From an uncultured Bacteroidia bacterium (lineage in GTDB: Bacteria > Bacteroidota > Bacteroidia > Bacteroidales > UBA932), in contig CACXNA010000007.1 of the NCBI GenBank assembly GCA_902768985.1, positions 89,337-153,336 on the forward strand: 64,000 bases of DNA, given 5' to 3'. How positions within the stretch are numbered: the stretch's first letter is position 1; every line of letters begins with the position of its first letter. Both the position numbers and the translations under genes were made by a program. Below the pieces are notes generated by a model, which was given only the letters and a program-made list of their open reading frames with translations, searched no databases and was not told where the DNA came from. Below, one piece after another: positions 1-64,000 of this stretch.

Positions 1-993
1 CGGGGCGGGCAGGCGCCACGCCATGGCAACATTCTCGGCCTCCAGGCCGTAGACCTCACGCACGATGGGCTCCGTGATGGGCGCCTCCGGCTCGAACTGG
101 AGCGTCGGAATCTCAGGATTCGGCTCCCAGTCGCCGAAATATTTCTCGATGGCGGCCACCATCTCGTCCGGATCGAAGTCGCCCGACACGCACACGGCGA
201 TGTTGTTCGGCACGTAGTACACGTCGTGGTACTTCTTCACGTTGGTGATGGACGGATTCTTCAGGTGCTCCTGGCTGCCCAGGGTGGTCTGCAGGCCGTA
301 CGGGTGGTGCGGGAACAGAGCCTTGTCGATGGCCTCCCACAGCTTGCGGCTGTCCTGGGTGAGGGACATGTTCTTCTCCTCGTAGATCGTCTCCAACTCC
401 GTGTGGAAGCCGCGGATCACGCCGTGGCGGAAGCGGTCGGCCTGGATGCGGGCCCAGTTGTCGATCTGGTTGGAGGGGATATCCTCGGTGTAGACGGTCT
501 CGTCGGCGGAGGTCCAGGCGTTGGTGCCGTCCGCGCCGATAATGGCCATCAGCTTGTCATACTCATTGGGAATCGCGAGCTTGGAGGCCTCGTAGCTCAC
601 CGAGTCGATGCGGTGATAGATGGCCTGGCGCTCCGCCTCGTCCGTCGTCTTGCGGTAGGTCTCGAAGAGCTGCTCGATCTCATCAAGCATCGGCTTCTCG
701 GCCTCATAGTCCACAGTACCGAAATGCTCCGTGCCCTTGAACATCAGGTGCTCGAAGTAGTGGGCAAGACCGGTCGTCTCGGACGGATCGTTCTTGCTGC
801 CCACCTTCACGGCCATGTAGGTCTGGATGCGGGGCTGCTCCTTGTTGACGGACATGAAGATCTTCATGCCGTTGTCCAGGGTGTAGATCTTGGTCTGCAG
901 CGCGTCACCGGGAACGGTCTCGTAGCGCTTGCACGAAGGCATCACCGCCAGCAGTGCGGCAGCGATGAAAAGAATAAAGGGATGTTTAACCAT
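1..993 (-). CDS. M16 family zinc metallopeptidase lipoprotein (C-terminus cut by window edge)
   Basis: This is an insulinase/pitrilysin-type peptidase, probably anchored in the envelope as a lipoprotein that degrades peptides. The N-terminus is a lipoprotein signal ending in MPSC (Cys21). The inverted zinc motif HxxEH is present as HYFEH (His78, Glu81, His82), followed by LMFKGTEHFG, a typical M16 context. The start at 993 is chosen because it begins directly with the signal peptide and lies about 30 nt below a TAnnTTTG box. Only about 331 residues are visible; M16 proteins of this type are usually 400-950 residues long, so the second half lies outside the window. The family is clear; the substrate is unknown. 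Confidence 0.9.
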   Translation of the reverse strand, partial: MVKHPFILFIAAALLAVMPSCKRYETVPGDALQTKIYTLDNGMKIFMSVNKEQPRIQTYMAVKVGSKNDPSETTGLAHYFEHLMFKGTEHFGTVDYEAEKPMLDEIEQLFETYRKTTDEAERQAIYHRIDSVSYEASKLAIPNEYDKLMAIIGADGTNAWTSADETVYTEDIPSNQIDNWARIQADRFRHGVIRGFHTELETIYEEKNMSLTQDSRKLWEAIDKALFPHHPYGLQTTLGSQEHLKNPSITNVKKYHDVYYVPNNIAVCVSGDFDPDEMVAAIEKYFGDWEPNPEIPTLQFEPEAPITEPIVREVYGLEAENVAMAWRLPAP

Positions 994-1023
994 AATAATT
1001 GTGTTGTGGGCTAACCAACGCCA

Positions 1024-1031
1024 CAAAATTA
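1024..1031 (-). promoter_or_regulatory. Bacteroidetes -7 box for the M16 gene
   Basis: The minus strand reads TAATTTTG, a match to TAnnTTTG, 30 nt above the M16 start. No convincing -33 element was identified. Confidence 0.5.
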
Positions 1032-1119
1032 CAAAATAAATCCAATCAAAATTTGCATTTCTCCCAAAATCTCTCTACCTTGGCCACGAAGTTTTTCATA
1101 GTTTAAGTTTAGGTTAAGT

Positions 1120-1165
1120 AACGGGCTAGTCGCAGTGATGCAACTGGCCCGTGAATTTTTTCTTC
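1120..1165 (+). terminator. Terminator-like hairpin without an upstream plus-strand gene
   Basis: The arms ACGGGCTAGT and ACTGGCCCGT can pair over 10 positions with one G-U pair and are followed by GAATTTTTTC. The T-run is on the plus strand, yet no plus-strand gene precedes it; the M16 gene diverges leftwards. It could end a short untranslated RNA. Confidence 0.45.
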
Positions 1166-1183
1166 TTCCCTCTCTCTATTTCC

Positions 1184-1294
1184 CTGTGAGCTATAATTAA
1201 TTAAAAGACAGCAAAATACTATTTAACACTCCCCCATTTTCGAGGGGAGTATAAAGAAGTAACACCCTGGCCCCCAGCCACATCCACCTCACAG
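1184..1294. repeat. Family A nested palindrome, copy 1
   Basis: Outer arms CTGTGAG (1184-1190) and CTCACAG (1288-1294) enclose a central hairpin built on ACTCCCCC and GGGGAGT. The length is 111 bp. Confidence 0.8.
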
Positions 1295-1321
1295 CTATTT
1301 CCGCATTTGTCGCAGTGTTGG

Positions 1322-1631
1322 TCGCTCACCGCCTCCCATTACGGGAGTCGTCGGTTCGCGCCAAGAGAGGTATGCGATTGGAGTATGCAGGAGGAAGGTC
1401 TGAGCCTAGAGGCACCCGCGCCTCGCATTACGAAGCTCGGCGCGTACAGGCTAGGGGGCGTCGCTGAGCTCGTCGGAGCGGCTCGCGACGCCACGCCTGT
1501 TGCCTGGGGCTTGCCGATCCAACCGGGCAGCAAGCGGGCGAGTCGGAGAGCCCCCATGGCTCTCCGAACCGCCCGCCTTGCAGCCGCCGACCACCGTAAT
1601 GGGAGGCGGCGGTGCCCCCAAGCACTACCAG
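1322..1631. repeat. Family B element with terminal inverted repeats, copy 1
   Basis: The left end carries CCGCCTCCCATTACGG and the right end carries CCGTAATGGGAGGCGG. Inside is a perfect short palindrome centred on GAGCCCCCATGGCTC. The interior matches the copy at 53570-53856 closely (for example the GGCGTCGCTGAGCTCGTCG segment). There is no transposase, so it resembles a MITE. Confidence 0.7.
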
Positions 1632-1671
1632 TTCCTTCAATCACTCGGCCAGCACATTGATCACCCGCGGG

Positions 1672-1701
1672 AGCCGCCGACTACCGTAATGGGAGGCGGC
1701 G
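1672..1701. repeat. Solitary family B terminal repeat
   Basis: An isolated copy of the family B end (GCCGCCGACTACCGTAATGG followed by GAGGCGGC) about 40 bp beyond the right end of copy 1. Confidence 0.6.
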
Positions 1702-1770
1702 ACAGCCCATACCAGCCCAAACTCAACTGGCTGCCGTATTTCATAAACTACTTCATTTCAAGTAATTACA

Positions 1771-1805
1771 AAAGTAACCGGTTACTCTAGGACCCGGTTA
1801 CTTTC
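1771..1805. repeat. Family C short palindrome, copy 1
   Basis: An inverted repeat: AAAGTAACCGG, then about 10 nt, then CCGGTTACTTT. Four relatives lie at 1916, 38345, 38878 and 39054. Confidence 0.65.
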
Positions 1806-1915
1806 ATAAAACACTCAACAACAATCAGTTATAAAAAACAGCACGAAACGCAATGTGCTGGAAGAATGTCGTCAAATTACCCGTTATTCATAAACAACTA
1901 TCAGCCAGAAGATTG

Positions 1916-1952
1916 CCAAAATAACCGGGTACTCTGGGGCCTGGTTACTTTC
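1916..1952. repeat. Family C short palindrome, copy 2
   Basis: A variant of copy 1 with arms AAATAACCGGG and CCTGGTTACTTT. Confidence 0.6.
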
Positions 1953-2006
1953 GCAATAAAATCATTTACAGGCAGTTATGCAAAACAGTATTTTTGGGAA
2001 GATTTG

Positions 2007-2116
2007 CTGTGAGCTGGAAGTAGTTAGTAGATTGGTATTTATGACATTATACTCCCCCGAAAAAGTGGGGAATATAAAATTATATTCTTCTGTCTTCCAA
2101 CAGATTACACCTCACA
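2007..2116. repeat. Family A nested palindrome, copy 2
   Basis: The outer arms begin at CTGTGAG (2007) and end at CTCACA (2116). The central hairpin contains TATACTCCCCC and a degraded right arm (GTGGGGAATATA). Confidence 0.7.
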
Positions 2117-2235
2117 ATGTAGCGGAGAAGCGGCGTGGCGGCAAGGCGGCAAGGCGGCGTGGCAGGGAGGCAGGAAGGCAGAGCGGCAGGGCCACAGACC
2201 TACAGCTGCCCACAGACCTACAGCCACACACAGAC

Positions 2236-3144
2236 CTACAGCTGAGCACGGAGCCAGGTGGCGATGAGGTCGATGCGGCGGCTCAGGAGGTCGTAGTCGA
2301 GGGTGGCGGGGGTGTCGGTGACCTGGTTGGTGTGCTGGGTGATGCCGGAGGTGAACATGACGGCGGGGATGCCGGCCTCCAGGAAACAGCGCTGGTCGCT
2401 GGCCTGACGATAAAACAGCTCCGTGAATGCCTCACTCCCGTAATAATCATAGGTAAGGTCGAGGCGCGGGCCGCGGGCCGCGGACTCGAGGGACCAGCGG
2501 AACGGCCCGCCGCCGAGGGCGATCAGGTAGTCGGGCCGGGAAGGACTGACCGGCGCGAGCGAGGAGCCGAGCAGGTCAAGGTTGACCATCAGCACCGGCG
2601 GATAAACCGAGCGATACCGAGAAAGGAAAGCGCTCGCGCCGGCGAGGTCGGCGGCGTGTCCGTCGAAGGCGACGAACACGAGCCCCACCTCGCCGGCACA
2701 TACCGAAGGGAGCTCCCGCGCGAGCGCGAGCAGCGCGGCCACGCCGGAGGCGTTGGCGTCGGCGCCGGGGAAAAGACGGCCGTCCAGCGTGCCCAGGCCG
2801 TCGAAATAGGCGCCGACGACGATGTAGCGCCGGAACCAGCCGGGCGTCACGGCCACCACGTTGTGGCCGACCCGCCCGCGGGCGGCAAAGGACTGCACGG
2901 TAGTGCGGAGCCCGGCGTTGCGCAGCTGCCGCAGCAAATAGAGCGTCGCCCCCTGCGCCCCGGCGGTGCCGAAGGCCCGCCCGGCGCAGAGCGAGTCGCA
3001 GAGGAATTCCACCTCGGCGCGCAGCTCGGCCATCCGGCCGGCCGACTCAGAAAGCGCAAACTGCTGCGCACGCAGCGCCGCCGGCCGCACAAGCAGGGCG
3101 GCCGGCAGGAAGAAGATGAGCAGAAAAATGCGCAGGCGCTTCAA
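2236..3144 (-). CDS. M28-like aminopeptidase homologue with degenerate zinc site
   Basis: A secreted protein of 302 residues with an N-terminal signal peptide ending near LRAQQ. The fold-defining landmarks of the M28 (leucyl aminopeptidase/glutaminyl cyclase-like) family are present: VVGAYFDGLG, PGADANASGVAALL, FVAFDGH and VNLDLLG. The residues that normally bind the two zincs are mostly changed: Tyr113 in place of the His of GAHxD, Ala130 in place of the second Asp of GADDNASG, Gly162-His163 in place of the Glu-Glu pair, and Asn273 near the C-terminal His position. Only Asp190 is conventional. It is therefore probably not an active peptidase and may bind peptides or a partner. It is divergent from the TPR gene, with interlocked promoter boxes. 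The family call is firm; the loss of activity is inferred. Confidence 0.8.
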   Translation of the reverse strand: MKRLRIFLLIFFLPAALLVRPAALRAQQFALSESAGRMAELRAEVEFLCDSLCAGRAFGTAGAQGATLYLLRQLRNAGLRTTVQSFAARGRVGHNVVAVTPGWFRRYIVVGAYFDGLGTLDGRLFPGADANASGVAALLALARELPSVCAGEVGLVFVAFDGHAADLAGASAFLSRYRSVYPPVLMVNLDLLGSSLAPVSPSRPDYLIALGGGPFRWSLESAARGPRLDLTYDYYGSEAFTELFYRQASDQRCFLEAGIPAVMFTSGITQHTNQVTDTPATLDYDLLSRRIDLIATWLRAQL

Positions 3145-3163
3145 TTCGGGTCCGATAATTGTT

Positions 3164-3171
3164 TATCTTTG
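3164..3171 (+). promoter_or_regulatory. -7 box for the TPR gene
   Basis: TATCTTTG matches TAnnTTTG exactly and ends 8 nt before the ATG at 3180, which predicts an almost leaderless transcript. It abuts the minus-strand box at 3172-3179. Confidence 0.6.
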
Positions 3172-3179
3172 CAAAGGTA
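3172..3179 (-). promoter_or_regulatory. -7 box for the M28-like gene
   Basis: The minus strand reads TACCTTTG, 27 nt above the start at 3144. Together with the plus box it forms TATCTTTGCAAAGGTA, an interlocked divergent promoter. Confidence 0.55.
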
Positions 3180-5162
3180 ATGAAAAAGTTTCTCCTGACC
3201 ATAGCGATCCTGCTCTCCGCAGCCTCCATCGCGTCCGCCCAGTACGACAAGGATGTCTTCATGTGGCGGGGGCGCCAGGCGCTCAGCGACGGGCGCTACG
3301 CCCTGGCCATCGAGAACTTCAACGTCCTGGCGCGCCTGGACACCACCGACTACTGGAGTTTCTTCTTCCGCGGCATCGCGAAATACAACCTCGGCGACCT
3401 GCGTGGCGCGCAGACGGACTTCAACACCTCCGTGCGCCTCAACCCCGTCTTCACCAACGGCTTCCACTACCGCGCCATCACCGAAAGCCGCTTCGGCGAC
3501 TACGAAGCCGCCTTCCGCGACTTTGGCCGCGCGCTGGAGCTGCGCCCCGGCCAGATCGGCATCTATTTCTCGCGCGGCGTAGCCAACTTCCTCGCGCAGA
3601 AATTCGACGACGCCGTCGCGGACTTCGACTTCTACATCAAACGCGAACCGCGCGACCCCGCGGCCTTCCTGAACCGCGGGGCGTGCTACCTCTTCCTAGC
3701 GGACACGACCAAGGCGATGGCGGACTACAACCGCGCCATCCGCCTGGACCGCACCGAGCCCGAGGGCTTCGTCCGCCGGGCCCGCGTCTACGCCGCCCAG
3801 GGCCAGTACGACGAAGCCGTCGCCGACCTGGACGAAGCCATCGCGCTGGACCCGCAGAACACCTTCGCCTACTTCAACCGCGCGCTGATCTACTACGAGC
3901 AGAAGCGCTACAACGAGGCCGTCGCCGACCTGGACACCGTGCTCGAACACGAGCCCGGCAACGCCCTCACGCTCTACAACCGCAGCCTCATCTACGCCCA
4001 GGTGGGCGCCTTCGAAGAGGCGCTCGCGGACATGGACCGGGTGATCAACATCAACCCGGGCAACGTCCTCGCGCACTACAACCGCGCGGCCATCTTCGTG
4101 GAGATGGCCCGCTGGCAGGACGCCCTCGAGGACTACAACAAGGCCATCGAACTCTATCCCGATTTCGCGAAAGCGTACCTCAACCGCTCCTACGTGGAGA
4201 ATATGCTCGGCCGCACCCGCGAGTCGCGGGCGGACTACCAGACGGCGCAGCAGAAGGTGCGCGACTACCGCTCCCGGAGCGGCGAGACTTCGTTCGCCGA
4301 CACCACGCGCCAGTACAACTCGCTGCTCGCCCTGGACGCGGACTTCGCGAAAAAGGACTTCGACAACGAGCTCCTGCAGCACCGCGACATCGACATCCGC
4401 CTGCGGCCGCTCTACAAATTCAGCCTCGCCCGCGAGCGGGAAAATCGCAACGTGGCGCTCTCGCGCCAATATGAGAACGTGCTGATCGACCGCTTCATCG
4501 ACGCGGCGCCGACGCCCATCACCCTGGGCAACACGGAGAGCACCGGCACGGACGAATACCTCTTCACGGCGAACGCCGAAGAATACTTCGTCAAGGGCCT
4601 CCAGGAGCTGCAGCGCAAGCAGTTCAACTCCGCGCTCAGCTGGTTCGACCGGGCGGTGAACGCCGCGGAAGACGACGTCTCCCGCGACCGCTACGCCCGC
4701 TACTACAAGGCCTTTTACCTGATGAACCGCGGCGTGCTGAAGGCCGAAATGATCGACTTCATCGCCTCGCTCGAAGGCAGCGTGCAGACGCTGTCGATGG
4801 ACACCGAGGGCTCCACGCGAGCCCGCGTGAGCGACCGCGTGGCGCGCACCTATGATTATTCCGACGCCATCGCCGACATCAAGGAGGCGCTCTCCATCCT
4901 GCCCGACGTGCCGTACCTCTACTTTGACCTGGGCAACCTGGAGTGCCTGTCCTCCCACTTCATCGAAGCGCTGGAGAACTACGACATGGCCATCAAGCTC
5001 TACCCCAACATGGGCGACGCCTACTACAACCGCGGTCTGGTGCTCATCTACCTGAAAGACAAGGAGAAAGGCTGCATCGACCTGTCGCGCGCCGGCGAGC
5101 TCGGCGTGGCGGATTCCTACAGCGTCATCTCCAAATACTGCGCGGAGGATGAAACAAATTAA
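3180..5162 (+). CDS. Secreted TPR-repeat protein
   Basis: A protein of 660 residues with a signal peptide (MKKFLLTIAILLSAASIASA). Most of it consists of tetratricopeptide repeats of about 34 residues, recognisable by units such as AYFNRALIYYEQKRYNEAV and YNRSLIYAQVGAFEEALADM, continuing to about residue 400. After a non-repetitive linker with charged residues (about 400-470), further TPRs follow up to the C-terminus (YYNRGLVLIYLKDKEKG). Such proteins scaffold complexes in the periplasm or outer membrane. The ATG at 3180 is preferred over an in-frame ATG at 3159 because the signal peptide begins there and 3164-3171 is the promoter box. Its 3' end overlaps the next gene by 14 nt, which suggests translational coupling. 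Confidence 0.9.
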   Translation: MKKFLLTIAILLSAASIASAQYDKDVFMWRGRQALSDGRYALAIENFNVLARLDTTDYWSFFFRGIAKYNLGDLRGAQTDFNTSVRLNPVFTNGFHYRAITESRFGDYEAAFRDFGRALELRPGQIGIYFSRGVANFLAQKFDDAVADFDFYIKREPRDPAAFLNRGACYLFLADTTKAMADYNRAIRLDRTEPEGFVRRARVYAAQGQYDEAVADLDEAIALDPQNTFAYFNRALIYYEQKRYNEAVADLDTVLEHEPGNALTLYNRSLIYAQVGAFEEALADMDRVININPGNVLAHYNRAAIFVEMARWQDALEDYNKAIELYPDFAKAYLNRSYVENMLGRTRESRADYQTAQQKVRDYRSRSGETSFADTTRQYNSLLALDADFAKKDFDNELLQHRDIDIRLRPLYKFSLARERENRNVALSRQYENVLIDRFIDAAPTPITLGNTESTGTDEYLFTANAEEYFVKGLQELQRKQFNSALSWFDRAVNAAEDDVSRDRYARYYKAFYLMNRGVLKAEMIDFIASLEGSVQTLSMDTEGSTRARVSDRVARTYDYSDAIADIKEALSILPDVPYLYFDLGNLECLSSHFIEALENYDMAIKLYPNMGDAYYNRGLVLIYLKDKEKGCIDLSRAGELGVADSYSVISKYCAEDETN

Positions 5163-5976
5163 GTTCAAGTCCTTCACCTCCGGCAGCTGCGGCAACTGCT
5201 ATTTCCTGGGTATATTCAATGAGATTGACGCCTGCGAGGCCGGCGTGCTGATCGACGCCGGCTTCAGCCCGCGCCGGCTCAAGAAAGAGCTCGCCGCCGA
5301 GGGCCTCTGCTTCGACGACTTCGCCGGCCTGCTGGTCACGCACGACCACAACGACCACATCCGCTCGCTCGGCTCCTACTGCAAACACCTCCGCAAGCCC
5401 ATCTGGACGCCGCCGGAGCTCGCAAAAGCGCTGACGCACCATTTTATCACGGGAGAATACTACGGCGCCTGCCGCGCCCCGCTCGCGCCGGGCTGGAACG
5501 AACTCGTGCCCGGCCGCATCCGGGCGCAGTACTTCGAAGTCCCCCACGACGCCTCCTTCACCTACGGCTACGCGCTGATGTTGGATGATTATAAGTTCGT
5601 GATTATGACCGACATCGGCCGCATGGTGCCGCAGGCGCTCGCCTTCGCCCAGCAGGCCGACACCGTCGTCATCGAATCCAACTACGACCTGGAGATGCTC
5701 CGCCACGGCCCCTACCCCAAGGTCCTGCAGGACCGCATCTGCGGCGGCCACGGTCACCTCTCCAACGCCGAGTGCGCCGAAGCGCTGCGCGCTTTCGCGC
5801 ACCCCGGCCTCCGCAACATCTTCCTCTGCCATCTTTCCGAGCATAATAATACCCCCGAACTCGCTTATCAGGAGAGTTCCGCGGTACTGCAGGGCATTTA
5901 CGCCGACGTCGAGGGCCGCATCCCCCGCCTCTGCCCGCTCCCGCGGATGACGCCCTCCCCGCTTTTCGTGCTCTGA
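5149..5976 (+). CDS. MBL-fold metallo-hydrolase, WalJ/YycJ-like
   Basis: A cytoplasmic 275-residue metallo-beta-lactamase-fold hydrolase. The metal motif THDHNDH (His65, His67, Asp69, His70) lies at the usual place, the N-terminal KFKSFTSGSCGNCY is typical of the YycJ/WalJ group, and later family features are visible (YFEVPHDA, IMTDIGRMVP, ESNYDLEML, GHGHLSN and FLCHLSEHNN). Members of this group are thought to act as nucleases or phosphodiesterases that coordinate cell-wall and DNA metabolism; the substrate here is not known. It overlaps the TPR gene by 14 nt and probably shares its transcript. Confidence 0.88.
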   Translation: MKQIKFKSFTSGSCGNCYFLGIFNEIDACEAGVLIDAGFSPRRLKKELAAEGLCFDDFAGLLVTHDHNDHIRSLGSYCKHLRKPIWTPPELAKALTHHFITGEYYGACRAPLAPGWNELVPGRIRAQYFEVPHDASFTYGYALMLDDYKFVIMTDIGRMVPQALAFAQQADTVVIESNYDLEMLRHGPYPKVLQDRICGGHGHLSNAECAEALRAFAHPGLRNIFLCHLSEHNNTPELAYQESSAVLQGIYADVEGRIPRLCPLPRMTPSPLFVL

Positions 5977-6089
5977 TTTTTTGTCTGATCGGAAAATCGG
6001 AAATTATTTCACAAATTATCTCGAAATAGATACGAATTTTACTGTGGCGTATCGGGATTTTCCCCATCTTGGGCCCAAAACCGAACGCC

Positions 6090-6545
6090 ATGAAAAACGC
6101 ACCTCACCTCCTGGCGGCCGTCGCCGCCCTCCTGCTCCTCGCCGCCTGCGAGGACCTCTTCCAGCCCAACAAGCCCGCCGGCCCGCCCGACGAAGCCTAC
6201 GACGTCGTCGAGGCGCGCGAGCACGCCGGCGAGACCGGCGCCTGGGTGCAGGGTTACATCGTGGGCATCGCCACGGGCAGCAAGAAATACGTCTTCGGCG
6301 CGCCCTACACCAAGAACACCAACCTCATCCTGGGCCTGACCGACACCACCACGGTCCGGGAAAACTGCCTCGCAGTCCAGCTCCCTTCCGGCCAGCTGCG
6401 CGACGACCTCAACCTGATGGACCACCCCGACCTGACCGGTCGGGAAATATACATTCAAGGAGACCTGGTGGACGCGTATTACGGAATACCCGGCCTCAAG
6501 TCTCCTCGAGCGTATTGGATGCACGCCGGGTCAAGCCCGGAGTGA
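6090..6545 (+). CDS. Small lipoprotein with DUF6359/OB-fold-like domain
   Basis: A protein of 151 residues. The signal peptide ends in LLAAC, marking a lipoprotein. The core WVQGYIVGIATGS...TNLILGL...CLAVQLPSG...IYIQGDLVDAYYGIPGLKSP resembles the OB-fold-like domain (DUF6359/DUF5689 type) of Bacteroidetes surface lipoproteins. The ATG at 6090 begins the signal peptide; an in-frame ATG at 6069 is less likely. The last codons (HAGSSPE-stop) are formed by a family D palindrome (GCCGGGTCAAGCCCGG), so the C-terminus appears to have been recast by repeat insertion. It converges with pgi, with a 2-nt gap. No specific function can be given. Confidence 0.7.
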   Translation: MKNAPHLLAAVAALLLLAACEDLFQPNKPAGPPDEAYDVVEAREHAGETGAWVQGYIVGIATGSKKYVFGAPYTKNTNLILGLTDTTTVRENCLAVQLPSGQLRDDLNLMDHPDLTGREIYIQGDLVDAYYGIPGLKSPRAYWMHAGSSPE

Positions 6546-6547
6546 TT
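6523..6547. repeat. Family D palindrome forming the 3' end of the small lipoprotein gene
   Basis: GCCGGGTCAAGCCCGG (6525-6540) followed by AGTGATTTTA. The TGA of this repeat is the stop codon. It also lies between the convergent lipoprotein and pgi genes and could act as a terminator. Confidence 0.6.
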
Positions 6548-7879
6548 TTACTGGATCCGCTTCAGGATCTCCTCGGTCTGCGCCTCGAAGCCCGGCTTGC
6601 GGAGCAGCGCGAACATGTTCTTCTTGTACGCCTCGACACCCGGTTGGTTGAACGGGTTGATGCCCAGCGTGTAGGCGCTGACGCCGCAGGCGAACTCGAA
6701 GAAATAGAACAGCGCGCCGAGGCTCGCCTCGTCGAGCTTCTCCACGGTCACCTCCATCTGCGGCACGCCGCCGTCGATGTGGGCGAGCTGGGTGCCCAGC
6801 TGCGCCATCTTGTTGCAGTGCTCGACGTGCTGGCCGGCCAGGTAGTTGAGCTGGTCGAGGTTCTGCTCATCGGAGCCGATCACCACCTCGCGGTTGGCTT
6901 TCTGCACGGTGACGGTGGTCTCGAACAGGGTGCGGTCGCCCTCCTGGATGAACTGGCCCATGGAGTGGAGATCGGTGGTGCACACCACGGAGGCCGGGAA
7001 GATACCCTTGCACTCCTTGCCCTCGGACTCGCCGTAGAGCTGCTTCCACCACTCGCCCAGGTACTGGAGCTTGGGGTTGAAGGTCACAAGGATCTCAATC
7101 TTCTTGCCCAGCTCGCTGTAGAGCAGATTACGCATCGCGGCGTACTGCACGGCCGGGTTGTCGGCGGACTTCTTCAGCAGGGCCGCGCGCTCCTCGGCGG
7201 CGCCCTTCAGCATGGCGCGCATGTCGAAGCCGGCCAGGACGATGGGCAGGATGCCCACCGGGGTCAGGACGCTGTAGCGGCCGCCCACGTTGTCGGGCAC
7301 GACGAAGGTCTTGTAGCCCTCCTGCGTGGCGAGGGTCTTCAGGGCGCCCTTCTTCGCGTCGGTGATGGCGACGATGCGGGACGCAGCCTCGGCCTTGCCG
7401 TAGGTCTTCTCGATATATTCCTTGAAAATGCGGAAAGCGACGGCCGGCTCGGTGGTGGTGCCGGACTTGGAGATCACCACGCAGGCGGTGCTGCGCATCC
7501 GGGCGAGGTCCATCAGTTCGGCGAGATAGTCTTCGGAGAGGTTGTTGCCGGCGAAGGCAATCTGCGGCACACCCTCCTTGCGCACGAAACCGTGCGAGAG
7601 GGCCTCGATGGCGCAGCGGGCACCCAGGTAGCTGCCGCCGATGCCGATCACGACCACGAGCTCCACGCCCTTCTCCGCCCACGCGTCGCGGATCGCCTCA
7701 CAGTCGGCGATCAGCGAATCGGGCGTATCCACGGGCAGGGTCTTCCAGCCGAGGAAATCGTTGCCCGCGCCGCTTCCGGACTCAAGCACATCAAAGGCCT
7801 CGAGGGCTTTCCCGACATATTTCTGATATTCTGCATCTTTGACAAAGGAGCTGCAGCCTCCCACATTGACTTTAACCAT
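6548..7879 (-). CDS. pgi: Glucose-6-phosphate isomerase
   Basis: Interconverts glucose-6-phosphate and fructose-6-phosphate in glycolysis and gluconeogenesis, in the cytoplasm. The 443 residues match the short bacterial PGI form. Signatures are VVIGIGGSYLGARCAIEAL, VVISKSGTTTEPAVAFRIF (phosphate binding), NVGGRYSVLTPVGILP (PGI signature region) and WWKQLYGESEGKECKGIFP. The start MVKVNVGG is 34 nt below a TAnnTTTG box. It is monocistronic as far as can be seen. Confidence 0.96.
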   Translation of the reverse strand: MVKVNVGGCSSFVKDAEYQKYVGKALEAFDVLESGSGAGNDFLGWKTLPVDTPDSLIADCEAIRDAWAEKGVELVVVIGIGGSYLGARCAIEALSHGFVRKEGVPQIAFAGNNLSEDYLAELMDLARMRSTACVVISKSGTTTEPAVAFRIFKEYIEKTYGKAEAASRIVAITDAKKGALKTLATQEGYKTFVVPDNVGGRYSVLTPVGILPIVLAGFDMRAMLKGAAEERAALLKKSADNPAVQYAAMRNLLYSELGKKIEILVTFNPKLQYLGEWWKQLYGESEGKECKGIFPASVVCTTDLHSMGQFIQEGDRTLFETTVTVQKANREVVIGSDEQNLDQLNYLAGQHVEHCNKMAQLGTQLAHIDGGVPQMEVTVEKLDEASLGALFYFFEFACGVSAYTLGINPFNQPGVEAYKKNMFALLRKPGFEAQTEEILKRIQ

Positions 7880-7913
7880 ATTGCTGTGTTTTAATTGTAT
7901 TGCTAACGTTCAG

Positions 7914-7921
7914 CAAAGTTA
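7914..7921 (-). promoter_or_regulatory. -7 box for pgi
   Basis: The minus strand reads TAACTTTG. It overlaps the right half of an inverted repeat (GCTAAC at 7902-7907, GTTAGC at about 7918-7923), which may be an operator. Confidence 0.5.
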
Positions 7922-7988
7922 GCAATTATCCGCGATTATCGCTCCGCCCCTTTACATCCCCGAAAACAATCGACAGAATAGACAACAA

Positions 7989-8963
7989 CTACGGGCGCAC
8001 AACATTTCCCTCTGCGGTTTGGCGGATGACTATGTTGAGATACTGGCTCGCCTGCACAGGAGTCATCTCCATGATCCTCGGGCCGTATGATTCAATCCTC
8101 GGGCCGTATGATTCAATCCTCGGGCCGTATGGATTAATAATCGGACGGAAGGGATCAAGCTTCGGGCCCCGACTGATAATCTCCGACAGATTCACATTGC
8201 CGACGACGAGCTGGTCAAGGATGTCTTTATAAACGCTCGTACCGTTGTTTTCCGCGTTGAGGACGTCGGCGTCACGGAAAATCTCAGAGGCCTTTAAAGC
8301 CTGCTCGGCAGTAAGGAGCGTACCTTTCTTATCCAGGGCCCTGGCAGCTTTCTTGTCTCCTTCCAGGGCGGCGGTCATCTGCTGATAGTCCACCCACAGG
8401 TCGCGGACGAGCATCAGATCTTCAGGTGCTTCGGTCTTCCGGACATACTCGTCGGTGGTATCAATGAAGCGATCGGCCAGGCCGTTCTGCTTCTGGAGCG
8501 TGGTATAAGAAAGTGCGGCGTTCATGGTACTCTGGGCGACCTCGGGGCAAGGCATGTCGTACAGAACGGTTTCAAGGTCGTCACCGGCTTCCACCAGGGC
8601 ATTGGCCACGTTGGCGAAGACGGGGACATTGTCGTTCATCTCCTGGAGGATGCCCTCGAATTCGGGGATGCCTCCGGCCGCCTGGTTGGACATGTCCACC
8701 AGGGTGCCGAACTGGACGGCGCGGGTATACATGACCGAATAGGCCAGGACGATGCTGGATTTGTAATCCTCATCGGTCCGGAGGAGCTCCTCCATATTAT
8801 CGATCGGTTCGGTGACGACTTTGCGCGAGAAGCGGGAAGCCTTGCCGATGCTGCCGCTGGCGCTTTCCGAACTGACGGGCCAGTTGAACAGGAAAGAAGA
8901 AAGAAGGCCGACGGCGCAAAGGGCGATCAAAGTGGCCAGGATAAAAGTATTTTTCTTTTTCAT
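7989..8963 (-). CDS. Uncharacterised membrane-anchored protein with 21-bp coding repeats
   Basis: I do not recognise the family. The 324-residue product starts MKKKNTFILATLIALCAVGLL, an N-terminal anchor or signal, followed by a mainly helical extracytoplasmic region rich in acidic residues. Near the C-terminus the motif (E/N)xYGPRI repeats three times (PYGPRIE, SYGPRIE, SYGPRIM), encoded by three tandem 21-bp units at 8080-8140. The ATG at 8963 is preferred because a -7 box lies at 8994-9001 and overlaps the longer frame. It is the last of the ten co-directional genes. It may be separately promoted as well as read through from the phosphatase gene 66 bp upstream. Confidence 0.65.
   Translation of the reverse strand: MKKKNTFILATLIALCAVGLLSSFLFNWPVSSESASGSIGKASRFSRKVVTEPIDNMEELLRTDEDYKSSIVLAYSVMYTRAVQFGTLVDMSNQAAGGIPEFEGILQEMNDNVPVFANVANALVEAGDDLETVLYDMPCPEVAQSTMNAALSYTTLQKQNGLADRFIDTTDEYVRKTEAPEDLMLVRDLWVDYQQMTAALEGDKKAARALDKKGTLLTAEQALKASEIFRDADVLNAENNGTSVYKDILDQLVVGNVNLSEIISRGPKLDPFRPIINPYGPRIESYGPRIESYGPRIMEMTPVQASQYLNIVIRQTAEGNVVRP
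8078..8142. repeat. 21-bp in-frame tandem repeat
   Basis: Three near-identical units of ATCCTCGGGCCGTATGATTC type inside the preceding gene, encoding the YGPRIES heptad. This is a slippage-prone array that can expand in frame. Confidence 0.7.
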
Positions 8964-8993
8964 ACTTGATGTGGTTATAGTTAGTTCCTGATG

Positions 8994-9001
8994 CAAATAT
9001 A
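8994..9001 (-). promoter_or_regulatory. -7 box in front of the last gene of the block
   Basis: The minus strand reads TATATTTG, 30 nt above the ATG at 8963. It gives the uncharacterised membrane protein its own promoter within the ten-gene block. Confidence 0.5.
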
Positions 9002-9029
9002 CCCGCTCTTCTCCACGCTTCTGGAGGGG

Positions 9030-10655
9030 TCATTTCCGCGTGACGGACATGATGGCGATGTCGTCGGCCTGTTCGGCGCCGGCGGAGAAGCGGCACACGA
9101 CATCGTACACCGTCCGGTCATCGATCGGTTGCGGACATGCGTGCAGCAGCTCCAGCAGCGGGTCGAAGCCCAGCAGCTCATTCCGGACGTTGGCGGCTTC
9201 GGTGACGCCGTCGGTGTAGAGGATGATCTGCTCGCCGTGGTCGATCGTGGCAGTCTGCTCGGAGAAATGGAAATCGCCGTCGATGCCCAAAAGCGTATTC
9301 GTCTCCGTCAAGTCGAGCCAGCGGCACCGGCCGTCCTTGACGAGGATGGGCGGCAGATGGCCCGCGTTGCAGTACGAGAGCTGCCCCGTGGGCAGATGGA
9401 GCTGACCGATCAGTGCCGTGACGAACATCATCGAGCGGTTGTTCAACGAGAGGATGGAGTTGATCTCTTCCATGATGACGTTGGTGGTCGAGTGATGCCT
9501 GACGGCAGAGCGGAAGAGCGTGACGGCGGCGGACATGAACATCGCCGCCGGCACACCTTTCCCACTGACGTCACCGATGATGAAGGTGACATAATCGCCG
9601 TCCCGGTAGAAATCGTACAGGTCGCCCCCGATACTCCGCATCGGCACGAGCGTCGCATGGAGAGCGAGCTGGTCGTCATCTATGAAATCGTTCACCAGGA
9701 TGCCGGTCTGAATGTTCTTGGCCAGTTGCATCTCCTTCTGCATCAGCTTATGATGATTCTCAACCTGCAGGTACGCCTTCTGGTTCAGTCCGATCCGGCG
9801 GAACAAAAGGATGAGGATTACGATGCCGATGATGAGGATGAAGAGCGTGACGATGCTTCTCCATTTGATACTCTGCCAGATGACGGTGTTCGGAACGGCG
9901 ATCATCAGCTGCGTGTTGATCGGAGTCATCGTCTGCGAATAGACCAGCCAGTGCTTCCCGTCGTTCCGGAACCGCATCTCATCCTCCGGCGTCACGCTGT
10001 CGGATGAAGCGACGAGCGAGCCGTTGGTACCGTAGATGAGGCACACAGCCTCGTCGTAAGGCTTGATATCCTGCAGGATGGCTTCCATCCACTCGATCGT
10101 GAAATCGTCCCCCACGACGCCGATCAGCTTCCCCTGTCCGTCTTCTATCCGGATCGAATGGGAAGCGATCAGCGTCTGCGTGCTGGCGCCGATATACGGC
10201 TCCGACCAATAGCCGTCGCTGTCGCATTCAAGCGCACCGGCGTACCAGTCCCGGGCGTAGTAATCCAGCCCGTCGGCACCCCGGTCGGTCGTGAAGGTCT
10301 CGCCATGGAAGCGATACGTACGCGGGAGATAATTGTCCACCCTGCCGCGATAGACGCCCGGCGCGAACTTGACGAACATATTGTCAATGTTCGGATAGCG
10401 GTCGAGCATCTCGCGGGTCGCCTCCAAAATATCCTGCTCATTATCAGGGTGTTCGAGGACAAATTTCCGCATTTCGTCAGCGGCGTTGTGGAAGCCCACC
10501 AGAATATGGAAGAAATCCTTCTGCGCCAGCTGCATTTTGTATTCCACCACTTCGCGCACATGCTCCTTCTCAAGGGAAGATGAGATGGCAAACTGAACGA
10601 CCATGGCCGCCGCGATGAACAGGAAGGCGACGATGGGTAAAGTACGGAATTTCAT
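9030..10655 (-). CDS. Membrane sensor phosphatase: Cache domain + PP2C/SpoIIE (PP2C_SIG)
   Basis: A protein of 541 residues. Domains in order: an N-terminal transmembrane segment (about 5-25); a periplasmic double-Cache-like sensor (about 30-260), with helical start and the strand motifs YARDWYAGAL, YWSEPYIGAS and GVVGDDFTIEWM; a second membrane helix (about 267-286, LFILIIGIVILILLF); a short coiled linker (KEMQLAKNIQTGIL); and a SpoIIE-type serine phosphatase with GGDLYDFY (343-350), GDVSGKG (361-367), NAGHLPPIL, DGVTEA and DDIAIM. The metal-binding Asp residues look intact. It should sense a small periplasmic ligand and dephosphorylate a cytoplasmic protein, classically an anti-anti-sigma (STAS) partner, none of which is visible nearby. 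It lies in the ten-gene block, between a binding lipoprotein and a membrane protein. Confidence 0.88.
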   Translation of the reverse strand: MKFRTLPIVAFLFIAAAMVVQFAISSSLEKEHVREVVEYKMQLAQKDFFHILVGFHNAADEMRKFVLEHPDNEQDILEATREMLDRYPNIDNMFVKFAPGVYRGRVDNYLPRTYRFHGETFTTDRGADGLDYYARDWYAGALECDSDGYWSEPYIGASTQTLIASHSIRIEDGQGKLIGVVGDDFTIEWMEAILQDIKPYDEAVCLIYGTNGSLVASSDSVTPEDEMRFRNDGKHWLVYSQTMTPINTQLMIAVPNTVIWQSIKWRSIVTLFILIIGIVILILLFRRIGLNQKAYLQVENHHKLMQKEMQLAKNIQTGILVNDFIDDDQLALHATLVPMRSIGGDLYDFYRDGDYVTFIIGDVSGKGVPAAMFMSAAVTLFRSAVRHHSTTNVIMEEINSILSLNNRSMMFVTALIGQLHLPTGQLSYCNAGHLPPILVKDGRCRWLDLTETNTLLGIDGDFHFSEQTATIDHGEQIILYTDGVTEAANVRNELLGFDPLLELLHACPQPIDDRTVYDVVCRFSAGAEQADDIAIMSVTRK

Positions 10656-10686
10656 AGGGTCGAAGTGGTGTTATACGCGAATAATC

Positions 10687-11685
10687 TTAATAGCTGTCTA
10701 CGGTCATCACGGTAAGCGGAGAGTAGAACACCGGGATACCGGAGACTTTCTGGCTGGCCTGGACCGGAGAATTGGAGAGCAGGCCGTTCACGATCAGGCC
10801 CGTATTGTAGGCCATGTCCATCAGGTTCTTGTCGATGGTCATGGTCTGCAGGTGGCGCTTGATGTTGGACTGCGCCATGGCGGTATTGTCCTGGCCCGTG
10901 ATGACCGGCATGTCCGTAATGCCCGCCAGACCCAGCGCCTCGATGACTCCCTGAGCCTGATTGTCGATGGCGGCAAGCACCATATCCGGGCGATCCCCTT
11001 CATTATAGAAGGTCAGACGGTCCTGCATTTCTATCTTGGCGTCGGAAATCATCCAACTGTCAGCACTCACCTGACCGTATTCCGTCCTGTTGCTCACGAC
11101 CTGCAGTTTCCCGCTGGCGATGTAAGGATTGAGCAGTTCCATCGCGCCGTCATAATAGGCCTTGGCGTTGATGTCGGTATCCGGGCCGGCGAGGATTTCG
11201 AGGGACATGACAGGCTCGCCGCAGGAATGGAAATGGTTGAGCAGGAACTGCGCCTGCAGACGCCCTACTTCCCGCGTGTTGGCGGAGGAGATATAAGCGA
11301 CGCGGGGGTTGTCCAGGATAAAGCGGTCGTGGCATACCACCTTCACTTCGGGATGCTGCTCAAGCAGACCGGACTCGTTGATTTTCTTATAGTCGATGGC
11401 CGTCAGCACGACACACTTGGCGCCGGCATTGATGGCTTCCCGGAGCTGCTCCACCTGCTGGGCAGCACCCGCCTCCGTCTCCGGGGCGATGTAGAAAGTG
11501 GTGTTGAAGCCGTACGATGCCATCACCGTCTCGAGGTTAGACTTGTCTGTAGCCCAACGGTCAAGACTGGAAGCGTCGGGAAGCAGCACGGCTACTTTCT
11601 TCTGATTACCCTCTTTCGTGCAAGCAAGTGCCAGCAGCATCGCTGCGCCGAGGATCAAAGCTTTAGCAAAATAATTCTTTCTCAT
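10687..11685 (-). CDS. Periplasmic sugar-BP-like lipoprotein, paralogue 1
   Basis: A protein of 332 residues. Its lipoprotein signal ends LLALAC (Cys22). The rest has the fold pattern of type I periplasmic binding proteins (Peripla_BP_4/LacI-like): KVAVLLPDAS, the EQLREAINAGAKCVVLTAID repeat, AYISSANTREVGRLQAQFLL, a mid-protein helix-strand repeat, DMVLAAIDNQAQGVIEALG and PVITGQDN. It is a close paralogue of the gene at 14798-15799, with the same length and the same end (TVDSY). There is no permease or ATPase gene nearby, so a sensing or scavenging role is more likely than classical ABC import. An 80-bp leader to the ligase gene contains a short hairpin (GTGGAC/GTCCAC). Confidence 0.85.
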   Translation of the reverse strand: MRKNYFAKALILGAAMLLALACTKEGNQKKVAVLLPDASSLDRWATDKSNLETVMASYGFNTTFYIAPETEAGAAQQVEQLREAINAGAKCVVLTAIDYKKINESGLLEQHPEVKVVCHDRFILDNPRVAYISSANTREVGRLQAQFLLNHFHSCGEPVMSLEILAGPDTDINAKAYYDGAMELLNPYIASGKLQVVSNRTEYGQVSADSWMISDAKIEMQDRLTFYNEGDRPDMVLAAIDNQAQGVIEALGLAGITDMPVITGQDNTAMAQSNIKRHLQTMTIDKNLMDMAYNTGLIVNGLLSNSPVQASQKVSGIPVFYSPLTVMTVDSY

Positions 11686-11765
11686 AATTGATAAAAAAAT
11701 AGGTTGATAAAAATAATTGGTTTATTGTTTATGTGTTAATTCAGTATTTTGTGGACGGCAGTCCA

Positions 11766-13421
11766 CTAGCGCTTGTGGGGCTCGTAATAGCCGGTGAGGA
11801 TGCGGGTGTAGTAATTCCGGTCGATTTTCCCGACCACATTGATGCGCAGATGCTCACGCTCGATGCGGTATCTGTCTATGCGAAGCCCGGATGGAAGGAA
11901 CGTCCGCATGGTACTGTCCAGTCGGCAGAAGACTTCTTCTTCTGTTTCCCGGATGCCGTCTTCCAATACAACGTGCGCCGCCAGCGGACTGTTTTCTGCA
12001 GCCAACGGGCACACCAGGGCCTCTTTGACGGCAGGGTCTTCCCGCAGCCGGTTGGCGATGTCGAACAGATAAACCTTTTCTCCGCCGGGCGCAGCCACGA
12101 ACTGATTCATCCGGCCATACACGAAGAGTTTACCGCTGTCATCCATCTCTCCAATGTCCTGGGTACGGAGCCAGCCGCCTTGCAGCCTGTCCCGGTTCAT
12201 CTGAGGATTGTTGATATAGCCGATGGTCAGGGACTGGGTCTTCACCCAGATTTCTCCGCGTTGATTGGGCCCCAGTTCTTGGCCGTCTACGTCAAAAATG
12301 CCCACCGTGACGCCGGGGAAAGGAGCGCCCACACATATGACGGGGCGGGAATAATCTTTTTCGAAACCTGCGGGCGCATAGTCCACCGTGCATACGGAAA
12401 AAGTTTCACTGAGCCCGTAGCCCGAGGCAAGGGCCACACGACTGCCGCAGACTTCCAGAACATCATTGATGTGGCGCAGCGCCTCGGGCGTACAGCCTTC
12501 GCCGCCCATAACGGGAAATCGGAAAAAACTCAGGTCGGGACGGTTCCCGCTTTGGACAAGCCGGTCTATATGACGGAAGAAGTACACCCAGAACCCGCCG
12601 GGAATCACGACAACCTGCGGTTTGAAAGCAAGGATGTTCTTGATCATCTGCCGGGCCGTTGCCCGCGGATCCACATACACCGTCATTCCGCGGAATAGAG
12701 GTGCCAGCACCTCTACGAACAAGCCGGTACACACAAAGGGCGGAAGATGCCAATAAGATTTTCTCCCTTCGAGGAAAGGCGTACCGCTTTGGTTAAATGC
12801 CAGCGCATTCCGGAACATGGCAATCATCGCCTCGTCACTCATCCCAATCTGGTTGGCGGCCCTTGCACCCGACGTTCCGGAAGAGCAGAAAATGAAGGCC
12901 GCTTTCCCCGGGACGGGCTCCGCTTCCAGAGGCCCGTCGCAGGACCCGAAACGCCGGATGGCGGCATCGGCCGTCATATATTTGGCCCGCAATCGCAGGC
13001 CGAATCGCACCAGACCCAGCAGCGGCGTAGCCGGGAGAAGGACCACGTGCCGGAATTGCTCCCGCCGGAGGGTTTGCCGTATCTTTTTCTCCATCCCGTC
13101 GAACACAAAGGCGACGCGGCTCCGGCCCACCATGGCATCCAACGCCTCCGGCGAGGCCATCAGGTTGGGGAGGTTGGCGGTGACGCCCGTCATATCGGCC
13201 GCCAGCATAATATATACGAATTCCGGCAAGGCCGGGCCGAAGATAAGCAGCTCGTCTCCCGGCTCCAGTCCCATTCCCCTGATGACGCGTCCCCAAAGCT
13301 GCACCCGCTCCACCAGCGTTTGGCGGCTGATCCTGCGGCCGAAATACACAAAAGCGTCGTGGCGGTTCCTGTCAGCCAGGATACCGCTCTCCATATATTT
13401 CCACAATGTTTGATCTTTCAT
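11766..13421 (-). CDS. AMP-forming acyl-CoA synthetase/ligase family protein
   Basis: A cytoplasmic adenylate-forming enzyme of 551 residues. The ATP-binding P-loop motif appears as FCSSGTSGARAANQ (about 175-190). The core motifs GYGLSETFSV and GEIWVKTQS are visible, with WLRTQDIGEMDDSGKLFVYGR (hinge Asp/Arg region), and the catalytic Lys lies in NVVGKIDRNYY near the C-terminus. It should activate a carboxylic acid as acyl-AMP and transfer it to CoA or another acceptor; the acid cannot be read from the sequence. Its start is 3 nt after the stop of the adjacent alpha/beta hydrolase, so the two are surely cotranscribed. A hydrolase releasing an acid next to a ligase activating it is a natural pair. 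The P-loop lacks the usual PK after SGxT. Confidence 0.85.
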   Translation of the reverse strand: MKDQTLWKYMESGILADRNRHDAFVYFGRRISRQTLVERVQLWGRVIRGMGLEPGDELLIFGPALPEFVYIMLAADMTGVTANLPNLMASPEALDAMVGRSRVAFVFDGMEKKIRQTLRREQFRHVVLLPATPLLGLVRFGLRLRAKYMTADAAIRRFGSCDGPLEAEPVPGKAAFIFCSSGTSGARAANQIGMSDEAMIAMFRNALAFNQSGTPFLEGRKSYWHLPPFVCTGLFVEVLAPLFRGMTVYVDPRATARQMIKNILAFKPQVVVIPGGFWVYFFRHIDRLVQSGNRPDLSFFRFPVMGGEGCTPEALRHINDVLEVCGSRVALASGYGLSETFSVCTVDYAPAGFEKDYSRPVICVGAPFPGVTVGIFDVDGQELGPNQRGEIWVKTQSLTIGYINNPQMNRDRLQGGWLRTQDIGEMDDSGKLFVYGRMNQFVAAPGGEKVYLFDIANRLREDPAVKEALVCPLAAENSPLAAHVVLEDGIRETEEEVFCRLDSTMRTFLPSGLRIDRYRIEREHLRINVVGKIDRNYYTRILTGYYEPHKR

Positions 13422-13424
13422 AGG

Positions 13425-14786
13425 CTATTGGACGGATTTGTTCAGCTTGCACATATCTTCGGGATTCTGGACAAAAGCCATGATGACTTGTTCCACAAAG
13501 GCAATGATAAAATGCGGATTCATGCCGCCACGGGGCAAAAAGCGCCAGGAAGGAACGGACAGCATATGCACCCTGGCATTCCGCCCCTCGTTGCTGATGG
13601 TCCGGTACAGATCGTAGACCATTTCGAACGGAATCATGCCATCCTCCGGACTGTGGGCGATGTAAAGGGAATGAGCGGGCGTCCAGCCTTCCACATCGTT
13701 GTGTTTCCTGAGGCAGGAGAACCATGCACGGACTTTGGGGCTGTCCAGGTCCACCTCCCCGTCGGCCGAAAGCATGTCCGGCGCTACAAGCTGGTCAAAA
13801 GAATTCATCTTTTTGACCACCGGGTCCGTAAACTGAGGATAGTAAAGACTGATGGCATCGAGGAAAGAAATCTCCTTTCCATCCACCTGGAATTTGGTGT
13901 CCATATACCATCCCGGCACAAAGTCCCGGGGCCGATATCCGCCCAGCTGTTCCGGGCTGAAGGCTTGGAAATACCCCACAAGCGGAATGTGGCCCATAAA
14001 AATGAGTTCCGGATGGTGATACGTGTATTTGACCAGTTCCGGCAGGAAAATGGCGCCTTCTGCGACAAAAGTAGACCGCAGCCTCAAGGTCTCTTTGAAC
14101 CATTGCGGCGCCTCGGTGTCGTACCACTTGGCAAATAGCAGCGCGGGGAAGGCGCCCTGTGAACTGCCCCAGTTGGTGGTATATCCATTCGGATCCAGGG
14201 TAACCCCGCGCTGTTGCATAAGCTCCAGCGCTGCAACGGTACAGTCGGCCAGCTGGCGGGCCATATGGAGGGCCGATCCGCCGCCATCGGGCTCAACCCC
14301 GTGATTGATGCCCCATTTCTGCAGATCCGGCTCAATGACGGCAGAATCCCACAGGGCTTTGAGCGGCATGAACATCAGGTTTTGGGACGGCGCCCACTCC
14401 GGGTAAAAGAACGCCTGGTGCGTATGGAGCGAGATGGTTTTCACCGCATTGGGAATACCTTCTTCCTTGTTGCCCGGGAACGTTACCCGGCCCGACAGGA
14501 TGATTTCCCGTCCATCCACCGCCTGGCTGCGGTAGGTAAAAGTATAGCTTTTGATTTCCCAGCAGCCTTTGGAGAACCGTTTGTTCAGTCCACGCCGGTG
14601 ATGACGCACCTTGGCCTTCAAGAGCGCATTGAAGCACGGCACGGCTATAGGCTTGATACTCTTAAGCAAAGCCGTGAACGAGGGCGCCCCCAGGGCGTCC
14701 ACAAATTCATCGGGGGTATAATGTTTCTCCCCCAGAATATCCACCAGGCTCTGCCGGGAGAGTTCCCACTGTCCTTCTGTCCACAT
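13425..14786 (-). CDS. Alpha/beta hydrolase, secretory-lipase-like, without signal peptide
   Basis: A protein of 453 residues with an alpha/beta-hydrolase core. The nucleophile elbow is WGSSQGAFPAL (GxSxG, about residue 207), the acid position is probably within HSPEDGMIPFEMV, and a C-terminal His lies in GGMNPHFI. The overall plan (an N-terminal cap, then the SQG elbow, then the D.MIP region) resembles the paralogous lipoprotein hydrolase at 15821-17383 and the fungal/bacterial secretory lipase family. No signal peptide is present, so it is likely cytoplasmic, which fits with the ligase 3 nt downstream. Substrate unknown: an ester or amide of a carboxylic acid is plausible. Confidence 0.78.
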   Translation of the reverse strand: MWTEGQWELSRQSLVDILGEKHYTPDEFVDALGAPSFTALLKSIKPIAVPCFNALLKAKVRHHRRGLNKRFSKGCWEIKSYTFTYRSQAVDGREIILSGRVTFPGNKEEGIPNAVKTISLHTHQAFFYPEWAPSQNLMFMPLKALWDSAVIEPDLQKWGINHGVEPDGGGSALHMARQLADCTVAALELMQQRGVTLDPNGYTTNWGSSQGAFPALLFAKWYDTEAPQWFKETLRLRSTFVAEGAIFLPELVKYTYHHPELIFMGHIPLVGYFQAFSPEQLGGYRPRDFVPGWYMDTKFQVDGKEISFLDAISLYYPQFTDPVVKKMNSFDQLVAPDMLSADGEVDLDSPKVRAWFSCLRKHNDVEGWTPAHSLYIAHSPEDGMIPFEMVYDLYRTISNEGRNARVHMLSVPSWRFLPRGGMNPHFIIAFVEQVIMAFVQNPEDMCKLNKSVQ

Positions 14787-14797
14787 GATATGCGATG

Positions 14798-15799
14798 CTA
14801 ATAACTGTCGACGGTCTTCAGCGTGACCTTGGAGTAGAGCACCGGGATGCCGGAGATGCTCTGGCTGGTCTGGACCGGGGCGTTGGCGATGAGGCTGTTG
14901 ATGATCATCGCGGTGTTGTAGGCCATATCCTGCAGGTTCTTGTCGATGGTCATGGCCTGCTTGCCGTGCTTTATGTTGGACATCGCCATGGCGGTATTGT
15001 CCTGGCCGGTGATGACCGGCATATCCGTAATGCCCGCCAGGCCCAGCGCCTCGATGGCGCCCTCGGCCAGGTTGTCATTGGCCGCAAGGATCATGTCCGG
15101 ACGCTCGCCCGCCCCGTAGCTGGCCAGGCGATCCTGCATGGCCTTCTTGCCGTCGGCGATCAGCCAGCTGTCGGACTTCACCTGAGCGTACGTCGTCTTG
15201 CCGCTCTTGACCACCAGCTGACCACTGTCGATATACTTTTTGAGATAGTCGTAGGCGCCCTCAAAATAATCCTTGGCGTTGACGTCGTTCTCGGGACCCT
15301 CCAGGAACTCAATCGTCATGGAAGTGGCACCGGAAGCATGGAAATGGTTGAGCAGGAACAGCGCCTGCATCCGCCCGATCTCCTTCGTGTCGGTGGAAGA
15401 GATATAGGCAATGTTGGGATTGTCCAGCACAAAGCGGTCATGGCAGACGACCTTGACCTCGGGATGCTTCGCAAGCAGCCCGGACTCGTTGATCTTCTTG
15501 TAGTCGATGGACGTCAGCACGATAAACCGCGCACCGACCTGGATGGCCTCGCGGAGCTGCTCCACCTGCTGCGCCGCACCCGCCTCCGACTCCGGAGCCT
15601 CGTAGAACGTCGTATTGAAGCCATACTTGGCCATAACCGTCTCCAGGTTTGCCTTGTCGGTGGTCCAACGGTCGATAATGGAAGCATCAGGAAGCAGCAC
15701 CGCCACTTTCTTCTCGTTGCTGTTGTCCTTGGTGCACGCCAGCGCCAGCAGCGCCACGGCGGTAAGGACGAAAACTTTAGCTAAACCATTCTTTTTCAT
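14798..15799 (-). CDS. Periplasmic sugar-BP-like lipoprotein, paralogue 2
   Basis: A lipoprotein of 333 residues (signal ending LLALAC, Cys22). It aligns end to end with the protein at 10687-11685: VAVLLPDAS, NLETVMAKYGFNTTFYEAPE, DYKKINESGLLAKHPEVKVV, ITDMPVITGQDNTAMA and the C-terminal VKTVDSY. The two copies sit in one block separated only by the hydrolase and ligase genes, which indicates a local duplication followed by divergence in ligand specificity. The fold is type I periplasmic binding protein. It starts 21 nt below the stop of the lipoprotein hydrolase. Confidence 0.85.
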   Translation of the reverse strand: MKKNGLAKVFVLTAVALLALACTKDNSNEKKVAVLLPDASIIDRWTTDKANLETVMAKYGFNTTFYEAPESEAGAAQQVEQLREAIQVGARFIVLTSIDYKKINESGLLAKHPEVKVVCHDRFVLDNPNIAYISSTDTKEIGRMQALFLLNHFHASGATSMTIEFLEGPENDVNAKDYFEGAYDYLKKYIDSGQLVVKSGKTTYAQVKSDSWLIADGKKAMQDRLASYGAGERPDMILAANDNLAEGAIEALGLAGITDMPVITGQDNTAMAMSNIKHGKQAMTIDKNLQDMAYNTAMIINSLIANAPVQTSQSISGIPVLYSKVTLKTVDSY

Positions 15800-15820
15800 A
15801 TACTTAATGGGGTAAAAAAT

Positions 15821-17383
15821 CTACAGTTTCTTATGGATAGACGTCCACTTGCCGGAGAGGATATCGTTGGTATAGGAACCGCTGTACGAGATCATGAATT
15901 GGACGCCGGCAGCCTTATGGTAGTACGTTGTGGCCTTGGTGAGCAGATAAGAAGAATAATTCCTGCTCGCCGTATCCCACATCTCATGCACGGTCTCCAG
16001 GTTCGAGTAAGGAACCACCTCGTCCGTCTCCGAATGGAAGAAGGTGAGGCCGCCGCTCTGCGGAGGAAGCCATCCGTCCGCGCACAGGCTGTTCTCTTCC
16101 ATGCACTGCTCGAAGGCGCGCACCTTTTCGGACGGGATATCGGAGGGAATCGTGCCGCTTCTGAAGTACTCCACAAGGGAAGGCTTGAGGCACATCTCGA
16201 TGGGGACGTAGTTCATGCCGTTGCAGTTGCTCAGGTCCAGTTTCAGACTGGAGTTGCCGGCATTGTTTGCATTGTACGGGAGATATTCCCGCCGGCTTTC
16301 GGACCAGCAATACACTTTGAAGCCGCTGTTGCTGCTCTGGGAGATCGCCAGGAATTTCTTGTGGATATCAGCGGTACTCATGGACATGTCCGCCAGCCAG
16401 TTGAAGATACCCGTTTGTACGAACTCGGGCGTGCAGAAATCATCATAAGTGCAACCCAGCGCCCTGAGACGGGGATTCGTATCCACCGCACCCTTCAGCA
16501 GGAGGGCGGCAGCGACGGGCATGAACAGTTTTCCGATCTCCACATACTTGCCCACCGTGGACATCGGGTCGTACGGACCGTCCCCGCAAACGGCACCTGC
16601 CAGGCGAAGGCCGCTCTCACGGTTCTCCTGACAGTAACGATACACACCGGCCGCCACGGCGCCGCCCTGGGAATACCCCACGGCCACCGACTTCCAGTTG
16701 TCCGCCAGCTTCATCTTTTCCTTTTCATACCAGGCAATGCCGGCCTTCGCGCCGTCCACTACCTGCCGGGCGGTAGCCTCGCGGTTCAGATAGGGGTGGT
16801 TGCGGGATTTGGTGGCGCCGTAGCCCTCATAATCGGGAAGGATAACCAGGGCTTTCTGGCTCAGGGGATTGGCAAAACAGGCCAGCAGATTGGCATCACT
16901 GGTGATCCCCAGATTGGAGAAATTGCTGGGGCGTTCCGCATCGGAAGTGATGGTGAGATGGCAGCCGATCACCACATTGCCGGGCCGCTGTTCCGTGAAA
17001 GGGACATAAGGCCAGACCAGCAGTTCGGAGCACATGATCTCCTCGCCCGTCGCGCTGAGCGTCTTATAGCGAAGCGTAGTCCAGGCATAGGCCATCGTGG
17101 CGCTGGAACCGCTGTCCTCAGCCTTGGTCTGGCCACCTTGTGACTGCTTCAGCAGGTCGGAATAATAGCCGTACAAAGACTCGTCATATTCCCCGTTGCG
17201 GGCCGTGGCATCCTGCAGGATTTTGGAGTAGAACTCCTCCAGCGGGATGGTGCCGGAATCCACGACAGACACCTGAGAAAGGTCGTACAGGCCGTCGTCG
17301 TACGTCTCCGGGTCAGGAGTCTTCCCGCAGGACACGGCCAGAGCCAGGGAGATTATTGCCAAAAAGGGTAAAATCCGTTTCAT
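15821..17383 (-). CDS. Lipoprotein alpha/beta hydrolase (secretory-lipase-like)
   Basis: A protein of 520 residues. The lipoprotein signal ends in ALAVSC (Cys19). The catalytic elbow is GYSQGGAVAAG within VAVGYSQGG (about residue 245); preceding features GCHLTITSDAE and LPDYEGYGATKSR match the secretory lipase (LIP) pattern, and the C-terminal FFHSETDEVVPYSN holds the likely Asp of the triad. It is placed at the cell surface or periplasm and would cleave esters there. It lies between the C13 fusion (12 nt) and binding lipoprotein 2 (21 nt), so one transcript would produce a hydrolase and a binding protein, perhaps for its product. Confidence 0.82.
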   Translation of the reverse strand: MKRILPFLAIISLALAVSCGKTPDPETYDDGLYDLSQVSVVDSGTIPLEEFYSKILQDATARNGEYDESLYGYYSDLLKQSQGGQTKAEDSGSSATMAYAWTTLRYKTLSATGEEIMCSELLVWPYVPFTEQRPGNVVIGCHLTITSDAERPSNFSNLGITSDANLLACFANPLSQKALVILPDYEGYGATKSRNHPYLNREATARQVVDGAKAGIAWYEKEKMKLADNWKSVAVGYSQGGAVAAGVYRYCQENRESGLRLAGAVCGDGPYDPMSTVGKYVEIGKLFMPVAAALLLKGAVDTNPRLRALGCTYDDFCTPEFVQTGIFNWLADMSMSTADIHKKFLAISQSSNSGFKVYCWSESRREYLPYNANNAGNSSLKLDLSNCNGMNYVPIEMCLKPSLVEYFRSGTIPSDIPSEKVRAFEQCMEENSLCADGWLPPQSGGLTFFHSETDEVVPYSNLETVHEMWDTASRNYSSYLLTKATTYYHKAAGVQFMISYSGSYTNDILSGKWTSIHKKL

Positions 17384-17395
17384 CTTCTGTTAGTG

Positions 17396-19567
17396 TTAGT
17401 TCTTGATGGGTTCAAAAAATTCAGCCAGGGTACTGTAGTATACGTTACCGTACCACTCGTAATTGTAAATCATGGCGTGGCTGGCGGTGGTGTGGCGCGC
17501 CACCCTCGAGTACAGTTCGTAGAGGTTGATGTGGGGGTTCGCCTCCACTTCCTCGCGGAACACGCGCGTGAAGGCGTTGGAGAGGTAGATGTTGCCTTCC
17601 AGCACGTCCGCGTGCGAGGTCTCGCCGGGAGCGGCGGCGGTGAGCAGCAGCACGCCGGGGATGCCCGGCATGTCCTCGCCGACGGAGCCGCTGTAGCAAG
17701 TTTCCATCACGAAGAAAAGCTTGCGGAAGTTGTCCTGCGCGTTCTGCAGGATGCTGTGGATCTCGCCCGCCCAGATATAATCGTCCCCCCAGTTGATCTT
17801 CGTATTGTAGGTGCCGTGGCCGCTCCAGAACAGCACGACGTTGGTGTTCTTGCTGCCATGCACTACCTGCGGTGTGCGCGCGGTGACGTTGCCTTTCAGG
17901 ATGTTGCCGAAGTCCTCCGGCGTGAGCTCGCTGATCTTGTAGTCCACCTGGATGTTGGTGTGCAGGTTCTCCCCGTCGGGGGTCACGTGTACCACGCCCG
18001 GATGCGGGTTCTCGGGATTGTTTGCGATATCATCCTCAACAATCAGGACGATGTGGTCGTCGTCATAGCCGGCGTTCTTGAGCATCCGGTAGAATTCCAG
18101 CGCATCCGCCTGGTGGCGGTAGTTGATCCAGCCGGTGGAGGTGGCCATCACCACGGCGCAGCGGTCGGTGAGCGGCTCGTAGGAGACGCCCTTGATGTTC
18201 TTGTCAAAATTCATCAGCTCGTCCGCCACGAAATCCCACATCTGGTCCATACTGCTCTTCCGCGCGTGGTCGCTGCGGGTCAGATAACCCGCCAGGTGGT
18301 ACTGCCCGTCGTAATAACGCCAATGGCCGTACCAGGTGCCCAGCTGGCTGATGTGCGTCTCTCTGTCGAATATCCAGCTGCCGGACGCGCCGGACATGCT
18401 GGGAATGTGACCGTTACGGATGGACTGGAAGCCATGGCGGAGGCCGTCGGGCGTCCAGGATAATTCGTCGGCGTCGCCGTCGCAGGCGTCCATCACGGCC
18501 ACGATGGCCTCGCGGACCGTCTCCAGCTGCGCCGTCTCCTTGTGAGCGAGCGAGAGCGCCAGCAGGGTAAAGCTGTCGTAAAGTTGTGCATAGCCGTTCT
18601 GAATCTCGCGGCCCGTGACGGCTTTGCGGGTGGCGGGGAACCCGCTTTCAGGGTCACCGCAGAGGGCGATGCCCTGAAATTCGTGGGTCAATTTCCCTTC
18701 CAGCAGCGGATTGCAGCCGATGTCGGTACAGTAAATTTCGGGGAAGTAATCCTTGATGTTATGAAAGGAGCCCGCCTCCATGCCCAGGTTGATACCCTCT
18801 TCATCAAGCACTTCGTTCAGCATCAGCATATCCTCTACAGAAGAGGGGACAAATATGATGGTGGGAAGAACGAAGAAATACGAGGACATGCTGGCCTTGA
18901 TCTGTCTGATGCAGGAGCGCAGGCTTTCCTTGTCTGTGAATATGGATTCCTTGTAGGATTCATACCTCAACTCGGTGGTAAAGTATTTCGCATAGGAGGC
19001 AAAGGAGTAGACATAGTCGTCCGCGTCCCTGCCTCGCGACAGCATGATGATGTGGCCAGCCAGAAGCTGCTTCCGGAGGACGTTCAGCATGGCCTGGGTC
19101 TGGGCCAGGTCGCTCTCGCTCATGCAGAATATGTTGGGGGCGGTCCTGTTGCTGCCCCCGTAGATGCGCTGGATCTCGGCCGAGGTGACGCTTGGCATGA
19201 TGACCGGGATGCGGTAGCTCAGGCTTTCGCGGGCCAGCATCCGCGCGTGACGGCTGTACTTCGGTCCCACGATGGCGGCATAGGAGTCGTCATGGGTGAT
19301 GCGATAGACTTCGTCCTCCAAATTGGCATCTTCCTCATCGATCCATTCCAGATCCAGCTTCACGCGCTGCTGGAGGCCCTCCTGGGCCTGATCGATGGTG
19401 GCGAGTGCCCCTTGCACCAGGAGCTTCTCGCTGTCCCACTGGGACTGGGGCATCACGACGGCCACCTTGTAAGTGGTGGTCCCGCTCTGCGGCCCGGGCA
19501 TTTCCTTGCCGCAGGCAAGCAGAATCAGGGAGGCTGCAAGCAGCCAGAAAAAACGGTCAATACGCAT
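17396..19567 (-). CDS. Lipoprotein fusing a periplasmic binding protein to a legumain-type (C13) cysteine peptidase
   Basis: A protein of 723 residues. It starts MRIDRFFWLLAASLILLAC, a lipoprotein signal. Residues of about 30-400 have the pattern of a type I periplasmic binding/ANF-receptor domain: YKVAVVMPQSQWDSEKLLVQ, AAIVGPKYSRHARMLARESL, IPVIMPSVTSAEIQ and YDSFTLLALSLAH. Residues of about 500-700 carry the clan CD caspase-like fold: VVLFWSGHGTY (catalytic His584), FFVMETCYSGSV (catalytic Cys624) and LLLTAAAPGETSHAD, which mirrors the legumain TTAAN...ESS segment. It may be a peptidase switched by ligand binding in the periplasm. The start at 19567 is chosen over upstream in-frame starts because it begins the signal peptide; it overlaps the upstream gene by 11 nt. 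Confidence 0.82.
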   Translation of the reverse strand: MRIDRFFWLLAASLILLACGKEMPGPQSGTTTYKVAVVMPQSQWDSEKLLVQGALATIDQAQEGLQQRVKLDLEWIDEEDANLEDEVYRITHDDSYAAIVGPKYSRHARMLARESLSYRIPVIMPSVTSAEIQRIYGGSNRTAPNIFCMSESDLAQTQAMLNVLRKQLLAGHIIMLSRGRDADDYVYSFASYAKYFTTELRYESYKESIFTDKESLRSCIRQIKASMSSYFFVLPTIIFVPSSVEDMLMLNEVLDEEGINLGMEAGSFHNIKDYFPEIYCTDIGCNPLLEGKLTHEFQGIALCGDPESGFPATRKAVTGREIQNGYAQLYDSFTLLALSLAHKETAQLETVREAIVAVMDACDGDADELSWTPDGLRHGFQSIRNGHIPSMSGASGSWIFDRETHISQLGTWYGHWRYYDGQYHLAGYLTRSDHARKSSMDQMWDFVADELMNFDKNIKGVSYEPLTDRCAVVMATSTGWINYRHQADALEFYRMLKNAGYDDDHIVLIVEDDIANNPENPHPGVVHVTPDGENLHTNIQVDYKISELTPEDFGNILKGNVTARTPQVVHGSKNTNVVLFWSGHGTYNTKINWGDDYIWAGEIHSILQNAQDNFRKLFFVMETCYSGSVGEDMPGIPGVLLLTAAAPGETSHADVLEGNIYLSNAFTRVFREEVEANPHINLYELYSRVARHTTASHAMIYNYEWYGNVYYSTLAEFFEPIKN

Positions 19568-20570
19568 ATTCGGCCTCCTTTTCCAAAGCTTTGTCCCTAT
19601 ATTGATTTTCCAGCGCAGTCCAGGCATCCAGCGATAACGTCCAATCATCGGTCTGACTTGCAAAAAGCTCAAAGAAACGATCGTTGAAGCTGATGTACAC
19701 ATGCCCCGTGGACATGCCGTAGTCTGCATGCGCCGGCCAGGGGCTGTTCTGCGCCCACCCGGATACGTATTCTTTCAAGATGCCTCCCAGATCCAGGATC
19801 AGGGAGAAGGGCAGGATGTCGGTATAAGAGCTGCCGTCATCCCCGACGCCAATGGTAGCAAAATACCTCCAGGAGAAATCGAATGCACCCAGGCGGGAGG
19901 TCCCGCACACCGGGGCGATGATGCCGTCGGCGTAATAGAACAGCTCCACGACTTCCTGTTCCCACAGGATGCTGTAAAGCCCGTCCGCCATATCCAGGCC
20001 ATCATAGCCCGAGGAAAGGACGTATTTCTGCAAGCCCGCTCCCCCGTTCTCTTTGTAACCGTCCTCGAGGCCCTGGGAGATTTCGTCGATGATGCGGTCG
20101 CCGTCCAGGCCCTTGATGAGCAAAAGCTCGAAATCTTTCATGATGGCCCCGGCCAGCCAGGCGCCGCCGTAGCGTTTGAGCTGAGCCGTGGCAATGCGAT
20201 CGCCGTAAGTCTTGTCGCTGTCCAGCAGCAGGATACGGCCCTTCTCAAGGCTAACCCCCTCTACCAGCGACTCGAATTCCGGGCCGCAGAGGACCAGGGC
20301 CTTGCGGTCGTCGGCGCCGGAGAGCCACTCGTCAAACTGGCTGCGGGCCTCGGAGAGGTTGTCGGGCTTGAGCATGTGGATCGTCATGCCGGGCTGCGCC
20401 GACACAGTCTCCATCAATGCTTTGAGAATGGGCTCATTGTATCCGTCGCCGGCCAGACCGGTGGTCGTGGCGAAGATAATGGTCAAATCCTTGCCACCCT
20501 CTTCCTTGCGGCAAGCCAGGAAGAGGACGGACAGAAGGAGCAAAGTCACTATTTTAACGCCTTTCATCAT
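19557..20570 (-). CDS. BMP/PnrA-like substrate-binding lipoprotein
   Basis: A protein of 337 residues with a lipoprotein signal ending VLFLAC (Cys20). The body has a periplasmic-binding pattern: LTIIFATTTGLAGDGYNEPILKAL, ALVLCGPEFESLV, RILLLDSDKTYGDRIATAQL, YGGAWLAGAIM and DGIIAPVCGTSRLGAFDF. This is reminiscent of the basic membrane protein (BMP/PnrA) family, though divergent. It overlaps the start of the C13 fusion by 11 nt, so the two are translationally coupled. Ligand unknown. Confidence 0.72.
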   Translation of the reverse strand: MMKGVKIVTLLLLSVLFLACRKEEGGKDLTIIFATTTGLAGDGYNEPILKALMETVSAQPGMTIHMLKPDNLSEARSQFDEWLSGADDRKALVLCGPEFESLVEGVSLEKGRILLLDSDKTYGDRIATAQLKRYGGAWLAGAIMKDFELLLIKGLDGDRIIDEISQGLEDGYKENGGAGLQKYVLSSGYDGLDMADGLYSILWEQEVVELFYYADGIIAPVCGTSRLGAFDFSWRYFATIGVGDDGSSYTDILPFSLILDLGGILKEYVSGWAQNSPWPAHADYGMSTGHVYISFNDRFFELFASQTDDWTLSLDAWTALENQYRDKALEKEAEYAY

Positions 20571-20585
20571 GCAGTTGTGAAGGGA

Positions 20586-21497
20586 CTACCAGAATTTGAT
20601 CTTGTCACCGTTCGGTTTGAAGCAATAGACGTGCGCCATTGCGCGATCACCCGGGGCGGTCCAAAACCAATCATCTTTTCCGGTTGCCAGATTCACATAA
20701 TAATCCAGGACATAAGCTTTTTTATCTTTAGCCATGTACCAATCGTCAAGTCTTGGCCAGTTGTGCTGTTTCGCATAACCATTGACCAGGAGATCGTAGT
20801 TGGCATACAGGGCCTTGTGCACATTTTTCAGCGTCTTTACGCTGCTGCACTCATCGTCCGGATAATCGTAAGGAGCATCCAATGTGATCATGATACCGCA
20901 TTCGCTGGGCGACCAGGGACGGACCACCAGGAACTCTCCGCTGCCATAGCCAAGATTTTTCTCCATGTACACGGCCGCACCGAGGTAATAGTCCCTTTCC
21001 AGGATCTCTTCGGCGGCGCCGGCGTTTTGCGGCCAGGTGCTCGTCAGGATGAAATGGACCGACGGGCTGACTTGTTTTGCCGCACCCGCCTGGAGGACCG
21101 GCTTGACGGTCATGGCGGCGATGGCGCCCAAGCCGGGATCCTCGGCGAACTCCGCCGTGGCCTCCGGCTTGTTTTCCCCGTCGGTCATCGTCCAGATCAG
21201 GGTCTTTCCGCTGGTCGTGACCTGCGCATCGTCCGGGAGAAGATCGCGGAAAATTGCGGCCGCCTCTTCGTAATTGTTCACGGGGACGGAAATCTCCCAC
21301 GGGTTGGCTTCATTGAGGCAGTCGCCGATCATGTAGCCGGTGATGTTCCCGGCATCGTCGGTCCGCACCAGGCCGTCAATCAGATACTGCAGGTCGCTCA
21401 TCTTGCCGGAAGCCTCGTCCGGCTGGCCCTGCTTGTTGCACGCACAGGCCACCAGGATCATGGCGGCGATGGAGAGATACGATACTAATTGCTTCAT
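20586..21497 (-). CDS. Uncharacterised lipoprotein, first gene of the ten-gene block
   Basis: I do not recognise this 303-residue protein. It has a lipoprotein signal (MILVACAC; Cys18 or Cys20), an N-terminal DDAGNITGYMIGDCLNEANPWEISVPV segment and a C-terminal half rich in aromatic residues (DDWYMAKDKKAYVLDYY, DDWFWTAPGDRAMAHVYCF). As the first gene below the regulator it is likely an exported component of the same system. The intergenic region upstream (21498-21750) must hold the promoter; the nearest candidate is CACCTTTG on the minus strand at 21541-21548, a one-mismatch -7 box. Confidence 0.65.
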   Translation of the reverse strand: MKQLVSYLSIAAMILVACACNKQGQPDEASGKMSDLQYLIDGLVRTDDAGNITGYMIGDCLNEANPWEISVPVNNYEEAAAIFRDLLPDDAQVTTSGKTLIWTMTDGENKPEATAEFAEDPGLGAIAAMTVKPVLQAGAAKQVSPSVHFILTSTWPQNAGAAEEILERDYYLGAAVYMEKNLGYGSGEFLVVRPWSPSECGIMITLDAPYDYPDDECSSVKTLKNVHKALYANYDLLVNGYAKQHNWPRLDDWYMAKDKKAYVLDYYVNLATGKDDWFWTAPGDRAMAHVYCFKPNGDKIKFW

Positions 21498-21750
21498 TCC
21501 CTTATCAGTTTTTAGTAGTTATTAATTCGTTTATCCGCTACAAAGGTGGGGGCTTTATTTCGTATTCGAGTAAAAGTCCTACAATTGTTTGTCAAAAGAA
21601 ATCAAAAGATTTCGACGGATTCTTGTGGTTATCGTCTCGCGCTTGCACACGTTAATTGCGTTTAAGATACGTATTCCCGTTCTTCTAAGCAAGAGCTTAG
21701 CGGAAAAATAAACGCAAAATCAAGAAATTAGGGTATAAATTTACGCAGAA
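21498..21750 (-). promoter_or_regulatory. Likely promoter/operator region of the ten-gene block
   Basis: A 253-bp AT-richer gap between the AraC-type regulator gene and the first gene of the block. CACCTTTG (minus, 21541-21548) is an imperfect TAnnTTTG. Pairs of short inverted sequences such as AAAAGAAATCAAAAGAT are present, but I cannot define an operator. Confidence 0.35.
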
Positions 21751-22890
21751 TCAATTTTTCACCCACTCCTTGGGCGACTGGCCGGTGATGGTCATAAACG
21801 TGCGGCTGAATACGGAAGGTGACGAAAAGCCGCAATTAGATGAAACCTCGGCCATTTTCATCCCGGGATGCTCGCTCATCACGCGCTTGGCCTCCTCTAC
21901 TCGGTAGCGGTTCACGAAAACATAAAAACTGCAGTCGTATTCCGCATGGATAAACTGCGAAAGGTAGGTGCGGTTCATGGGCAGCACCTTCTGCAGGTCC
22001 ACGAGCTTGAAGTCCGGATTCCGATAAGGCTTCTCCTGCTCCATCCACGCTTCCAGCGCCTGGCGGTACGCCTCGTTGGACTGCGGCGGAAGATCCTCCT
22101 TGGGGGCGGCGTCTTTGGCCGCCTGCTTCACCTGCTCCCACGGGTCCGGGCGGAACAGGATCAGGTCCGTGCCGTAAGCCAGGGCGAAGATGACCAGCCA
22201 CTGCTGCGTGAACCCTCGCGCATGGTCATGGGAAACACACATATAGAAGTAGACCAGGCCAACCAGGACTCCGACGCACATGAAGCGGAGGATACTCTTC
22301 TCGTCCACATCCTCCAGGGAGGAGAAATTGTCCTCGCACCAGAGCCGGTACTCCCGCACATGCGTAAACAGCAGGATCAGCAGGAAAACCGGATACAGAC
22401 CCACCAGGACCCGCAGGCTGAAAGGGAGAAGATAGTCCAACCCGACCAGGGCGAAGATGGGCAGGACCTGAATCAGGGCGCGACGGACATTCAGCCACCC
22501 CGGACGGAGCGCCTCCGTGGGGAACAGCAGCAGAGACCAGCCCAGCAGATTGCCCAGCGCAATCTCCATCGTCGAGAGCTCGTAGGCGCCCATATTCATC
22601 ACGGGCTTCCCCATGAACAGCCAGGAGATGACATAAAAACCATCCAGAACGGCCCAAAGAATAAGCATCCAGCCCCAGATCCGCCGCATGCGGTATCCCT
22701 CCGTATGCCGGAAAGTGATCCAGGCACAGCACAGGGCGACGGCGGTGGTGGCCGACACGAGAATCGGCGTGACGGCACTGTCGAAATACGCCTCCGGAAT
22801 ATACCGCGACACCCAAACGCTCAGCGCCACCACAGCAAACAGCAGGGCGCCAAAGCGAATCTCGCTCGTATAATGGTTTATGGAGGACAT
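21751..22890 (-). CDS. Integral-membrane AraC-type transcriptional regulator
   Basis: A protein of 379 residues. The N-terminal half holds about seven membrane helices (for example FGALLFAVVALSVWV, VLPIFALVGLDYLLPF, VFLLILLF and VGVLVGLVYFYMCV), and the C-terminal 100 residues form a two-helix-turn-helix AraC/XylS domain: LQKVLPMNRTYLSQFIHAEYDCSFYVFVNRYRVEEAKRVM and EVSSNCGFSSPSVFSRTFMTITGQSPKEW. Such membrane AraC proteins transmit an envelope signal directly to DNA. It lies immediately upstream of, and co-directional with, the ten-gene block (gap 253 bp) and is its most probable regulator. It starts 16 nt below a perfect -7 box. Confidence 0.88.
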   Translation of the reverse strand: MSSINHYTSEIRFGALLFAVVALSVWVSRYIPEAYFDSAVTPILVSATTAVALCCAWITFRHTEGYRMRRIWGWMLILWAVLDGFYVISWLFMGKPVMNMGAYELSTMEIALGNLLGWSLLLFPTEALRPGWLNVRRALIQVLPIFALVGLDYLLPFSLRVLVGLYPVFLLILLFTHVREYRLWCEDNFSSLEDVDEKSILRFMCVGVLVGLVYFYMCVSHDHARGFTQQWLVIFALAYGTDLILFRPDPWEQVKQAAKDAAPKEDLPPQSNEAYRQALEAWMEQEKPYRNPDFKLVDLQKVLPMNRTYLSQFIHAEYDCSFYVFVNRYRVEEAKRVMSEHPGMKMAEVSSNCGFSSPSVFSRTFMTITGQSPKEWVKN

Positions 22891-22906
22891 CTCAGTTTTG
22901 CAACTT

Positions 22907-22914
22907 CAAATATA
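22907..22914 (-). promoter_or_regulatory. -7 box for the membrane AraC regulator
   Basis: The minus strand reads TATATTTG, 16 nt above the start codon at 22890. Confidence 0.55.
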
Positions 22915-23011
22915 ATGAAATTTTCATGCCATGTAACCCTCCGCACCCCAAATTCCCTCCACCCGGAAAAACCCGCCCTTCCCCGGGCAGCAGGTTAAGC
23001 TCCCGATCCTG

Positions 23012-23121
23012 GGCGGGCGGGGGCTGTGGGTTGGCGTTGCGGAGGGCGGAGCGGAAATTGGTTTTTCGAGCAACTGCACGAAAAATAATTTCCGGCCGCC
23101 CGCGAGGGAGCCCCCGCCCGC
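23012..23121. repeat. Long imperfect palindrome upstream of the ABC exporter
   Basis: The outer arms GCGGGCGGGGGCT (about 23012-23025) and AGCCCCCGCCCGC (23109-23121) enclose inner arms GGAAATTGGTTTTTCG and CGAAAAATAATTTCC around a 10-nt loop. The total is about 110 bp. It is not family A, but of the same size and nested design. Confidence 0.6.
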
Positions 23122-23143
23122 AACGACTATAAAAGAATATTGC

Positions 23144-23151
23144 TATATTTG
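23144..23151 (+). promoter_or_regulatory. -7 box for the ABC exporter gene
   Basis: TATATTTG ends 8 nt before the ATG at 23160, so the mRNA would be leaderless or nearly so. Confidence 0.6.
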
Positions 23152-23159
23152 TAAGCTAT

Positions 23160-24989
<1,830 letters not shown>

Positions 24990-25400
24990 ATGAAACCCAA
25001 CCGCAAAAGATCCATCATCTTCACGATCGCGATGGTCCTCTACCTCGCGGTCGTCGGCTACCTGCTCTTCGCCAACTTCGAGAAGCTCTCGAGCGTGCCG
25101 AAGATCTTCCTCGGCATCCCGACCGACAAGATCGTCCACTTCTGCATGTTCTTCCCCTTCCCGATCCTCGCCTACCTGGCCTACGACAAGTACACGGACA
25201 CGCCCCTCAAGGCCCTGGCCGCGCTGGTGAGCATCTGCGCCATCGGCGCCATCTTCGCCGGCCTCACCGAGATCGGGCAGAGTCTGCTCCCCTACCGCTA
25301 CGAGGACATCAGCGACTTCCGCGCCGACTGCCTGGCGATCGTCCTCGCCGGCATCCTGACCTTCATCATCGACGTCTCCAAAATGCGCCGCGCGTCATGA
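24990..25400 (+). CDS. VanZ-like membrane protein
   Basis: A protein of 136 residues with about four membrane helices: TIAMVLYLAVVGYLLF, IVHFCMFFPFPILAYLAY, ALVSICAIGAIFAGLTEIGQ and CLAIVLAGILTFII. The DKIVHFCMFFPF and ...GLTEIGQSLLPYRYEDISDFRADC segments are typical of the VanZ/PF04892 family, whose roles are poorly known (teicoplanin resistance in one case). The ATG is adjacent to the stop codon of the ABC exporter, and the 3' end overlaps the next gene by 4 nt (ATGA), so the three genes form one operon. Confidence 0.85.
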   Translation: MKPNRKRSIIFTIAMVLYLAVVGYLLFANFEKLSSVPKIFLGIPTDKIVHFCMFFPFPILAYLAYDKYTDTPLKALAALVSICAIGAIFAGLTEIGQSLLPYRYEDISDFRADCLAIVLAGILTFIIDVSKMRRAS

Positions 25401-28288
25401 GAACGCGCCGGCTCATCCTCCTGCTCGCGGGCCTGCTCGCCGTGCTCCCCGCAGGGGCCCAGGCGCCGCGCGCCCGCGACTTCCGCACCATCTGCGACAC
25501 CCTCCAGGCCCGGCTCAAGCGCCGCACCACCGTCGACTACCGCCTCTCCGTGAGCCGCGTGACGGTCAGCGGCAAGAAGCTCAACCTGACCTTCAACAAC
25601 AACCTCTCCTACTTCCCCTGGCACGAAAACGATGTCACCTGGTTCCGCGCCGAGCTGGAGAAAGAATGGAAATGGAAGGACTACGGCCTCGGCCTCATCC
25701 AGACCAACCGCTACGAGCTCGGCGAGCTCGCCACGCCCGTGCTGGGCTCCGACGGCAACCCCTCCGCCGACTACTCCTTTAAGATAAAAGACCCCCGCCA
25801 GACGCAGGCGCGCTTCATCGAGCGCACCGGCGCGCGCCGCTGGCTCAAGGGCCTCAACGACCGCTACATCGTGCTCTGGCAGAGCCACGGCCGCTACTAC
25901 GACGAGGAGCAGGACGCCTGGATCTGGCAGCGCGCCCCCATCCACCGCACCGTCGAAGACATGTACACGCAGACCTACGTCCTCCCCTTCCTCATCCCGA
26001 TGCTGGAGAACGCAGGCGCCTACGTGATGACCCCGCGCGAGCGGGACACCCAGACCCGGGAAATCATCGCCGACAACGACCCGGCCTTCCCCGGCCCCCG
26101 CGAGGGGCAGATGCGCACCCGCGGACGCTACCAGGAGCAGGGCGAATGGGCCCTCGCGGGCGAAGGCTTCGCCGACGCGAAGCCCGTCTACACCTTCGCC
26201 GACCGCCCATTCAGCGCCGGCACCGCCCGCATGGCGGACTGCTCCGGCGCCACGGCGACGGCCAGCGCCACCTGGATCCCCGACATAAGGGAGCGCGGCC
26301 GCTACGCGGTCTACATCTCCTATAAAACCCTCCCCAACAGCTGCACGGAGGCGCACTACACCGTCCACCACCTCGGCGGGCGGACGGAGTTCACCGTCAA
26401 CCAGCGCCGCGGCGGCGGCACCTGGATCTACCTCGGCACCTTCGAATTCGCCGAAGGTGCCGAAGGGCGCGTGGTGCTCGACAACCGCGGCGGCTCGGGC
26501 TACGCGGTCAGCGCCGACGCCGTCAAATTCGGCGGCGGCATGGGCAAGCTCGAGCGCGGCGGCCGGATCTCCGGCATGCCGGCATTCGCCGAAGGCGCCC
26601 ACTACTGGCTGCAGTGGGCCGGCGCGGACAGCACGGTCACGCGCGCCTGGGAGACCGACTACACCTGCGACTACTCCGCCCGCGGCGCCTGGACGCGCTG
26701 GATGCACGAGGAGAAGGACATCCCCGTCGACCTCGCGTTCGCCTTCCACACCGACGCCGGGCTCACGCCCAACGACAGCACCGTCGGCACGCTGGCCATC
26801 TACACGCTGCGCGACGACGACGGCAAACGCAAGTTCGCCGACGGCCGCGACCGCGTGGTCAGCCGCGTCCTCGCCGACTACGTCCAGTCGCAGGTCGTCC
26901 AGGACCTGCGCCTCGACTACGACCCTGACTGGTCGCGCCGCGGCACCTGGGACCGCAACTACAACGAGCCCCGCACCCCGGGCGTCCCGGCCATGATCCT
27001 GGAGCTGCTCAGCCACCAGAATTTCGCCGACATGAAATACGGCCTCGACCCGTCCTTCCGTCTCACGGTGTGCCGGGCCGTCTATAAAGGTATCCTCAAA
27101 TCCCTCAGCGAATTATACCACACGCCCTACGTGGTGCAGCCCCTGCCGCCGCGCGCCTTCTCGGTCCGCCTGCAGGACAGCGGCCACGCGCGGCTGGAGT
27201 GGCAGCCCACGCCCGACCCCAAGGAGCCCACGGCCACGGCCGACGGCTACCTCGTCTACACCCGCATCGACAACGGCGGCTGGGACGCGGGCGTCGAGTG
27301 CGCCGAGCCCGTGCTGACGCTCGACATCGAGCCCGGCCACATCTACAGCTACAAAGTCGAAGCCTTCAACGCCGGCGGCAAGAGCTTCCCGTCCGAGGTC
27401 CTCTCGGTCGGCGCGCCCGTCGGGACGAAGCGCGCCCCCGTGCTGATCGTCAACAACTTCGACCGCATCTCCGCCCCGGCGTGGGTGGAGAGCCCGGGCT
27501 ACGCCGGCTTCGAGAGCCGGATCGACACGGGCGTACCTTATATGAATGAGATCGGCTACATCGGCGAGAACTACGAATTCCGCCGCTCCGCGCAGTTCGT
27601 GGACAACGAGTACCCCGGCTTCGGCGCCTCCTTCGACGACCAGGCGGGCCTCGTCTTCGCCGGCAACACCTTCGACTATCCCTACCGCCACGGCGTGCAC
27701 CTGATGCGCCTGGGCTACCCCTTCTATTCGATGTCCCGCGACGCCTTCACGGCAAATGAGGTCCCGGCCTACGTCATCGACCTCATCTGCGGCAAGCAGG
27801 GCCGCACGCCCGTCGGGCGCGGCGCGGTGCCGGAGCGCTTCGCCGTCTGGCCGGAAGCGCTCCAGGCCGCCCTGCGCCGCCAGGTCGATGCCGGCGCGCG
27901 CCTGCTCGTCAGCGGCGCCAACATCGCCTCCGACTCGCCGGACGACGCCGTCTTCCTCGAGCAGCTGCTCGGCATCCAGCTCGCCAACCCCTTCGGCACC
28001 AACAGCGGCGAGATGGCCGGCATGCCCTTCAGCAAGAATATGAACGCGGAAATCTACTGCGTGGAGCGCCCCGACGGGCTCAAGGCCGTCGGGAAAGGCG
28101 CCAAAGTCTGGCTCACCTACCCCGGGCGGCAGTACGCCGCCGCGGTGATCAACCAGGGTGAAAACGCCAGCAGCGTCGCCATCGGCGTGCCGATCGAAAC
28201 GCTGCTGCATGCCGCCGACCGGGAATGGATCCTCCGGGAGGCGCTTGACTATCTCTATAACGGGAAGAAACCGGCGACTAGAAGATAG
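25397..28288 (+). CDS. Secreted golvesin-like/fibronectin type III protein with amidase-like regions
   Basis: A protein of 963 residues with a signal peptide (RLILLLAGLLAVLPAGAQA). Domains in order: an N-terminal region (about 30-250) containing VLWQSHGRYYDEEQDAWIWQR and AYVMTPRERDTQTREI, reminiscent of N-acetylmuramoyl-L-alanine amidases; a golvesin-C-terminal-like beta-sandwich (about 270-380; ATWIPDIRERGRYAVYISY to GGSGYAVSADAVKFGG); a second amidase-like stretch (LELLSHQNFADMKYGLDPSFR); a fibronectin type III domain (about 575-675); and a C-terminal domain of about 270 residues. Related proteins are annotated as xanthan lyases, though the function is unproven. It probably acts on peptidoglycan or surface glycan. 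It overlaps the vanZ-like gene by 4 nt. Confidence 0.8.
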   Translation: MRTRRLILLLAGLLAVLPAGAQAPRARDFRTICDTLQARLKRRTTVDYRLSVSRVTVSGKKLNLTFNNNLSYFPWHENDVTWFRAELEKEWKWKDYGLGLIQTNRYELGELATPVLGSDGNPSADYSFKIKDPRQTQARFIERTGARRWLKGLNDRYIVLWQSHGRYYDEEQDAWIWQRAPIHRTVEDMYTQTYVLPFLIPMLENAGAYVMTPRERDTQTREIIADNDPAFPGPREGQMRTRGRYQEQGEWALAGEGFADAKPVYTFADRPFSAGTARMADCSGATATASATWIPDIRERGRYAVYISYKTLPNSCTEAHYTVHHLGGRTEFTVNQRRGGGTWIYLGTFEFAEGAEGRVVLDNRGGSGYAVSADAVKFGGGMGKLERGGRISGMPAFAEGAHYWLQWAGADSTVTRAWETDYTCDYSARGAWTRWMHEEKDIPVDLAFAFHTDAGLTPNDSTVGTLAIYTLRDDDGKRKFADGRDRVVSRVLADYVQSQVVQDLRLDYDPDWSRRGTWDRNYNEPRTPGVPAMILELLSHQNFADMKYGLDPSFRLTVCRAVYKGILKSLSELYHTPYVVQPLPPRAFSVRLQDSGHARLEWQPTPDPKEPTATADGYLVYTRIDNGGWDAGVECAEPVLTLDIEPGHIYSYKVEAFNAGGKSFPSEVLSVGAPVGTKRAPVLIVNNFDRISAPAWVESPGYAGFESRIDTGVPYMNEIGYIGENYEFRRSAQFVDNEYPGFGASFDDQAGLVFAGNTFDYPYRHGVHLMRLGYPFYSMSRDAFTANEVPAYVIDLICGKQGRTPVGRGAVPERFAVWPEALQAALRRQVDAGARLLVSGANIASDSPDDAVFLEQLLGIQLANPFGTNSGEMAGMPFSKNMNAEIYCVERPDGLKAVGKGAKVWLTYPGRQYAAAVINQGENASSVAIGVPIETLLHAADREWILREALDYLYNGKKPATRR

Positions 28289-28352
28289 TCATTCCGGTAC
28301 AACAATAGTCATTCCAGCACAACAATAGTCATTCCGGGCTTGACCCGGAATC
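28285..28352. repeat. Family D palindrome with two tandem half-sites, between convergent genes
   Basis: Three 20-bp units beginning ATAGTCATTCC; the third continues into the palindrome TTCCGGGCTTGACCCGGAA. It starts at the stop codon of the golvesin-like gene and ends at the stop codon of the epimerase gene, so it may serve as a bidirectional terminator. Confidence 0.7.
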
Positions 28353-30271
28353 TATTTCTTATCGTATTCCTCGAACCGGGAATTGTTCGACACATACTCC
28401 GGCACCACCGACTTCATCAGCTTCACCGTGGACGGAATGTCCACCACGCGGCTCAGCTTCGTGAGCTCGTCGACCGCCTTGACGGCGTCGCCGTACGCAT
28501 ACTCGCGGACGCGGGCGATGCGGATGCGGTCGTGCGAAGTCTCGTCGGTATTCTCCTTGTTGGAGAGCACCTCCTCGTAGAGCTTCTCGCCCGGACGCAG
28601 GCCCGTGTAGGCGATCTCGATGTCCTGGCCGGGCACGAGGCCCGCCAGTTCGATCATCCGGCGCGCCAGGTCGTCGATCTTGACCGGCTGGCCCATATCG
28701 AACACGCAGATGCGGTTCTCCGTCGGGAGCGTCGCCGCCTCCATCACGAGCCGGCAGGCTTCCGGAATGGTCATGAAGTAACGGGTGATCTTGGGATCCG
28801 TCACCGTGACGGGGCCGCCGCGCTCGATCTGCTCGCGGAAGCGCGGGATCACGGAGCCGTTGCTGCCCAGCACGTTGCCGAAGCGGGTGGTCACGAACTT
28901 CGTCTTGCCCGCCACCGAGCCGGCCTCGATGGCCTTGCCCAGGCTCTGGACGTAGATCTCCGCCAGACGCTTGGTGCAACCCATGATATTGGTCGGATTC
29001 ACGGCCTTGTCCGTGGAGATCATCACCATCTTCTCCACCTCATATGCGATACACTTGTCGGCCACGTTGCGTGAGCCGTACACGTTCACCAGCACGGCCT
29101 CGCAGGGATTCTCCTCCATCAGCGGCACATGCTTGTAAGCCGCCGCGTGGAAGACCACCTGCGGCCGGTGCGTGCGGAACGCGAAGTCCAGGCGCTCGAC
29201 CTGACGGACGTCGCCGATGATCGGCACGAAAGTCAACTGCTTGAAGCGCTCCTCCAGCTCCAGGCGGAGGGTGTGCATCGGGGTCTCGGCGTTGTCGAAG
29301 AGCACGAGCTTCTTCACGCCGAAGCCGGCCAGCTGCCGGCAGAGCTCGGAGCCGATGGAGCCGGCCGCGCCGGTCACCATGACCACCTTATCCTTGAAGT
29401 TCGCCTGGATGGCGTCCATCGAAATCTTGATTTCCTCGCGGCCCAGCAGGTCCTCGATCTTGATATTACGGACCTGCAGCTTGGGCGTCGGAGCGCCCGT
29501 GATCTCATCCACCGCCGGGGCGATGAGGATCTTCAGGCCGCGCTCGGTGCAGAAGCGCACCAGGTGGCCCTCCTCCGCAGCGACATCCTTTTCACGCGTG
29601 AAGATGATGCCCCGCAGGGAGAGTTGGTTCACCACCGTTTCGAATTCTTCCTGCGTATCGAGGTGGTACACCTTCTGGTCGGCGATCATCGAATGCTCGA
29701 TGTCCGTCCGATTGGAGATGAGTCCCACCACTTCATAGCGCTTGGAGCCGCGCAGGCGGGAGGACGTGGCCACCGCCTTGTCTTCGATGCCGTAGATCAG
29801 CACGCGCTCGCGGCGCTCCAGCTCACGTACCTGCTTCTTGTAATTGTCGTAGACGTAGATCATCAGCAGGCGCACCGTACACTGCGCCACGGTCGTGGCC
29901 ACTATGTCGAAAAGCAACAGCACGAAGACCTCCACGTTGTATCTCCCAAGCAGAATCGCCACCAGGGCCAGGACCAGGCCTTTGCCGATCGCAGCCGCAC
30001 CGAGCAGGAAAGTATCCTTGAAGGAGAAATGACGGATGACGATGACGTAAGTCTTTAGCAGCCAGTACATCAGCGCGGAACCCGCGCCAGCGGCAACACC
30101 CCAGATCAGGTCGAAGAGGCGGTCCTGGAAGATGTCCTGATCCAACAGGAAGGACACGATGGCGACGATGACCGAACAAGCAATCGAAATGGTCAGGTCC
30201 ATCAGGAAAACCTGCGACCGACCGAGAAATTTTGCGCTGTATTTATCCAGACTCTTACTGAATCTTCCCAT
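28352..30271 (-). CDS. CapD/FlaA1-type UDP-sugar 4,6-dehydratase/epimerase, membrane bound
   Basis: A protein of 639 residues for polysaccharide precursor synthesis (nucleoside-diphosphate-sugar 4,6-dehydratase, as WbpM/PglF/CapD). Four N-terminal membrane helices (about 10-130) are followed by a CoA-binding-like Rossmann domain (RVLIYGIEDKAVATSSRLRG) and the catalytic SDR domain with VMVTGAAGSIGSEL (about 300), DVRQVERLDFAF, FHAAAYKHVPLMEENP, ISTDKAVNPTNIMG and TRFGNVLGSNGSVIPRF. The start MGRFSKSL at 30271 is preferred to a non-ATG start upstream and lies 21 nt below a -7 box. It is downstream of rfbB and the PAP2 genes in a surface-glycan neighbourhood. Confidence 0.92.
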   Translation of the reverse strand: MGRFSKSLDKYSAKFLGRSQVFLMDLTISIACSVIVAIVSFLLDQDIFQDRLFDLIWGVAAGAGSALMYWLLKTYVIVIRHFSFKDTFLLGAAAIGKGLVLALVAILLGRYNVEVFVLLLFDIVATTVAQCTVRLLMIYVYDNYKKQVRELERRERVLIYGIEDKAVATSSRLRGSKRYEVVGLISNRTDIEHSMIADQKVYHLDTQEEFETVVNQLSLRGIIFTREKDVAAEEGHLVRFCTERGLKILIAPAVDEITGAPTPKLQVRNIKIEDLLGREEIKISMDAIQANFKDKVVMVTGAAGSIGSELCRQLAGFGVKKLVLFDNAETPMHTLRLELEERFKQLTFVPIIGDVRQVERLDFAFRTHRPQVVFHAAAYKHVPLMEENPCEAVLVNVYGSRNVADKCIAYEVEKMVMISTDKAVNPTNIMGCTKRLAEIYVQSLGKAIEAGSVAGKTKFVTTRFGNVLGSNGSVIPRFREQIERGGPVTVTDPKITRYFMTIPEACRLVMEAATLPTENRICVFDMGQPVKIDDLARRMIELAGLVPGQDIEIAYTGLRPGEKLYEEVLSNKENTDETSHDRIRIARVREYAYGDAVKAVDELTKLSRVVDIPSTVKLMKSVVPEYVSNNSRFEEYDKK

Positions 30272-30292
30272 GGAATAGCTTTTCTTAGTTTG

Positions 30293-30300
30293 CAAATATA
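30293..30300 (-). promoter_or_regulatory. -7 box for the CapD-like gene
   Basis: The minus strand reads TATATTTG, 21 nt above the ATG at 30271. Confidence 0.55.
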
Positions 30301-30311
30301 ACAATAATATC

Positions 30312-31058
30312 TTAAAATGCGAACGCCAATGACGCGCAGACGGTCCCGCTCATCGGATCCATCGTCGGCACGACGGTCAGCGGGCCGATGTTGAAGAAGC
30401 GCTTCGTGGGCTCGAGGAGCCACTCGCCCACGTGCGCGCCCAGGATGCCCAGGCCCGCGCCGAAGAGGATGTCGCTCATCCAGTGGCGTCCCTGATACAC
30501 GCGCATGAACGCGACGACCGACGCCACGGTATACGCCCCGAGGCCCCAGGCCCAGCCGTAATTCATGCGGACCAGCTCCGCACCCACGAAACCCAGCACG
30601 GTGTGCCCGGAGGGGAAAGAATTATAGTTCGTCATATCCGGCCGGGCGGCCGTGATCACGTTCTTCAGGAGCAGGCAGGTGCCGCCGGCCACCAAAGACG
30701 CCAGGCCCGCTTCGATCACGCGGTCCTGCAGGTCGTACTTCGACGGCACGCCGGTCAGTCCGAGGCCGAGGTCCACGACCATCGGCACCACGGGGACGTA
30801 CTTCAGGACGGCGTCGGCGCCCTTCAGGACGCCCTTTTCCTCACGCAGATGCGCAAACGTCTGATACACCGGCACGTCGATGGCCTCGTGCCCCGTGAGA
30901 TGGATGCCCAGGCCGGTGGCGAGCAGCAGGCCGGGCGCGATGAGCTGCGTGGCTTTGAAGACCGACGACGTGTCCCGCTGGCGCACCACCTGCGCCTGGC
31001 CGGGCCAGGAGCCGAGCAGCAACGCCAATAGCATGATAATACGGACAGTACGGGACAT
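30312..31058 (-). CDS. PAP2-family phosphatase, copy 1
   Basis: A protein of 248 residues with a signal peptide (MLLALLLGSWPGQAQ). The three PAP2 motifs are present: KNVITAARPD (motif 1), NSFPSGHT (motif 2) and RVYQGRHWMSDILFGAG (motif 3, with His and Asp). Such enzymes dephosphorylate lipid or isoprenoid pyrophosphates (undecaprenyl-PP, lipid A or PG phosphates). It is a paralogue of the gene 24 nt upstream. Ending in ASLAFAF with a terminal Phe, it looks like a protein routed to the outer membrane. It belongs to the minus-strand cluster rfbB-PAP2-PAP2. Confidence 0.9.
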   Translation of the reverse strand: MSRTVRIIMLLALLLGSWPGQAQVVRQRDTSSVFKATQLIAPGLLLATGLGIHLTGHEAIDVPVYQTFAHLREEKGVLKGADAVLKYVPVVPMVVDLGLGLTGVPSKYDLQDRVIEAGLASLVAGGTCLLLKNVITAARPDMTNYNSFPSGHTVLGFVGAELVRMNYGWAWGLGAYTVASVVAFMRVYQGRHWMSDILFGAGLGILGAHVGEWLLEPTKRFFNIGPLTVVPTMDPMSGTVCASLAFAF

Positions 31059-31081
31059 ATATGTGGTTAGTTAGTAATTGC

Positions 31082-31849
31082 CTAAAACACGAACGCCAGC
31101 GAGGCGCACAGGGTGCCGCTCACGGGGTCCACCCGCGGCACCAGGGCGGTCTGCACCTGCGTCTTGCGCAGGCCGTCCCACTGGATCGTCGGGATGTTGA
31201 GCCAGTCCTTGACCGGCTCCAGCAGCCATTCGCCCACGTGGGCCGTCAGGATGCCGAGTCCGGCACCGAAGAGGCAGTCGCTCAGCCAGTGCCAGTTGTT
31301 GTAGTTGCGCATCACGGCCACGGTCATGGCGATGGCGTACGCACCCGCGCCCCAGCCCCAGCCGTACTCCATGCGCACCAGCTCCGCCCCGATGAACACC
31401 CAGTCGGTGTGCCCCGAGGGGAAGGATTTCGCGTTCGCGCCATTGGGGCGCGGCGAATAAATCAGCTCCTTGCAGGACCAGGAGATGATGCCCAGCGTGG
31501 CGCAGGAGATCACACCCTGGATCATGCGGTCGGTGAAGGCGTGCTTCGCCGGCACGCCCAGCAGGCCCAGGCCCACGTAGCCCGTAATGGGCACATACTG
31601 GATATAATTGTCGAAGCCGCGCTCCGGGCCGCCGGCGCGCCACTTCTCCTGGAACCACTGGTTCACGGGCACGTCGATGGCGTCGTGCCCCCAGCAATGG
31701 ATCCCGATTCCCGATGCAATCAGCACGCCCGGCGCAATCAGCTGCGTGGGCTTGAACACCGACGAGTCGGCCTGGCGGACCCGCTGCGCTTGCGCACGCG
31801 GTCCGGCCAACAGGCTGAGGATCAGGAATATGGGGAGCAGTCGCCTCAT
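31082..31849 (-). CDS. PAP2-family phosphatase, copy 2
   Basis: A protein of 255 residues with a signal peptide (LPIFLILSLLAGPRAQAQ). PAP2 motifs are KELIYSPRPN, KSFPSGHT and RNYNNWHWLSDCLFGAG. It shares architecture and the C-terminal SGTLCASLAFVF with copy 1, so the two arose by tandem duplication. The ATG at 31849 overlaps the rfbB stop by 4 nt (ATGA), proving coupling to rfbB; the longer in-frame extension upstream is just the shadow of rfbB. Confidence 0.9.
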   Translation of the reverse strand: MRRLLPIFLILSLLAGPRAQAQRVRQADSSVFKPTQLIAPGVLIASGIGIHCWGHDAIDVPVNQWFQEKWRAGGPERGFDNYIQYVPITGYVGLGLLGVPAKHAFTDRMIQGVISCATLGIISWSCKELIYSPRPNGANAKSFPSGHTDWVFIGAELVRMEYGWGWGAGAYAIAMTVAVMRNYNNWHWLSDCLFGAGLGILTAHVGEWLLEPVKDWLNIPTIQWDGLRKTQVQTALVPRVDPVSGTLCASLAFVF

Positions 31850-33012
31850 CGGCCGGCGTACATGTTCTCGTAGTACTTCTGATAGTCGCCGGAGGTCACG
31901 TTGTCCAGCCAGGCCTGGTTGTCCAGGTACCAGCGGACCGTCTTTTCGATGCCCTCCTCGAACTGCAGGCTCGGCTCCCAGCCGAGTTCGCGCTGCAGCT
32001 TCGAGCTGTCGATCGCGTACCGCAGATCGTGGCCCGCGCGGTCGGTCACATAGGTGATCAGGTCCATATCCTCGCCCTCCTTGCGGCCCAGGAGCCGGTC
32101 GGTGGTGTTGATCAGGACCTTGATGATGTCGATGTTCTTCCACTCGTTGAAGCCGCCGATGTTGTACGTCTCCGCAATCTTGCCCTTGTGGAAGATCACG
32201 TCGATGGCGCGTGCGTGGTCCTCCACGTACAGCCAGTCGCGCACGTTCTCGCCCTTGCCGTAGACCGGCAGCGGCTTGCGGTGGCGGATGTTATTGATGA
32301 AGAGCGGGATAAGCTTCTCGGGGAATTGGTACGGGCCGTAGTTGTTCGAGCAGTTCGTCACGATGGTCGGCAGCCCGAAGGTGTCGTGGAATGCCCGCAC
32401 GAAGTGGTCCGAGCTCGCCTTCGCGGCGCTGTACGGGCTGTGCGGCTGGTACTTCAGCTCTTCGGTGAAGAATTTCTCGCCGTACGCGAGATGATGCTTC
32501 CCCGAGCTCGCCTTCGTCGTGAACGGCGGCTCGACGCCCTCCGGGTGCGTCATCTCCAGCGCCCCGTACACCTCGTCGGTGGAAATGTGGTAGAATCTGC
32601 ATTCTACTTCTTTCATAGTCATTCCGGGCTTGACCCGGAATCCCGTCGGCTCCCAGTAGGCCTTCGCGGCCTGGAGGAGCGAAAGCGTACCCATCACGTT
32701 CGTCTGCGCGAAGGTGAACGGGTCCTTGATCGAGCGGTCCACGTGCGACTCGGCGGCCAGATGGATGATGCCGTCCACCTTCTCCTCCTGCATCAGCTTC
32801 AGCACACCCTCGAAATCGCAGATGTCCATCTTCACGAACTTGTAGTTCGGCTTGTCCTCGATATCCTTGAGATTCGCGAGGTTACCGGCGTACGTCAGCT
32901 TGTCCAGATTGATGATCTTATAGTTCGGATACTTGTTCACGAACAGGCGCACGACATGGCTGCCGATGAAACCGGCACCGCCGGTGATGATGAGGGTTCG
33001 CTCGAAATTCAT
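31846..33012 (-). CDS. rfbB: dTDP-glucose 4,6-dehydratase with a palindrome-derived insertion
   Basis: A protein of 388 residues. It makes dTDP-4-keto-6-deoxyglucose for rhamnose-type sugars. The NAD-binding motif is GGAGFIGSHVVRLF (11-24), with DKLTYAGNLANLKD, THxxxE-like ISTDEVYGAL and active-site YSAAKASSDH. Residues of about 122-134 (TGFRVKPGMTMKE) are encoded by a family D palindrome (32618-32642) inserted in frame in a loop between AAKAYWE and the conserved RFYHISTDEVYG; the rest is highly conventional. The gene starts at a palindromic bidirectional promoter shared with rnhA and runs into PAP2 copy 2. Confidence 0.94.
   Translation of the reverse strand: MNFERTLIITGGAGFIGSHVVRLFVNKYPNYKIINLDKLTYAGNLANLKDIEDKPNYKFVKMDICDFEGVLKLMQEEKVDGIIHLAAESHVDRSIKDPFTFAQTNVMGTLSLLQAAKAYWEPTGFRVKPGMTMKEVECRFYHISTDEVYGALEMTHPEGVEPPFTTKASSGKHHLAYGEKFFTEELKYQPHSPYSAAKASSDHFVRAFHDTFGLPTIVTNCSNNYGPYQFPEKLIPLFINNIRHRKPLPVYGKGENVRDWLYVEDHARAIDVIFHKGKIAETYNIGGFNEWKNIDIIKVLINTTDRLLGRKEGEDMDLITYVTDRAGHDLRYAIDSSKLQRELGWEPSLQFEEGIEKTVRWYLDNQAWLDNVTSGDYQKYYENMYAGR
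32618..32642. repeat. Family D palindrome inside rfbB
   Basis: GTCATTCCGGGCTTGACCCG followed by GAATC, identical to the intergenic copies at 28328 and 33565, here in frame within a coding sequence. Confidence 0.8.
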
Positions 33013-33037
33013 ACTCGGTTATTATTCTATTAGTCCA

Positions 33038-33045
33038 CAAAAATA
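33038..33045 (-). promoter_or_regulatory. -7 box for rfbB
   Basis: The minus strand reads TATTTTTG. It is the left half of CAAAAATAACTATTTTTG (33038-33055). Confidence 0.6.
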
Positions 33046-33047
33046 AC

Positions 33048-33055
33048 TATTTTTG
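33048..33055 (+). promoter_or_regulatory. -7 box for rnhA
   Basis: TATTTTTG ends 6 nt before the rnhA ATG at 33062, predicting a leaderless transcript. It is the right half of the bidirectional 18-bp palindrome. Confidence 0.6.
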
Positions 33056-33061
33056 CACATA

Positions 33062-33514
33062 ATGCCAACGCGACCTCCCATATATCTCTACACCGACGGC
33101 GCAGCCAGCGGCAACCCCGGCCCGGGCGGCTGGGGCGCGGTCCTCGTCTGCGGCGACGCGCGCAAGGAGATGTCGGGCGGCTTCGCCAAGACCACCAACA
33201 ACCGGATGGAGCTCCTGGCCGTCATCAACGGCCTGGAAGCGATCAAGTGGGACGGCGCCGAGGTGCGCGTCTTCAGCGACTCCACCTACGTCGTGAAGAC
33301 CGTCACCGAGGGCTGGAAGCGCAAGAAGAACCACGACCTGTGGGCCCGCTTCGACGCGCTCGCGGCCCGCTTCCGGCTGGAATTCACCTGGATCAAGGGT
33401 CACGCCGGCCACCCCGAGAACGAGCGCTGCGACCGCCTCGCCGTCGCCGCCTACTCCCTCCCCGGCCTGCCCGACGACGAAGGTTACTTAGCATCAACTG
33501 AAACCCTTTTATAG
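33062..33514 (+). CDS. rnhA: Ribonuclease HI
   Basis: A protein of 150 residues that cleaves RNA in RNA-DNA hybrids. The catalytic set is visible: [16 protein letters not shown] (Asp), [13 protein letters not shown] (Glu), VFSDSTYVV (Asp), [18 protein letters not shown] (His and Asp). The ATG at 33062 is chosen because an in-frame TTG upstream lies inside the promoter box. It is divergent from rfbB. A family D repeat follows. Confidence 0.95.
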
Positions 33515-33589
33515 TCGTTGCTTTTTTATAGTCATTGCTTTTTATAGTCATTGCTTTTTATATAGTCATTCCGGGCTTGACCCGGAATC
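33511..33589. repeat. Tandem half-sites leading into a family D palindrome
   Basis: Units of TATAGTCATTGCTTTT (about 17 bp, three or four copies) are followed by the full palindrome GTCATTCCGGGCTTGACCCG (33565-33584 and on). It resembles the array at 28285 and suggests growth by duplication of one half-site. Confidence 0.7.
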
Positions 33590-33604
33590 TAATACAACTA
33601 AGAT

Positions 33605-34693
33605 ATGCAAAACGGAAAAATCATAGTGGGCATCACCCAGGGCGACTCCAACGGCATCGGCTACGAAGTCATCATCAAAGCACTCGCCGACCCGCGGATC
33701 CTCGAGCAGTTCACCCCCGTCATCTACGGCTCCTCCAAGCTCTTCGGCTTCTACCGCAAGACCATCCCCGAAGTGGAGTCCATGGACACGAACGCCATCG
33801 GCAGCGCCTCCGAGGCACACCCCAAGCGCATCAACATCGTCAACTGCCTCCCGGACAGCGCCTACGCCGAGCCCGGCCAGGCCACGGCCGAGTCGGCCGG
33901 CGGCGCCATCAAGTCGCTCGAGCGCGCCGTCGCCGACCTCAAGGCGGGCCTCATCGACGTGCTCGTCACGGGCCCCATCAACAAGAAGGCCATGTCGCTC
34001 GAGGGCTTCGGCTTCCCGGGCCACACCGAATACATCCAGAACGCCTTCGGCGCCCCCGATTCGCTGATGTTCATGATCAGCCACCGCCTGCGCCTCGCCG
34101 TCGTCACGGGCCACATTCCCCTCAAGGAAGTGGCCGCGCAGATCACCGAAGAGCGCATTCTGAGCAAGCTGCGCCTCATCAACAAGTCCCTCAAGGAGGA
34201 CTTCGTGGTGGACCAGCCGCGCATCGCCGTGCTGAGCCTCAACCCGCACAGCGGCGACGGCGGCCTGCTCGGCTCCGAGGAGCAGGACATCATCATCCCC
34301 GCCATCAAGAAGGCCACCGACGAGGGCATCCTCGCCTTCGGTCCCTTCTCCCCCGACGGCTACTTCGGCCTCAATCATTTCGAGAATTTCGACGCCACGC
34401 TGGCGATGTACCACGACCAGGGCCTCGCGCCCTTCAAGGCCCTCTCCTTCGAGGACGGCGTCAACTTCACCGCCGGCCTGCCGTACGTCCGCACCTCGCC
34501 GGACCACGGCACGGCTTTCGAGATGGCCGGCCGCGACGAGGCGGACCCGCGCTCGATGCGCGCCGCCATCTTCGCCGCCTGCGACATCTTCCGCAACCGC
34601 GTCCAGTGGCAGGAGCTCCAGGACGGCAAAATGCCCGACCGCTTCCTCCAGCGGGAGAAAAAAGATCGCTCCGGCAAACCCCAAATTGCATAA
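33605..34693 (+). CDS. pdxA: 4-hydroxythreonine-4-phosphate dehydrogenase
   Basis: A protein of 362 residues in the DXP-dependent pyridoxal phosphate pathway. Family landmarks: GITQGDSNGIGYEVIIKAL at the N-terminus, VTGPINKKAM, FPGHTEYI (metal His), LSLNPHSGDGG, YHDQGLAPFK (metal His) and RTSPDHGTAFEMAG (metal His). All three metal ligands are present. Its last codons (KPQIA-stop) form the left arm of a 13-bp hairpin, so the terminator starts inside the gene. Confidence 0.95.
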   Translation: MQNGKIIVGITQGDSNGIGYEVIIKALADPRILEQFTPVIYGSSKLFGFYRKTIPEVESMDTNAIGSASEAHPKRINIVNCLPDSAYAEPGQATAESAGGAIKSLERAVADLKAGLIDVLVTGPINKKAMSLEGFGFPGHTEYIQNAFGAPDSLMFMISHRLRLAVVTGHIPLKEVAAQITEERILSKLRLINKSLKEDFVVDQPRIAVLSLNPHSGDGGLLGSEEQDIIIPAIKKATDEGILAFGPFSPDGYFGLNHFENFDATLAMYHDQGLAPFKALSFEDGVNFTAGLPYVRTSPDHGTAFEMAGRDEADPRSMRAAIFAACDIFRNRVQWQELQDGKMPDRFLQREKKDRSGKPQIA

Positions 34694-34707
34694 CGCAATT
34701 TGGGGTT
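34677..34707 (+). terminator. Hairpin overlapping the pdxA stop codon
   Basis: AACCCCAAATTGC (34677-34689), loop ATAAC, GCAATTTGGGGTT (34695-34707): a perfect 13-bp stem containing the stop codon. There is no T-run, so termination efficiency is uncertain. Confidence 0.55.
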
Positions 34708-34790
34708 GCCGCTATCGCTATGACGGGGGAAGAATCCCCCGATACCCCCTCGGTCGCTTCGCTCCGAATCTTCTCTCCGCCTCCGGTTTT

Positions 34791-34902
34791 GCTGTGAGCT
34801 GTAAGTAATTACAGATCAGCAATATAACAAATTATACTACCCCCAAAATGGGGGTAGTATAATTTTATTATTAACTATCAATCAGCTAGTTACAGCTCAC
34901 AG
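34791..34902. repeat. Family A nested palindrome, copy 3
   Basis: Outer arms GCTGTGAG and CTCACAG; core TTATACTACCCCCAAAATGG and GGGTAGTATAA. A compensating A-T change in both stem arms (TACTACCCCC with GGGGGTAGTA) keeps the hairpin intact. Confidence 0.8.
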
Positions 34903-34916
34903 ACAAACTTATCATT

Positions 34917-35801
34917 CTACTGCCACCACCAGTTTACGAGGGAAGGTTTTTCGGATTTGATGGAGTTGGCGACATTCACGCCCACGACCTCGTCGAGGTT
35001 CACGAAAAGTTTGTAGCCGAGTTTCTCTTCGAGGTCCTTCACCGACATCGACTCGCTTTTTGAGAAGTAATTCGGGTAACTATCGTGGTTATACCAGAAC
35101 GCCGCGGCCATGAAACCTCTGTCCCCCTGCGTGATATCCTTGCTATAGCGGAGCACCGCTTTGAAATAGGCCGCCGGGACGGTCACTTTGTTATCGCTGC
35201 GGTCGTACACATAATGTGTCGCGCCGTCCGACACGCAACCGGACACGACGTACAGGGTATCGGACTTAGCCGCCCAGACGCGAATCTTGCCCTCCAGGGT
35301 CGCCCACACGCCGCCAGCGAATCCGCTATCCTGCGGGGTGATATTGGTACTGTAGAAGGTCGTAGCGTTGAGTTCACCGTTGGCAGTGCGGTCTGCCGAC
35401 GGAAGCTGGAGTCCACGGTCGTACCAGTTGTTGTCTCCCTTCCTAAAGCCGCCGCTCACGTTAGACTGCTTCGAAGCGGGAAGGAACGGGTCATAGCCCC
35501 ACGCCTCGCTACGGCCCGAATTGCCCAGATAGACGCCGCATAGCGGATAGGCCACCCAGCGAGACACGCGGTTGGTGTAGTCCCAGTAGTAGGAATAGTT
35601 GCGGAGCGCCTTCCCATCGATCGAACAGCTCCGGGAAAAGAAGTCCAGTCCGTCCGTGGCCGACGTCTCCGGCAGCTCCAGCCAGTGCGCCTGCGCAATC
35701 GCCTCCCCCGGTCCTGCCCCTCCCGGCACATCCAGCCCTCCCTCACAGGACAGCACGCACAGCGCCAAAGGCACCAGTAGAAGAAAAGGCTTCACGGTCA
35801 T
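34917..35801 (-). CDS. DNA/RNA non-specific endonuclease (NucA/EndoG) homologue lacking the catalytic His
   Basis: A lipoprotein of 294 residues (signal ending CVLSC, Cys19). The bba-Me-finger nuclease core is clear: YDRGLQLPSADRTAN, TFYSTNITPQDSGFAGGVWATLEGKIR and VVSGCV. The hallmark DRGH is DRGL (Leu131 for the general-base His), and the Asn that normally holds Mg in the N-x-G-x-W segment is Ala162. Two key catalytic positions are thus lost while the fold residues are kept, which suggests a binding or inhibitory role rather than a nuclease. It has no obvious operon partners and lies between family A copy 3 and trpS. Confidence 0.78.
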   Translation of the reverse strand: MTVKPFLLLVPLALCVLSCEGGLDVPGGAGPGEAIAQAHWLELPETSATDGLDFFSRSCSIDGKALRNYSYYWDYTNRVSRWVAYPLCGVYLGNSGRSEAWGYDPFLPASKQSNVSGGFRKGDNNWYDRGLQLPSADRTANGELNATTFYSTNITPQDSGFAGGVWATLEGKIRVWAAKSDTLYVVSGCVSDGATHYVYDRSDNKVTVPAAYFKAVLRYSKDITQGDRGFMAAAFWYNHDSYPNYFSKSESMSVKDLEEKLGYKLFVNLDEVVGVNVANSIKSEKPSLVNWWWQ

Positions 35802-35821
35802 TCGCGAGTTAAATTTTCGTC

Positions 35822-35867
35822 ATTTGCCGGCCCCGGTTCGTCATTCGCCGGCTTGACCGGCGAATCT
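35822..35867. repeat. Family D variant pair forming the trpS 3' end
   Basis: GTCATTCGCCGGCTTGACCG followed by GCGAATC (35840-35867), preceded by a partial copy (CATTTGCCGGCCCCGG). The minus strand of this repeat supplies the trpS C-terminal codons FAGQAGE and the stop. Confidence 0.7.
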
Positions 35868-37004
35868 CGATTTCTGTTCGGCGATCAGCGCCTCGAGCAC
35901 GCCAGGATCGAAGTAGTTGATCCGCATCGCAGCCTTGACGGCGGCGAGCGTCTCGGCGGCCTTGGCGCGAGCCGCCTCGGTCCCCTGCCGCAGGACCTCG
36001 TACACGTACGGCAGGTCCTGCTCGAGGGCCTTGCGGCGCTGGCGGATCGGCTCCAGCGTGTCGTTCAGCACGGCGGTGAGGAAATTCTTCACCATCACGT
36101 CGCCGAGGCCGCCGGCGCGGTACTGCGCCTTCACCTCGTCGAGGCTCTTGAAGTCGAAGCTCACCTTCTTCCCGTGGAAGCATTCCGCGAAGCGCTCAAA
36201 ATGCTCGGGCTTGCAGAACGCGTCCAGGTAGGTGAAGACCGTATTGCCCTCCACCTTGCCGGGATCGCTCACCTGCAGGTGCCCCGGGTCCGTGTACATC
36301 CCGCGGACCTTCTCCTTCACCTCTTCGGCGCTGTCGGACAGGTAGATGCAGTTGCCCAGCGACTTGCTCATCTTCGCCTTGCCGTCCGTGCCGGGCAGGC
36401 GCAGGCAGGCCGCGTTGTCCGGCAGGAGGATCTCCGGCTCGGTCAGCGCCGGGCCGTAGGTCGCGTTGAACTTCCGCACGATCTCGCGCGTCTGCTCGAT
36501 CATCGGCTCCTGGTCCTCGCCCACCGGCACCGTCGTGGCCTGAAAGGCCGTGATGTCCGCCGCCTGGCTGATCGGGTAGCAGAAGAAGCCGACCGGCGTG
36601 CCGGCCTTGTTGTCGTTGGCGTCGGAATCGTTGAATCCCCGCATCTGGATCTCCTGCTTTACCGTCGGGTTGCGCTGCAGGCGCTGGACCGTGACGAGAT
36701 TCATATAATAGAACGTCAGTTCGGTGAGCTCCGCCACCTGACTCTGGATGAGGATGTGGCTCTTGGTCGGGTCAATGCCCGCCGAGAGGTAGTCCAGGGC
36801 CACCTCGATGATGTTCTGCCGGACCTTCTCCGGGTTGTCGGCGTTGTCCGTGAGGGCCTGCGCATCCGCGATCATGATGTAGATCTCATCGAACGCGCCG
36901 CTGTTCTGCAGCTCCACGCGGCGCCGCAGCGAGCCCACGTAGTGGCCAATGTGAAGGCGACCGGTGGGCCGGTCGCCTGTGAGGATAATCTTCTTTTTTT
37001 CCAT
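35841..37004 (-). CDS. trpS: Tryptophanyl-tRNA synthetase
   Basis: A class I aminoacyl-tRNA synthetase of 387 residues. Signatures: [18 protein letters not shown] (HIGH), and KMSKSLGN (KMSKS) about residue 205. The start [15 protein letters not shown] at 37004 overlaps the recA stop by one base (TAATG), implying translational coupling to recA. The C-terminal tail SRFAGQAGE is encoded by a family D palindrome variant (35840-35867) and probably replaced the original end. Confidence 0.95.
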
Positions 37005-38032
37005 TAGTCTTTTACCGCTTTGAGCGCCTCGCGCACCTGCGCCTCGATCTCGTCGCACAGCTCGACATTGTCCCGCAGGAGCTGCTTGAGGGCCGCCTGG
37101 CCCTGGGCGAGCTTCTCGTCCTGGTAGCTGAACCAGCTGCCGCTCTTGTGGATGATGTCGAATTCGACCGCGAGGTCGGCGATCTCAGCCGCGTGGCTGA
37201 TACCCTCGCCGAAGACGATGTCGAACTCCGCCTTCTTGAAAGGCGGGGCCATCTTGTTCTTGACGACCTTGACCTTCGTGCGGTTGCCCGTGGCCTCGTC
37301 GCCGTCCTTGATCTGGGTGGTGCGCCGCACGTCCAGACGGACGGAGGCGTAGAATTTCAGGGCGTTGCCGCCCGTGGTGGTTTCGGGATTGCCGAACATC
37401 ACGCCGATCTTCTCGCGCAGCTGGTTGATAAAGATGCAGCAGGTGTTGGTCTTGGAAATATTGGCCGTCAGCTTGCGCAGGGCCTGCGACATCAGGCGGG
37501 CCTGCAGGCCGACCTTGCTGTCGCCCATCTCGCCCTCGATCTCCGCCTTCGGGGTGAGGGCGGCGACGGAGTCGACCACGATGATGTCGATGGCGCCGCT
37601 GCGGATGAGGTTGTCCGCGATCTCGAGGGCCTGCTCGCCGTTGTCCGGCTGGGAAATCAGCAAGGTGTCGAGGTTCACGCCGAGGGCCTGGGCGTAGGTC
37701 CGGTCGAAGGCGTGCTCCGCGTCGATCATCGCCGCGATGCCGCCCGCCTTCTGCGCCTCCGCGATCGCGTGGATCGCGAGCGTGGTCTTACCGCTGGACT
37801 CGGGACCGTAGATCTCGATAATCCTTCCGCGGGGATAGCCGCCGATGCCGAGCGCATGGTCCAGCGCCACCGAGCCGCTCGGGATCACCTGAACGTCCCA
37901 GTCGGGCTGCTCGCCCAGCTTCATGATCGTGCCCTTGCCATAATCCTTCTCGATCTTGTCGATCGTCGCCTGGAGGGCCTTCAGTTTCGCCGCATTCACC
38001 TCAGCGGCCTTGTTCGTCTCTTCTTTCGCCAT
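37004..38032 (-). CDS. recA: Recombinase A
   Basis: A protein of 342 residues for homologous recombination and SOS induction. Walker [17 protein letters not shown]-like [84 protein letters not shown]: all standard for RecA. No intein is present. It starts about 73 nt below a -7 box, leaving a long leader, and is followed by trpS with a 1-nt overlap. Confidence 0.97.
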
Positions 38033-38105
38033 AGTTAAATGGTTTTAATCGTTAAACATTTTGACAGTTTACCGACTCCTGCCTCGGCAGCTTTTCCAAA
38101 GCAAA

Positions 38106-38113
38106 CAAATATA
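38106..38113 (-). promoter_or_regulatory. -7 box for recA
   Basis: The minus strand reads TATATTTG, about 73 nt above the recA start. No SOS-box-like palindrome was recognised. Confidence 0.5.
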
Positions 38114-38200
38114 CAACTTTTTTCTGGATTCTCCCACTCACCCCTCCACACAAACGCACGCCCCGCACACCTCCCCATGCACGCCGCCCGCCCCTCCCCT

Positions 38201-38296
38201 TCACAAACCCCGTCTCAAACCCCGTCACAAACCCCGTCACAAAACCCATCACAAAACCCGTCACAAACCCCTTCACAAAACCCGTCACAAAACCCG
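38201..38296. repeat. 12-bp tandem array, eight units
   Basis: Eight consecutive copies of TCACAAAACCCG with few substitutions, 96 bp in total, lying directly upstream of the recA promoter. Confidence 0.85.
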
Positions 38297-38344
38297 CGGA
38301 AGCCGCTGCCGTTTTACGTAACTTTCTCGCACACAGCACTTTCC

Positions 38345-38380
38345 GAAAGTAACCAGTCCCCCAGGTCCCCAGTTACTTTC
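38345..38380. repeat. Family C short palindrome, copy 3
   Basis: GAAAGTAACCAGTCCCCCAG with a right arm of CCAGTTACTTTC. Confidence 0.6.
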
Positions 38381-38611
38381 ACAACAAACAGATAGACAAA
38401 CAATTACGCAAAACACCTCCCCTTTCCTTTCTCATCCCCCCGCCCGCTCTGATCTATAATTTATCATCCCACCCAACTCGCTGTGAACTCCCGCAAAACC
38501 CACCCCGCCCCGCCATTTCCCCTCTCTCTCTCCTCCCTCTCTCCCCGAATCTCCCCCTTCTCCCCCGACTCTCCCCGGCACTTTTCCCATTTCTCTCCGC
38601 CTCCCCCATCC

Positions 38612-38724
38612 GCTGTGAGACATAACTAATTATCTAACAGCAAATTAACGTTTTGTACTCCCCCGGAAATCGGGGGAGTACAAAACAGCATTTCCCTGAG
38701 TAACAGCACGTTACAGCTCACAGC
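38612..38724. repeat. Family A nested palindrome, copy 4
   Basis: The most regular copy: outer arms GCTGTGAG and CTCACAGC, second-level CAGC/GCTG-type motifs, and core TTTTGTACTCCCCC and GGGGGAGTACAAAA with loop GGAAATC. Confidence 0.85.
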
Positions 38725-38827
38725 CAAATGGCGGGGAGATGGCAAGGAGATGGCGGGGAGGCGGAGAGGCGGCGGGGAGGCGGAGAGGCGGCGGGGAGAT
38801 GGGAATCGGTGGAAGAAAGGAGGAAAA

Positions 38828-39185
38828 ACGGGCTTCTTTTACTGTTTTAAGCAAATTCCTTAAAATCAGCTACTTGCCAAAGTAACCAGGGACTTAAGGG
38901 CATGGTTACTCTAGTAAAATATTGAGGAATAGAGAGTTACGATAAACGCAGCAAATGGTTCGCGGCGACGGGGAGACGGGAAATGGAGACAGAAAGGAGG
39001 GAGAGCGGGCTTCATTGCTGTTTTAAGCAAATTCCTTAAAATCAGCTACTTGCCAAAGTAACCAGGGACTTGAGGGACCAGTTACTTTAGCAAAACATTA
39101 AAGGATAGGAAGTTACAGAAAACGCTACAACCGGCCAGCAGCGGCAGGGAGACGGAAAATGGCGGAAAAGAGGGGAGAAAGCGGG
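38828..39185. repeat. Imperfect tandem duplication (~177 bp units) with family C palindromes
   Basis: The block GCGGGCTTC...CTGTTTTAAGCAAATTCC...GCCAAAGTAACCAGGGACTT occurs at about 38828 and 39005; a third unit begins at about 39180 and degenerates. Family C palindromes lie at 38878-38911 and 39054-39089. Confidence 0.7.
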
Positions 39186-39255
39186 ATGTTTGGTCCAGGC
39201 TGGGCAGGACGATAGCTGGCAGGAGGCAACTAGTCGTCGGAGGGGTGGGGCCGGG

Positions 39256-39726
39256 CTAGTCTTGTTGGGGATGGGTGAGGCGGTCGATGAGGGGGCGGAG
39301 GGGGTCGTAGTCGTAGCCGCGGGAGAGGGCGAAGCGGATGAGCTTCAGGCGCCCCTGGGGGTCGTCCTGAAGCGTGCGCCACTTCGCCTCGAGCACCTTC
39401 TCGAGCTTGGCGGCGGCGCGGTCGGCGTCGATCTCGCCGAGCGCCTCGACCGCCACCTCGCGGGGCACGCCGCGCGCGAGGAGCGTGGTGCGGATCTTGA
39501 CGGGGCCCCAGCCGGCGAGCGCGGACTTTTCGCGGGCGTAGGCGGCGGCGTAGCGGCGGTCGTCGACGTAGCCCTCGGAAACGAGGGCGGAGACGACCGC
39601 CTCGGCCGCCGCCGCATCGAACTCCAGCCGCTGCAGCGCCTTGCGCCGCACGTCAGCGGTACAGTATTCCCGTTTCGCGCATTGCGCGGAAAGCGCGTCG
39701 AAAACCTGTTTCTCCCGTTCCGTCAT
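39256..39726 (-). CDS. recX: RecX-family regulatory protein
   Basis: A protein of 156 residues that modulates RecA filaments. The three-helix repeat pattern of RecX is visible: RKALQRLEFDAAAAEAVVSALVSEGYVDDRRYAAAYAREKSALAGWGPVKIRTTLLARGVPREVAVEAL. The start MTEREKQVF at 39726 is chosen; the longer frame upstream is antisense noise inside the patatin gene. It lies 4 nt after the patatin-barrel gene stop. The distance to recA is only 1.2 kb, with the repeat region between them. Confidence 0.88.
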   Translation of the reverse strand: MTEREKQVFDALSAQCAKREYCTADVRRKALQRLEFDAAAAEAVVSALVSEGYVDDRRYAAAYAREKSALAGWGPVKIRTTLLARGVPREVAVEALGEIDADRAAAKLEKVLEAKWRTLQDDPQGRLKLIRFALSRGYDYDPLRPLIDRLTHPQQD

Positions 39727-39730
39727 AGAC

Positions 39731-42193
39731 TTAGAAATCAAATCCCAGCGAAATGTACGCGCCCCACTTGTGGATGTTGGACCAGTGGACATTGAGCTTG
39801 ATCGGCCCGACGATCGTGTCATACGCCGCGCCCACGCCGAAGGCCCACACGTCGGGCCGCAGGTCCTTGACCAGGGACACGAACTTGTTGTCGTACTGCA
39901 TCGCACCCGCTAAAGCGCTGACGTAGAGGTTCCCCAGCGGATTCCACCGCGCCTCCACGACCGTGTCGAGGAGATAGTCGCCGGTGGCGAGCAGGGTGTT
40001 CACCCCAAAGAACGGCACCTGGTCCTCGGCATAGCGCCCGGCCAGCACGCCACCGGCGTAGTTGGTGTGAAACAGGCCGTCCACCACCTCCTCGCCGAAG
40101 TGCGAGATGCCGCGCACCCGCACGTCGGGCAGCAGCGTCCAGTTCCCGCCAAGCGGGACGGCGATCTTGAAGTCCACGCCGGTCGTCAGCACCGGCGTGA
40201 AATTGGACACCCCCGGGCGGATGAAATCGTAGTCCGCGCGCAGCCGCAGGGACAGGCCGCGCCGCGGGAAATTGATATCGTCGAAGGTATACAGGACACC
40301 CTGCAGATAGGGACCGATATAATTGGAAGACAGTGAGATACCATGCTCCTGCAGGGAGCGCGCAAAGGGCGTATTCGGCGAAAGGATATACGCCTTGTGG
40401 GCGATGCCCGCGCGGATATCCATCCGCGTCCAGTTCAGCCCGGAGATGAAGAACTCCTCGCGGTGCGTCATGTAAGAAATGTCGTACTTGAGCTTGTCGT
40501 CGTAGGCGCCGAGCTGCCCGCGGTAGCGGGCCAGCGACGCCGAGACATTGAGGGTCGGGAGATCGTTCAAATCGAGGGCGTAGTGCGCCGTGAACCGGAG
40601 GTTCTGGCCGATCCGCGCGCGGAAATCCACCTTCGAGCCGGACAGGCGGTGCGTGTTCAGGCCGATGCCGACCAGCAGCGAGGCGCCGTCCATCGTATCC
40701 GCGCGGAGGCCGAGTCCGAAGGAGTGCACCGGCGCGGGGGTGCAATGGAAAACAAGCCTGTACGGCGCCTCCGCGCCATACAGGGAATAGGTCACCGTCT
40801 CGAAGGCCCCGGAGGCCTGCAGGCGGCTCATCGCCGCGTCGATGGCCTCCTTATCCAGCGGGACGGAAACGTCCAGCCCGGTGAGGCGGGCGACGCGCCT
40901 CGAGTCGGCATCGGAGATGCCATCGTACTCGATGGCGCTCAGCCGCACCGGCTGCTTCGCGAGGTCCACGGCGCGGGCGTGCGACGCGGCTTTTGCGTTC
41001 CGGCCCACCTTCGCCTGAACGGCGAGGAGGCCGTCCCGCTGCGCCGCCGCGGCGCGGTACCCCCGCGCCAACATCGTATCCACCGCTTCGCGGTTGAAAC
41101 TCAGCATGTTGTATTCGTGGATATCCGGCTTGATGAACACGTCGCTCTTGCCGACATTCTTATTAAAAGAATCCGAGCCGAGCATCGAAATGAACTGCCC
41201 GAGGATATCCCCTATGTTGTTGATCTCCTCATAATCCGGCCGCGCGTCGGACAGCTCGATGCCGATCAGGTAATCGACGCCGACCGCCCGGGCGATGTCC
41301 GCCGGGAAATTGTTACGCACGCCGCCGTCCACCAGCACCATGCGCCCGGTGCGCACCGGGTCGAAGAGGCCGGGGATCGACATCGTCGAACGCATCGCCG
41401 TGGTGATGGAGCCGCTGCCCCAGTTCTTCGCCTTCGAGCTCACCATGTCGCCCGCCACACACACGAACGGCATCGGCAGCTTCGAGAAGGAAATGCTGTC
41501 CTGGTAGCCCACGGACATGCTTGACAGCAAATTATTTACATTGAATCCGTACGCGTACCCGGACGGCAGCGAATTCATCAGGCTCGCCGCGCCGGCGCGG
41601 GTTTGCCCCCGCTCGCCGATCTCCTTGCGGACCCGCTCGCGGAAGCGGAATTCCACCTTCTCCCCCTCCCCCTTCGGGTAATGGAAGGGGAATGAGAGCA
41701 GGTAGGTCGCGCGGTTCATCTTCGCCTGAAAGGGAATGTATTCCGGCGCCACGCGGTCCGTCAGCATCACGCTCCAGTCCTGGCTCTGAAAGAGCTCCTC
41801 GAGGTCGGCGGCGCGGTAGCCCAGGGCGTAGAAGCCGCCGACCAGGCCGCCGATGCTGGTGCCGCAGACGAAGTCGATGGGAATTCCCATTTCCTCGATA
41901 TACTTCAGCGCGCCCACCTCGGCGGCTCCTTTCGCGCCGCCGCCGGAGAGCACCACGCCCACGATGGGGCGCTTCTGCGCGCTGCGCACGCGGTTCAGTT
42001 GCTGGCGGATCTCCCGGATCACCTTGGCGTCGGCGGCAGGGTCCACGCTGTCCGCCGACAGGCCGTTGGGGTAGGTCTGCGCGTTCACATTTCCTGCGAG
42101 CAGCAGGAGGGCTAATCCGAAGAAGTATGCTGCCCGGCGAGCATCCCGCACGCGGCCAGGATGTCTTCGCCGCGCGAAGATCGAATAGTGCAT
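39731..42193 (-). CDS. Patatin-like phospholipase with POTRA and outer-membrane beta-barrel
   Basis: A protein of 820 residues. A signal peptide (YFFGLALLLLAGNVNA) is followed by a patatin domain (about 65-340): oxyanion loop VVLSGGGAKGAAEVG, nucleophile elbow CGTSIGGLVGG and catalytic Asp in LVDGGVRNNFP. Next come a POTRA-like segment (IEYDGISDADSRRVARLTGL) and a C-terminal 16-stranded-type barrel ending ISLGFDF with a terminal Phe. This is the type Vd (PlpD-like) layout. The ATG at 42193 implies an 82-nt overlap with the end of rlmN; a start further upstream cannot be excluded. Confidence 0.88.
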   Translation of the reverse strand: MHYSIFARRRHPGRVRDARRAAYFFGLALLLLAGNVNAQTYPNGLSADSVDPAADAKVIREIRQQLNRVRSAQKRPIVGVVLSGGGAKGAAEVGALKYIEEMGIPIDFVCGTSIGGLVGGFYALGYRAADLEELFQSQDWSVMLTDRVAPEYIPFQAKMNRATYLLSFPFHYPKGEGEKVEFRFRERVRKEIGERGQTRAGAASLMNSLPSGYAYGFNVNNLLSSMSVGYQDSISFSKLPMPFVCVAGDMVSSKAKNWGSGSITTAMRSTMSIPGLFDPVRTGRMVLVDGGVRNNFPADIARAVGVDYLIGIELSDARPDYEEINNIGDILGQFISMLGSDSFNKNVGKSDVFIKPDIHEYNMLSFNREAVDTMLARGYRAAAAQRDGLLAVQAKVGRNAKAASHARAVDLAKQPVRLSAIEYDGISDADSRRVARLTGLDVSVPLDKEAIDAAMSRLQASGAFETVTYSLYGAEAPYRLVFHCTPAPVHSFGLGLRADTMDGASLLVGIGLNTHRLSGSKVDFRARIGQNLRFTAHYALDLNDLPTLNVSASLARYRGQLGAYDDKLKYDISYMTHREEFFISGLNWTRMDIRAGIAHKAYILSPNTPFARSLQEHGISLSSNYIGPYLQGVLYTFDDINFPRRGLSLRLRADYDFIRPGVSNFTPVLTTGVDFKIAVPLGGNWTLLPDVRVRGISHFGEEVVDGLFHTNYAGGVLAGRYAEDQVPFFGVNTLLATGDYLLDTVVEARWNPLGNLYVSALAGAMQYDNKFVSLVKDLRPDVWAFGVGAAYDTIVGPIKLNVHWSNIHKWGAYISLGFDF

Positions 42194-43263
42194 AGGACTT
42201 GATGGTTGTTTAGGCGGTCCCGGAAGGCCTCCATCGCCGCGTCGGTGGCGCAGTCGTAGGGGAAATCCGGAATCTTGTGGAATCGTATCAGGTTCACGCG
42301 GCACTCCAGGCCCCGCAGCAGGCGGATGAGCGCGTCTGCGTGGCGCTTGTCGTCGTTGAACCCCTTGAACATCGTATACTCAAAGCTCACGCGGCGCTGG
42401 CCGCTGAAGTCGTACTGTCTGATCAGGTCGAGCACCTCCCGGATGTCCCAGGCCTTCTGGGCGGGCATCATCTGCAGGCGCTCCTCCGGGAAAGGATTAT
42501 GCAGGCTGACCGCCAAATGGCAACGCTGCTCGTCGAGGTAGCGCTTCAGCGTCGGCAGCACGCCGATCGTGCTGACGGTCACGCGCTTGGGGCTCCAGGC
42601 GAAGCCCCACGGCGCCGTCAGCACCTCGATGGCGCGGCTGACGGCCGCGTAATTATCCAGCGGCTCACCCATCCCCATAAACACGGTATTGGTGAGCTCC
42701 GCCGCCTCGTCGATGCTGAGAAACTGATTCAGAATATCCGCCGCCTCCAACTGCCCATGGAACCCATGCCGCCCCGTCATACAGAACTTGCACCCCATCT
42801 TACACCCCGCCTGCGAACTCACGCACAGCGTCCTCCTCTCCTCCTCCGGAATCATGACAGCTTCGACAAACTCCGCCTTCTCCTGTCCTTCGATCCTCTC
42901 CCCTCCCCGGCAGCTATCCATTTTATTTGGTGCAGCCATTTCTCCCTCTACAGCAAGACCGTCTCCATGTTGATTAAGAGCCGAGCCCCCCTCTGTTTTC
43001 CCAGCGGGATGAACTTCAAATAGATATTTTTTTGTTCCGTCTGTGGAGATTGAACTGCCGACGGGGGCGCTGATGCCGAGATCGTATTTTTCTGCAAGGG
43101 CCTCTTTTGCTGCTTTCGAGATATTAACCATCCGGTCCCAGGATGTAGCCCGTTTGGCATACAGCCAGTCGGCGAGCTGCGCGCCCACGAAACCCTTCAG
43201 CCCGCAGCTCACCGCGGCCTGCTTCAGCTCCTCGAGCGTCATCCCCAGCAGTTTCTCTTTCAT
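42112..43263 (-). CDS. rlmN: 23S rRNA/tRNA adenine-C2 methyltransferase with an unusual insertion
   Basis: A radical-SAM enzyme of 383 residues that methylates A2503 of 23S rRNA and A37 of some tRNAs. The cluster motif CKMGCKFC (Cys154, Cys158, Cys161), FMGMGEPLDNY, STIGVLPTLKRY and SFEYTMFKGFNDD are all normal. Between TKKYLFEV and EFVEAVMIPEEERRTLCVSSQAGC an extra stretch of about 45 residues (about 84-130) is present where the family normally has only a few residues; its DNA (42888-43015) is less GC-rich and looks like captured intergenic sequence. The start MKEKLLG lies 5 nt after a -7 box, so the mRNA is probably leaderless. Confidence 0.93.
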   Translation of the reverse strand: MKEKLLGMTLEELKQAAVSCGLKGFVGAQLADWLYAKRATSWDRMVNISKAAKEALAEKYDLGISAPVGSSISTDGTKKYLFEVHPAGKTEGGSALNQHGDGLAVEGEMAAPNKMDSCRGGERIEGQEKAEFVEAVMIPEEERRTLCVSSQAGCKMGCKFCMTGRHGFHGQLEAADILNQFLSIDEAAELTNTVFMGMGEPLDNYAAVSRAIEVLTAPWGFAWSPKRVTVSTIGVLPTLKRYLDEQRCHLAVSLHNPFPEERLQMMPAQKAWDIREVLDLIRQYDFSGQRRVSFEYTMFKGFNDDKRHADALIRLLRGLECRVNLIRFHKIPDFPYDCATDAAMEAFRDRLNNHQVLCTIRSSRGEDILAACGMLAGQHTSSD

Positions 43264-43268
43264 CGCCA

Positions 43269-43276
43269 CAAATTTA
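43269..43276 (-). promoter_or_regulatory. -7 box for rlmN
   Basis: The minus strand reads TAAATTTG, only 5 nt before the ATG at 43263. Confidence 0.55.
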
Positions 43277-43375
43277 GTAAAAAACCCGCAAAGCTCGCCG
43301 CTCTCCCCACAACTTCCCAAACAACGCTCCCCCTCTCTCTCCTCCCCCACATCTTCCCCTCCTCTCCCCTTTTCG

Positions 43376-43488
43376 CTGTGAGCTATAACTCACTATCCCT
43401 CAGCCATTTACAACTTTGTACTCCCCCAAAATCCGGGGGAGTACAAATCAGCAACTCCCAATCCATCAATCTCTTACTGCTCACAGAA
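43376..43488. repeat. Family A nested palindrome, copy 5 (left flank of the RAYT gene)
   Basis: Outer arms GCTGTGAG and CTCACAG; core TTTGTACTCCCCC and GGGGGAGTACAAA. The right outer arm overlaps the last codons (CEQ-stop) of the transposase gene. Confidence 0.85.
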
Positions 43489-44436
43489 AAAAAAGCCATT
43501 CAGCGTCGCCCTCCCAAAAGGCCGGTGCAAAAACTTGGCTACCTGCAGATCCGTCGCCCCGGTTTTGCCCTGCAGCGTCCTCCCTATCTCCTCTATCCTC
43601 GACGCCGACAGATTCCACAATGGGAATCCCGGTTTCAGCAACCCGGCCCGTCCCGCCGCAACACACATCTCCCGATACGGCACATCTGACCACTTATCAT
43701 GCTCCTCCTTAACCCCAAACTCCCGCCCCTTCGTCGCATCCACCGTTTTCACCATACCCGACAGACCGCCAAACAACTTGCTGCCCCCTTTCACATCTAA
43801 ATAGAAATACCGGTGGATGATATAGTCCGTCAACTGCCACCGCTCCTCATCGTTCAAACCCTCAAACAAGCGACGCAGCATAACATAACCCAGATACCTT
43901 CCGCAACGAAATTCCATATCCACCTCCTTCAGCGCGTCCCGCAGCGCCCACCGGCACTGGCTCAACATCGGCTTCGCCGAGAACGGGAACGCATTATCGT
44001 AATACGCCAGGAACGTCCACCTGTCCTCAATCGCGCGCCGGACCAACCTCTTCTCTACCGGATTATTAAAAACATACACCAGCGCCGAACGTTTGTCCTT
44101 CTCGGAGGACATCGCCGCACTGCCGAACGGCCCCTCGAAGAGACGCCCCTGCCGCCCCGTCTCCTCATTGTACTCCCGGGTAAAAATACTGTTGAGATCG
44201 TGCTCAAACGCAATCAACTGTGAAGGATCCGCCGCCGCGACCACATCGTGCGTATGCGTAAACATATGGCAGGACGCCTGTATCGGCAGATTGTGCCGGC
44301 GCGCGACGACGGATTCAACAGTATAATAAACCAAATGATCTGCAACACGATAGAACAACACGCCGCCATCCACCGTTCTTTTGTAGACATGCTGATAAGA
44401 CCCTTCCGGCGTCCTCCGTTTAATTTCGTTTTTCAC
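43474..44436 (-). CDS. REP-associated tyrosine transposase (RAYT)-like protein
   Basis: A protein of 320 residues with the Y1-HUH transposase (IS200-related) plan in its first 130 residues: YQHVYKRTVDGGVLFY, an HxH motif in MFTHTHDVV (His61, His63), REYNEETGRQGRLFEGPFGS (candidate nucleophile Tyr89) and YVFNNPVEKRLVRRAIEDRW, matching the RAYT pattern FN..G..G.lf...f and Y...NP. A long C-terminal region of unknown type follows. The start is GTG at 44436. The gene is bracketed by family A palindromes whose outer arms overlap or touch both its ends, the arrangement expected of a RAYT with its REP substrates. The hydrophobic residue of HUH is Thr here. Confidence 0.75.
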   Translation of the reverse strand: MKNEIKRRTPEGSYQHVYKRTVDGGVLFYRVADHLVYYTVESVVARRHNLPIQASCHMFTHTHDVVAAADPSQLIAFEHDLNSIFTREYNEETGRQGRLFEGPFGSAAMSSEKDKRSALVYVFNNPVEKRLVRRAIEDRWTFLAYYDNAFPFSAKPMLSQCRWALRDALKEVDMEFRCGRYLGYVMLRRLFEGLNDEERWQLTDYIIHRYFYLDVKGGSKLFGGLSGMVKTVDATKGREFGVKEEHDKWSDVPYREMCVAAGRAGLLKPGFPLWNLSASRIEEIGRTLQGKTGATDLQVAKFLHRPFGRATLNGFFFCEQ

Positions 44437-44548
44437 TTGTGAGTTAGATTAGATTGATTAATAGATTATTATCGATTTATACTCCCCCTGAAAACGGGAG
44501 AGTTCAAAATAGCATCTCGCTGTGTATAAGCAACATACAGTTCACAGC
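44436..44548. repeat. Family A nested palindrome, copy 6 (right flank of the RAYT gene)
   Basis: A diverged copy: outer arms CTTGTGAG and TTCACAGC, core TTATACTCCCCC and CGGGAGAGTTCAAA. It abuts the GTG start of the transposase gene. Confidence 0.75.
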
Positions 44549-44589
44549 AGCGGCGGCGACAACGGCAGCAGCAGCGCCCAGCGGCAGCC

Positions 44590-45621
44590 TTACGGCGGCG
44601 CGATGGCGCAGCGCGCGAGGCGGGCGGCGTCCTCCGGCGGGAGGATGCCCGCCTCCCCCAGCGCCGCCACCGTCCACCCCTCCCGCGGCGTGTGCTCGCG
44701 GAACAGCACGATCGACCGCGCCGCCTGCCGCGAGCGGATGTACGGGTGCCGCTGCAGCGAATCCGCCGGCAGCGACCACAGCGCGAACGGCGCTGGCGGC
44801 GAGCAGCAAACGAGGTCCGCGAGCGCGTCAAACTTCTCACGGTCAAATCGATAGATATCCATCAGCTGCTCCGCAAATGAATACCCGCCCAGCTCCGCGC
44901 GGTACTCCAGGATGCGCTTCGCGTACCACGCCCCGATCCCGGGAAGGTCGTCCAGCGCGGCCGAATCCGCGCGATTCAGGTCGACCTTCGGAATATCGAT
45001 GAACCCCTCGAGGCGCCGGTACACCGAGTCGGCAACGACAAACGACTTCGCGAAATCCGCCTTCCGGCGAAATCGTCCCCCGCTCGCCCGGTACCGGTCG
45101 AGCGCCGCCGCCTGCTTCTCACTGAACCCCAACCGGATTAGATCCTCCACCGACACGGTGTTCGGATCAAACCGGAAACTCTCCACCCGCCGCGTCTCCC
45201 GTCGGTACGCCTCCACATACTCCGAATGCGAGGAGTTTCTTCTTTCACTATAATTGCCGTTCTGATGCACCTGTCCTGAGTTCCGTTTTTTTCCAGACGC
45301 GGAGGAAGTAGCCGTTCCGGGAGTCGCCTCGCCAGACCGTAGCCACCCTCGGCTTCGTAAGAGGGAGGGGCCCGCTTCCGAAGGAAGTGGGAGGGGTCCG
45401 GCATCGCCGGACGTCTGGCGAGGCGAGCTCCCGAACGGCTCTTCCGCGTCACTATAATAAACAAATACAGTATCGGGCCTGTCCCGGTTAGCCTCCAGCC
45501 GGAGCTTCCCCGCCCGGGTCATGAACAGCGCCGCCTGATACCCGACAACCAAAAAGGCCAGGGCAATCGCCCCCACCTTGAACACCGCCGCCGACGGCTT
45601 ATTCTTCTCGTCATCTTTCAT
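44590..45621 (-). CDS. Membrane-anchored helix-hairpin-helix protein (ComEA-like) with a palindromic insertion
   Basis: A protein of 343 residues. One membrane helix (about 15-34, VGAIALAFLVVGYQAALF) precedes three or more helix-hairpin-helix units (NTVSVEDLIRLGFSEKQAAALDRYR, KVDLNRADSAALDDLPGIGAWYAKRILEYR, ...HPYIRSRQAARSIVLFREH), as in ComEA-type DNA-binding proteins of Bacteroidetes. Residues of about 61-104 are encoded by a 131-bp near-perfect palindrome (45310-45440) lying in the linker. The DNA-uptake role is only an analogy. It has a structured leader directly upstream. Confidence 0.82.
   Translation of the reverse strand: MKDDEKNKPSAAVFKVGAIALAFLVVGYQAALFMTRAGKLRLEANRDRPDTVFVYYSDAEEPFGSSPRQTSGDAGPLPLPSEAGPSLLRSRGWLRSGEATPGTATSSASGKKRNSGQVHQNGNYSERRNSSHSEYVEAYRRETRRVESFRFDPNTVSVEDLIRLGFSEKQAAALDRYRASGGRFRRKADFAKSFVVADSVYRRLEGFIDIPKVDLNRADSAALDDLPGIGAWYAKRILEYRAELGGYSFAEQLMDIYRFDREKFDALADLVCCSPPAPFALWSLPADSLQRHPYIRSRQAARSIVLFREHTPREGWTVAALGEAGILPPEDAARLARCAIAPP
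45310..45440. repeat. 131-bp palindrome within the helix-hairpin-helix gene
   Basis: 28-nt arms starting AGCCGTTCCGGGAGTCGCCT (45310) and GTCTGGCGAGGCGAGCTCCC (45413) are reverse complements with few differences. An inner hairpin CGCTTCC/GGAAGTG lies between. It is fully translated in frame. Confidence 0.8.
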
Positions 45622-45632
45622 AGTTCAAAAGA

Positions 45633-45703
45633 ACCGGGGCCTTCATCCAATTTGATGAAACATGCTAAACTTAAAGTATGGAAAGGCCGAATCGGGCCCC
45701 GGT
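45633..45703 (-). ncRNA. Possible structured leader of the helix-hairpin-helix gene
   Basis: ACCGGGGCC (45633-45641) and GGCCCCGGT (45695-45703) form a perfect 9-bp closing stem around smaller hairpins (TTCATC/GATGAA; CATGC/GTATG; GGCC/GGCC), a multibranch shape of 71 nt ending 12 nt from the start codon. It does not fit a tRNA (no T-loop consensus). A regulatory leader or an unrecognised palindrome is possible. Confidence 0.35.
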
Positions 45704-45927
45704 CCTCCCGCGAATATGGCAAAAGAAACAACACGAATTCCCGATTAATCGTTTAACTGCAGACAAAAAAATACGAATTTTAATCCCTGACCGATTCCCG
45801 ACAGGAAATCACTGAAAATTGATAGTTCCCCCCTCTTCCACCTCACAGCATTTACCAGCTTGACCTATAATTGCCTCGGTGCAGGGATGCCGCCACCCCT
45901 CATCCACCCGTCTCTCCCCCTAATTCT

Positions 45928-46040
45928 GCTATGAGCCGTATCTATTTATATATCAATAAAATACTGAATTATACTCCCTCGAAATCAGGGGGAGTACAAT
46001 TCAGCAACGTTCTCACACCCAGCCACTTCCACCTCACAGC
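45928..46040. repeat. Family A nested palindrome, copy 7
   Basis: Outer arms GCTATGAG and CTCACAGC; core TTATACTCCCTC and GGGGGAGTACAA. Confidence 0.75.
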
Positions 46041-46109
46041 ATTTTACCACCTGGACCGGAATTGTCCCGGGCCTGGGCGGTCAATGTGCTGGCAAGGTCG
46101 TTTGGAGCC

Positions 46110-46320
46110 GCTGGTAGCGCTTGGGGGCACCGCCGCCTCCCATTACCATAGTCGGCGGCTGCAAGGCGGACGATTTTGAGAGCCCCCATGGCTCTCAAAA
46201 TCGCCCGCTTGCTGCCCGGTTGGTGTGGCCGCACCAGGCAACAGGCGTGGCTACTCCATTAGCATACCTCTCCCGGCGCGAGCCGCCGACTCCCGTAATG
46301 GGAGGCGGTGAGCGCCCAAG
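46110..46320. repeat. Family B element, copy 2 (inverted, internally deleted)
   Basis: The terminal repeats CCGCCTCCCATTACCA and CCGTAATGGGAGGCGG and the internal GAGCCCCCATGGCTC palindrome are present in the opposite orientation to copies 1 and 3. The central GGCGTCGCTGAGCTCG part is missing. Confidence 0.7.
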
Positions 46321-46362
46321 CCAGACGATTCAATTGTGCAAACTAGGGTTCAGCGGATTTTT

Positions 46363-46475
46363 GCTGTGAGCCGGAAGTTGGTCAGTGATAGGATATTAAC
46401 GTTTTGTACTCCCCCAAAATTCGGGGGAGTACAAATCAGCAATCAGCTATAAGCCAGCGACTTACAGCTCACAGC
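46363..46475. repeat. Family A nested palindrome, copy 8
   Basis: Outer arms GCTGTGAG and CTCACAGC; core TTTTGTACTCCCCC and GGGGGAGTACAAA. Confidence 0.85.
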
Positions 46476-46537
46476 AAAAATGGAAGAGAAACGGGAAACC
46501 AAGAAAATGGGAGCAAACTCAAGAAGAGAGAGAAATG

Positions 46538-47272
46538 CTACTCCTCCTCCAGCTCCTTATACTTATTCCGGTGCTCGCGGGGCGCGTCGGAGACGAAGCC
46601 CCCGACCACCAGCACAATCTCACCCTTAGGCTCAACCGCCTGAAAATGAGCAAGAACCTCAGCCAGCGACCCCCGAACATGCTCCTCGTGCACCTTCGAG
46701 ATCTCCCGGGCCACCGAGCACGGCCGCGCAGGGCCGAACGCCTCGCAAAGCTGCTCCAGCGTCCGGACCAGCCGCCGCGGCGACTCATAAAACACCATCG
46801 TCCGCGGCTCGCTAGCCAAAGAAGCCAGCAGCGAGGAGCGGCCCTTCTTCACCGGCAGGAATCCCTCGAAGCAAAACCGGTCGCACGGCAACCCCGACGA
46901 CACGAGCGCCGGGATGCACGCCGTCGCGCCCGGAAGCGTCTGCACCTCAATCCCTTCCGCAGCGCACGCACGCGCCAGCAGGAACCCCGGATCGGAGATC
47001 CCGGGCGTCCCCGCGTCGCTCACCAGCGCCACCCGAAGACCCGCCGCCAGCCGCTCGCGAACCAGCGCAACCGTCTGGTGCTCATTGAACTTATGATGCG
47101 ACAAAACCTGCTTGCCGCGAATCTCGAAATGCTGCAGCAGCACGGCCGTCGTGCGCGTATCCTCCGCGAGGATCAAATCGGCCTCCTGCAGCACATGGAC
47201 GGCCCTGTAGGTCATATCTCCGAGATTGCCGACAGGGGTCGGCACGATGTACAAAATTCCTTTCGCGCCCAT
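46538..47272 (-). CDS. rsmI: 16S rRNA (cytidine-2'-O)-methyltransferase
   Basis: A protein of 244 residues that methylates C1402 of 16S rRNA. Hallmarks: ILYIVPTPVGNLGDMTYRAV at the N-terminus, LILAEDTRTTAVLL, HHKFNEHQ, VALVSDAGTPGISDPGFLL, LPGATACIPALVSSGL, FEGFLPVKKGRSSLL and FYESPRRLVRTLEQL. The start MGAKG at 47272 is preferred over an in-frame ATG 4 codons upstream. It is divergent from tdk (49-nt gap). Confidence 0.94.
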   Translation of the reverse strand: MGAKGILYIVPTPVGNLGDMTYRAVHVLQEADLILAEDTRTTAVLLQHFEIRGKQVLSHHKFNEHQTVALVRERLAAGLRVALVSDAGTPGISDPGFLLARACAAEGIEVQTLPGATACIPALVSSGLPCDRFCFEGFLPVKKGRSSLLASLASEPRTMVFYESPRRLVRTLEQLCEAFGPARPCSVAREISKVHEEHVRGSLAEVLAHFQAVEPKGEIVLVVGGFVSDAPREHRNKYKELEEE

Positions 47273-47293
47273 ACGCATCCGCACAGAAATTGC

Positions 47294-47301
47294 TATCTTT
47301 G
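47294..47301 (+). promoter_or_regulatory. -7 box for tdk
   Basis: TATCTTTG, ending 20 nt before the tdk ATG. Confidence 0.55.
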
Positions 47302-47321
47302 TGCAACCACAAATGTAAGCA

Positions 47322-47897
47322 ATGTTTTCCGAGAATCATAGAAAATCCGGGTGCATCGAGGTCGTCTGCGGCTCGATGTTCTCCGGCAAGACCGAAGAAC
47401 TCATCCGCCGCCTCCGCCGCGCCCAGTTCGCCAACCAGCAGATCGCCATCTTCAAGCCCGTCATCGATAAGCGCTACTCCGACGTCGAAGTAGTCTCGCA
47501 CGATTTCCATAAAATCACCTCCACCCCCGTCGCGACCCCCAAGGAGATCCTCGACAAGGTCGGCCCCGAGGTGCAGGTCGTCGGCATCGACGAAGCGCAA
47601 TTCTTCGACGACTCCCTCGTCGAAGTCTGCCAGACCCTCGCCAACCGCGGCGTGCGCGTCATCGTGGCGGGCCTCGACACCGACTACCTCGGTGTCCCCT
47701 TCGGCCCGATGCCGCGCCTGATGGCCGTCGCCGAGGACGTCCAGAAGGTCCACGCGATCTGCGTCCGCTGCGGCGCGCTCGCGAACCACTCGCACCGCCT
47801 CAGCAAGAGCCAGGACCTCGTCCTCCTCGGCGAAAAAGACGTCTACGAGCCCCTCTGCCGCGACTGCTTCAACGCCGCCCGCGCCGAAGAGCAATAA
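47322..47897 (+). CDS. tdk: Thymidine kinase (type II)
   Basis: A protein of 191 residues that phosphorylates thymidine for dTMP salvage. P-loop [25 protein letters not shown] (catalytic Glu in the lid side), [14 protein letters not shown], and a zinc site [13 protein letters not shown] with a later CRDC. The length and all motifs are conventional. Confidence 0.95.
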
Positions 47898-47918
47898 TCT
47901 CCCCTCCCCCTCTTTGTC

Positions 47919-48030
47919 CTGTGAGCCGCAACGTTTTAATAGTCAGAGAATTACCATTTTGTACTCCCCCAAAATTCGGGGGAGTACAAAACAGCAACTA
48001 GCAGAACACCAACAACTTACAACTCACAGC
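47919..48030. repeat. Family A nested palindrome, copy 9
   Basis: Outer arms CTGTGAG and CTCACAGC; core TTTTGTACTCCCCC and GGGGGAGTACAAAA. It fills the gap between tdk and xerD and ends 14 nt before the xerD start. Confidence 0.85.
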
Positions 48031-48043
48031 GGCGACGAAGGAA

Positions 48044-48985
48044 ATGGAAGATAGCAGAATTCTGAAGGACTACCGCTATTATTTGCGGATGGAGCGCCGG
48101 CTGTCGCCGAACACGGTGGCGGCCTACGGGCGCGACGTCGCGGAGCTCCTGGCGGCGGTCGACCTGGCGCCGCGCGCGATCAGGACGGAGGATATCGAGC
48201 GCTACCTGGCCAGCCGGGCGGGAACGGACAGCGCCCGCGGGGCGGGAAATACCCGGCAGGAGCCGGGAAATCCGAACAAGCCAAAAACGCTCAGCAAGCG
48301 TAGCCAAGCTCGCTTGCTGAGCTCATTAAGATCCTTCTTCGACTGGCTCATCCTCGAGGGCGAACGAAAAGACAACCCCTGCGACCGCATCGACGCGCCC
48401 AAACTCGGCCGCTACCTCCCCGAGGTCCTCTCCGTCGAGGAAGTCGAAGCCATCCTCGACTCCGTCGACACCAACGCCGGCTGGACCGGCCTGCGCGACC
48501 GCGCCATCCTCGAAATCCTCTACGGCTGCGGCCTGCGCGTCTCCGAGGCCTGCAGCCTCCAGATCTCCCACGTCTACCTCCAGGAAGGCTTCGTGCGCGT
48601 CGTCGGCAAAGGCGACAAAGAGCGCCTCGTCCCTCTCGGGGACCTCGCCGCCGACGCCTTCCGCGCCTACCTCGCCGCGCGCCCGGCGCCCGCTGAGCCG
48701 GCCTTCGACGACGTCGCCTTCCTCAACAAAAACGGCCGCCCGTTGAGCCGGGTGGCCATTTTCAACCTGGTCAAGAAACAAGCGCTGCTCGCGGGCGTCC
48801 GCAAAGAAATCTCCCCGCACACCTTCCGCCACTCCTTCGCCACGCACCTCATCGAGAACGGCGCCGACCTCCGCGTCGTCCAGGAAATGCTCGGCCACGA
48901 ATCCATCCTCACCACGGAAATCTACACCCACATCGACGCCGCCACCTGGCAGCGCGCCATCCTCGACCACCACCCCCGCCGCTAG
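48044..48985 (+). CDS. xerD: Tyrosine site-specific recombinase XerD-like
   Basis: A protein of 313 residues resolving chromosome dimers with XerC. The SAM-like N-domain (about 1-105) is followed by the catalytic domain with GCGLRVSEA (Arg165), [13 protein letters not shown] (Lys189), [13 protein letters not shown] (His, Arg) and [14 protein letters not shown] (His, Tyr nucleophile). Relative to the family, about 20 extra residues (60-80, [20 protein letters not shown]) lie before [14 protein letters not shown]. The DNA there contains small palindromes and a 12-bp hairpin. There is no integron or phage context; XerC versus XerD assignment is by overall likeness. Confidence 0.88.
48289..48322. 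repeat. Perfect hairpin within xerD
   Basis: GCTCAGCAAGCG and CGCTTGCTGAGC separated by 10 nt, encoding [12 protein letters not shown]. Confidence 0.6.
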
Positions 48986-48988
48986 CGG

Positions 48989-49570
48989 TTAACGGGCGTA
49001 GCGCCCCTCTATGACACGCCAGTCGACCAGGGGCCAGAGGGCCTTCAGATGGTCGGGCCGGCGATTCTGATAATCCAAATAATAAGCGTGCTCCCACACG
49101 TCAAAAGTCAGCAGCGGCTTGAAGCCGTGCGCCACGGGATTGTCGGCGCCCGCATACTGCGCGATTGACAATTCCCCGGCGGCGTCCGCCTGCAGCCACA
49201 CCCAGCCGCTCCCGAAGATCGCGGCGCCCTTGGCCACGAACTCCGCCTGGAAGGCCTCCAGCGTGCCCCACTGCTGCGCAATCTGCGCCCCCAGCGCGCC
49301 CCGCGGGGCATCGCCCGCGACGGGCGCCCCGAACTGCGTAAAATACAGATTATGATTCAGGATCTGCCCGGCGTTATTGAACACCGCGCCGCTCGCGCGG
49401 CAAATGATCTCCTCCAGCGACAGCCCGTCAAACTCCGACCCCGGCAGCGCCGCATTCAGATTGTTGACATACCCCTGCAGATGCTTCCCATGATGGAACG
49501 ACAGCGTCCGCGCGCTGATCACCGGCTCCAGCGCCTCCGGCGCGTACGGCAAATTAATTAGTGTAAACAT
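48989..49570 (-). CDS. sodB: Fe/Mn superoxide dismutase
   Basis: A protein of 193 residues converting superoxide to H2O2. Metal ligands: His in FHHGKHLQGYV, His in LNHNLYF, and Asp and His in LLTFDVWEHAYYLDYQNRR. VFNNAGQILNHN carries the active-site Gln in the position typical of iron-type or cambialistic enzymes. It starts 25 nt below a -7 box. It is convergent with xerD (3-nt gap). Confidence 0.95.
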   Translation of the reverse strand: MFTLINLPYAPEALEPVISARTLSFHHGKHLQGYVNNLNAALPGSEFDGLSLEEIICRASGAVFNNAGQILNHNLYFTQFGAPVAGDAPRGALGAQIAQQWGTLEAFQAEFVAKGAAIFGSGWVWLQADAAGELSIAQYAGADNPVAHGFKPLLTFDVWEHAYYLDYQNRRPDHLKALWPLVDWRVIEGRYAR

Positions 49571-49595
49571 ATGTGGTTGTATTAATTGGTTCCTT

Positions 49596-49603
49596 CAAAT
49601 ATA
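49596..49603 (-). promoter_or_regulatory. -7 box for sodB
   Basis: The minus strand reads TATATTTG, 25 nt above the start. Confidence 0.55.
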
Positions 49604-49610
49604 CGAAAAA

Positions 49611-50795
49611 TTACAACACGCGCACGCGCAATTTCGCATAAGCCCGCTCCACCTTCGCCAGCGCCGCCTCGACACTCTCGGCGCGCGCCAGCAGCACCCC
49701 CATCCGGCGGTGCCCCTTGATGAACGGCTTGCCGAACAGCCGGATCTGCACATCCGGCTCCGCCAAAACTTCCTCGAGGTTCTCGAACTCCACCTGCGTC
49801 GTATCCCCCTCAACCACAATCGCTTTCGAGGCCGACGGCCCATAAAAGTTCACCTTAGGAATCGGCAGTCCCAGCACCGCCCGCGCATGCAGCGCGAACT
49901 CGGACAGATCCTGCGAAATCATCGTCACCATCCCCGTATCATGCGGCCGCGGCGACACCTCGCTGAACAGCACCTCGTCGCCGCACACGAACATCTCCAC
50001 CCCGAAGATCCCGTAGCCGCCAAGGGCGTCCGTGATCTTCTTGGCGATGTCCTGCGCCTGCGCCAAGGCGCACTCGCTCATCGGCTGCGCCTGCCACGAC
50101 TCCCTGTAATCCCCGTCCACCTGATGGTGGCCGATGGGATTCAGGAACGTCGTGCCGCCCGCGTGCCGCACCGTCAGCAGCGTGATCTCATAATCGAACT
50201 TCACGAAGCCCTCCACGATCACCTCGCCGGCCCCGGCGCGCCCGCCCTCCTGGGCTATCGCCCAGCAGCGGTCGGCGTCCGCCGGCGTCTTGCACACGCT
50301 CTGTCCGTGCCCGGACGAGCTCATGATCGGCTTCACCACGCAGGGCGTGCCCACCGCGGCAATGGCCGCATCGAAGTCTTCACGCGTAGCCGCGAAACGG
50401 TAATTCGACGTCGGCAGCCCGAGCGTCTCATGCGCCAGCTGGCGGATCCCCTTGCGGTTCATCGTCAGGAAAGTCGCGTTCGCCGTCGGGATCACATGAT
50501 ACCCCTCCCGCTCCAGCTCCACCAGTGTCGGCGTCGCGATCGCCTCCACCTCCGGGATGATCAGGTCCGGCCGCTCGCGCTCAATAATCTCGCGCAGCTT
50601 CGCGCCGTCCAACATTGACAGCACATAGCTCCGGTGCGCCACCTGCATCGCCGGCGCGTTCTCGTACCGGTCCAGCGCAATCACCTCAACACCATAGCGT
50701 TGCAACTCGATTGCAACTTCCTTACCCAATTCGCCCGAGCCGCACAGCAGCGCCTTCTTCGCGACACCTGTCAATGGAGTTCCGATTTTTACCAT
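49611..50795 (-). CDS. purT: Phosphoribosylglycinamide formyltransferase 2 (formate dependent)
   Basis: An ATP-grasp enzyme of 394 residues for the third step of purine synthesis using formate. Landmarks: [107 protein letters not shown] and [16 protein letters not shown]. It starts 23 nt below a -7 box. The purine-base permease gene lies immediately upstream on the same strand but has its own promoter region. Confidence 0.95.
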
Positions 50796-50818
50796 AAGTC
50801 TTCGCGTCTATTTTTCCG

Positions 50819-50826
50819 CAAAGTTA
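50819..50826 (-). promoter_or_regulatory. -7 box for purT
   Basis: The minus strand reads TAACTTTG, 23 nt above the start. Confidence 0.55.
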
Positions 50827-50870
50827 ACGACTCTGGGGCAATGGTGCAAGAGCCCCGGCACATCAGGATG

Positions 50871-52187
50871 CTACAGACTATTCTGCACGTAGCGAAGCAC
50901 GAAGAGCCCGAAAAGCACCCACACGGTGGGGCTGATCTGCCGGAGGCCCTTTTTGCCTGTGCCGGCTTTCATCAGCACGAACATGATAACGCCCAGCATG
51001 ATGCCGTCGCTGATGCTATAACTCAGCGGCATCATCAGCATGGTGACGAAAGCGGGAATGGCCTCGCTATAGTCAGCCCAATTGACTGCAACGACGTTGG
51101 CACACATCATCACGCCCACGATGACGAGCGCCGGCCCCGTGGCGGCAGCGGGGATGGCGAGGAACAGCGGGCCGAAGAACAGCGACAGCGCGAAGCAGAC
51201 CGCGACGACAAAGGGCGTGAGGCCGGTACGCCCGCCCACGGCCACACCCGCGACGCTCTCCACATAGGTGGTCGTGGTGGAAGCGCCCAGGCAGGCCCCG
51301 GCAGCGGTGGCCACGGCATCCGCCATCAGCATACGCCCGACCCCTTCAATCTTGCCATCCTTGTCCACCATGCCGGTCTTCAGCGAGACGGCGATCACGG
51401 TGCCGATGGTATCGAAAAGATCGACGAAGAGGAAGGTGATCACCACGATAAGCATGTCCCACGAGAGCACATGATCCCACTCGAACTGAAGGAATACAGG
51501 CGAAAGCGAAGGCGGCATGGAAAAGATTGTGTCCAAATGCGTTACACCCATCGGGATACCGATGAGCGACGTCAGGAGGATTCCCCAAAGGAGGCCGCCC
51601 CGTACGTTCCGGACCACCATCAGGCCGCAGATCACAAGGCCGATGAGCGCCAGGAGAATGGACGGCTTGTCAAAGTTGGCCAGGGCCACCTGCGTACTCT
51701 CATCGGCGATGATGATACCGCAGTTCTGCAGACCGATATAGGCGATGAACAGGCCGATGCCGCCACCGATGGCCGACTTCAGGCAAGCCGGGATGGCGTT
51801 CGCGATCAACTCCCTGATTTTGAAGAACGAAAGAAGGATAAAAATGATACCCTCAATGAAGACGGCCGTCAGCGCGAACTGCCAGGTGCGGCCCATTCCC
51901 AGACAGACGGTAAAGACGAAGAAGGCGTTGATACCCATGCCGGGCGCCAGCGCGAAAGGCTTCCTGGCATAGAGGGCCATCACCAGGGATCCGACGACGG
52001 AGGCCAACACGGTGGCGGTATACACCGCACCGGTCGGCATCCCCAACGGCTCGAGCGCGCTGAAAATGCCCGGATTCACGGCCAGGATATACGCCATGGT
52101 CAGAAAGGTGGTAACACCCGCCAAGATCTCCGTCCGCACCTTATGCTGCGCGGGATCGAATCCAAAAAGCTTCTGTATCATTGTCAT
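50871..52187 (-). CDS. NCS2-family purine (hypoxanthine/guanine) permease
   Basis: A protein of 438 residues with about 12-14 membrane helices. The N-terminal FGFDPAQHKVRTEILAGVTTFLTMAYILAVNPGI, GMGINAFFVFTVCLGMG and LFVDLFDTIGTVIAVSLKTGMVD are characteristic of the AzgA/PbuG-type purine-base transporters. The start MTMIQKLFGFD is preferred. Its ancestral promoter seems to lie at 52884-52891, now separated from the gene by an IS remnant of about 630 bp. Confidence 0.9.
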   Translation of the reverse strand: MTMIQKLFGFDPAQHKVRTEILAGVTTFLTMAYILAVNPGIFSALEPLGMPTGAVYTATVLASVVGSLVMALYARKPFALAPGMGINAFFVFTVCLGMGRTWQFALTAVFIEGIIFILLSFFKIRELIANAIPACLKSAIGGGIGLFIAYIGLQNCGIIIADESTQVALANFDKPSILLALIGLVICGLMVVRNVRGGLLWGILLTSLIGIPMGVTHLDTIFSMPPSLSPVFLQFEWDHVLSWDMLIVVITFLFVDLFDTIGTVIAVSLKTGMVDKDGKIEGVGRMLMADAVATAAGACLGASTTTTYVESVAGVAVGGRTGLTPFVVAVCFALSLFFGPLFLAIPAAATGPALVIVGVMMCANVVAVNWADYSEAIPAFVTMLMMPLSYSISDGIMLGVIMFVLMKAGTGKKGLRQISPTVWVLFGLFVLRYVQNSL

Positions 52188-52220
52188 TGCTGTTCGCCTT
52201 CCATTGTTACATAACATTAG

Positions 52221-52850
52221 TGTCCACTAAAAATTTATAAAAGTTCTTTGAAAATATTGAGAGTTAGGTAATTACAGCAGTTGTTGGAGCGCGCCGATTT
52301 GAAAATATCTTTGCCAGACTAACGTAGAATGGCACATGCATAACGGAAAATACGTGCTCGCACAGCTTTTAGATTTCATTGACAAGGATGTATCCATCAG
52401 AATATCAAACAAATACAATGCATCATCTACTGGGACCAGGAAGAGAACCGAAAGTTCATTTTCTTCACTAACGCGCTGGATATCAGTCCAATGCAAGTCG
52501 CCGAGCTATACCACCTGAGGTGGAATATCGAGTTGTTCTTCAAGTGGTTGAAGCAACATCTGAAGATAAAAAAGTTCTGGGGTACTACCGAGAACGCCGT
52601 AAGGATCCAAATTTACTCCGCGATAACGGCCTATTGCATGATGGAGATTGTCCAGAAAATGATGGCTTTCAAACAGTCTATCTACGAGATGTTACAGATC
52701 GCAAGTATCTCATTAACAGACACTACGCCTCTCCAAGAACTGTTTGGTGTACCTAACTACAATATTGTCAAAGAGCAAAATAGTTTTGATGAACTTAGTT
52801 TGTTTAAAATGTTAAACCATATAATAATCGTCCACAACTTTTAGTGGACA
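52221..52850 (+). mobile_element. IS4-family insertion sequence remnant
   Basis: The ends are terminal inverted repeats: TGTCCACTAAAA at 52221 and TTTTAGTGGACA ending at 52850. Inside is a transposase reduced by a large internal deletion. At about 630 bp it is roughly half the size expected. No clear target duplication was recognised. Confidence 0.8.
52336..52844 (+). pseudogene. IS4-type transposase, internally deleted
   Basis: The N-terminal fragment MHNGKYVLAQLLDFIDKDVS resembles the DUF4372 start of IS4-group transposases. At about 52420 the frame jumps to a C-terminal fragment (YWDQEENRKFIFFTN... AELYHLRWNIELFFKWLKQHLKIK... CMMEIV), which carries the YREK-like region of the DDE domain. 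The middle, including the first two catalytic Asp residues, is missing, and the two parts are in different frames, so it is not functional. Confidence 0.8.
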
Positions 52851-52883
52851 GCAATGACCATAATGTTTGATTCTATTTTTCCA

Positions 52884-52891
52884 CAAATTTA
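52884..52891 (-). promoter_or_regulatory. Displaced -7 box, probably of the purine permease
   Basis: The minus strand reads TAAATTTG. Removing the IS remnant would put it about 60-70 nt from the permease start, like other genes in the window. Confidence 0.4.
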
Positions 52892-52977
52892 ACCACTCTC
52901 CCCCAAACCCGCAATAGCCCCCGACCATCTCCCGGCATTCCCCACCCTTTCCCCAGCCATTCCCCACCCTTTCCTTA

Positions 52978-53032
52978 GTCATTCCGGGCTTGACCCGGAA
53001 TCTCGTCATTCGCCGGCCCCGACCGGCGAATC
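52978..53032. repeat. Two adjacent family D palindromes
   Basis: GTCATTCCGGGCTTGACCCG (52978) and the variant GTCATTCGCCGGCCCCGACC (53005) in tandem, 27 bp apart. Confidence 0.75.
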
Positions 53033-53180
53033 TCCTCAAAAACAGCCCCCGGTGAGGACGAACTAATGTTTTTCACCGATTTATCCTCAAAAACAGCCCC
53101 CGGTGAGGACGAACTAATGTTTTTCACCGATTTATCCTCAAAATCAGCCCTCAAATGAGGATGGAACCCAGCTTTCCCCG
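53033..53180. repeat. Family E 51-bp tandem repeat, array 1
   Basis: Units start with TCCTCAAAAACAGCCCCCGG at 53033, 53084 and 53135; the first two are identical over 51 bp. Each unit contains a small inverted repeat (TCCTCA/TGAGGA). Confidence 0.85.
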
Positions 53181-53407
53181 GCCGTTCTCCCCGCCGGGCC
53201 CTTTGTTCAAAATCACCAGCGGACCCAACCCCGCTTTGGCGCCACTGCAGGCCAGGTCAACTCCGCAGATGCACGCCCCAGGCCGCCACCTGCTGACCCC
53301 ACCCCCGTTCTACAGCATCCAGTGGCACCTTCCCTCCGCAGATGATTTTGATTAAGGGGCTGTTTGGGCCGGACTCGGGCCTGGTGCTGCCACCGCCACC
53401 CAATCTA

Positions 53408-53530
53408 TCCTCAAAAAAGGCCTCTAGTGAGGATGGAATCCAGTTCCCCCAGACTTTATCCTCAAAACAGGCCTTTTTTGAGGACAAGTACTAGTTTTCT
53501 CGGGGTTTATCCTCAAATCGGGCCCCTTTT
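53408..53530. repeat. Family E 51-bp tandem repeat, array 2
   Basis: TCCTCAAA units start at 53408, 53459 and 53510, keeping exactly the 51-bp spacing although the sequence is more diverged. Confidence 0.8.
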
Positions 53531-53569
53531 GTGTACGCGATCCGCCGGTGCTGGGCTGGAGCCGCCTCC

Positions 53570-53856
53570 CATTACGGTAGTCGGCGCCTCCAGCCGGGAG
53601 AGGTAAGCGATTGGAGTTGGCGGGGCGAGCGTTGTGGCCAAAGGCACCCGCGCCTCGCAATACGCGGCTCGGCGCGTACAGGTTAGGGGGCGTCGCTGAG
53701 CTCGTCGAAACGGCTCGCGACGCCACGCCTGTTGCCTGGTGCTGCCGGGACAACCGGGCAGCAAGCGGGCGATTTTGAGAGCCCCCATGGCTCTCAAAAT
53801 CGTCCGTCTTGCAGCCGCCGACTACCGTAATGGGAGGCGGCGGTGCCCCCAAGGCG
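53570..53856. repeat. Family B element, copy 3
   Basis: Complete copy: GCCGCCTCCCATTACGGTAG at the left, CTACCGTAATGGGAGGCGGC at the right, and an internal GATTTTGAGAGCCCCCATGG palindrome. Oriented as copy 1. Confidence 0.75.
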
Positions 53857-53973
53857 AGGGAACGGCCTATGAAGTGCCAGGGCGAAATGGAAAGAATAGT
53901 AAAGTTTTGGAAGATTTTTATCAAAATTATACTATTTCCGCAAAAACGTCGCGGAGGGGTCGACCGCAAAGAG

Positions 53974-54741
53974 TCACTTAATATCCCTAAAATATTCAAA
54001 CAAGAATAAAGGGAAGGCGTTCAATATGGCAATCGCGTCCCCCTCATACAAATACTTCTTCTCTTGGCCCGCAAAGATCCGCTGTTGAGAGACTATCTCC
54101 TTGTCCTCCGGAATGCAGTTCTTCCCCGTACAGATATAGTTCGCCTTAGAGGTATGTTGTTTCACCAGAATTGACCAGTTCTCCTTAACCCTCATAAACT
54201 CATCCTTTCGAAGATGGTGACGGCCAGCCTCCGGCAACTCAATGAAATCCCAACTCCCATAAAAACTGAACGCCCGAGCTAATTCTTTAAACGAATCCGT
54301 CTGGCAATCGTTCCGCGAAACCATATACTCAACGAAATGTTCATCCGGCAATTCTTTCGTGTAGCACAACGACTCCACCATCGGATAACTCACGTACAGC
54401 TTCCCGTTATCAGTTTCATCATCAAACAACTCCAGCATCTCCCTCAGCCGACGGTTCATCTCCTTCAGCTCCAGGTTTTCGTTCTGAAAATCATAATCGA
54501 AAAACAAATAAACTTCCGAGAAATCCGAGGATTTCACCCCAAGCGGCAAATCGGCCTTGTTCTCCCGAAGAATAGAGACAATATCCCCATCCCCTTCAAA
54601 CTCATTCAACTGCCGATATAATTCATAAATATTGTTCCCAAAGGAGCAGACAAGCCTCTCTCCTTCCCCGAAGAAAAGACGCTCCAACGTCTTCAAGATC
54701 CTCGGTTCCCGCTCCGCTCCTTCAAAAACAAACAGTATCAT
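53974..54741 (-). CDS. TOPRIM/RloB-like putative effector next to the AAA ATPase
   Basis: A protein of 255 residues. Its N-terminus MILFVFEGAEREPRILKTLERLF (Glu7) and VYLFFDYDFQNEN (Asp82, Asp84) give the E...DxD pattern of TOPRIM-like or RloB-like nucleases that partner with AAA ATPases in defence modules (OLD/Gabija/AbiL-type logic). The start at 54741 overlaps the stop of the ATPase gene by 4 nt (54738-54741), so the two are coupled. Base composition is clearly more AT-rich than the genes to the left. The defence role is inferred from the pairing; the family was not confirmed by search. Confidence 0.68.
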   Translation of the reverse strand: MILFVFEGAEREPRILKTLERLFFGEGERLVCSFGNNIYELYRQLNEFEGDGDIVSILRENKADLPLGVKSSDFSEVYLFFDYDFQNENLELKEMNRRLREMLELFDDETDNGKLYVSYPMVESLCYTKELPDEHFVEYMVSRNDCQTDSFKELARAFSFYGSWDFIELPEAGRHHLRKDEFMRVKENWSILVKQHTSKANYICTGKNCIPEDKEIVSQQRIFAGQEKKYLYEGDAIAILNAFPLFLFEYFRDIK

Positions 54742-55838
54742 ACCTTGAACGCATTCGCTCGGAACATCTTCTCGATATTGTGACCGAACCGAAGTTCCTT
54801 CTCTGTGCAATCAACCAATGGTTTAATTTTATTCTCATTGAGAATGAAATTGCAATCCGGCCGCAATAAGTCATTGGTCATCAGATATGTATTATGAGAT
54901 GACGTGAAGACTTGGCAATCTTTTTCAAACAGGATCTTACATACCTCGAAAGAGAGCTTGAAATGGTAAAAAGCATCAAACTCGTCAATGAACACAAACG
55001 AAGCCTTTCCCATTTGCTTCATCCAAAAATAGAGAAGTTCAAGGGACTTGGTGCCCGTAGAAATGATGGCCATAAACGGAATGCGCTTCTTGTCTATCAA
55101 ACAGAACAGTACCTTCTCTCCGGCCCTCGGCGGGGCGAACTCGAATTCCTGGCCGCTCACATTGGCAAGGAATCGACGGAAATCATCTATCAACTTATTC
55201 CCAATGATGTACTCTTCTAACGCCGTGGTACCTGTCTCCAAGCCTATGAACTCTCGAACATCCAGGCTCCGGAACCAGAGCATTCCATTGACGAATTGCT
55301 GCATTTTTATAAGATAGTGGTCGTGCGCCAATGGGAAAGACATTAGAAGGAAATTAACTATTGGGACATGATTAGCATTGTCAGCCAGATTCTTTTGTAT
55401 CGCCTTTTCCATCGGGAACGAACCCGTATCTATAGCCAGTTTTCCCTCGGCCCGATTAAAAACCTGCTTTCCATCCACGACCAAAGCCTCCGCGGTGATA
55501 ATCCCTTGATAGTTCTTGGAGTAGTTATATTCTATCTTTTGCCCATCGAAAATAAAAGTATACTCGAAGTCAACTTTAATGAACGTATCCCCGGAATACG
55601 CAAAGTTCGCATAGTAATCAGGTTTCTTCCATTTTTGGGAAACGTGATTCACGATGTCGAATATTGCAAGGCTGAAATTGGTCTTGCCAGAACCATTCGG
55701 GCCATAGATGATACCATTCTTGATGATATCATCCTTTATCGCATTTACATTAAAATTAAAGTTGCTGTGTCTGGTTAGATCCAGCTCTATCCTTTCTGTA
55801 AATCCTCGGAAATTTTTTACGGCAAATTTAGCAAGCAT
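54738..55838 (-). CDS. AAA-family (AAA_15/21-type) ATPase, putative defence component
   Basis: An SMC/RecF-like ATPase of 366 residues. N-terminal KFAVKNFRGFTERIELDL, Walker A YGPNGSGKTNFS (46-53), a helical insert, ISTGTKSLELLYFWMKQMG (signature-like) and Walker B SFVFIDEFDAFYH, then VFTSSHNTYLMTN. Such ATPases of the RloA/AbiL group drive an associated nuclease in anti-phage defence. The start MLAKFAVKNF at 55838 is chosen; the long in-frame extension upstream is repeat sequence, and a -7 box lies 25 nt above this ATG. Confidence 0.82.
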   Translation of the reverse strand: MLAKFAVKNFRGFTERIELDLTRHSNFNFNVNAIKDDIIKNGIIYGPNGSGKTNFSLAIFDIVNHVSQKWKKPDYYANFAYSGDTFIKVDFEYTFIFDGQKIEYNYSKNYQGIITAEALVVDGKQVFNRAEGKLAIDTGSFPMEKAIQKNLADNANHVPIVNFLLMSFPLAHDHYLIKMQQFVNGMLWFRSLDVREFIGLETGTTALEEYIIGNKLIDDFRRFLANVSGQEFEFAPPRAGEKVLFCLIDKKRIPFMAIISTGTKSLELLYFWMKQMGKASFVFIDEFDAFYHFKLSFEVCKILFEKDCQVFTSSHNTYLMTNDLLRPDCNFILNENKIKPLVDCTEKELRFGHNIEKMFRANAFKV

Positions 55839-55863
55839 GGTTCCTTTGAGTTTGTTTCTAATG

Positions 55864-55871
55864 CAAATATA
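55864..55871 (-). promoter_or_regulatory. -7 box for the AAA ATPase/TOPRIM pair
   Basis: The minus strand reads TATATTTG, 25 nt above the ATPase start. Confidence 0.55.
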
Positions 55872-56009
55872 GTAAAAGTTTTCATATATCCGTAAAAAAA
55901 TTCCGGGAAAGAACACTTCCTCCGCCCAATTCAGCATATCATGCTCCTCAATCCGATGCCGCGACGGATTCCGCCGCTCGTCCTGGGTCATAACACCATC
56001 TCCAACCTT

Positions 56010-56110
56010 CCGCGAGCACCCCTGCCAGGAGGAACCGCCCCCACCGCCACGAGCATCCTCCCTTCGGGAAATAAAAACCCGCGCCGCAAGCGGCAAATGC
56101 CAACCAGCGT
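56010..56110. repeat. Family F dispersed repeat, copy 1
   Basis: CGAGCACCCCTGCCAGGAGG ... CCTTCGGGAAATAAAAACC ... CCGCAAGCGGCAAATGCCAA. Related copies at 58648-58745 (full) and 58425-58495, 61448-61478 (partial). Confidence 0.6.
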
Positions 56111-56246
56111 CCCGTAGGCCGCCTTCGGCCCATCCCCCTTCGGGGAATGCGGACGGGGCGTCACTCACGTTCCGCCCCGTCAAATCACTCGTCCGGCAAA
56201 ATGTACAAACAACTTTACGAAAAAAAGTACAAAGAATGTTTGCTTA

Positions 56247-56690
56247 TTACAACACGCTGCAATAATACGAATCAATATCCATATCTGGCAAAATGCTCCC
56301 GGCGCTTCTGACTTTTTGCACGAACGTGTCTATCTCCTCCTTTGTCATCAACCCACGCTTGAAAGCATAGTATAGGAAGTCACAAGTGGTAAGATACGCC
56401 ACGCAAGCACTTTCTCCCCTGCCCAGACATAATCCAGACACCGAAATCAGCCGGGCAAACTCCCGCCGCTCCTCTCCAATCGGGTTATACTCAATCAAAC
56501 TGATATTCTTCAGAAAGTTAATGTGATTGTCCAAGACCTTCCTTGTTTCCTGGCGCAGCTCATTACGGACAACGCTAAGCACAACGAAAGAACAATCCGG
56601 AATCACTTTAGGCAGCAAATGCAAATACCCACCCAGCGAAAAGTGGATAATCACATCTGCATCCAACACTATCTGAATCCGATCAGGCAT
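56247..56690 (-). CDS. PIN-like nuclease domain protein (toxin candidate)
   Basis: A protein of 147 residues. The first strand VLDADVIIHF places a conserved Asp as in PIN/VapC nucleases, and GRGESACVAY in the middle carries the second acidic residue in the usual GxGE-S context (as in DUF3368-type PIN proteins). It overlaps the ImmA/IrrE gene by 8 nt and is the third gene of an XRE-peptidase-PIN trio. It is likely an RNase toxin or effector controlled by the upstream genes; this is an inference from order and motifs. Confidence 0.65.
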   Translation of the reverse strand: MPDRIQIVLDADVIIHFSLGGYLHLLPKVIPDCSFVVLSVVRNELRQETRKVLDNHINFLKNISLIEYNPIGEERREFARLISVSGLCLGRGESACVAYLTTCDFLYYAFKRGLMTKEEIDTFVQKVRSAGSILPDMDIDSYYCSVL

Positions 56691-57384
56691 TCATCAACAC
56701 GTTAACCAGCTCATAATAATGCCCCTCGGAGATACGCCCCTTTTCGAAAAGATCCGTTGCCAACGAGCTGTAATCTCCGATGATAAGCCCTTCATTGCCA
56801 TTCTCATACAATGCCACATCATACCCCCGGCGCTGAGCTGCGTCCCGGGTCGGAGCAAGCAAAAGCGATTGCAACACATCCTCGCCGATAATGCCAAGAC
56901 GCTTGAGTCGAAACAACAACGCCTGTCGAGACACCTGGAACTTCTGTTCCATCTTCACCACCGTAGCAAGATCCAGCTTCTTGGATGTCGGGAAGTCCTC
57001 CGGCAGCATCGCCAGCAGCCCCACCCGCGGCAAAAGCAGATTGGAAGCAAACATGTCGGCCGACTGCTCCGCCGGAGCCTTCCCATCCGCCCCGCACATA
57101 TGCGGCTGCGGGTTTTCATCATAATACAAATGGTACAATTCGTGCCCAATGGTAAAATGCTGACGACCGATGGTAGAATTGCTACTCACCAGCATAAAAC
57201 GTGACCCGTCCTTCATCTTGATAGACATCCCATAGGAGCTGTCCGACAACGGACGAAACACCGTCAAGATGCCCAACTGCTCCAACGTACTCTTCACCGG
57301 AAACGGAACATCCTGTGGCAGATGTAGCATATTCCGGAAACGCACAGCAAGCAGCTCCGCATCAAACTCAGACAACCTTCTCAT
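56683..57384 (-). CDS. ImmA/IrrE-family metallopeptidase
   Basis: A protein of 233 residues. The zinc motif HELYH (His81-Glu-x-x-His85) lies in FTIGHELYHLYYDE, followed by AEQSADMFASNLLLP, the second conserved block of ImmA/IrrE (COG2856) proteins that cleave repressors. The C-terminal part (VSRQALLFRLKRLGIIGEDVL and a tail with ENGNEGLIIGDYSSLA) is typical for this family in toxin-antitoxin-like loci. It overlaps the XRE gene by 4 nt and the PIN gene by 8 nt, so the three are translated from one mRNA. Confidence 0.88.
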   Translation of the reverse strand: MRRLSEFDAELLAVRFRNMLHLPQDVPFPVKSTLEQLGILTVFRPLSDSSYGMSIKMKDGSRFMLVSSNSTIGRQHFTIGHELYHLYYDENPQPHMCGADGKAPAEQSADMFASNLLLPRVGLLAMLPEDFPTSKKLDLATVVKMEQKFQVSRQALLFRLKRLGIIGEDVLQSLLLAPTRDAAQRRGYDVALYENGNEGLIIGDYSSLATDLFEKGRISEGHYYELVNVLMNA

Positions 57385-57707
57385 TTTGCCGCGATCTTTT
57401 TCATCTTCACATAATTCATCACCAACTGCTTGAACGCAGCCACCTGCTTCATATCCTCCACGGACAGCGAATCCACCCGGAAGGCGCAGGCAATAACCCC
57501 CTGGAGAATATCCTTGTCTTCACACTCCAGGTCATACAGATCACAACCATAGAGGCTGGACAGTTTCTCCAGCACCATCAGCGGAACCTCCCGGATCCCC
57601 ATCTCATAATTCGAGTATGCAGACCGCTTGATTCCCAAATAATCAGAGACATTCTCCTGCGTAAAGCTGTTTGCCTCTCTCAATTGCTTTAATGTTTCTC
57701 CAAGCAT
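57381..57707 (-). CDS. XRE-family helix-turn-helix regulator
   Basis: A protein of 108 residues. HTH motif LKQLREANSFTQENVSDYLGIKRSAYSNYEMGIREVPLMVLEKLSSLYGC (about 6-55), with a short C-terminal helix. It probably binds its own promoter: a perfect inverted repeat GTGGCAAAA/TTTTGCCAC brackets the -7 box and upstream region. Substrate of the neighbouring ImmA/IrrE peptidase is a reasonable guess. It overlaps the next gene by 4 nt. Confidence 0.88.
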   Translation of the reverse strand: MLGETLKQLREANSFTQENVSDYLGIKRSAYSNYEMGIREVPLMVLEKLSSLYGCDLYDLECEDKDILQGVIACAFRVDSLSVEDMKQVAAFKQLVMNYVKMKKIAAK

Positions 57708-57722
57708 GGCAGTTCTTCTTGT

Positions 57723-57767
57723 GTGGCAAAATTAACAAGTAATTCCATAACATGCAAGTTTTGCCAC
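57723..57767 (-). promoter_or_regulatory. Promoter and likely operator of the XRE-ImmA-PIN operon
   Basis: The minus-strand -7 box TAATTTTG (57727-57734) lies 19 nt above the XRE start. Perfect 9-bp arms GTGGCAAAA (57723-57731) and TTTTGCCAC (57759-57767) flank the core promoter, a configuration suited to autoregulation. Confidence 0.55.
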
Positions 57768-57814
57768 AGATTTTCACACAAAAAAGCCGGCACAGAAGCG
57801 CCAGCTATATATTC

Positions 57815-57835
57815 ATTCCGGACCTGATCCGGAAT
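57815..57835. repeat. Family D variant at the end of the cupin pseudogene
   Basis: ATTCCGGACCTGATCCGGAAT, a palindrome continuing the degenerate reading frame as IPDQVRNE. Confidence 0.6.
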
Positions 57836-58188
57836 CTCCATCACCTCCTCCTCCCCCAACTCCCTCCACGCCCCATCCTTCGCCTCGAGCAGCACCGTCC
57901 CGGACTCCAGGCACTTCAAGCTGTGCCACTGTCCGGCCTCGATATTCAACACAACTCCGCCCGGCACCATATCAACCGTCTCAGTGGCCCGCGAACACAT
58001 ACACACGTCTCCGAAGTACCCTTATGCCTATGTATGGGCATCACCGTCCCCGGCTCCAGCGCATTCAGCATACGCTGACTCTGATCGTCCGGCGAATTCC
58101 GCAAATCCATGGCCACGCGCAGCCTCGGACTCTCCTTCGCCTTCGCCGTCAACTCGTCAAGGATCTGTTGATCTATAATCATAGCCAT
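57830..58188 (-). pseudogene. wbuC: WbuC-like cupin, frameshifted with an internal deletion
   Basis: The N-terminal part MAMIIDQQILDELTAKAKESPRLR...SQRMLNALEPGTVMPIHRHKGTSETCVCVRG is a textbook WbuC-type cupin start (surface polysaccharide loci). The C-terminal part (PGGVVLNIEAGQWHSLKCLESGTVLLEAKDG) continues in another frame, and the strand-loop of about a dozen residues between them is missing. It therefore cannot make a normal cupin. A family D palindrome follows its end. Compare the partial gene at 63835-64000, which shows the intact version of the C-terminal half. Confidence 0.75.
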
Positions 58189-58751
58189 CTACCCGCGCTG
58201 CCGCGCGAAATGGCAACCTGCCCTTCGGGGAATGAGCCCACGCAAAGAAGAGCATTCGGATGCGAACTCCGCTCGTTCGGGGTGTCAATAAGGATTCCCG
58301 GCCTAAGCGGAGGATGTTCGTCCGTCTTTCTCCCCGCCTCCGCAAGCTCAACTAAAACGGCATTGCATCTGCGAGCATCCTCTTACGCGCGCAGCCCAAC
58401 CTGAAGCAACCACAGCAATCTTCATCGTGGTTTCCCCTTCGGGAAATAATAACTCGTGCTGCAGGCGGCAAAAAGTACAAACAACTTTACTTCCCTCACG
58501 CCCCCATTCTATGGATCAGTTTTTCACCAATTCCTCTAGGGACAACGTGATAGCAACAACACAGCGCCATCCATAAAGGATAAATGTTCGCGGTCCTTCG
58601 AACCCAGTCGTGTTTGTCAATCTTGTGACAAATGGGATAGTACAACACCTCCGCGAGCAACCCTGCCAGGAGGAACCGTCCCATCCCACCGTTTCCAACA
58701 TCCCCTTCGGGAAATAAAACCCATTCCGCAAGCGGCAAATGTTAACCCAGA
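58189..58751. other. Intergenic region with family F repeats
   Basis: No supported gene. It holds a partial family F copy (58425-58495), a 50-bp segment (CTCACGCCCCCATTCTATGG at 58496 and on) repeated at 61502, and a full family F copy (58648-58745). Frames on the minus strand give peptide-like strings but no start region or known family. Confidence 0.55.
58648..58745. repeat. Family F dispersed repeat, copy 2
   Basis: CGAGCAACCCTGCCAGGAGG ... CCTTCGGGAAATAAAACCC ... CCGCAAGCGGCAAATG, aligned with 56010-56110. It abuts the 3' end of the aminotransferase gene. Confidence 0.6.
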
Positions 58752-59810
58752 TTATTTATCCAACTCTATTAAGGCTTTCACAAATTGCTCCATGCACTTT
58801 TTCTCACCAATAGAGACACGAAGACAGGTTCCGAATTCACCAACGTTCGGATACGACTTAATCAATATCTTCTTTTCCGCCTTCATTCTTGCCACAATCT
58901 TCTCTGCATCCGTTTTGGTCTTGATGAATAAGAAGTTACCCGCCTCACCTTTGTGCGCATAGCCGTTTGCATCAAGTTCATCAATGAGGTATTTCCGCCC
59001 CTCATTGAACTTGTCAATCAATGACTGAAGCACACCAGGTGTTTCAATAATCTTCTCCGCAAACAGCATGGCAAAAGCGTTGGTGTTATGAGGCGTGCAC
59101 AGTTTCTGTACCATCTTCACACCTTCCGGCCAACCAGCCACATAACCCAAACGGCAACCAGCCAGAGAGAACAGCTTAGAGAAAGTACGTGTGACAAACA
59201 CATGCTCGTGATTCAGAGCATAGTTAATGAAAGTTCCCGGATAGAAATAGTGGTAAGCCTCATCTATCAGAACTGTGATCTGCTTTTCATTAGCAGCCTT
59301 CATGATACGCTCAAACTCTTCCTCAGAATACACATTACCCATAGGATTGTTCGGGTTGAGAAGAATGAGCAATTGTGTATCATTTGTCAAAGCAGCTATG
59401 ATATTATCCACGTCCATAGTTAAGTCCTCATTGTATGGCACCTTGACAAAGTCTCTACCATACATCTCGGAATAAACCTGGAACATGAAATAACTGGGCA
59501 CGACACCGACAACTCTTCCATTAGGAGACGTGAATGCCTGCATGATATAGCGAATACCTTCAGCAGAGCCATTCACTAAACACAAATGGGAAATATCCGT
59601 GCCAAGATACTTTGCCAGGACTTCAGTAAAATGAAGTGTTTCAGGATACTGCCCCACAAAACGAGCATCAACAGCCTTCAACACATCGTTAATGAACTCT
59701 TGAGGGAGGCCACCGGGGTTCTCGTTCAGGTCAAGACGCAAATAGTCCTTACGCTCGTTTTGATCGAAAATACGATACAGATTCTCAATCTTTGAATCTA
59801 AATAGTACAT
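58752..59810 (-). CDS. HisC-like PLP-dependent aminotransferase
   Basis: A fold-type I aminotransferase of 352 residues. DLNENPGGLP at the N-terminus, LVNGSAEGIRYIMQAF, LLNPNNPMGNVYSEEE, IDEAYHYFYP and the PLP-lysine motif TRTFSKLFSLAGCRLGY match the histidinol-phosphate aminotransferase/threonine-phosphate decarboxylase group. Context (11 nt below a cytidylyltransferase-oxidoreductase fusion) argues for a role in making an amino-containing substituent of a surface polysaccharide rather than histidine. Its exact substrate cannot be stated. Confidence 0.85.
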   Translation of the reverse strand: MYYLDSKIENLYRIFDQNERKDYLRLDLNENPGGLPQEFINDVLKAVDARFVGQYPETLHFTEVLAKYLGTDISHLCLVNGSAEGIRYIMQAFTSPNGRVVGVVPSYFMFQVYSEMYGRDFVKVPYNEDLTMDVDNIIAALTNDTQLLILLNPNNPMGNVYSEEEFERIMKAANEKQITVLIDEAYHYFYPGTFINYALNHEHVFVTRTFSKLFSLAGCRLGYVAGWPEGVKMVQKLCTPHNTNAFAMLFAEKIIETPGVLQSLIDKFNEGRKYLIDELDANGYAHKGEAGNFLFIKTKTDAEKIVARMKAEKKILIKSYPNVGEFGTCLRVSIGEKKCMEQFVKALIELDK

Positions 59811-59821
59811 ATTGTAATCAA

Positions 59822-61165
59822 TTATATTTCCATGAAATTCTTTTTCTCAATAAACTGCTGCATTACTCTAGCCATTTGTACAGATTCTCTTCTTCTTAGT
59901 CTGGCGTTTGAGAACCTGTGGTTGATAATGCTGCTAATGAACTCCTGTATTTCGTATCGAAGTCCATAACCGTCCCACTTATAGAAGAACTTCTTATTCT
60001 CATTCTGATCTTCGTATCGGAACTCAAAGTAGTCTGTCAGCCACCATGGGGCAGGTACGTAAGCATATCCCTTTGTCCCTGATATTACAAGATTCCCCTC
60101 TGTCTTTACCCCAAGACCCACTTTAAATGAACATACAGCATTCTTGAAACGGAACACCCCCTTGGTATGAATATCAATACCATTATCCATCCTGGAGTAA
60201 AGATCCAGATTCTCATAATCTATCCCACACAACTTAAAAATGGGCAATAATGGATAGCTCCCTTGCTCGAACAAGGCACCTCCACCTTGCGACTTATCAA
60301 ACTCTCTTCCGTTCTTATCTAACAACTGCGACAAAGAGGCATCTATATCCACAACCTCTCCGATCACGCCAGACTTAATCATCACCATCAAATGATTAAA
60401 AGCAGGGCAATGAGCTGTCTTGTTTGCTTCCATCAGGATCAAGCCCTTGGACTCTGCCAAGGCAAACACCTCTTTTGCCTCATCGCCAATCAAAACCATG
60501 GGCGTCTCACAAAGAACATGTTTCCCTGCTTCTAACGCCTGTTTGATATAGTAATAATGCGAAAGATGTGGTGTCGCAATATATACTGCATCAATCGCAT
60601 CATAGAACTCTTTCAAGTCCGGATATGCGACTACTTTTTCATTTCTCGAGCTCAGAAGATTCGCGGCATCGAGGTTTGTATCGTAGGCAGCCACCACTTC
60701 CACCCCACTAACCACACTTGCTTCCTTGGGAAATCGATTAGCTACACGTCCGCATCCTATAATACCGACCTTCACAATCGTTGTTGATTCCGCTCTCAAC
60801 ATTGTGGAAGAGATACCTTCTGTTCTGGGAAGATAAACTACTTTGCAATACTCATTCAAGTAGTCAAACTTACCCTTCCAGTCGCTGCCAATAGCAAAGA
60901 TATCCACATCATATTTCTGAATATCATCAATCTTCTGACCAAGATAATCCTCAATAATAACCTCGTCAGCATATCCCGTAGCTTTTACCGCCTCCACGCG
61001 CTCCAACACGTTGTTGCGAACGTTCAACTTCCCCCTGCCTCGATCAAAGCTATCACTTGTAACCCCAACAATTAAGTAGTCACCAAGCTCTTTGGCTCGA
61101 CGTAAAAGATTGATATGGCCTTGATGTAAAAGGTCGTATGTCCCATAAGTGATTACTTTTTTCAT
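59822..61165 (-). CDS. Fusion of a TagD-like cytidylyltransferase and a Gfo/Idh/MocA oxidoreductase
   Basis: A protein of 447 residues. Residues 1-130 form a nucleotidyltransferase: VITYGTYDLLHQGHINLLRRAKELGD (HxGH at 14-17) and PRTEGISSTMLR, as in glycerol-3-phosphate cytidylyltransferase. From about residue 131 an NAD(P)-binding oxidoreductase follows: VKVGIIGCGRVANRF, VYIATPHLSHYYYIKQALEAGKHVLCETPM (Glu-x-Pro motif region), then the Gfo/Idh/MocA C-terminal domain. One polypeptide would activate a small phosphorylated alcohol as CDP derivative and oxidise/reduce a related compound. It shares an operon with the aminotransferase and starts below a long (about 160-nt) leader. Confidence 0.88.
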   Translation of the reverse strand: MKKVITYGTYDLLHQGHINLLRRAKELGDYLIVGVTSDSFDRGRGKLNVRNNVLERVEAVKATGYADEVIIEDYLGQKIDDIQKYDVDIFAIGSDWKGKFDYLNEYCKVVYLPRTEGISSTMLRAESTTIVKVGIIGCGRVANRFPKEASVVSGVEVVAAYDTNLDAANLLSSRNEKVVAYPDLKEFYDAIDAVYIATPHLSHYYYIKQALEAGKHVLCETPMVLIGDEAKEVFALAESKGLILMEANKTAHCPAFNHLMVMIKSGVIGEVVDIDASLSQLLDKNGREFDKSQGGGALFEQGSYPLLPIFKLCGIDYENLDLYSRMDNGIDIHTKGVFRFKNAVCSFKVGLGVKTEGNLVISGTKGYAYVPAPWWLTDYFEFRYEDQNENKKFFYKWDGYGLRYEIQEFISSIINHRFSNARLRRRESVQMARVMQQFIEKKNFMEI

Positions 61166-61324
61166 CTTATGTCAGTATTTCAATTATTTAGGAAAACCTT
61201 CCACTCCTCGATCCTTCCCAAAGATCAAGGAAACCCCCGGCACAAAGAACTGTAGTTCACCCCGCGCCACAGTATCCACCAAGCTAAGGTCGCCGGCAGG
61301 GGCAGCCCGGCGGCAGCACCCTCA

Positions 61325-61332
61325 CAAATATA
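61325..61332 (-). promoter_or_regulatory. -7 box for the cytidylyltransferase fusion operon
   Basis: The minus strand reads TATATTTG, about 160 nt above the start, leaving an unusually long leader for this genome. Confidence 0.5.
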
Positions 61333-61397
61333 AGAAATTCTCCATTCAATCCGACCATCCCGCGCGCATTTATTTCATAACTACCGACCTACACACA

Positions 61398-61425
61398 ACA
61401 GGGCAAGCCCACCGGCCTGCCCTGT
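61398..61425 (-). terminator. Possible terminator hairpin
   Basis: ACAGGGCA and TGCCCTGT can pair over 8 bp; on the minus strand TTGTGTGTAGG follows, a weak T-rich tail. It may end the upstream PIN-domain transcript. Confidence 0.35.
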
Positions 61426-61644
61426 ACAATTCTGCGAATGATGAGAGTTTCGCCTGCGGCAAATGCCAACCAGCCCCACAGACCTTACTACTTATGCTTC
61501 CCTCACGCCCCCATTCTATGGATCAGTTTCTCACCAATTCCTCTGGGGGTTGTAATACAGTTCCTATTTTCCATCCTAATCAGACTAATACCGTTATTTG
61601 TCTGTTTGTTTGTTGAATGCGATCGCTTAGATCTCTATAATAAT

Positions 61645-62328
61645 TTACAGTTTTCCATATGCTTCCCCCAAACTTAGAGTTACGATTACATTATTGGCAG
61701 CTGCCTGGCTTAATATATCTGGATGGACTTTCTTACTTCCATTATCTTCGCAGTAATCCTTGGTATTGGTTGAGCAGAAAATTATCTCTTTACCACTCTT
61801 CTTTGCCAAATCTAAACATGTCTTAAATATATAGGCATCTTTAAATTGAGATTCTCTTACTGCAGGTGCCTTATGCTTCAAAACCACATCATAAGAAGAG
61901 CGGAGTGCCGCATCATAATCCTTTACGATTATAGCATCTTTCCTTATGGAGCGCAACAAAACTTCAGCAGATTGAATAATCTTATCATCTGACAGATTAA
62001 TCTCACTAGCAACCTCCTTCTTATCTCTCATTGAACGAAAAGCATTCCAGCGGCGATTCATATTTTGAATCTTAGATTTTACTTCTTTCACCACCTCAGG
62101 GGCATTGTACATATATTCACTTTGCACCGTCTCATTATAAACTATTACCACGTCACCTTTTTTCACTTTCTCGGCTAGTTCAACATACACTTTAAAAGGT
62201 TTATAACTACTAGCTCGCTCCACAACTCTGAATATATCCAGCATCACACACGTATCAAGAAAAAGAATAGGAGAAACGGATGTGGATATATGCGCAGCAG
62301 CATTATTTAAGATGAGTTTTCTTTGCAT
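61645..62328 (-). CDS. PIN-domain protein
   Basis: A protein of 227 residues. PILFLDTCVMLDIFRVVE gives the first PIN Asp, and the C-terminal half with SQFKDAYIFKTCLDLAKKSGKEIIFCSTNTKDYCED carries further acidic residues, as in DUF4935-type PIN ribonucleases. The ATG at 62328 is preferred over a TTG 3 codons upstream. It overlaps the upstream gene by 26 nt, so the two form a coupled pair, perhaps a toxin with its partner. AT-rich compared with the core genes. Confidence 0.68.
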   Translation of the reverse strand: MQRKLILNNAAAHISTSVSPILFLDTCVMLDIFRVVERASSYKPFKVYVELAEKVKKGDVVIVYNETVQSEYMYNAPEVVKEVKSKIQNMNRRWNAFRSMRDKKEVASEINLSDDKIIQSAEVLLRSIRKDAIIVKDYDAALRSSYDVVLKHKAPAVRESQFKDAYIFKTCLDLAKKSGKEIIFCSTNTKDYCEDNGSKKVHPDILSQAAANNVIVTLSLGEAYGKL

Positions 62329-62962
62329 AGTGCTCAATCAAATCTTGTCCAAACTCCAAGTCTAATTCCAGATCAAGAATTGTCCTGTCATCATCATCTT
62401 CAGGATTGTAGTACCAACCTTTATCTTCAATGAGCCAATTCCTGAAATCAGAAAGGGATAAATTGTCTTTGTTAATAACTAGTTCACATATAAAATCCAT
62501 CCAACGCTCACGATCATTTGGATGAGCGGTTGGAGAGTTTTTATTACACATCTCCTCCCATAGCTCTAGTGCATGGTATGCTGGAACAGAAATCAGATCT
62601 TTCATAGAGTTCTCCTCTTTTGTAATCTCTACCTGTAACTGCTTAAGATTGGAATGAATTATAACATCTTCATAAAAATGCCTTAAAACAGCATTGTATT
62701 GTTCCATCTCTAAAAAAGAGACCGTCTTTGGTATGATATTACACATTCGGAGTCCCCTCTGATCCCATAATAGCACGACGCGAGATTTGAAATCAATTGC
62801 ACGCTTTGCATGAAATTCCACATAATGTCCATCACCTATTGTATTGATTTCACGTATCTCCTTAAATATGAAAGCATCGGACGAGAAAGATTCCAGACTC
62901 TCAACAAAAGACGTTATTGCATCTTCTGTTCCCTTAATTCGTAACTCAATATACTTCTTCAT
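62303..62962 (-). CDS. Uncharacterised protein coupled to the PIN-domain gene
   Basis: I do not recognise this 219-residue protein. It begins MKKYIELRIKGTEDAITSFVESLESFSSDAFIF and ends in a very acidic helix region (NPEDDDDRTILDLELDLEFGQDLIEHYAKK). The central part (PAYHALELWEEMCNKNSP...RWMDFICELV) looks globular and soluble. It precedes and overlaps the PIN gene by 26 nt, so it might be an antitoxin or a regulatory subunit. Low GC content suggests acquisition with the neighbouring accessory genes. Confidence 0.6.
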   Translation of the reverse strand: MKKYIELRIKGTEDAITSFVESLESFSSDAFIFKEIREINTIGDGHYVEFHAKRAIDFKSRVVLLWDQRGLRMCNIIPKTVSFLEMEQYNAVLRHFYEDVIIHSNLKQLQVEITKEENSMKDLISVPAYHALELWEEMCNKNSPTAHPNDRERWMDFICELVINKDNLSLSDFRNWLIEDKGWYYNPEDDDDRTILDLELDLEFGQDLIEHYAKKTHLK

Positions 62963-63027
62963 CGTATCTTGTTTAATTTCGTTATATTGTTTGATAGCTA
63001 ATATAGGGGATTGATTTGTTTAAACAC

Positions 63028-63159
63028 TTACTTCACTCTCCCTCCCTCCAACATCCTTTCATACTCTTCCTGGGCGCGGCGGCGCTTGCTGCCCCACTGG
63101 GGCCAGAAGAGGTAGCGGCAGAATTGCCAGATTGCATTCAAAACACCTTTTACTGTCAT
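63028..63159 (-). CDS. Small basic peptide (43 residues) with an FWPQW motif
   Basis: A short frame, MTVKGVLNAIWQFCRYLFWP then QWGSKRRRAQEEYERMLEGG and RVK, with ATG at 63159. Its middle (FCRYLFWPQWGSKRR) is matched by a degraded copy at 63394-63453 (YCGYVFWPLWRKTKRE), which shows the sequence is a recurring small coding unit in this locus. Function unknown; no family recognised. Confidence 0.45.
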   Translation of the reverse strand: MTVKGVLNAIWQFCRYLFWPQWGSKRRRAQEEYERMLEGGRVK

Positions 63160-63208
63160 AAACTCAAGATAACTTCAAGCCAACACAACAAGGCCTGCAC
63201 AGACGATC

Positions 63209-63397
63209 TTATTCAGCCTTCAATAAGGCCAACGTCTTCTTGATGTCTTCCAAACTCACAGTTCCACCCCACATACGATAGACATACTCTGGGGTGATAC
63301 ATCATGGATCCATAGAACAGGAGCGAGTTTCGGATTCCATAAATTCACGCAGGCGGTCCACAATACCAACCGGATATTTTTCACATTTTTCACTCAT
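63209..63397 (-). pseudogene. Small gene interrupted by an in-frame TGA
   Basis: A 62-codon frame starting MSEKCEKYPVGIVDRLREFM and continuing, after an in-frame TGA at 63302-63304, with CITPEYVYRMWGGTVSLEDI then KKTLALLKAE. Both halves look protein-like and are in the same frame, so a nonsense mutation (or readthrough) is likely. It starts by overlapping (ATGA) the stop of the degraded FWPxW unit. I do not recognise the family. Confidence 0.5.
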
Positions 63398-63453
63398 ATT
63401 TCTTCTCTTTTAGTCTTCCTCCACAGCGGCCAAAACACATAACCACAATACTG
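63394..63453 (-). pseudogene. Degraded copy of the FWPxW peptide unit
   Basis: The frame QYCGYVFWPLWRKTKREEI ends in TGA inside the ATG of the next small gene and lacks a start (a TGA precedes it). Matches the interior of the peptide at 63028-63159. Confidence 0.4.
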
Positions 63454-63474
63454 TCAAATCGGTTTAAACTTTCT

Positions 63475-63768
63475 TTATCCCTTAGTTAAATCTAAGACCC
63501 CTTCCACCTCATGCTCCACAAACGGCCCCTCTTTGCATTCAAAGATAACACTCCCATACTCTAACGACTCCAGCTTATGCCACACATTCTTAGGGATGTC
63601 AACCCCATAATTCCCCCTCTCCTGACTCAACACCACATCTTCTATGATAGAGCCATCATGATTGTGAGTAGTCACTCTTACCTTGCCTCGCAGGATAACG
63701 AAAGACTCATCCTTCGTTGGGTGCCGATGGATGGGTACCACAGTCCCTGGCTCCACTGCATTCAGCAT
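63475..63768 (-). pseudogene. WbuC-like cupin lacking its N-terminus
   Basis: The cupin core MLNAVEPGTVVPIHRHPTKD, VILRGKVRVTTHNHDGSIIE, NYGVDIPKNVWHKLESLEYG and VIFECKEGPFVEHEVEGVLD is intact. Upstream the same frame reads FHQSLEDKCHR and then hits a stop, so the first roughly 30 residues that WbuC proteins have (MIIDxxLLxxLxxxAKxSPRLR) are absent. It could still be translated from the internal ATG at 63768 as a 97-residue protein, but it is more probably a remnant. Confidence 0.6.
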
Positions 63769-63834
63769 CCGATGGCACTTGTCTTCCAGCGACTGATGGA
63801 AGCCCTATGCCGAGATCACACCCAATAAGGCCGA

Positions 63835-64000
63835 TTACAAAGCCAGGATATCTTCCTCCCCCGTGGGTTCATACGGCCCGTCTTTGACTTCCATTATGAC
63901 AGTGCCGGATTCCAGGGCGCGGACGGTGTGCCATTGGCCGATGGGGATGTTCAGGGCGACTACCGGGCCGCCGGGCGAGAGTTCGATGGCCTCGGTGCAG
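63835..64000 (-). CDS. wbuC: WbuC-like cupin (start beyond window edge)
   Basis: The 54 C-terminal residues of a cupin: CTEAIELSPGGPVVALNIPI and GQWHTVRALESGTVIMEVKD, then GPYEPTGEEDILAL-stop. This matches the WbuC family found beside O-antigen and capsule genes, where it is thought to be a metal-binding cupin of unknown activity. The start lies outside the window. It is the third WbuC-like sequence in 6 kb and the only one without a visible defect. Confidence 0.75.
   Translation of the reverse strand, partial: CTEAIELSPGGPVVALNIPIGQWHTVRALESGTVIMEVKDGPYEPTGEEDILAL

Follow-up and report, generated by a model that had tools for sequence, protein, structure and literature searches.

A transposase-like gene that stands between two copies of a repeat occurring elsewhere in the same genome raises the question of whether its product generated that repeat. 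Such a locus lies in the 64,000-nucleotide stretch of DNA analyzed here (the window), which belongs to the genome of an uncultured Bacteroidia bacterium of the gut (Bacteroidales, UBA932). The initial annotation had described a RAYT gene bracketed by two copies of a dispersed palindrome of about 110 bp, termed family A, and had proposed that the encoded protein generated this family. Direct reading of both flanks confirmed the bracketing (Table 1). As had also been described, the right end of the downstream copy, to CTCACAG (43480 to 43486), encodes the last codons of the gene (Cys-Glu-Gln-stop), and the upstream copy begins at 44437, adjoining the GTG start codon.

Table 1. The RAYT gene and the family A palindromes, with their positions in the window
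Feature	Position	Strand	Remarks
RAYT / TnpA_REP-like HUH-Tyr1 transposase gene	43474..44436	(-)	320 aa; GTG start (44434-44436)
Family A nested palindrome, downstream bracket copy	43376..43486	.	Outer arms CTGTGAG...CTCACAG; covers RAYT stop codon
Inner hairpin of downstream bracket copy, TTTGTACTCCCCC-aaaatcc-GGGGGAGTACAAA	43415..43447	.	
Family A nested palindrome, upstream bracket copy	44437..44547	.	Inner stem degenerate; abuts GTG start
Dispersed family A copy	1184..1294	.	
Dispersed family A copy	2007..2117	.	From genome pattern search; absent from repeat listing
Dispersed family A copy	34792..34902	.	
Dispersed family A copy	38613..38723	.	
Dispersed family A copy	45929..46039	.	No counterpart at corresponding place of near relative L191
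Dispersed family A copy	46364..46474	.	Also in L191, with compensated stem change
Dispersed family A copy	47919..48029	.	Also in L191

On the basis of sequence comparisons and a predicted structure, the window protein is judged to be a divergent RAYT. The initial annotation had made this assignment depend on matches to profiles of Y1 transposases, and such matches were obtained. The NCBIfam profile REP_Tyr_transpos (NF047646) matched the window protein with an E value of 7e-6 (score, 26 bits, compared to a curated cutoff of 80) and, at E<=0.01, 79 of the 81 aligned members of its clade, the window protein being among the 81. The Pfam profile Y1_Tnp matched 66 of the 81 at the same threshold, the window protein not being one of them; searched alone, the latter had no match in Pfam, Y1_Tnp included. 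A search of the PDB by sequence gave a best E value of 0.36. When the AlphaFold2 model of the protein (pLDDT, 93.9) was compared with the PDB by Foldseek, the best match was 4er8_A, i.e., E. coli TnpA_REP bound to a REP hairpin, with an E value of 1.4e-4 and a TM score by target of 0.65. This was the sole match with E<=0.001; the transposases of IS200, ISDra2, and IS608 ranked behind it, with E values of 0.006 and above.

The protein alignment comprised 81 of the 82 loci read (L040 was left out), and H16, F28, M58, H61, H63, Y121, N124, N125, and D204 are invariant in all 81 proteins. Among the landmarks named initially, the HUH motif (H61-T-H63) and the FNNP motif were upheld, whereas Tyr89 had to be abandoned, this position being a tyrosine in only 32 of the 82 proteins. 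The catalytic tyrosine of RAYTs is presumably the one found in a YIxxNP-like motif. By this motif, as given in the Table 1 passage of PMC6006769, the catalytic residue of the window protein would be Tyr121, located within YVFNNP. The helical C-terminal domain (about residues 150 to 320) had no match in Pfam. Its model showed a pLDDT of 86.6 but a pTM of 0.52, and since the best match in the PDB by Foldseek had an E value of 2.0, no structural relative was found; in our own reading, the end of the domain looks helix-turn-helix-like. The C-terminal alignment included 47 of the 81 possible C-terminal stretches. In 295 genomes drawn from the order, the C-terminal domain profile matched the own genome only; the other 294, including one further member of the genus, gave no match.

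A search of 120 related genomes with the window protein gave matches in 49. Its own genus accounts for 73 of the 120 genomes and for 45 of the 49 with a match; the remaining four, from outside the genus, were matched weakly (E values of 2e-5 to 8e-4). As many as eight match rows came from one genome. Of the 103 rows in total, 82 were read; the remainder comprises 19 short or weak rows as well as G063:C73 and G061:C8. Several of the 103 contain one stop, which in the frames read is the gene's own end. The open frames at the 82 loci span 294 to 357 residues, and the commonest versions of their HUH motif are DHIH (22 proteins), DHVH (12), and NHIH (7); other common motifs are LFE (13) and LFK (11) as well as YVGNNP (12) and YIGNNP (8). 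Judged by sequence, these genes appear to constitute a clade of RAYTs that have a large C-terminal domain, were seen only in this genus, and are often accompanied by double-foot palindromes of about 110 bp.

The family A unit is 111 bp long, and nine copies were found in the window, two of them being the RAYT brackets. Eight, including both brackets, were taken from the repeat listing, and the ninth (2007 to 2117) was confirmed by reading. Between the outer arms lie two spacers, in which short blocks are conserved, and a G+C-rich inner hairpin, usually TTT[AG]TACTCCCCC...GGGGGAGTA[TC]AAA, which sits about 40 bp inside the ends. With GTGAG at each end, the same foot begins both strands, and family A is best described as a double-foot REP of about 110 bp in which an outer stem, spacers, and an inner hairpin lie between the feet. 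The initial description as a dispersed palindrome needed to be narrowed, as pairing does not extend throughout: in 22 copies, the 13 outer pairs were 82% standard and the 13 inner pairs 93% standard, while the spacers were mostly unpaired. The upstream bracket copy was recognized as a family A member as proposed, albeit with a degenerate inner stem.

Two inner-stem pairs often change on both sides, namely 42/74 (UA in 12 copies, AU in 8) and 45/71 (AU in 11, GC in 7). For the two stems in the 22 copies, the covariation score was 0.122 compared to 0.077 for shuffled alignments and was reached in 0 of 500 shuffles, with the caveat that kinship among sequences can beat shuffles without any structure. 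The counts of cells paired and of cells changed on both sides were above those of the shuffles as well; no excess was seen for pairs changed on both sides (5 versus 5.6) or for further pair types (14 versus 15.3). A 52-pair structure that included the spacers was rejected, no measure being clearly above the shuffles, and the two stems were then counted apart.

In the 2.35-Mb genome, the pattern GTGAGN{80,110}CTCAC was found at 35 places and its reversed control at 11. By eye, 20 of the 35 belong to family A, and 19 of these are exactly 107 bp long. The core pattern TACTCCCCCN{3,9}GGGGGAGTA was found at 12 places (control, 0). The model R1, built from 22 family A copies of this genome (G000) only, identified at least 25 distinct places with >=60 bits and at least 30 with E<=0.01, both numbers being minima because 150 of 347 candidates were scored (strands merged, manual count). 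The contig of the RAYT, C7, makes up 6.5% of the genome and holds 10 of the 25 places. For the copies other than the brackets, the fraction on this contig is 8/23 (p = 7e-5), an excess that was noticed post hoc and is given as a remark only; comparable clustering near the rayt gene is described for Thauera in the corresponding part of Nunvar 2010 (PMC2817692).

The association of gene and palindrome recurs at the sister loci. The 320 bp upstream of each RAYT were matched against the downstream stretches of all loci, which was possible for 81 of the 82 loci (the flank of L052 was too short). At 48 of the 81, the best match of the upstream flank was the locus's own downstream flank, the number expected by chance being 1 (binomial, 9e-70); at the other 33, the best match lay elsewhere. 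The wording of the palindrome varies from RAYT gene to RAYT gene. Searching the 80 other RAYT loci with R1 yielded 77 places (134 rows merged manually, E<=0.05), of which 64 lie within 150 bp of the gene ends, 4 over the 3' end, and 9 farther away. An adjacent place was present at 47 of the 80 loci, at 15 of them on both sides, and 28 of the 35 adjacent downstream places begin from 25 bases before to 4 bases after the gene's end. No R1 place within 150 bp was found at 33 of the 80 loci, two of which have one over the 3' end. The nested plan proposed initially is present beside many RAYTs of the clade, although not beside all: by eye, some are flanked by plain hairpins without outer arms, and at some other loci no flanking hairpin was found. 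Elements read by eye in six genomes mostly carry GTGA, GTAA, or GTGG at both ends, the exceptions being several elements, above all in G040. The second RAYT of the genome under study, L002 (G000:C1:177811-178692), is 38% identical to the window RAYT and has on both sides short ACTGTGGG...CCCACAGT hairpins that come in pairs, with a distance of about 43 bp; hairpins of this type occur at nine genomic places, of which four are at the L002 gene. A third, distant Tyr1-like gene, L003/L030 (934-1854; G000:C1, about 224 kb), encodes 306 residues and matched Y1_Tnp with an E value of 0.0014, below the cutoff; the sole inverted repeat listed for it lies about 500 bp upstream.

The distribution of the repeats follows that of the enzymes. 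R1 matched at least 50 of 101 genomes of the genus including the own one, i.e., 49 of 100 others. In 99 genomes drawn from the order, it matched the own genome alone, with no match in 97 genomes of other genera and none in one further genus member; as 37 or 38 candidates were scored per genome, the genus-wide and order-wide counts are minima. Among G000 to G072, R1 matches were present in 30 of the 45 genomes with a RAYT match and in 7 of the 28 without (Fisher, p = 7e-4, manual tally), several of these seven being incomplete. The initial annotation had regarded equal abundance of family A in relatives lacking the gene as evidence against its proposal; the exact family A core was found at 12 places in this genome and at none in 100 others of the genus. 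The TCCTCGTTC stem core was found 44 times in G037, 54 times in G038, twice in G019, once in G005, and not in the other 97 genomes; the TTCTCGTTC core at 37 places in G019 and in none of 100 other genus genomes; and the TCAACCTCTGC core at six places in G034, two of which are the brackets of the RAYT L068, and in none of 100 others of the genus. Each of these four repeat cores is restricted to one genome or a few, and these have a matching RAYT. One full-length family A copy in G063 lies near a 964-bp stretch with 99% identity to this genome, and so this copy may be acquired or mis-binned. The 964-bp stretch is shared by L112 (G063:C81) and L013 (G000:C4), i.e., by two species of the genus, and may itself reflect recent transfer or mis-binning.

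Enzyme and stem were also observed to change together. The RAYTs of G037, G038, and G019 are 67 to 82% identical to one another, follow similar upstream sequence (by eye), and bear in their flanks the stems of the respective dispersed copies. Comparing the stems of G037 and G038 with those of G019 shows one pair changed on both sides, and this change is present in 37 of the 39 exact G019 cores. The G005 RAYT L055 is of the G037 kind (62 to 73% identical), yet other stems lie beside it, and a single exact TCCTCGTTC core is present in its genome. A paired change also separates the window from its near relative L159/L191 (about 85% identical over the locus): the downstream bracket and the copies at 46364 and 47919 read GTACTCCCCC in the window and ATACTCCCCC in the relative. 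The exchanged pair is compensated on the opposite side in all three; in the copy at 47919, other pairs are broken in L159/L191. Template switching inside a palindrome is an alternative source of such paired changes, as it corrects the arms without selection. By itself, it would not spread a stem change through the genome. Across all loci, flank similarity remained at background (mean, 21 to 22) below 45% RAYT identity and reached 32 to 34 above 55%; the Mantel correlation of RAYT identity and flank score over all pairs was weak (0.073), with 1 of 999 permutations as high.

Several observations concern the surroundings of the repeats. The family A copy at 45929 has no counterpart in L191, but the spacer there fails to align, so that no exact borders of an empty site were obtained; G038 lacks one of the G037 copies at the corresponding place, again without exact borders. 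L191 is located on the 11-kb contig CADAPH010000063.1, which belongs to a MAG that carries the label Ruminococcaceae. The contig is largely syntenic with the window at about 74 to 87% identity, carries every R1 match listed for that MAG, and is probably mis-binned. A second dispersed repeat of about 220 to 400 bp is found in the window at 1318 to 1715, 46102 to 46324, and 53552 to 53856, in both orientations. It has inner palindromes of its own (CCGCCTCCCATTACGG..., GAGAGCCCCCATGGCTCTC), one copy lies between two family A copies, and the matching stretch is rearranged in L191. At 38197 to 38304, the window contains a 12-base tandem repeat of about nine units like CCCGTCACAAAA. No Rfam family reached the gathering threshold in the window.

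We consider it very probable that the locus is a REPtron, in which a domesticated IS200-like Tyr1/HUH transposase (RAYT), present in a single copy, is flanked on either side by its cognate repeat. According to the proposed mechanism, family A would fold where a single strand is exposed, as at the replication fork, and the RAYT would bind the folded single strand of its own element. It would cut at or near the GTGAG foot via Tyr121, with a metal held by H61 and H63, and the element would be rejoined elsewhere, so that copies would spread and be renewed in concert. As each RAYT would recognize its own stems, a stem change at the gene would pass to the dispersed copies. This scheme is modeled on E. 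coli TnpA_REP, which, in the sections of PMC8266576 and PMC6006769 that deal with it, cuts and joins single-stranded REPs; binding, cutting, and copying of family A by the window RAYT are accordingly predicted by analogy. The initial proposal that this RAYT generated family A is in that sense supported by the gene-specific palindromes beside sister RAYTs, rather than proven.

Alternatively, the gene and both palindromes could move as a whole, as an ordinary IS or TIR transposon. Terminal palindromes do frame the gene, as in IS200/IS605 elements and in the TIRtrons described in part of PMC3733652, and by eye the RAYT of L031/L160 (55% identical) follows different upstream sequence. Such an element is nevertheless improbable here, as the genome (95% complete) holds a single copy of the gene, the next match being 38% identical, compared to at least 25 palindromes, and as no match was found in plasmid and phage collections. 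Furthermore, the same upstream gene precedes the RAYT in L159/L191 (by alignment) and in L161 and L032 (by eye), with RAYT protein identities at the shared position down to 53 to 57%; the gene mostly stays put.

If, on the other hand, the palindromes were bidirectional terminators or host regulatory hairpins that merely happen to lie between genes, the RAYT among them, the G+C-rich inner stem and the fact that 5 of the eight window copies tested overlap no ORF of >=150 aa would be accounted for. This would leave unexplained that the wording of the stems is confined to one or a few species, in which it agrees with the RAYT flanks, that the upstream bracket copy precedes a start codon, and that R1 matched none of the 97 genomes of other genera, and we regard it as highly improbable. 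Least credible, and very improbable, is that another transposase moves the palindromes as MITE-like elements and that the RAYT became trapped between two of them. Their length of about 110 bp and their inverted ends are MITE-like; matching flanks of other wording at 48 of 81 RAYTs and the narrow positioning of 28 of 35 downstream R1 places around the gene's end argue against it.

The REPtron reading can be set against known systems. In the relevant passages of PMC2817692 and PMC8266576, REPtrons are described as having an HUH-Tyr1 core, a gene that does not multiply in the manner of an IS, and a REP near the stop codon, all of which are found here; cognate palindromes on both sides that coevolve with the gene and dispersed copies that accompany the RAYT are further likenesses. 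The elements described here differ by their length of about 110 bp, their nested stems, and a foot at both ends, and the protein by its C-terminal domain of about 160 residues. The foot GT[AG]G in front of a 20- to 40-bp hairpin, as given for REPtrons, is replaced by GTGAG here and mostly by GTGA, GTAA, or GTGG elsewhere in the genus. With at least 25 copies here and 37 to 54 exact cores in three other genomes, copy numbers are at the low end of the 37 to 427 perfect copies that parts of PMC2817692 and PMC8266576 give for Stenotrophomonas REPs; at least 25 copies are few for a REP family, which counts against the REPtron reading. TIRtrons (TIRYTs), as portrayed in the portion of PMC3733652 devoted to them, resemble the locus as well, as they combine a RAYT-like gene with long, sometimes self-complementary or double-palindromic flanking repeats that have no relation to GTAG REPs; some of these repeats overlap the end of the gene, and some are dispersed. 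The same combination, with flanking repeats that are long and self-complementary, is found here. The examples named in that portion come from Acidobacteria, Stenotrophomonas, and others, and it describes no genus-wide conserved plan with changing stems. By arrangement the locus is a REPtron, by repeat length a TIRtron.

TnpA_Y1 subclass 2.6 (RAYT group 5) likewise occurs in Bacteroidetes with atypical flanking structures that are copied in the genome, according to its description in PMC6006769. The same description gives about 179 residues, NH[LIV]H, WQ, and YIH[QN]NP for this subclass, whereas the clade reported here has 294 to 357 residues, commonly LFE or LFK, and Y-x-x-N-N-[PHA], and therefore does not conform to it. 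The TnpA proteins of IS200/IS605 elements (IS608, ISDra2) are similar in the predicted fold of the N-terminal part; they differ in that one gene copy is present here instead of several near-identical ones and in that Y-x-x-N-N is found in place of the Y---Q given for subclass 1.1.

A literature search, with most subscription journals outside its coverage, found no title on this clade. In Corneloup 2021 (PMC8266576), the discrimination of REPs by RAYTs and the joint change of enzyme and repeat were dissected in vitro for three duos. A single genus here provides 48 loci with a private two-sided repeat and 47 with a shared scaffold beside the gene. As there are many duos, and relatives close enough to follow paired base changes, recognition rules become testable by covariation and stem swaps. 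The elements suggest that a REP can be about 110 bp long, with nested stems and feet at both ends. They also suggest that a single RAYT clade can combine a palindrome with a large C-terminal domain, the passages of Quentin 2018 (PMC6006769) on such domains placing them in subclasses without REPs. It is conceivable, and we propose it tentatively, with somewhat more doubt than conviction, that this genus-restricted clade consists of dozens of diverged RAYTs, each with a nested palindrome of its own that is recodable and built on a conserved scaffold, in which constant feet and spacer blocks would be read by the protein core and variable stems by a co-diversified part, perhaps the C-terminal domain. 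If true, REP specificity would follow a modular, evolvable code for hairpins of single-stranded DNA, and protein-stem covariation could be used to read it.
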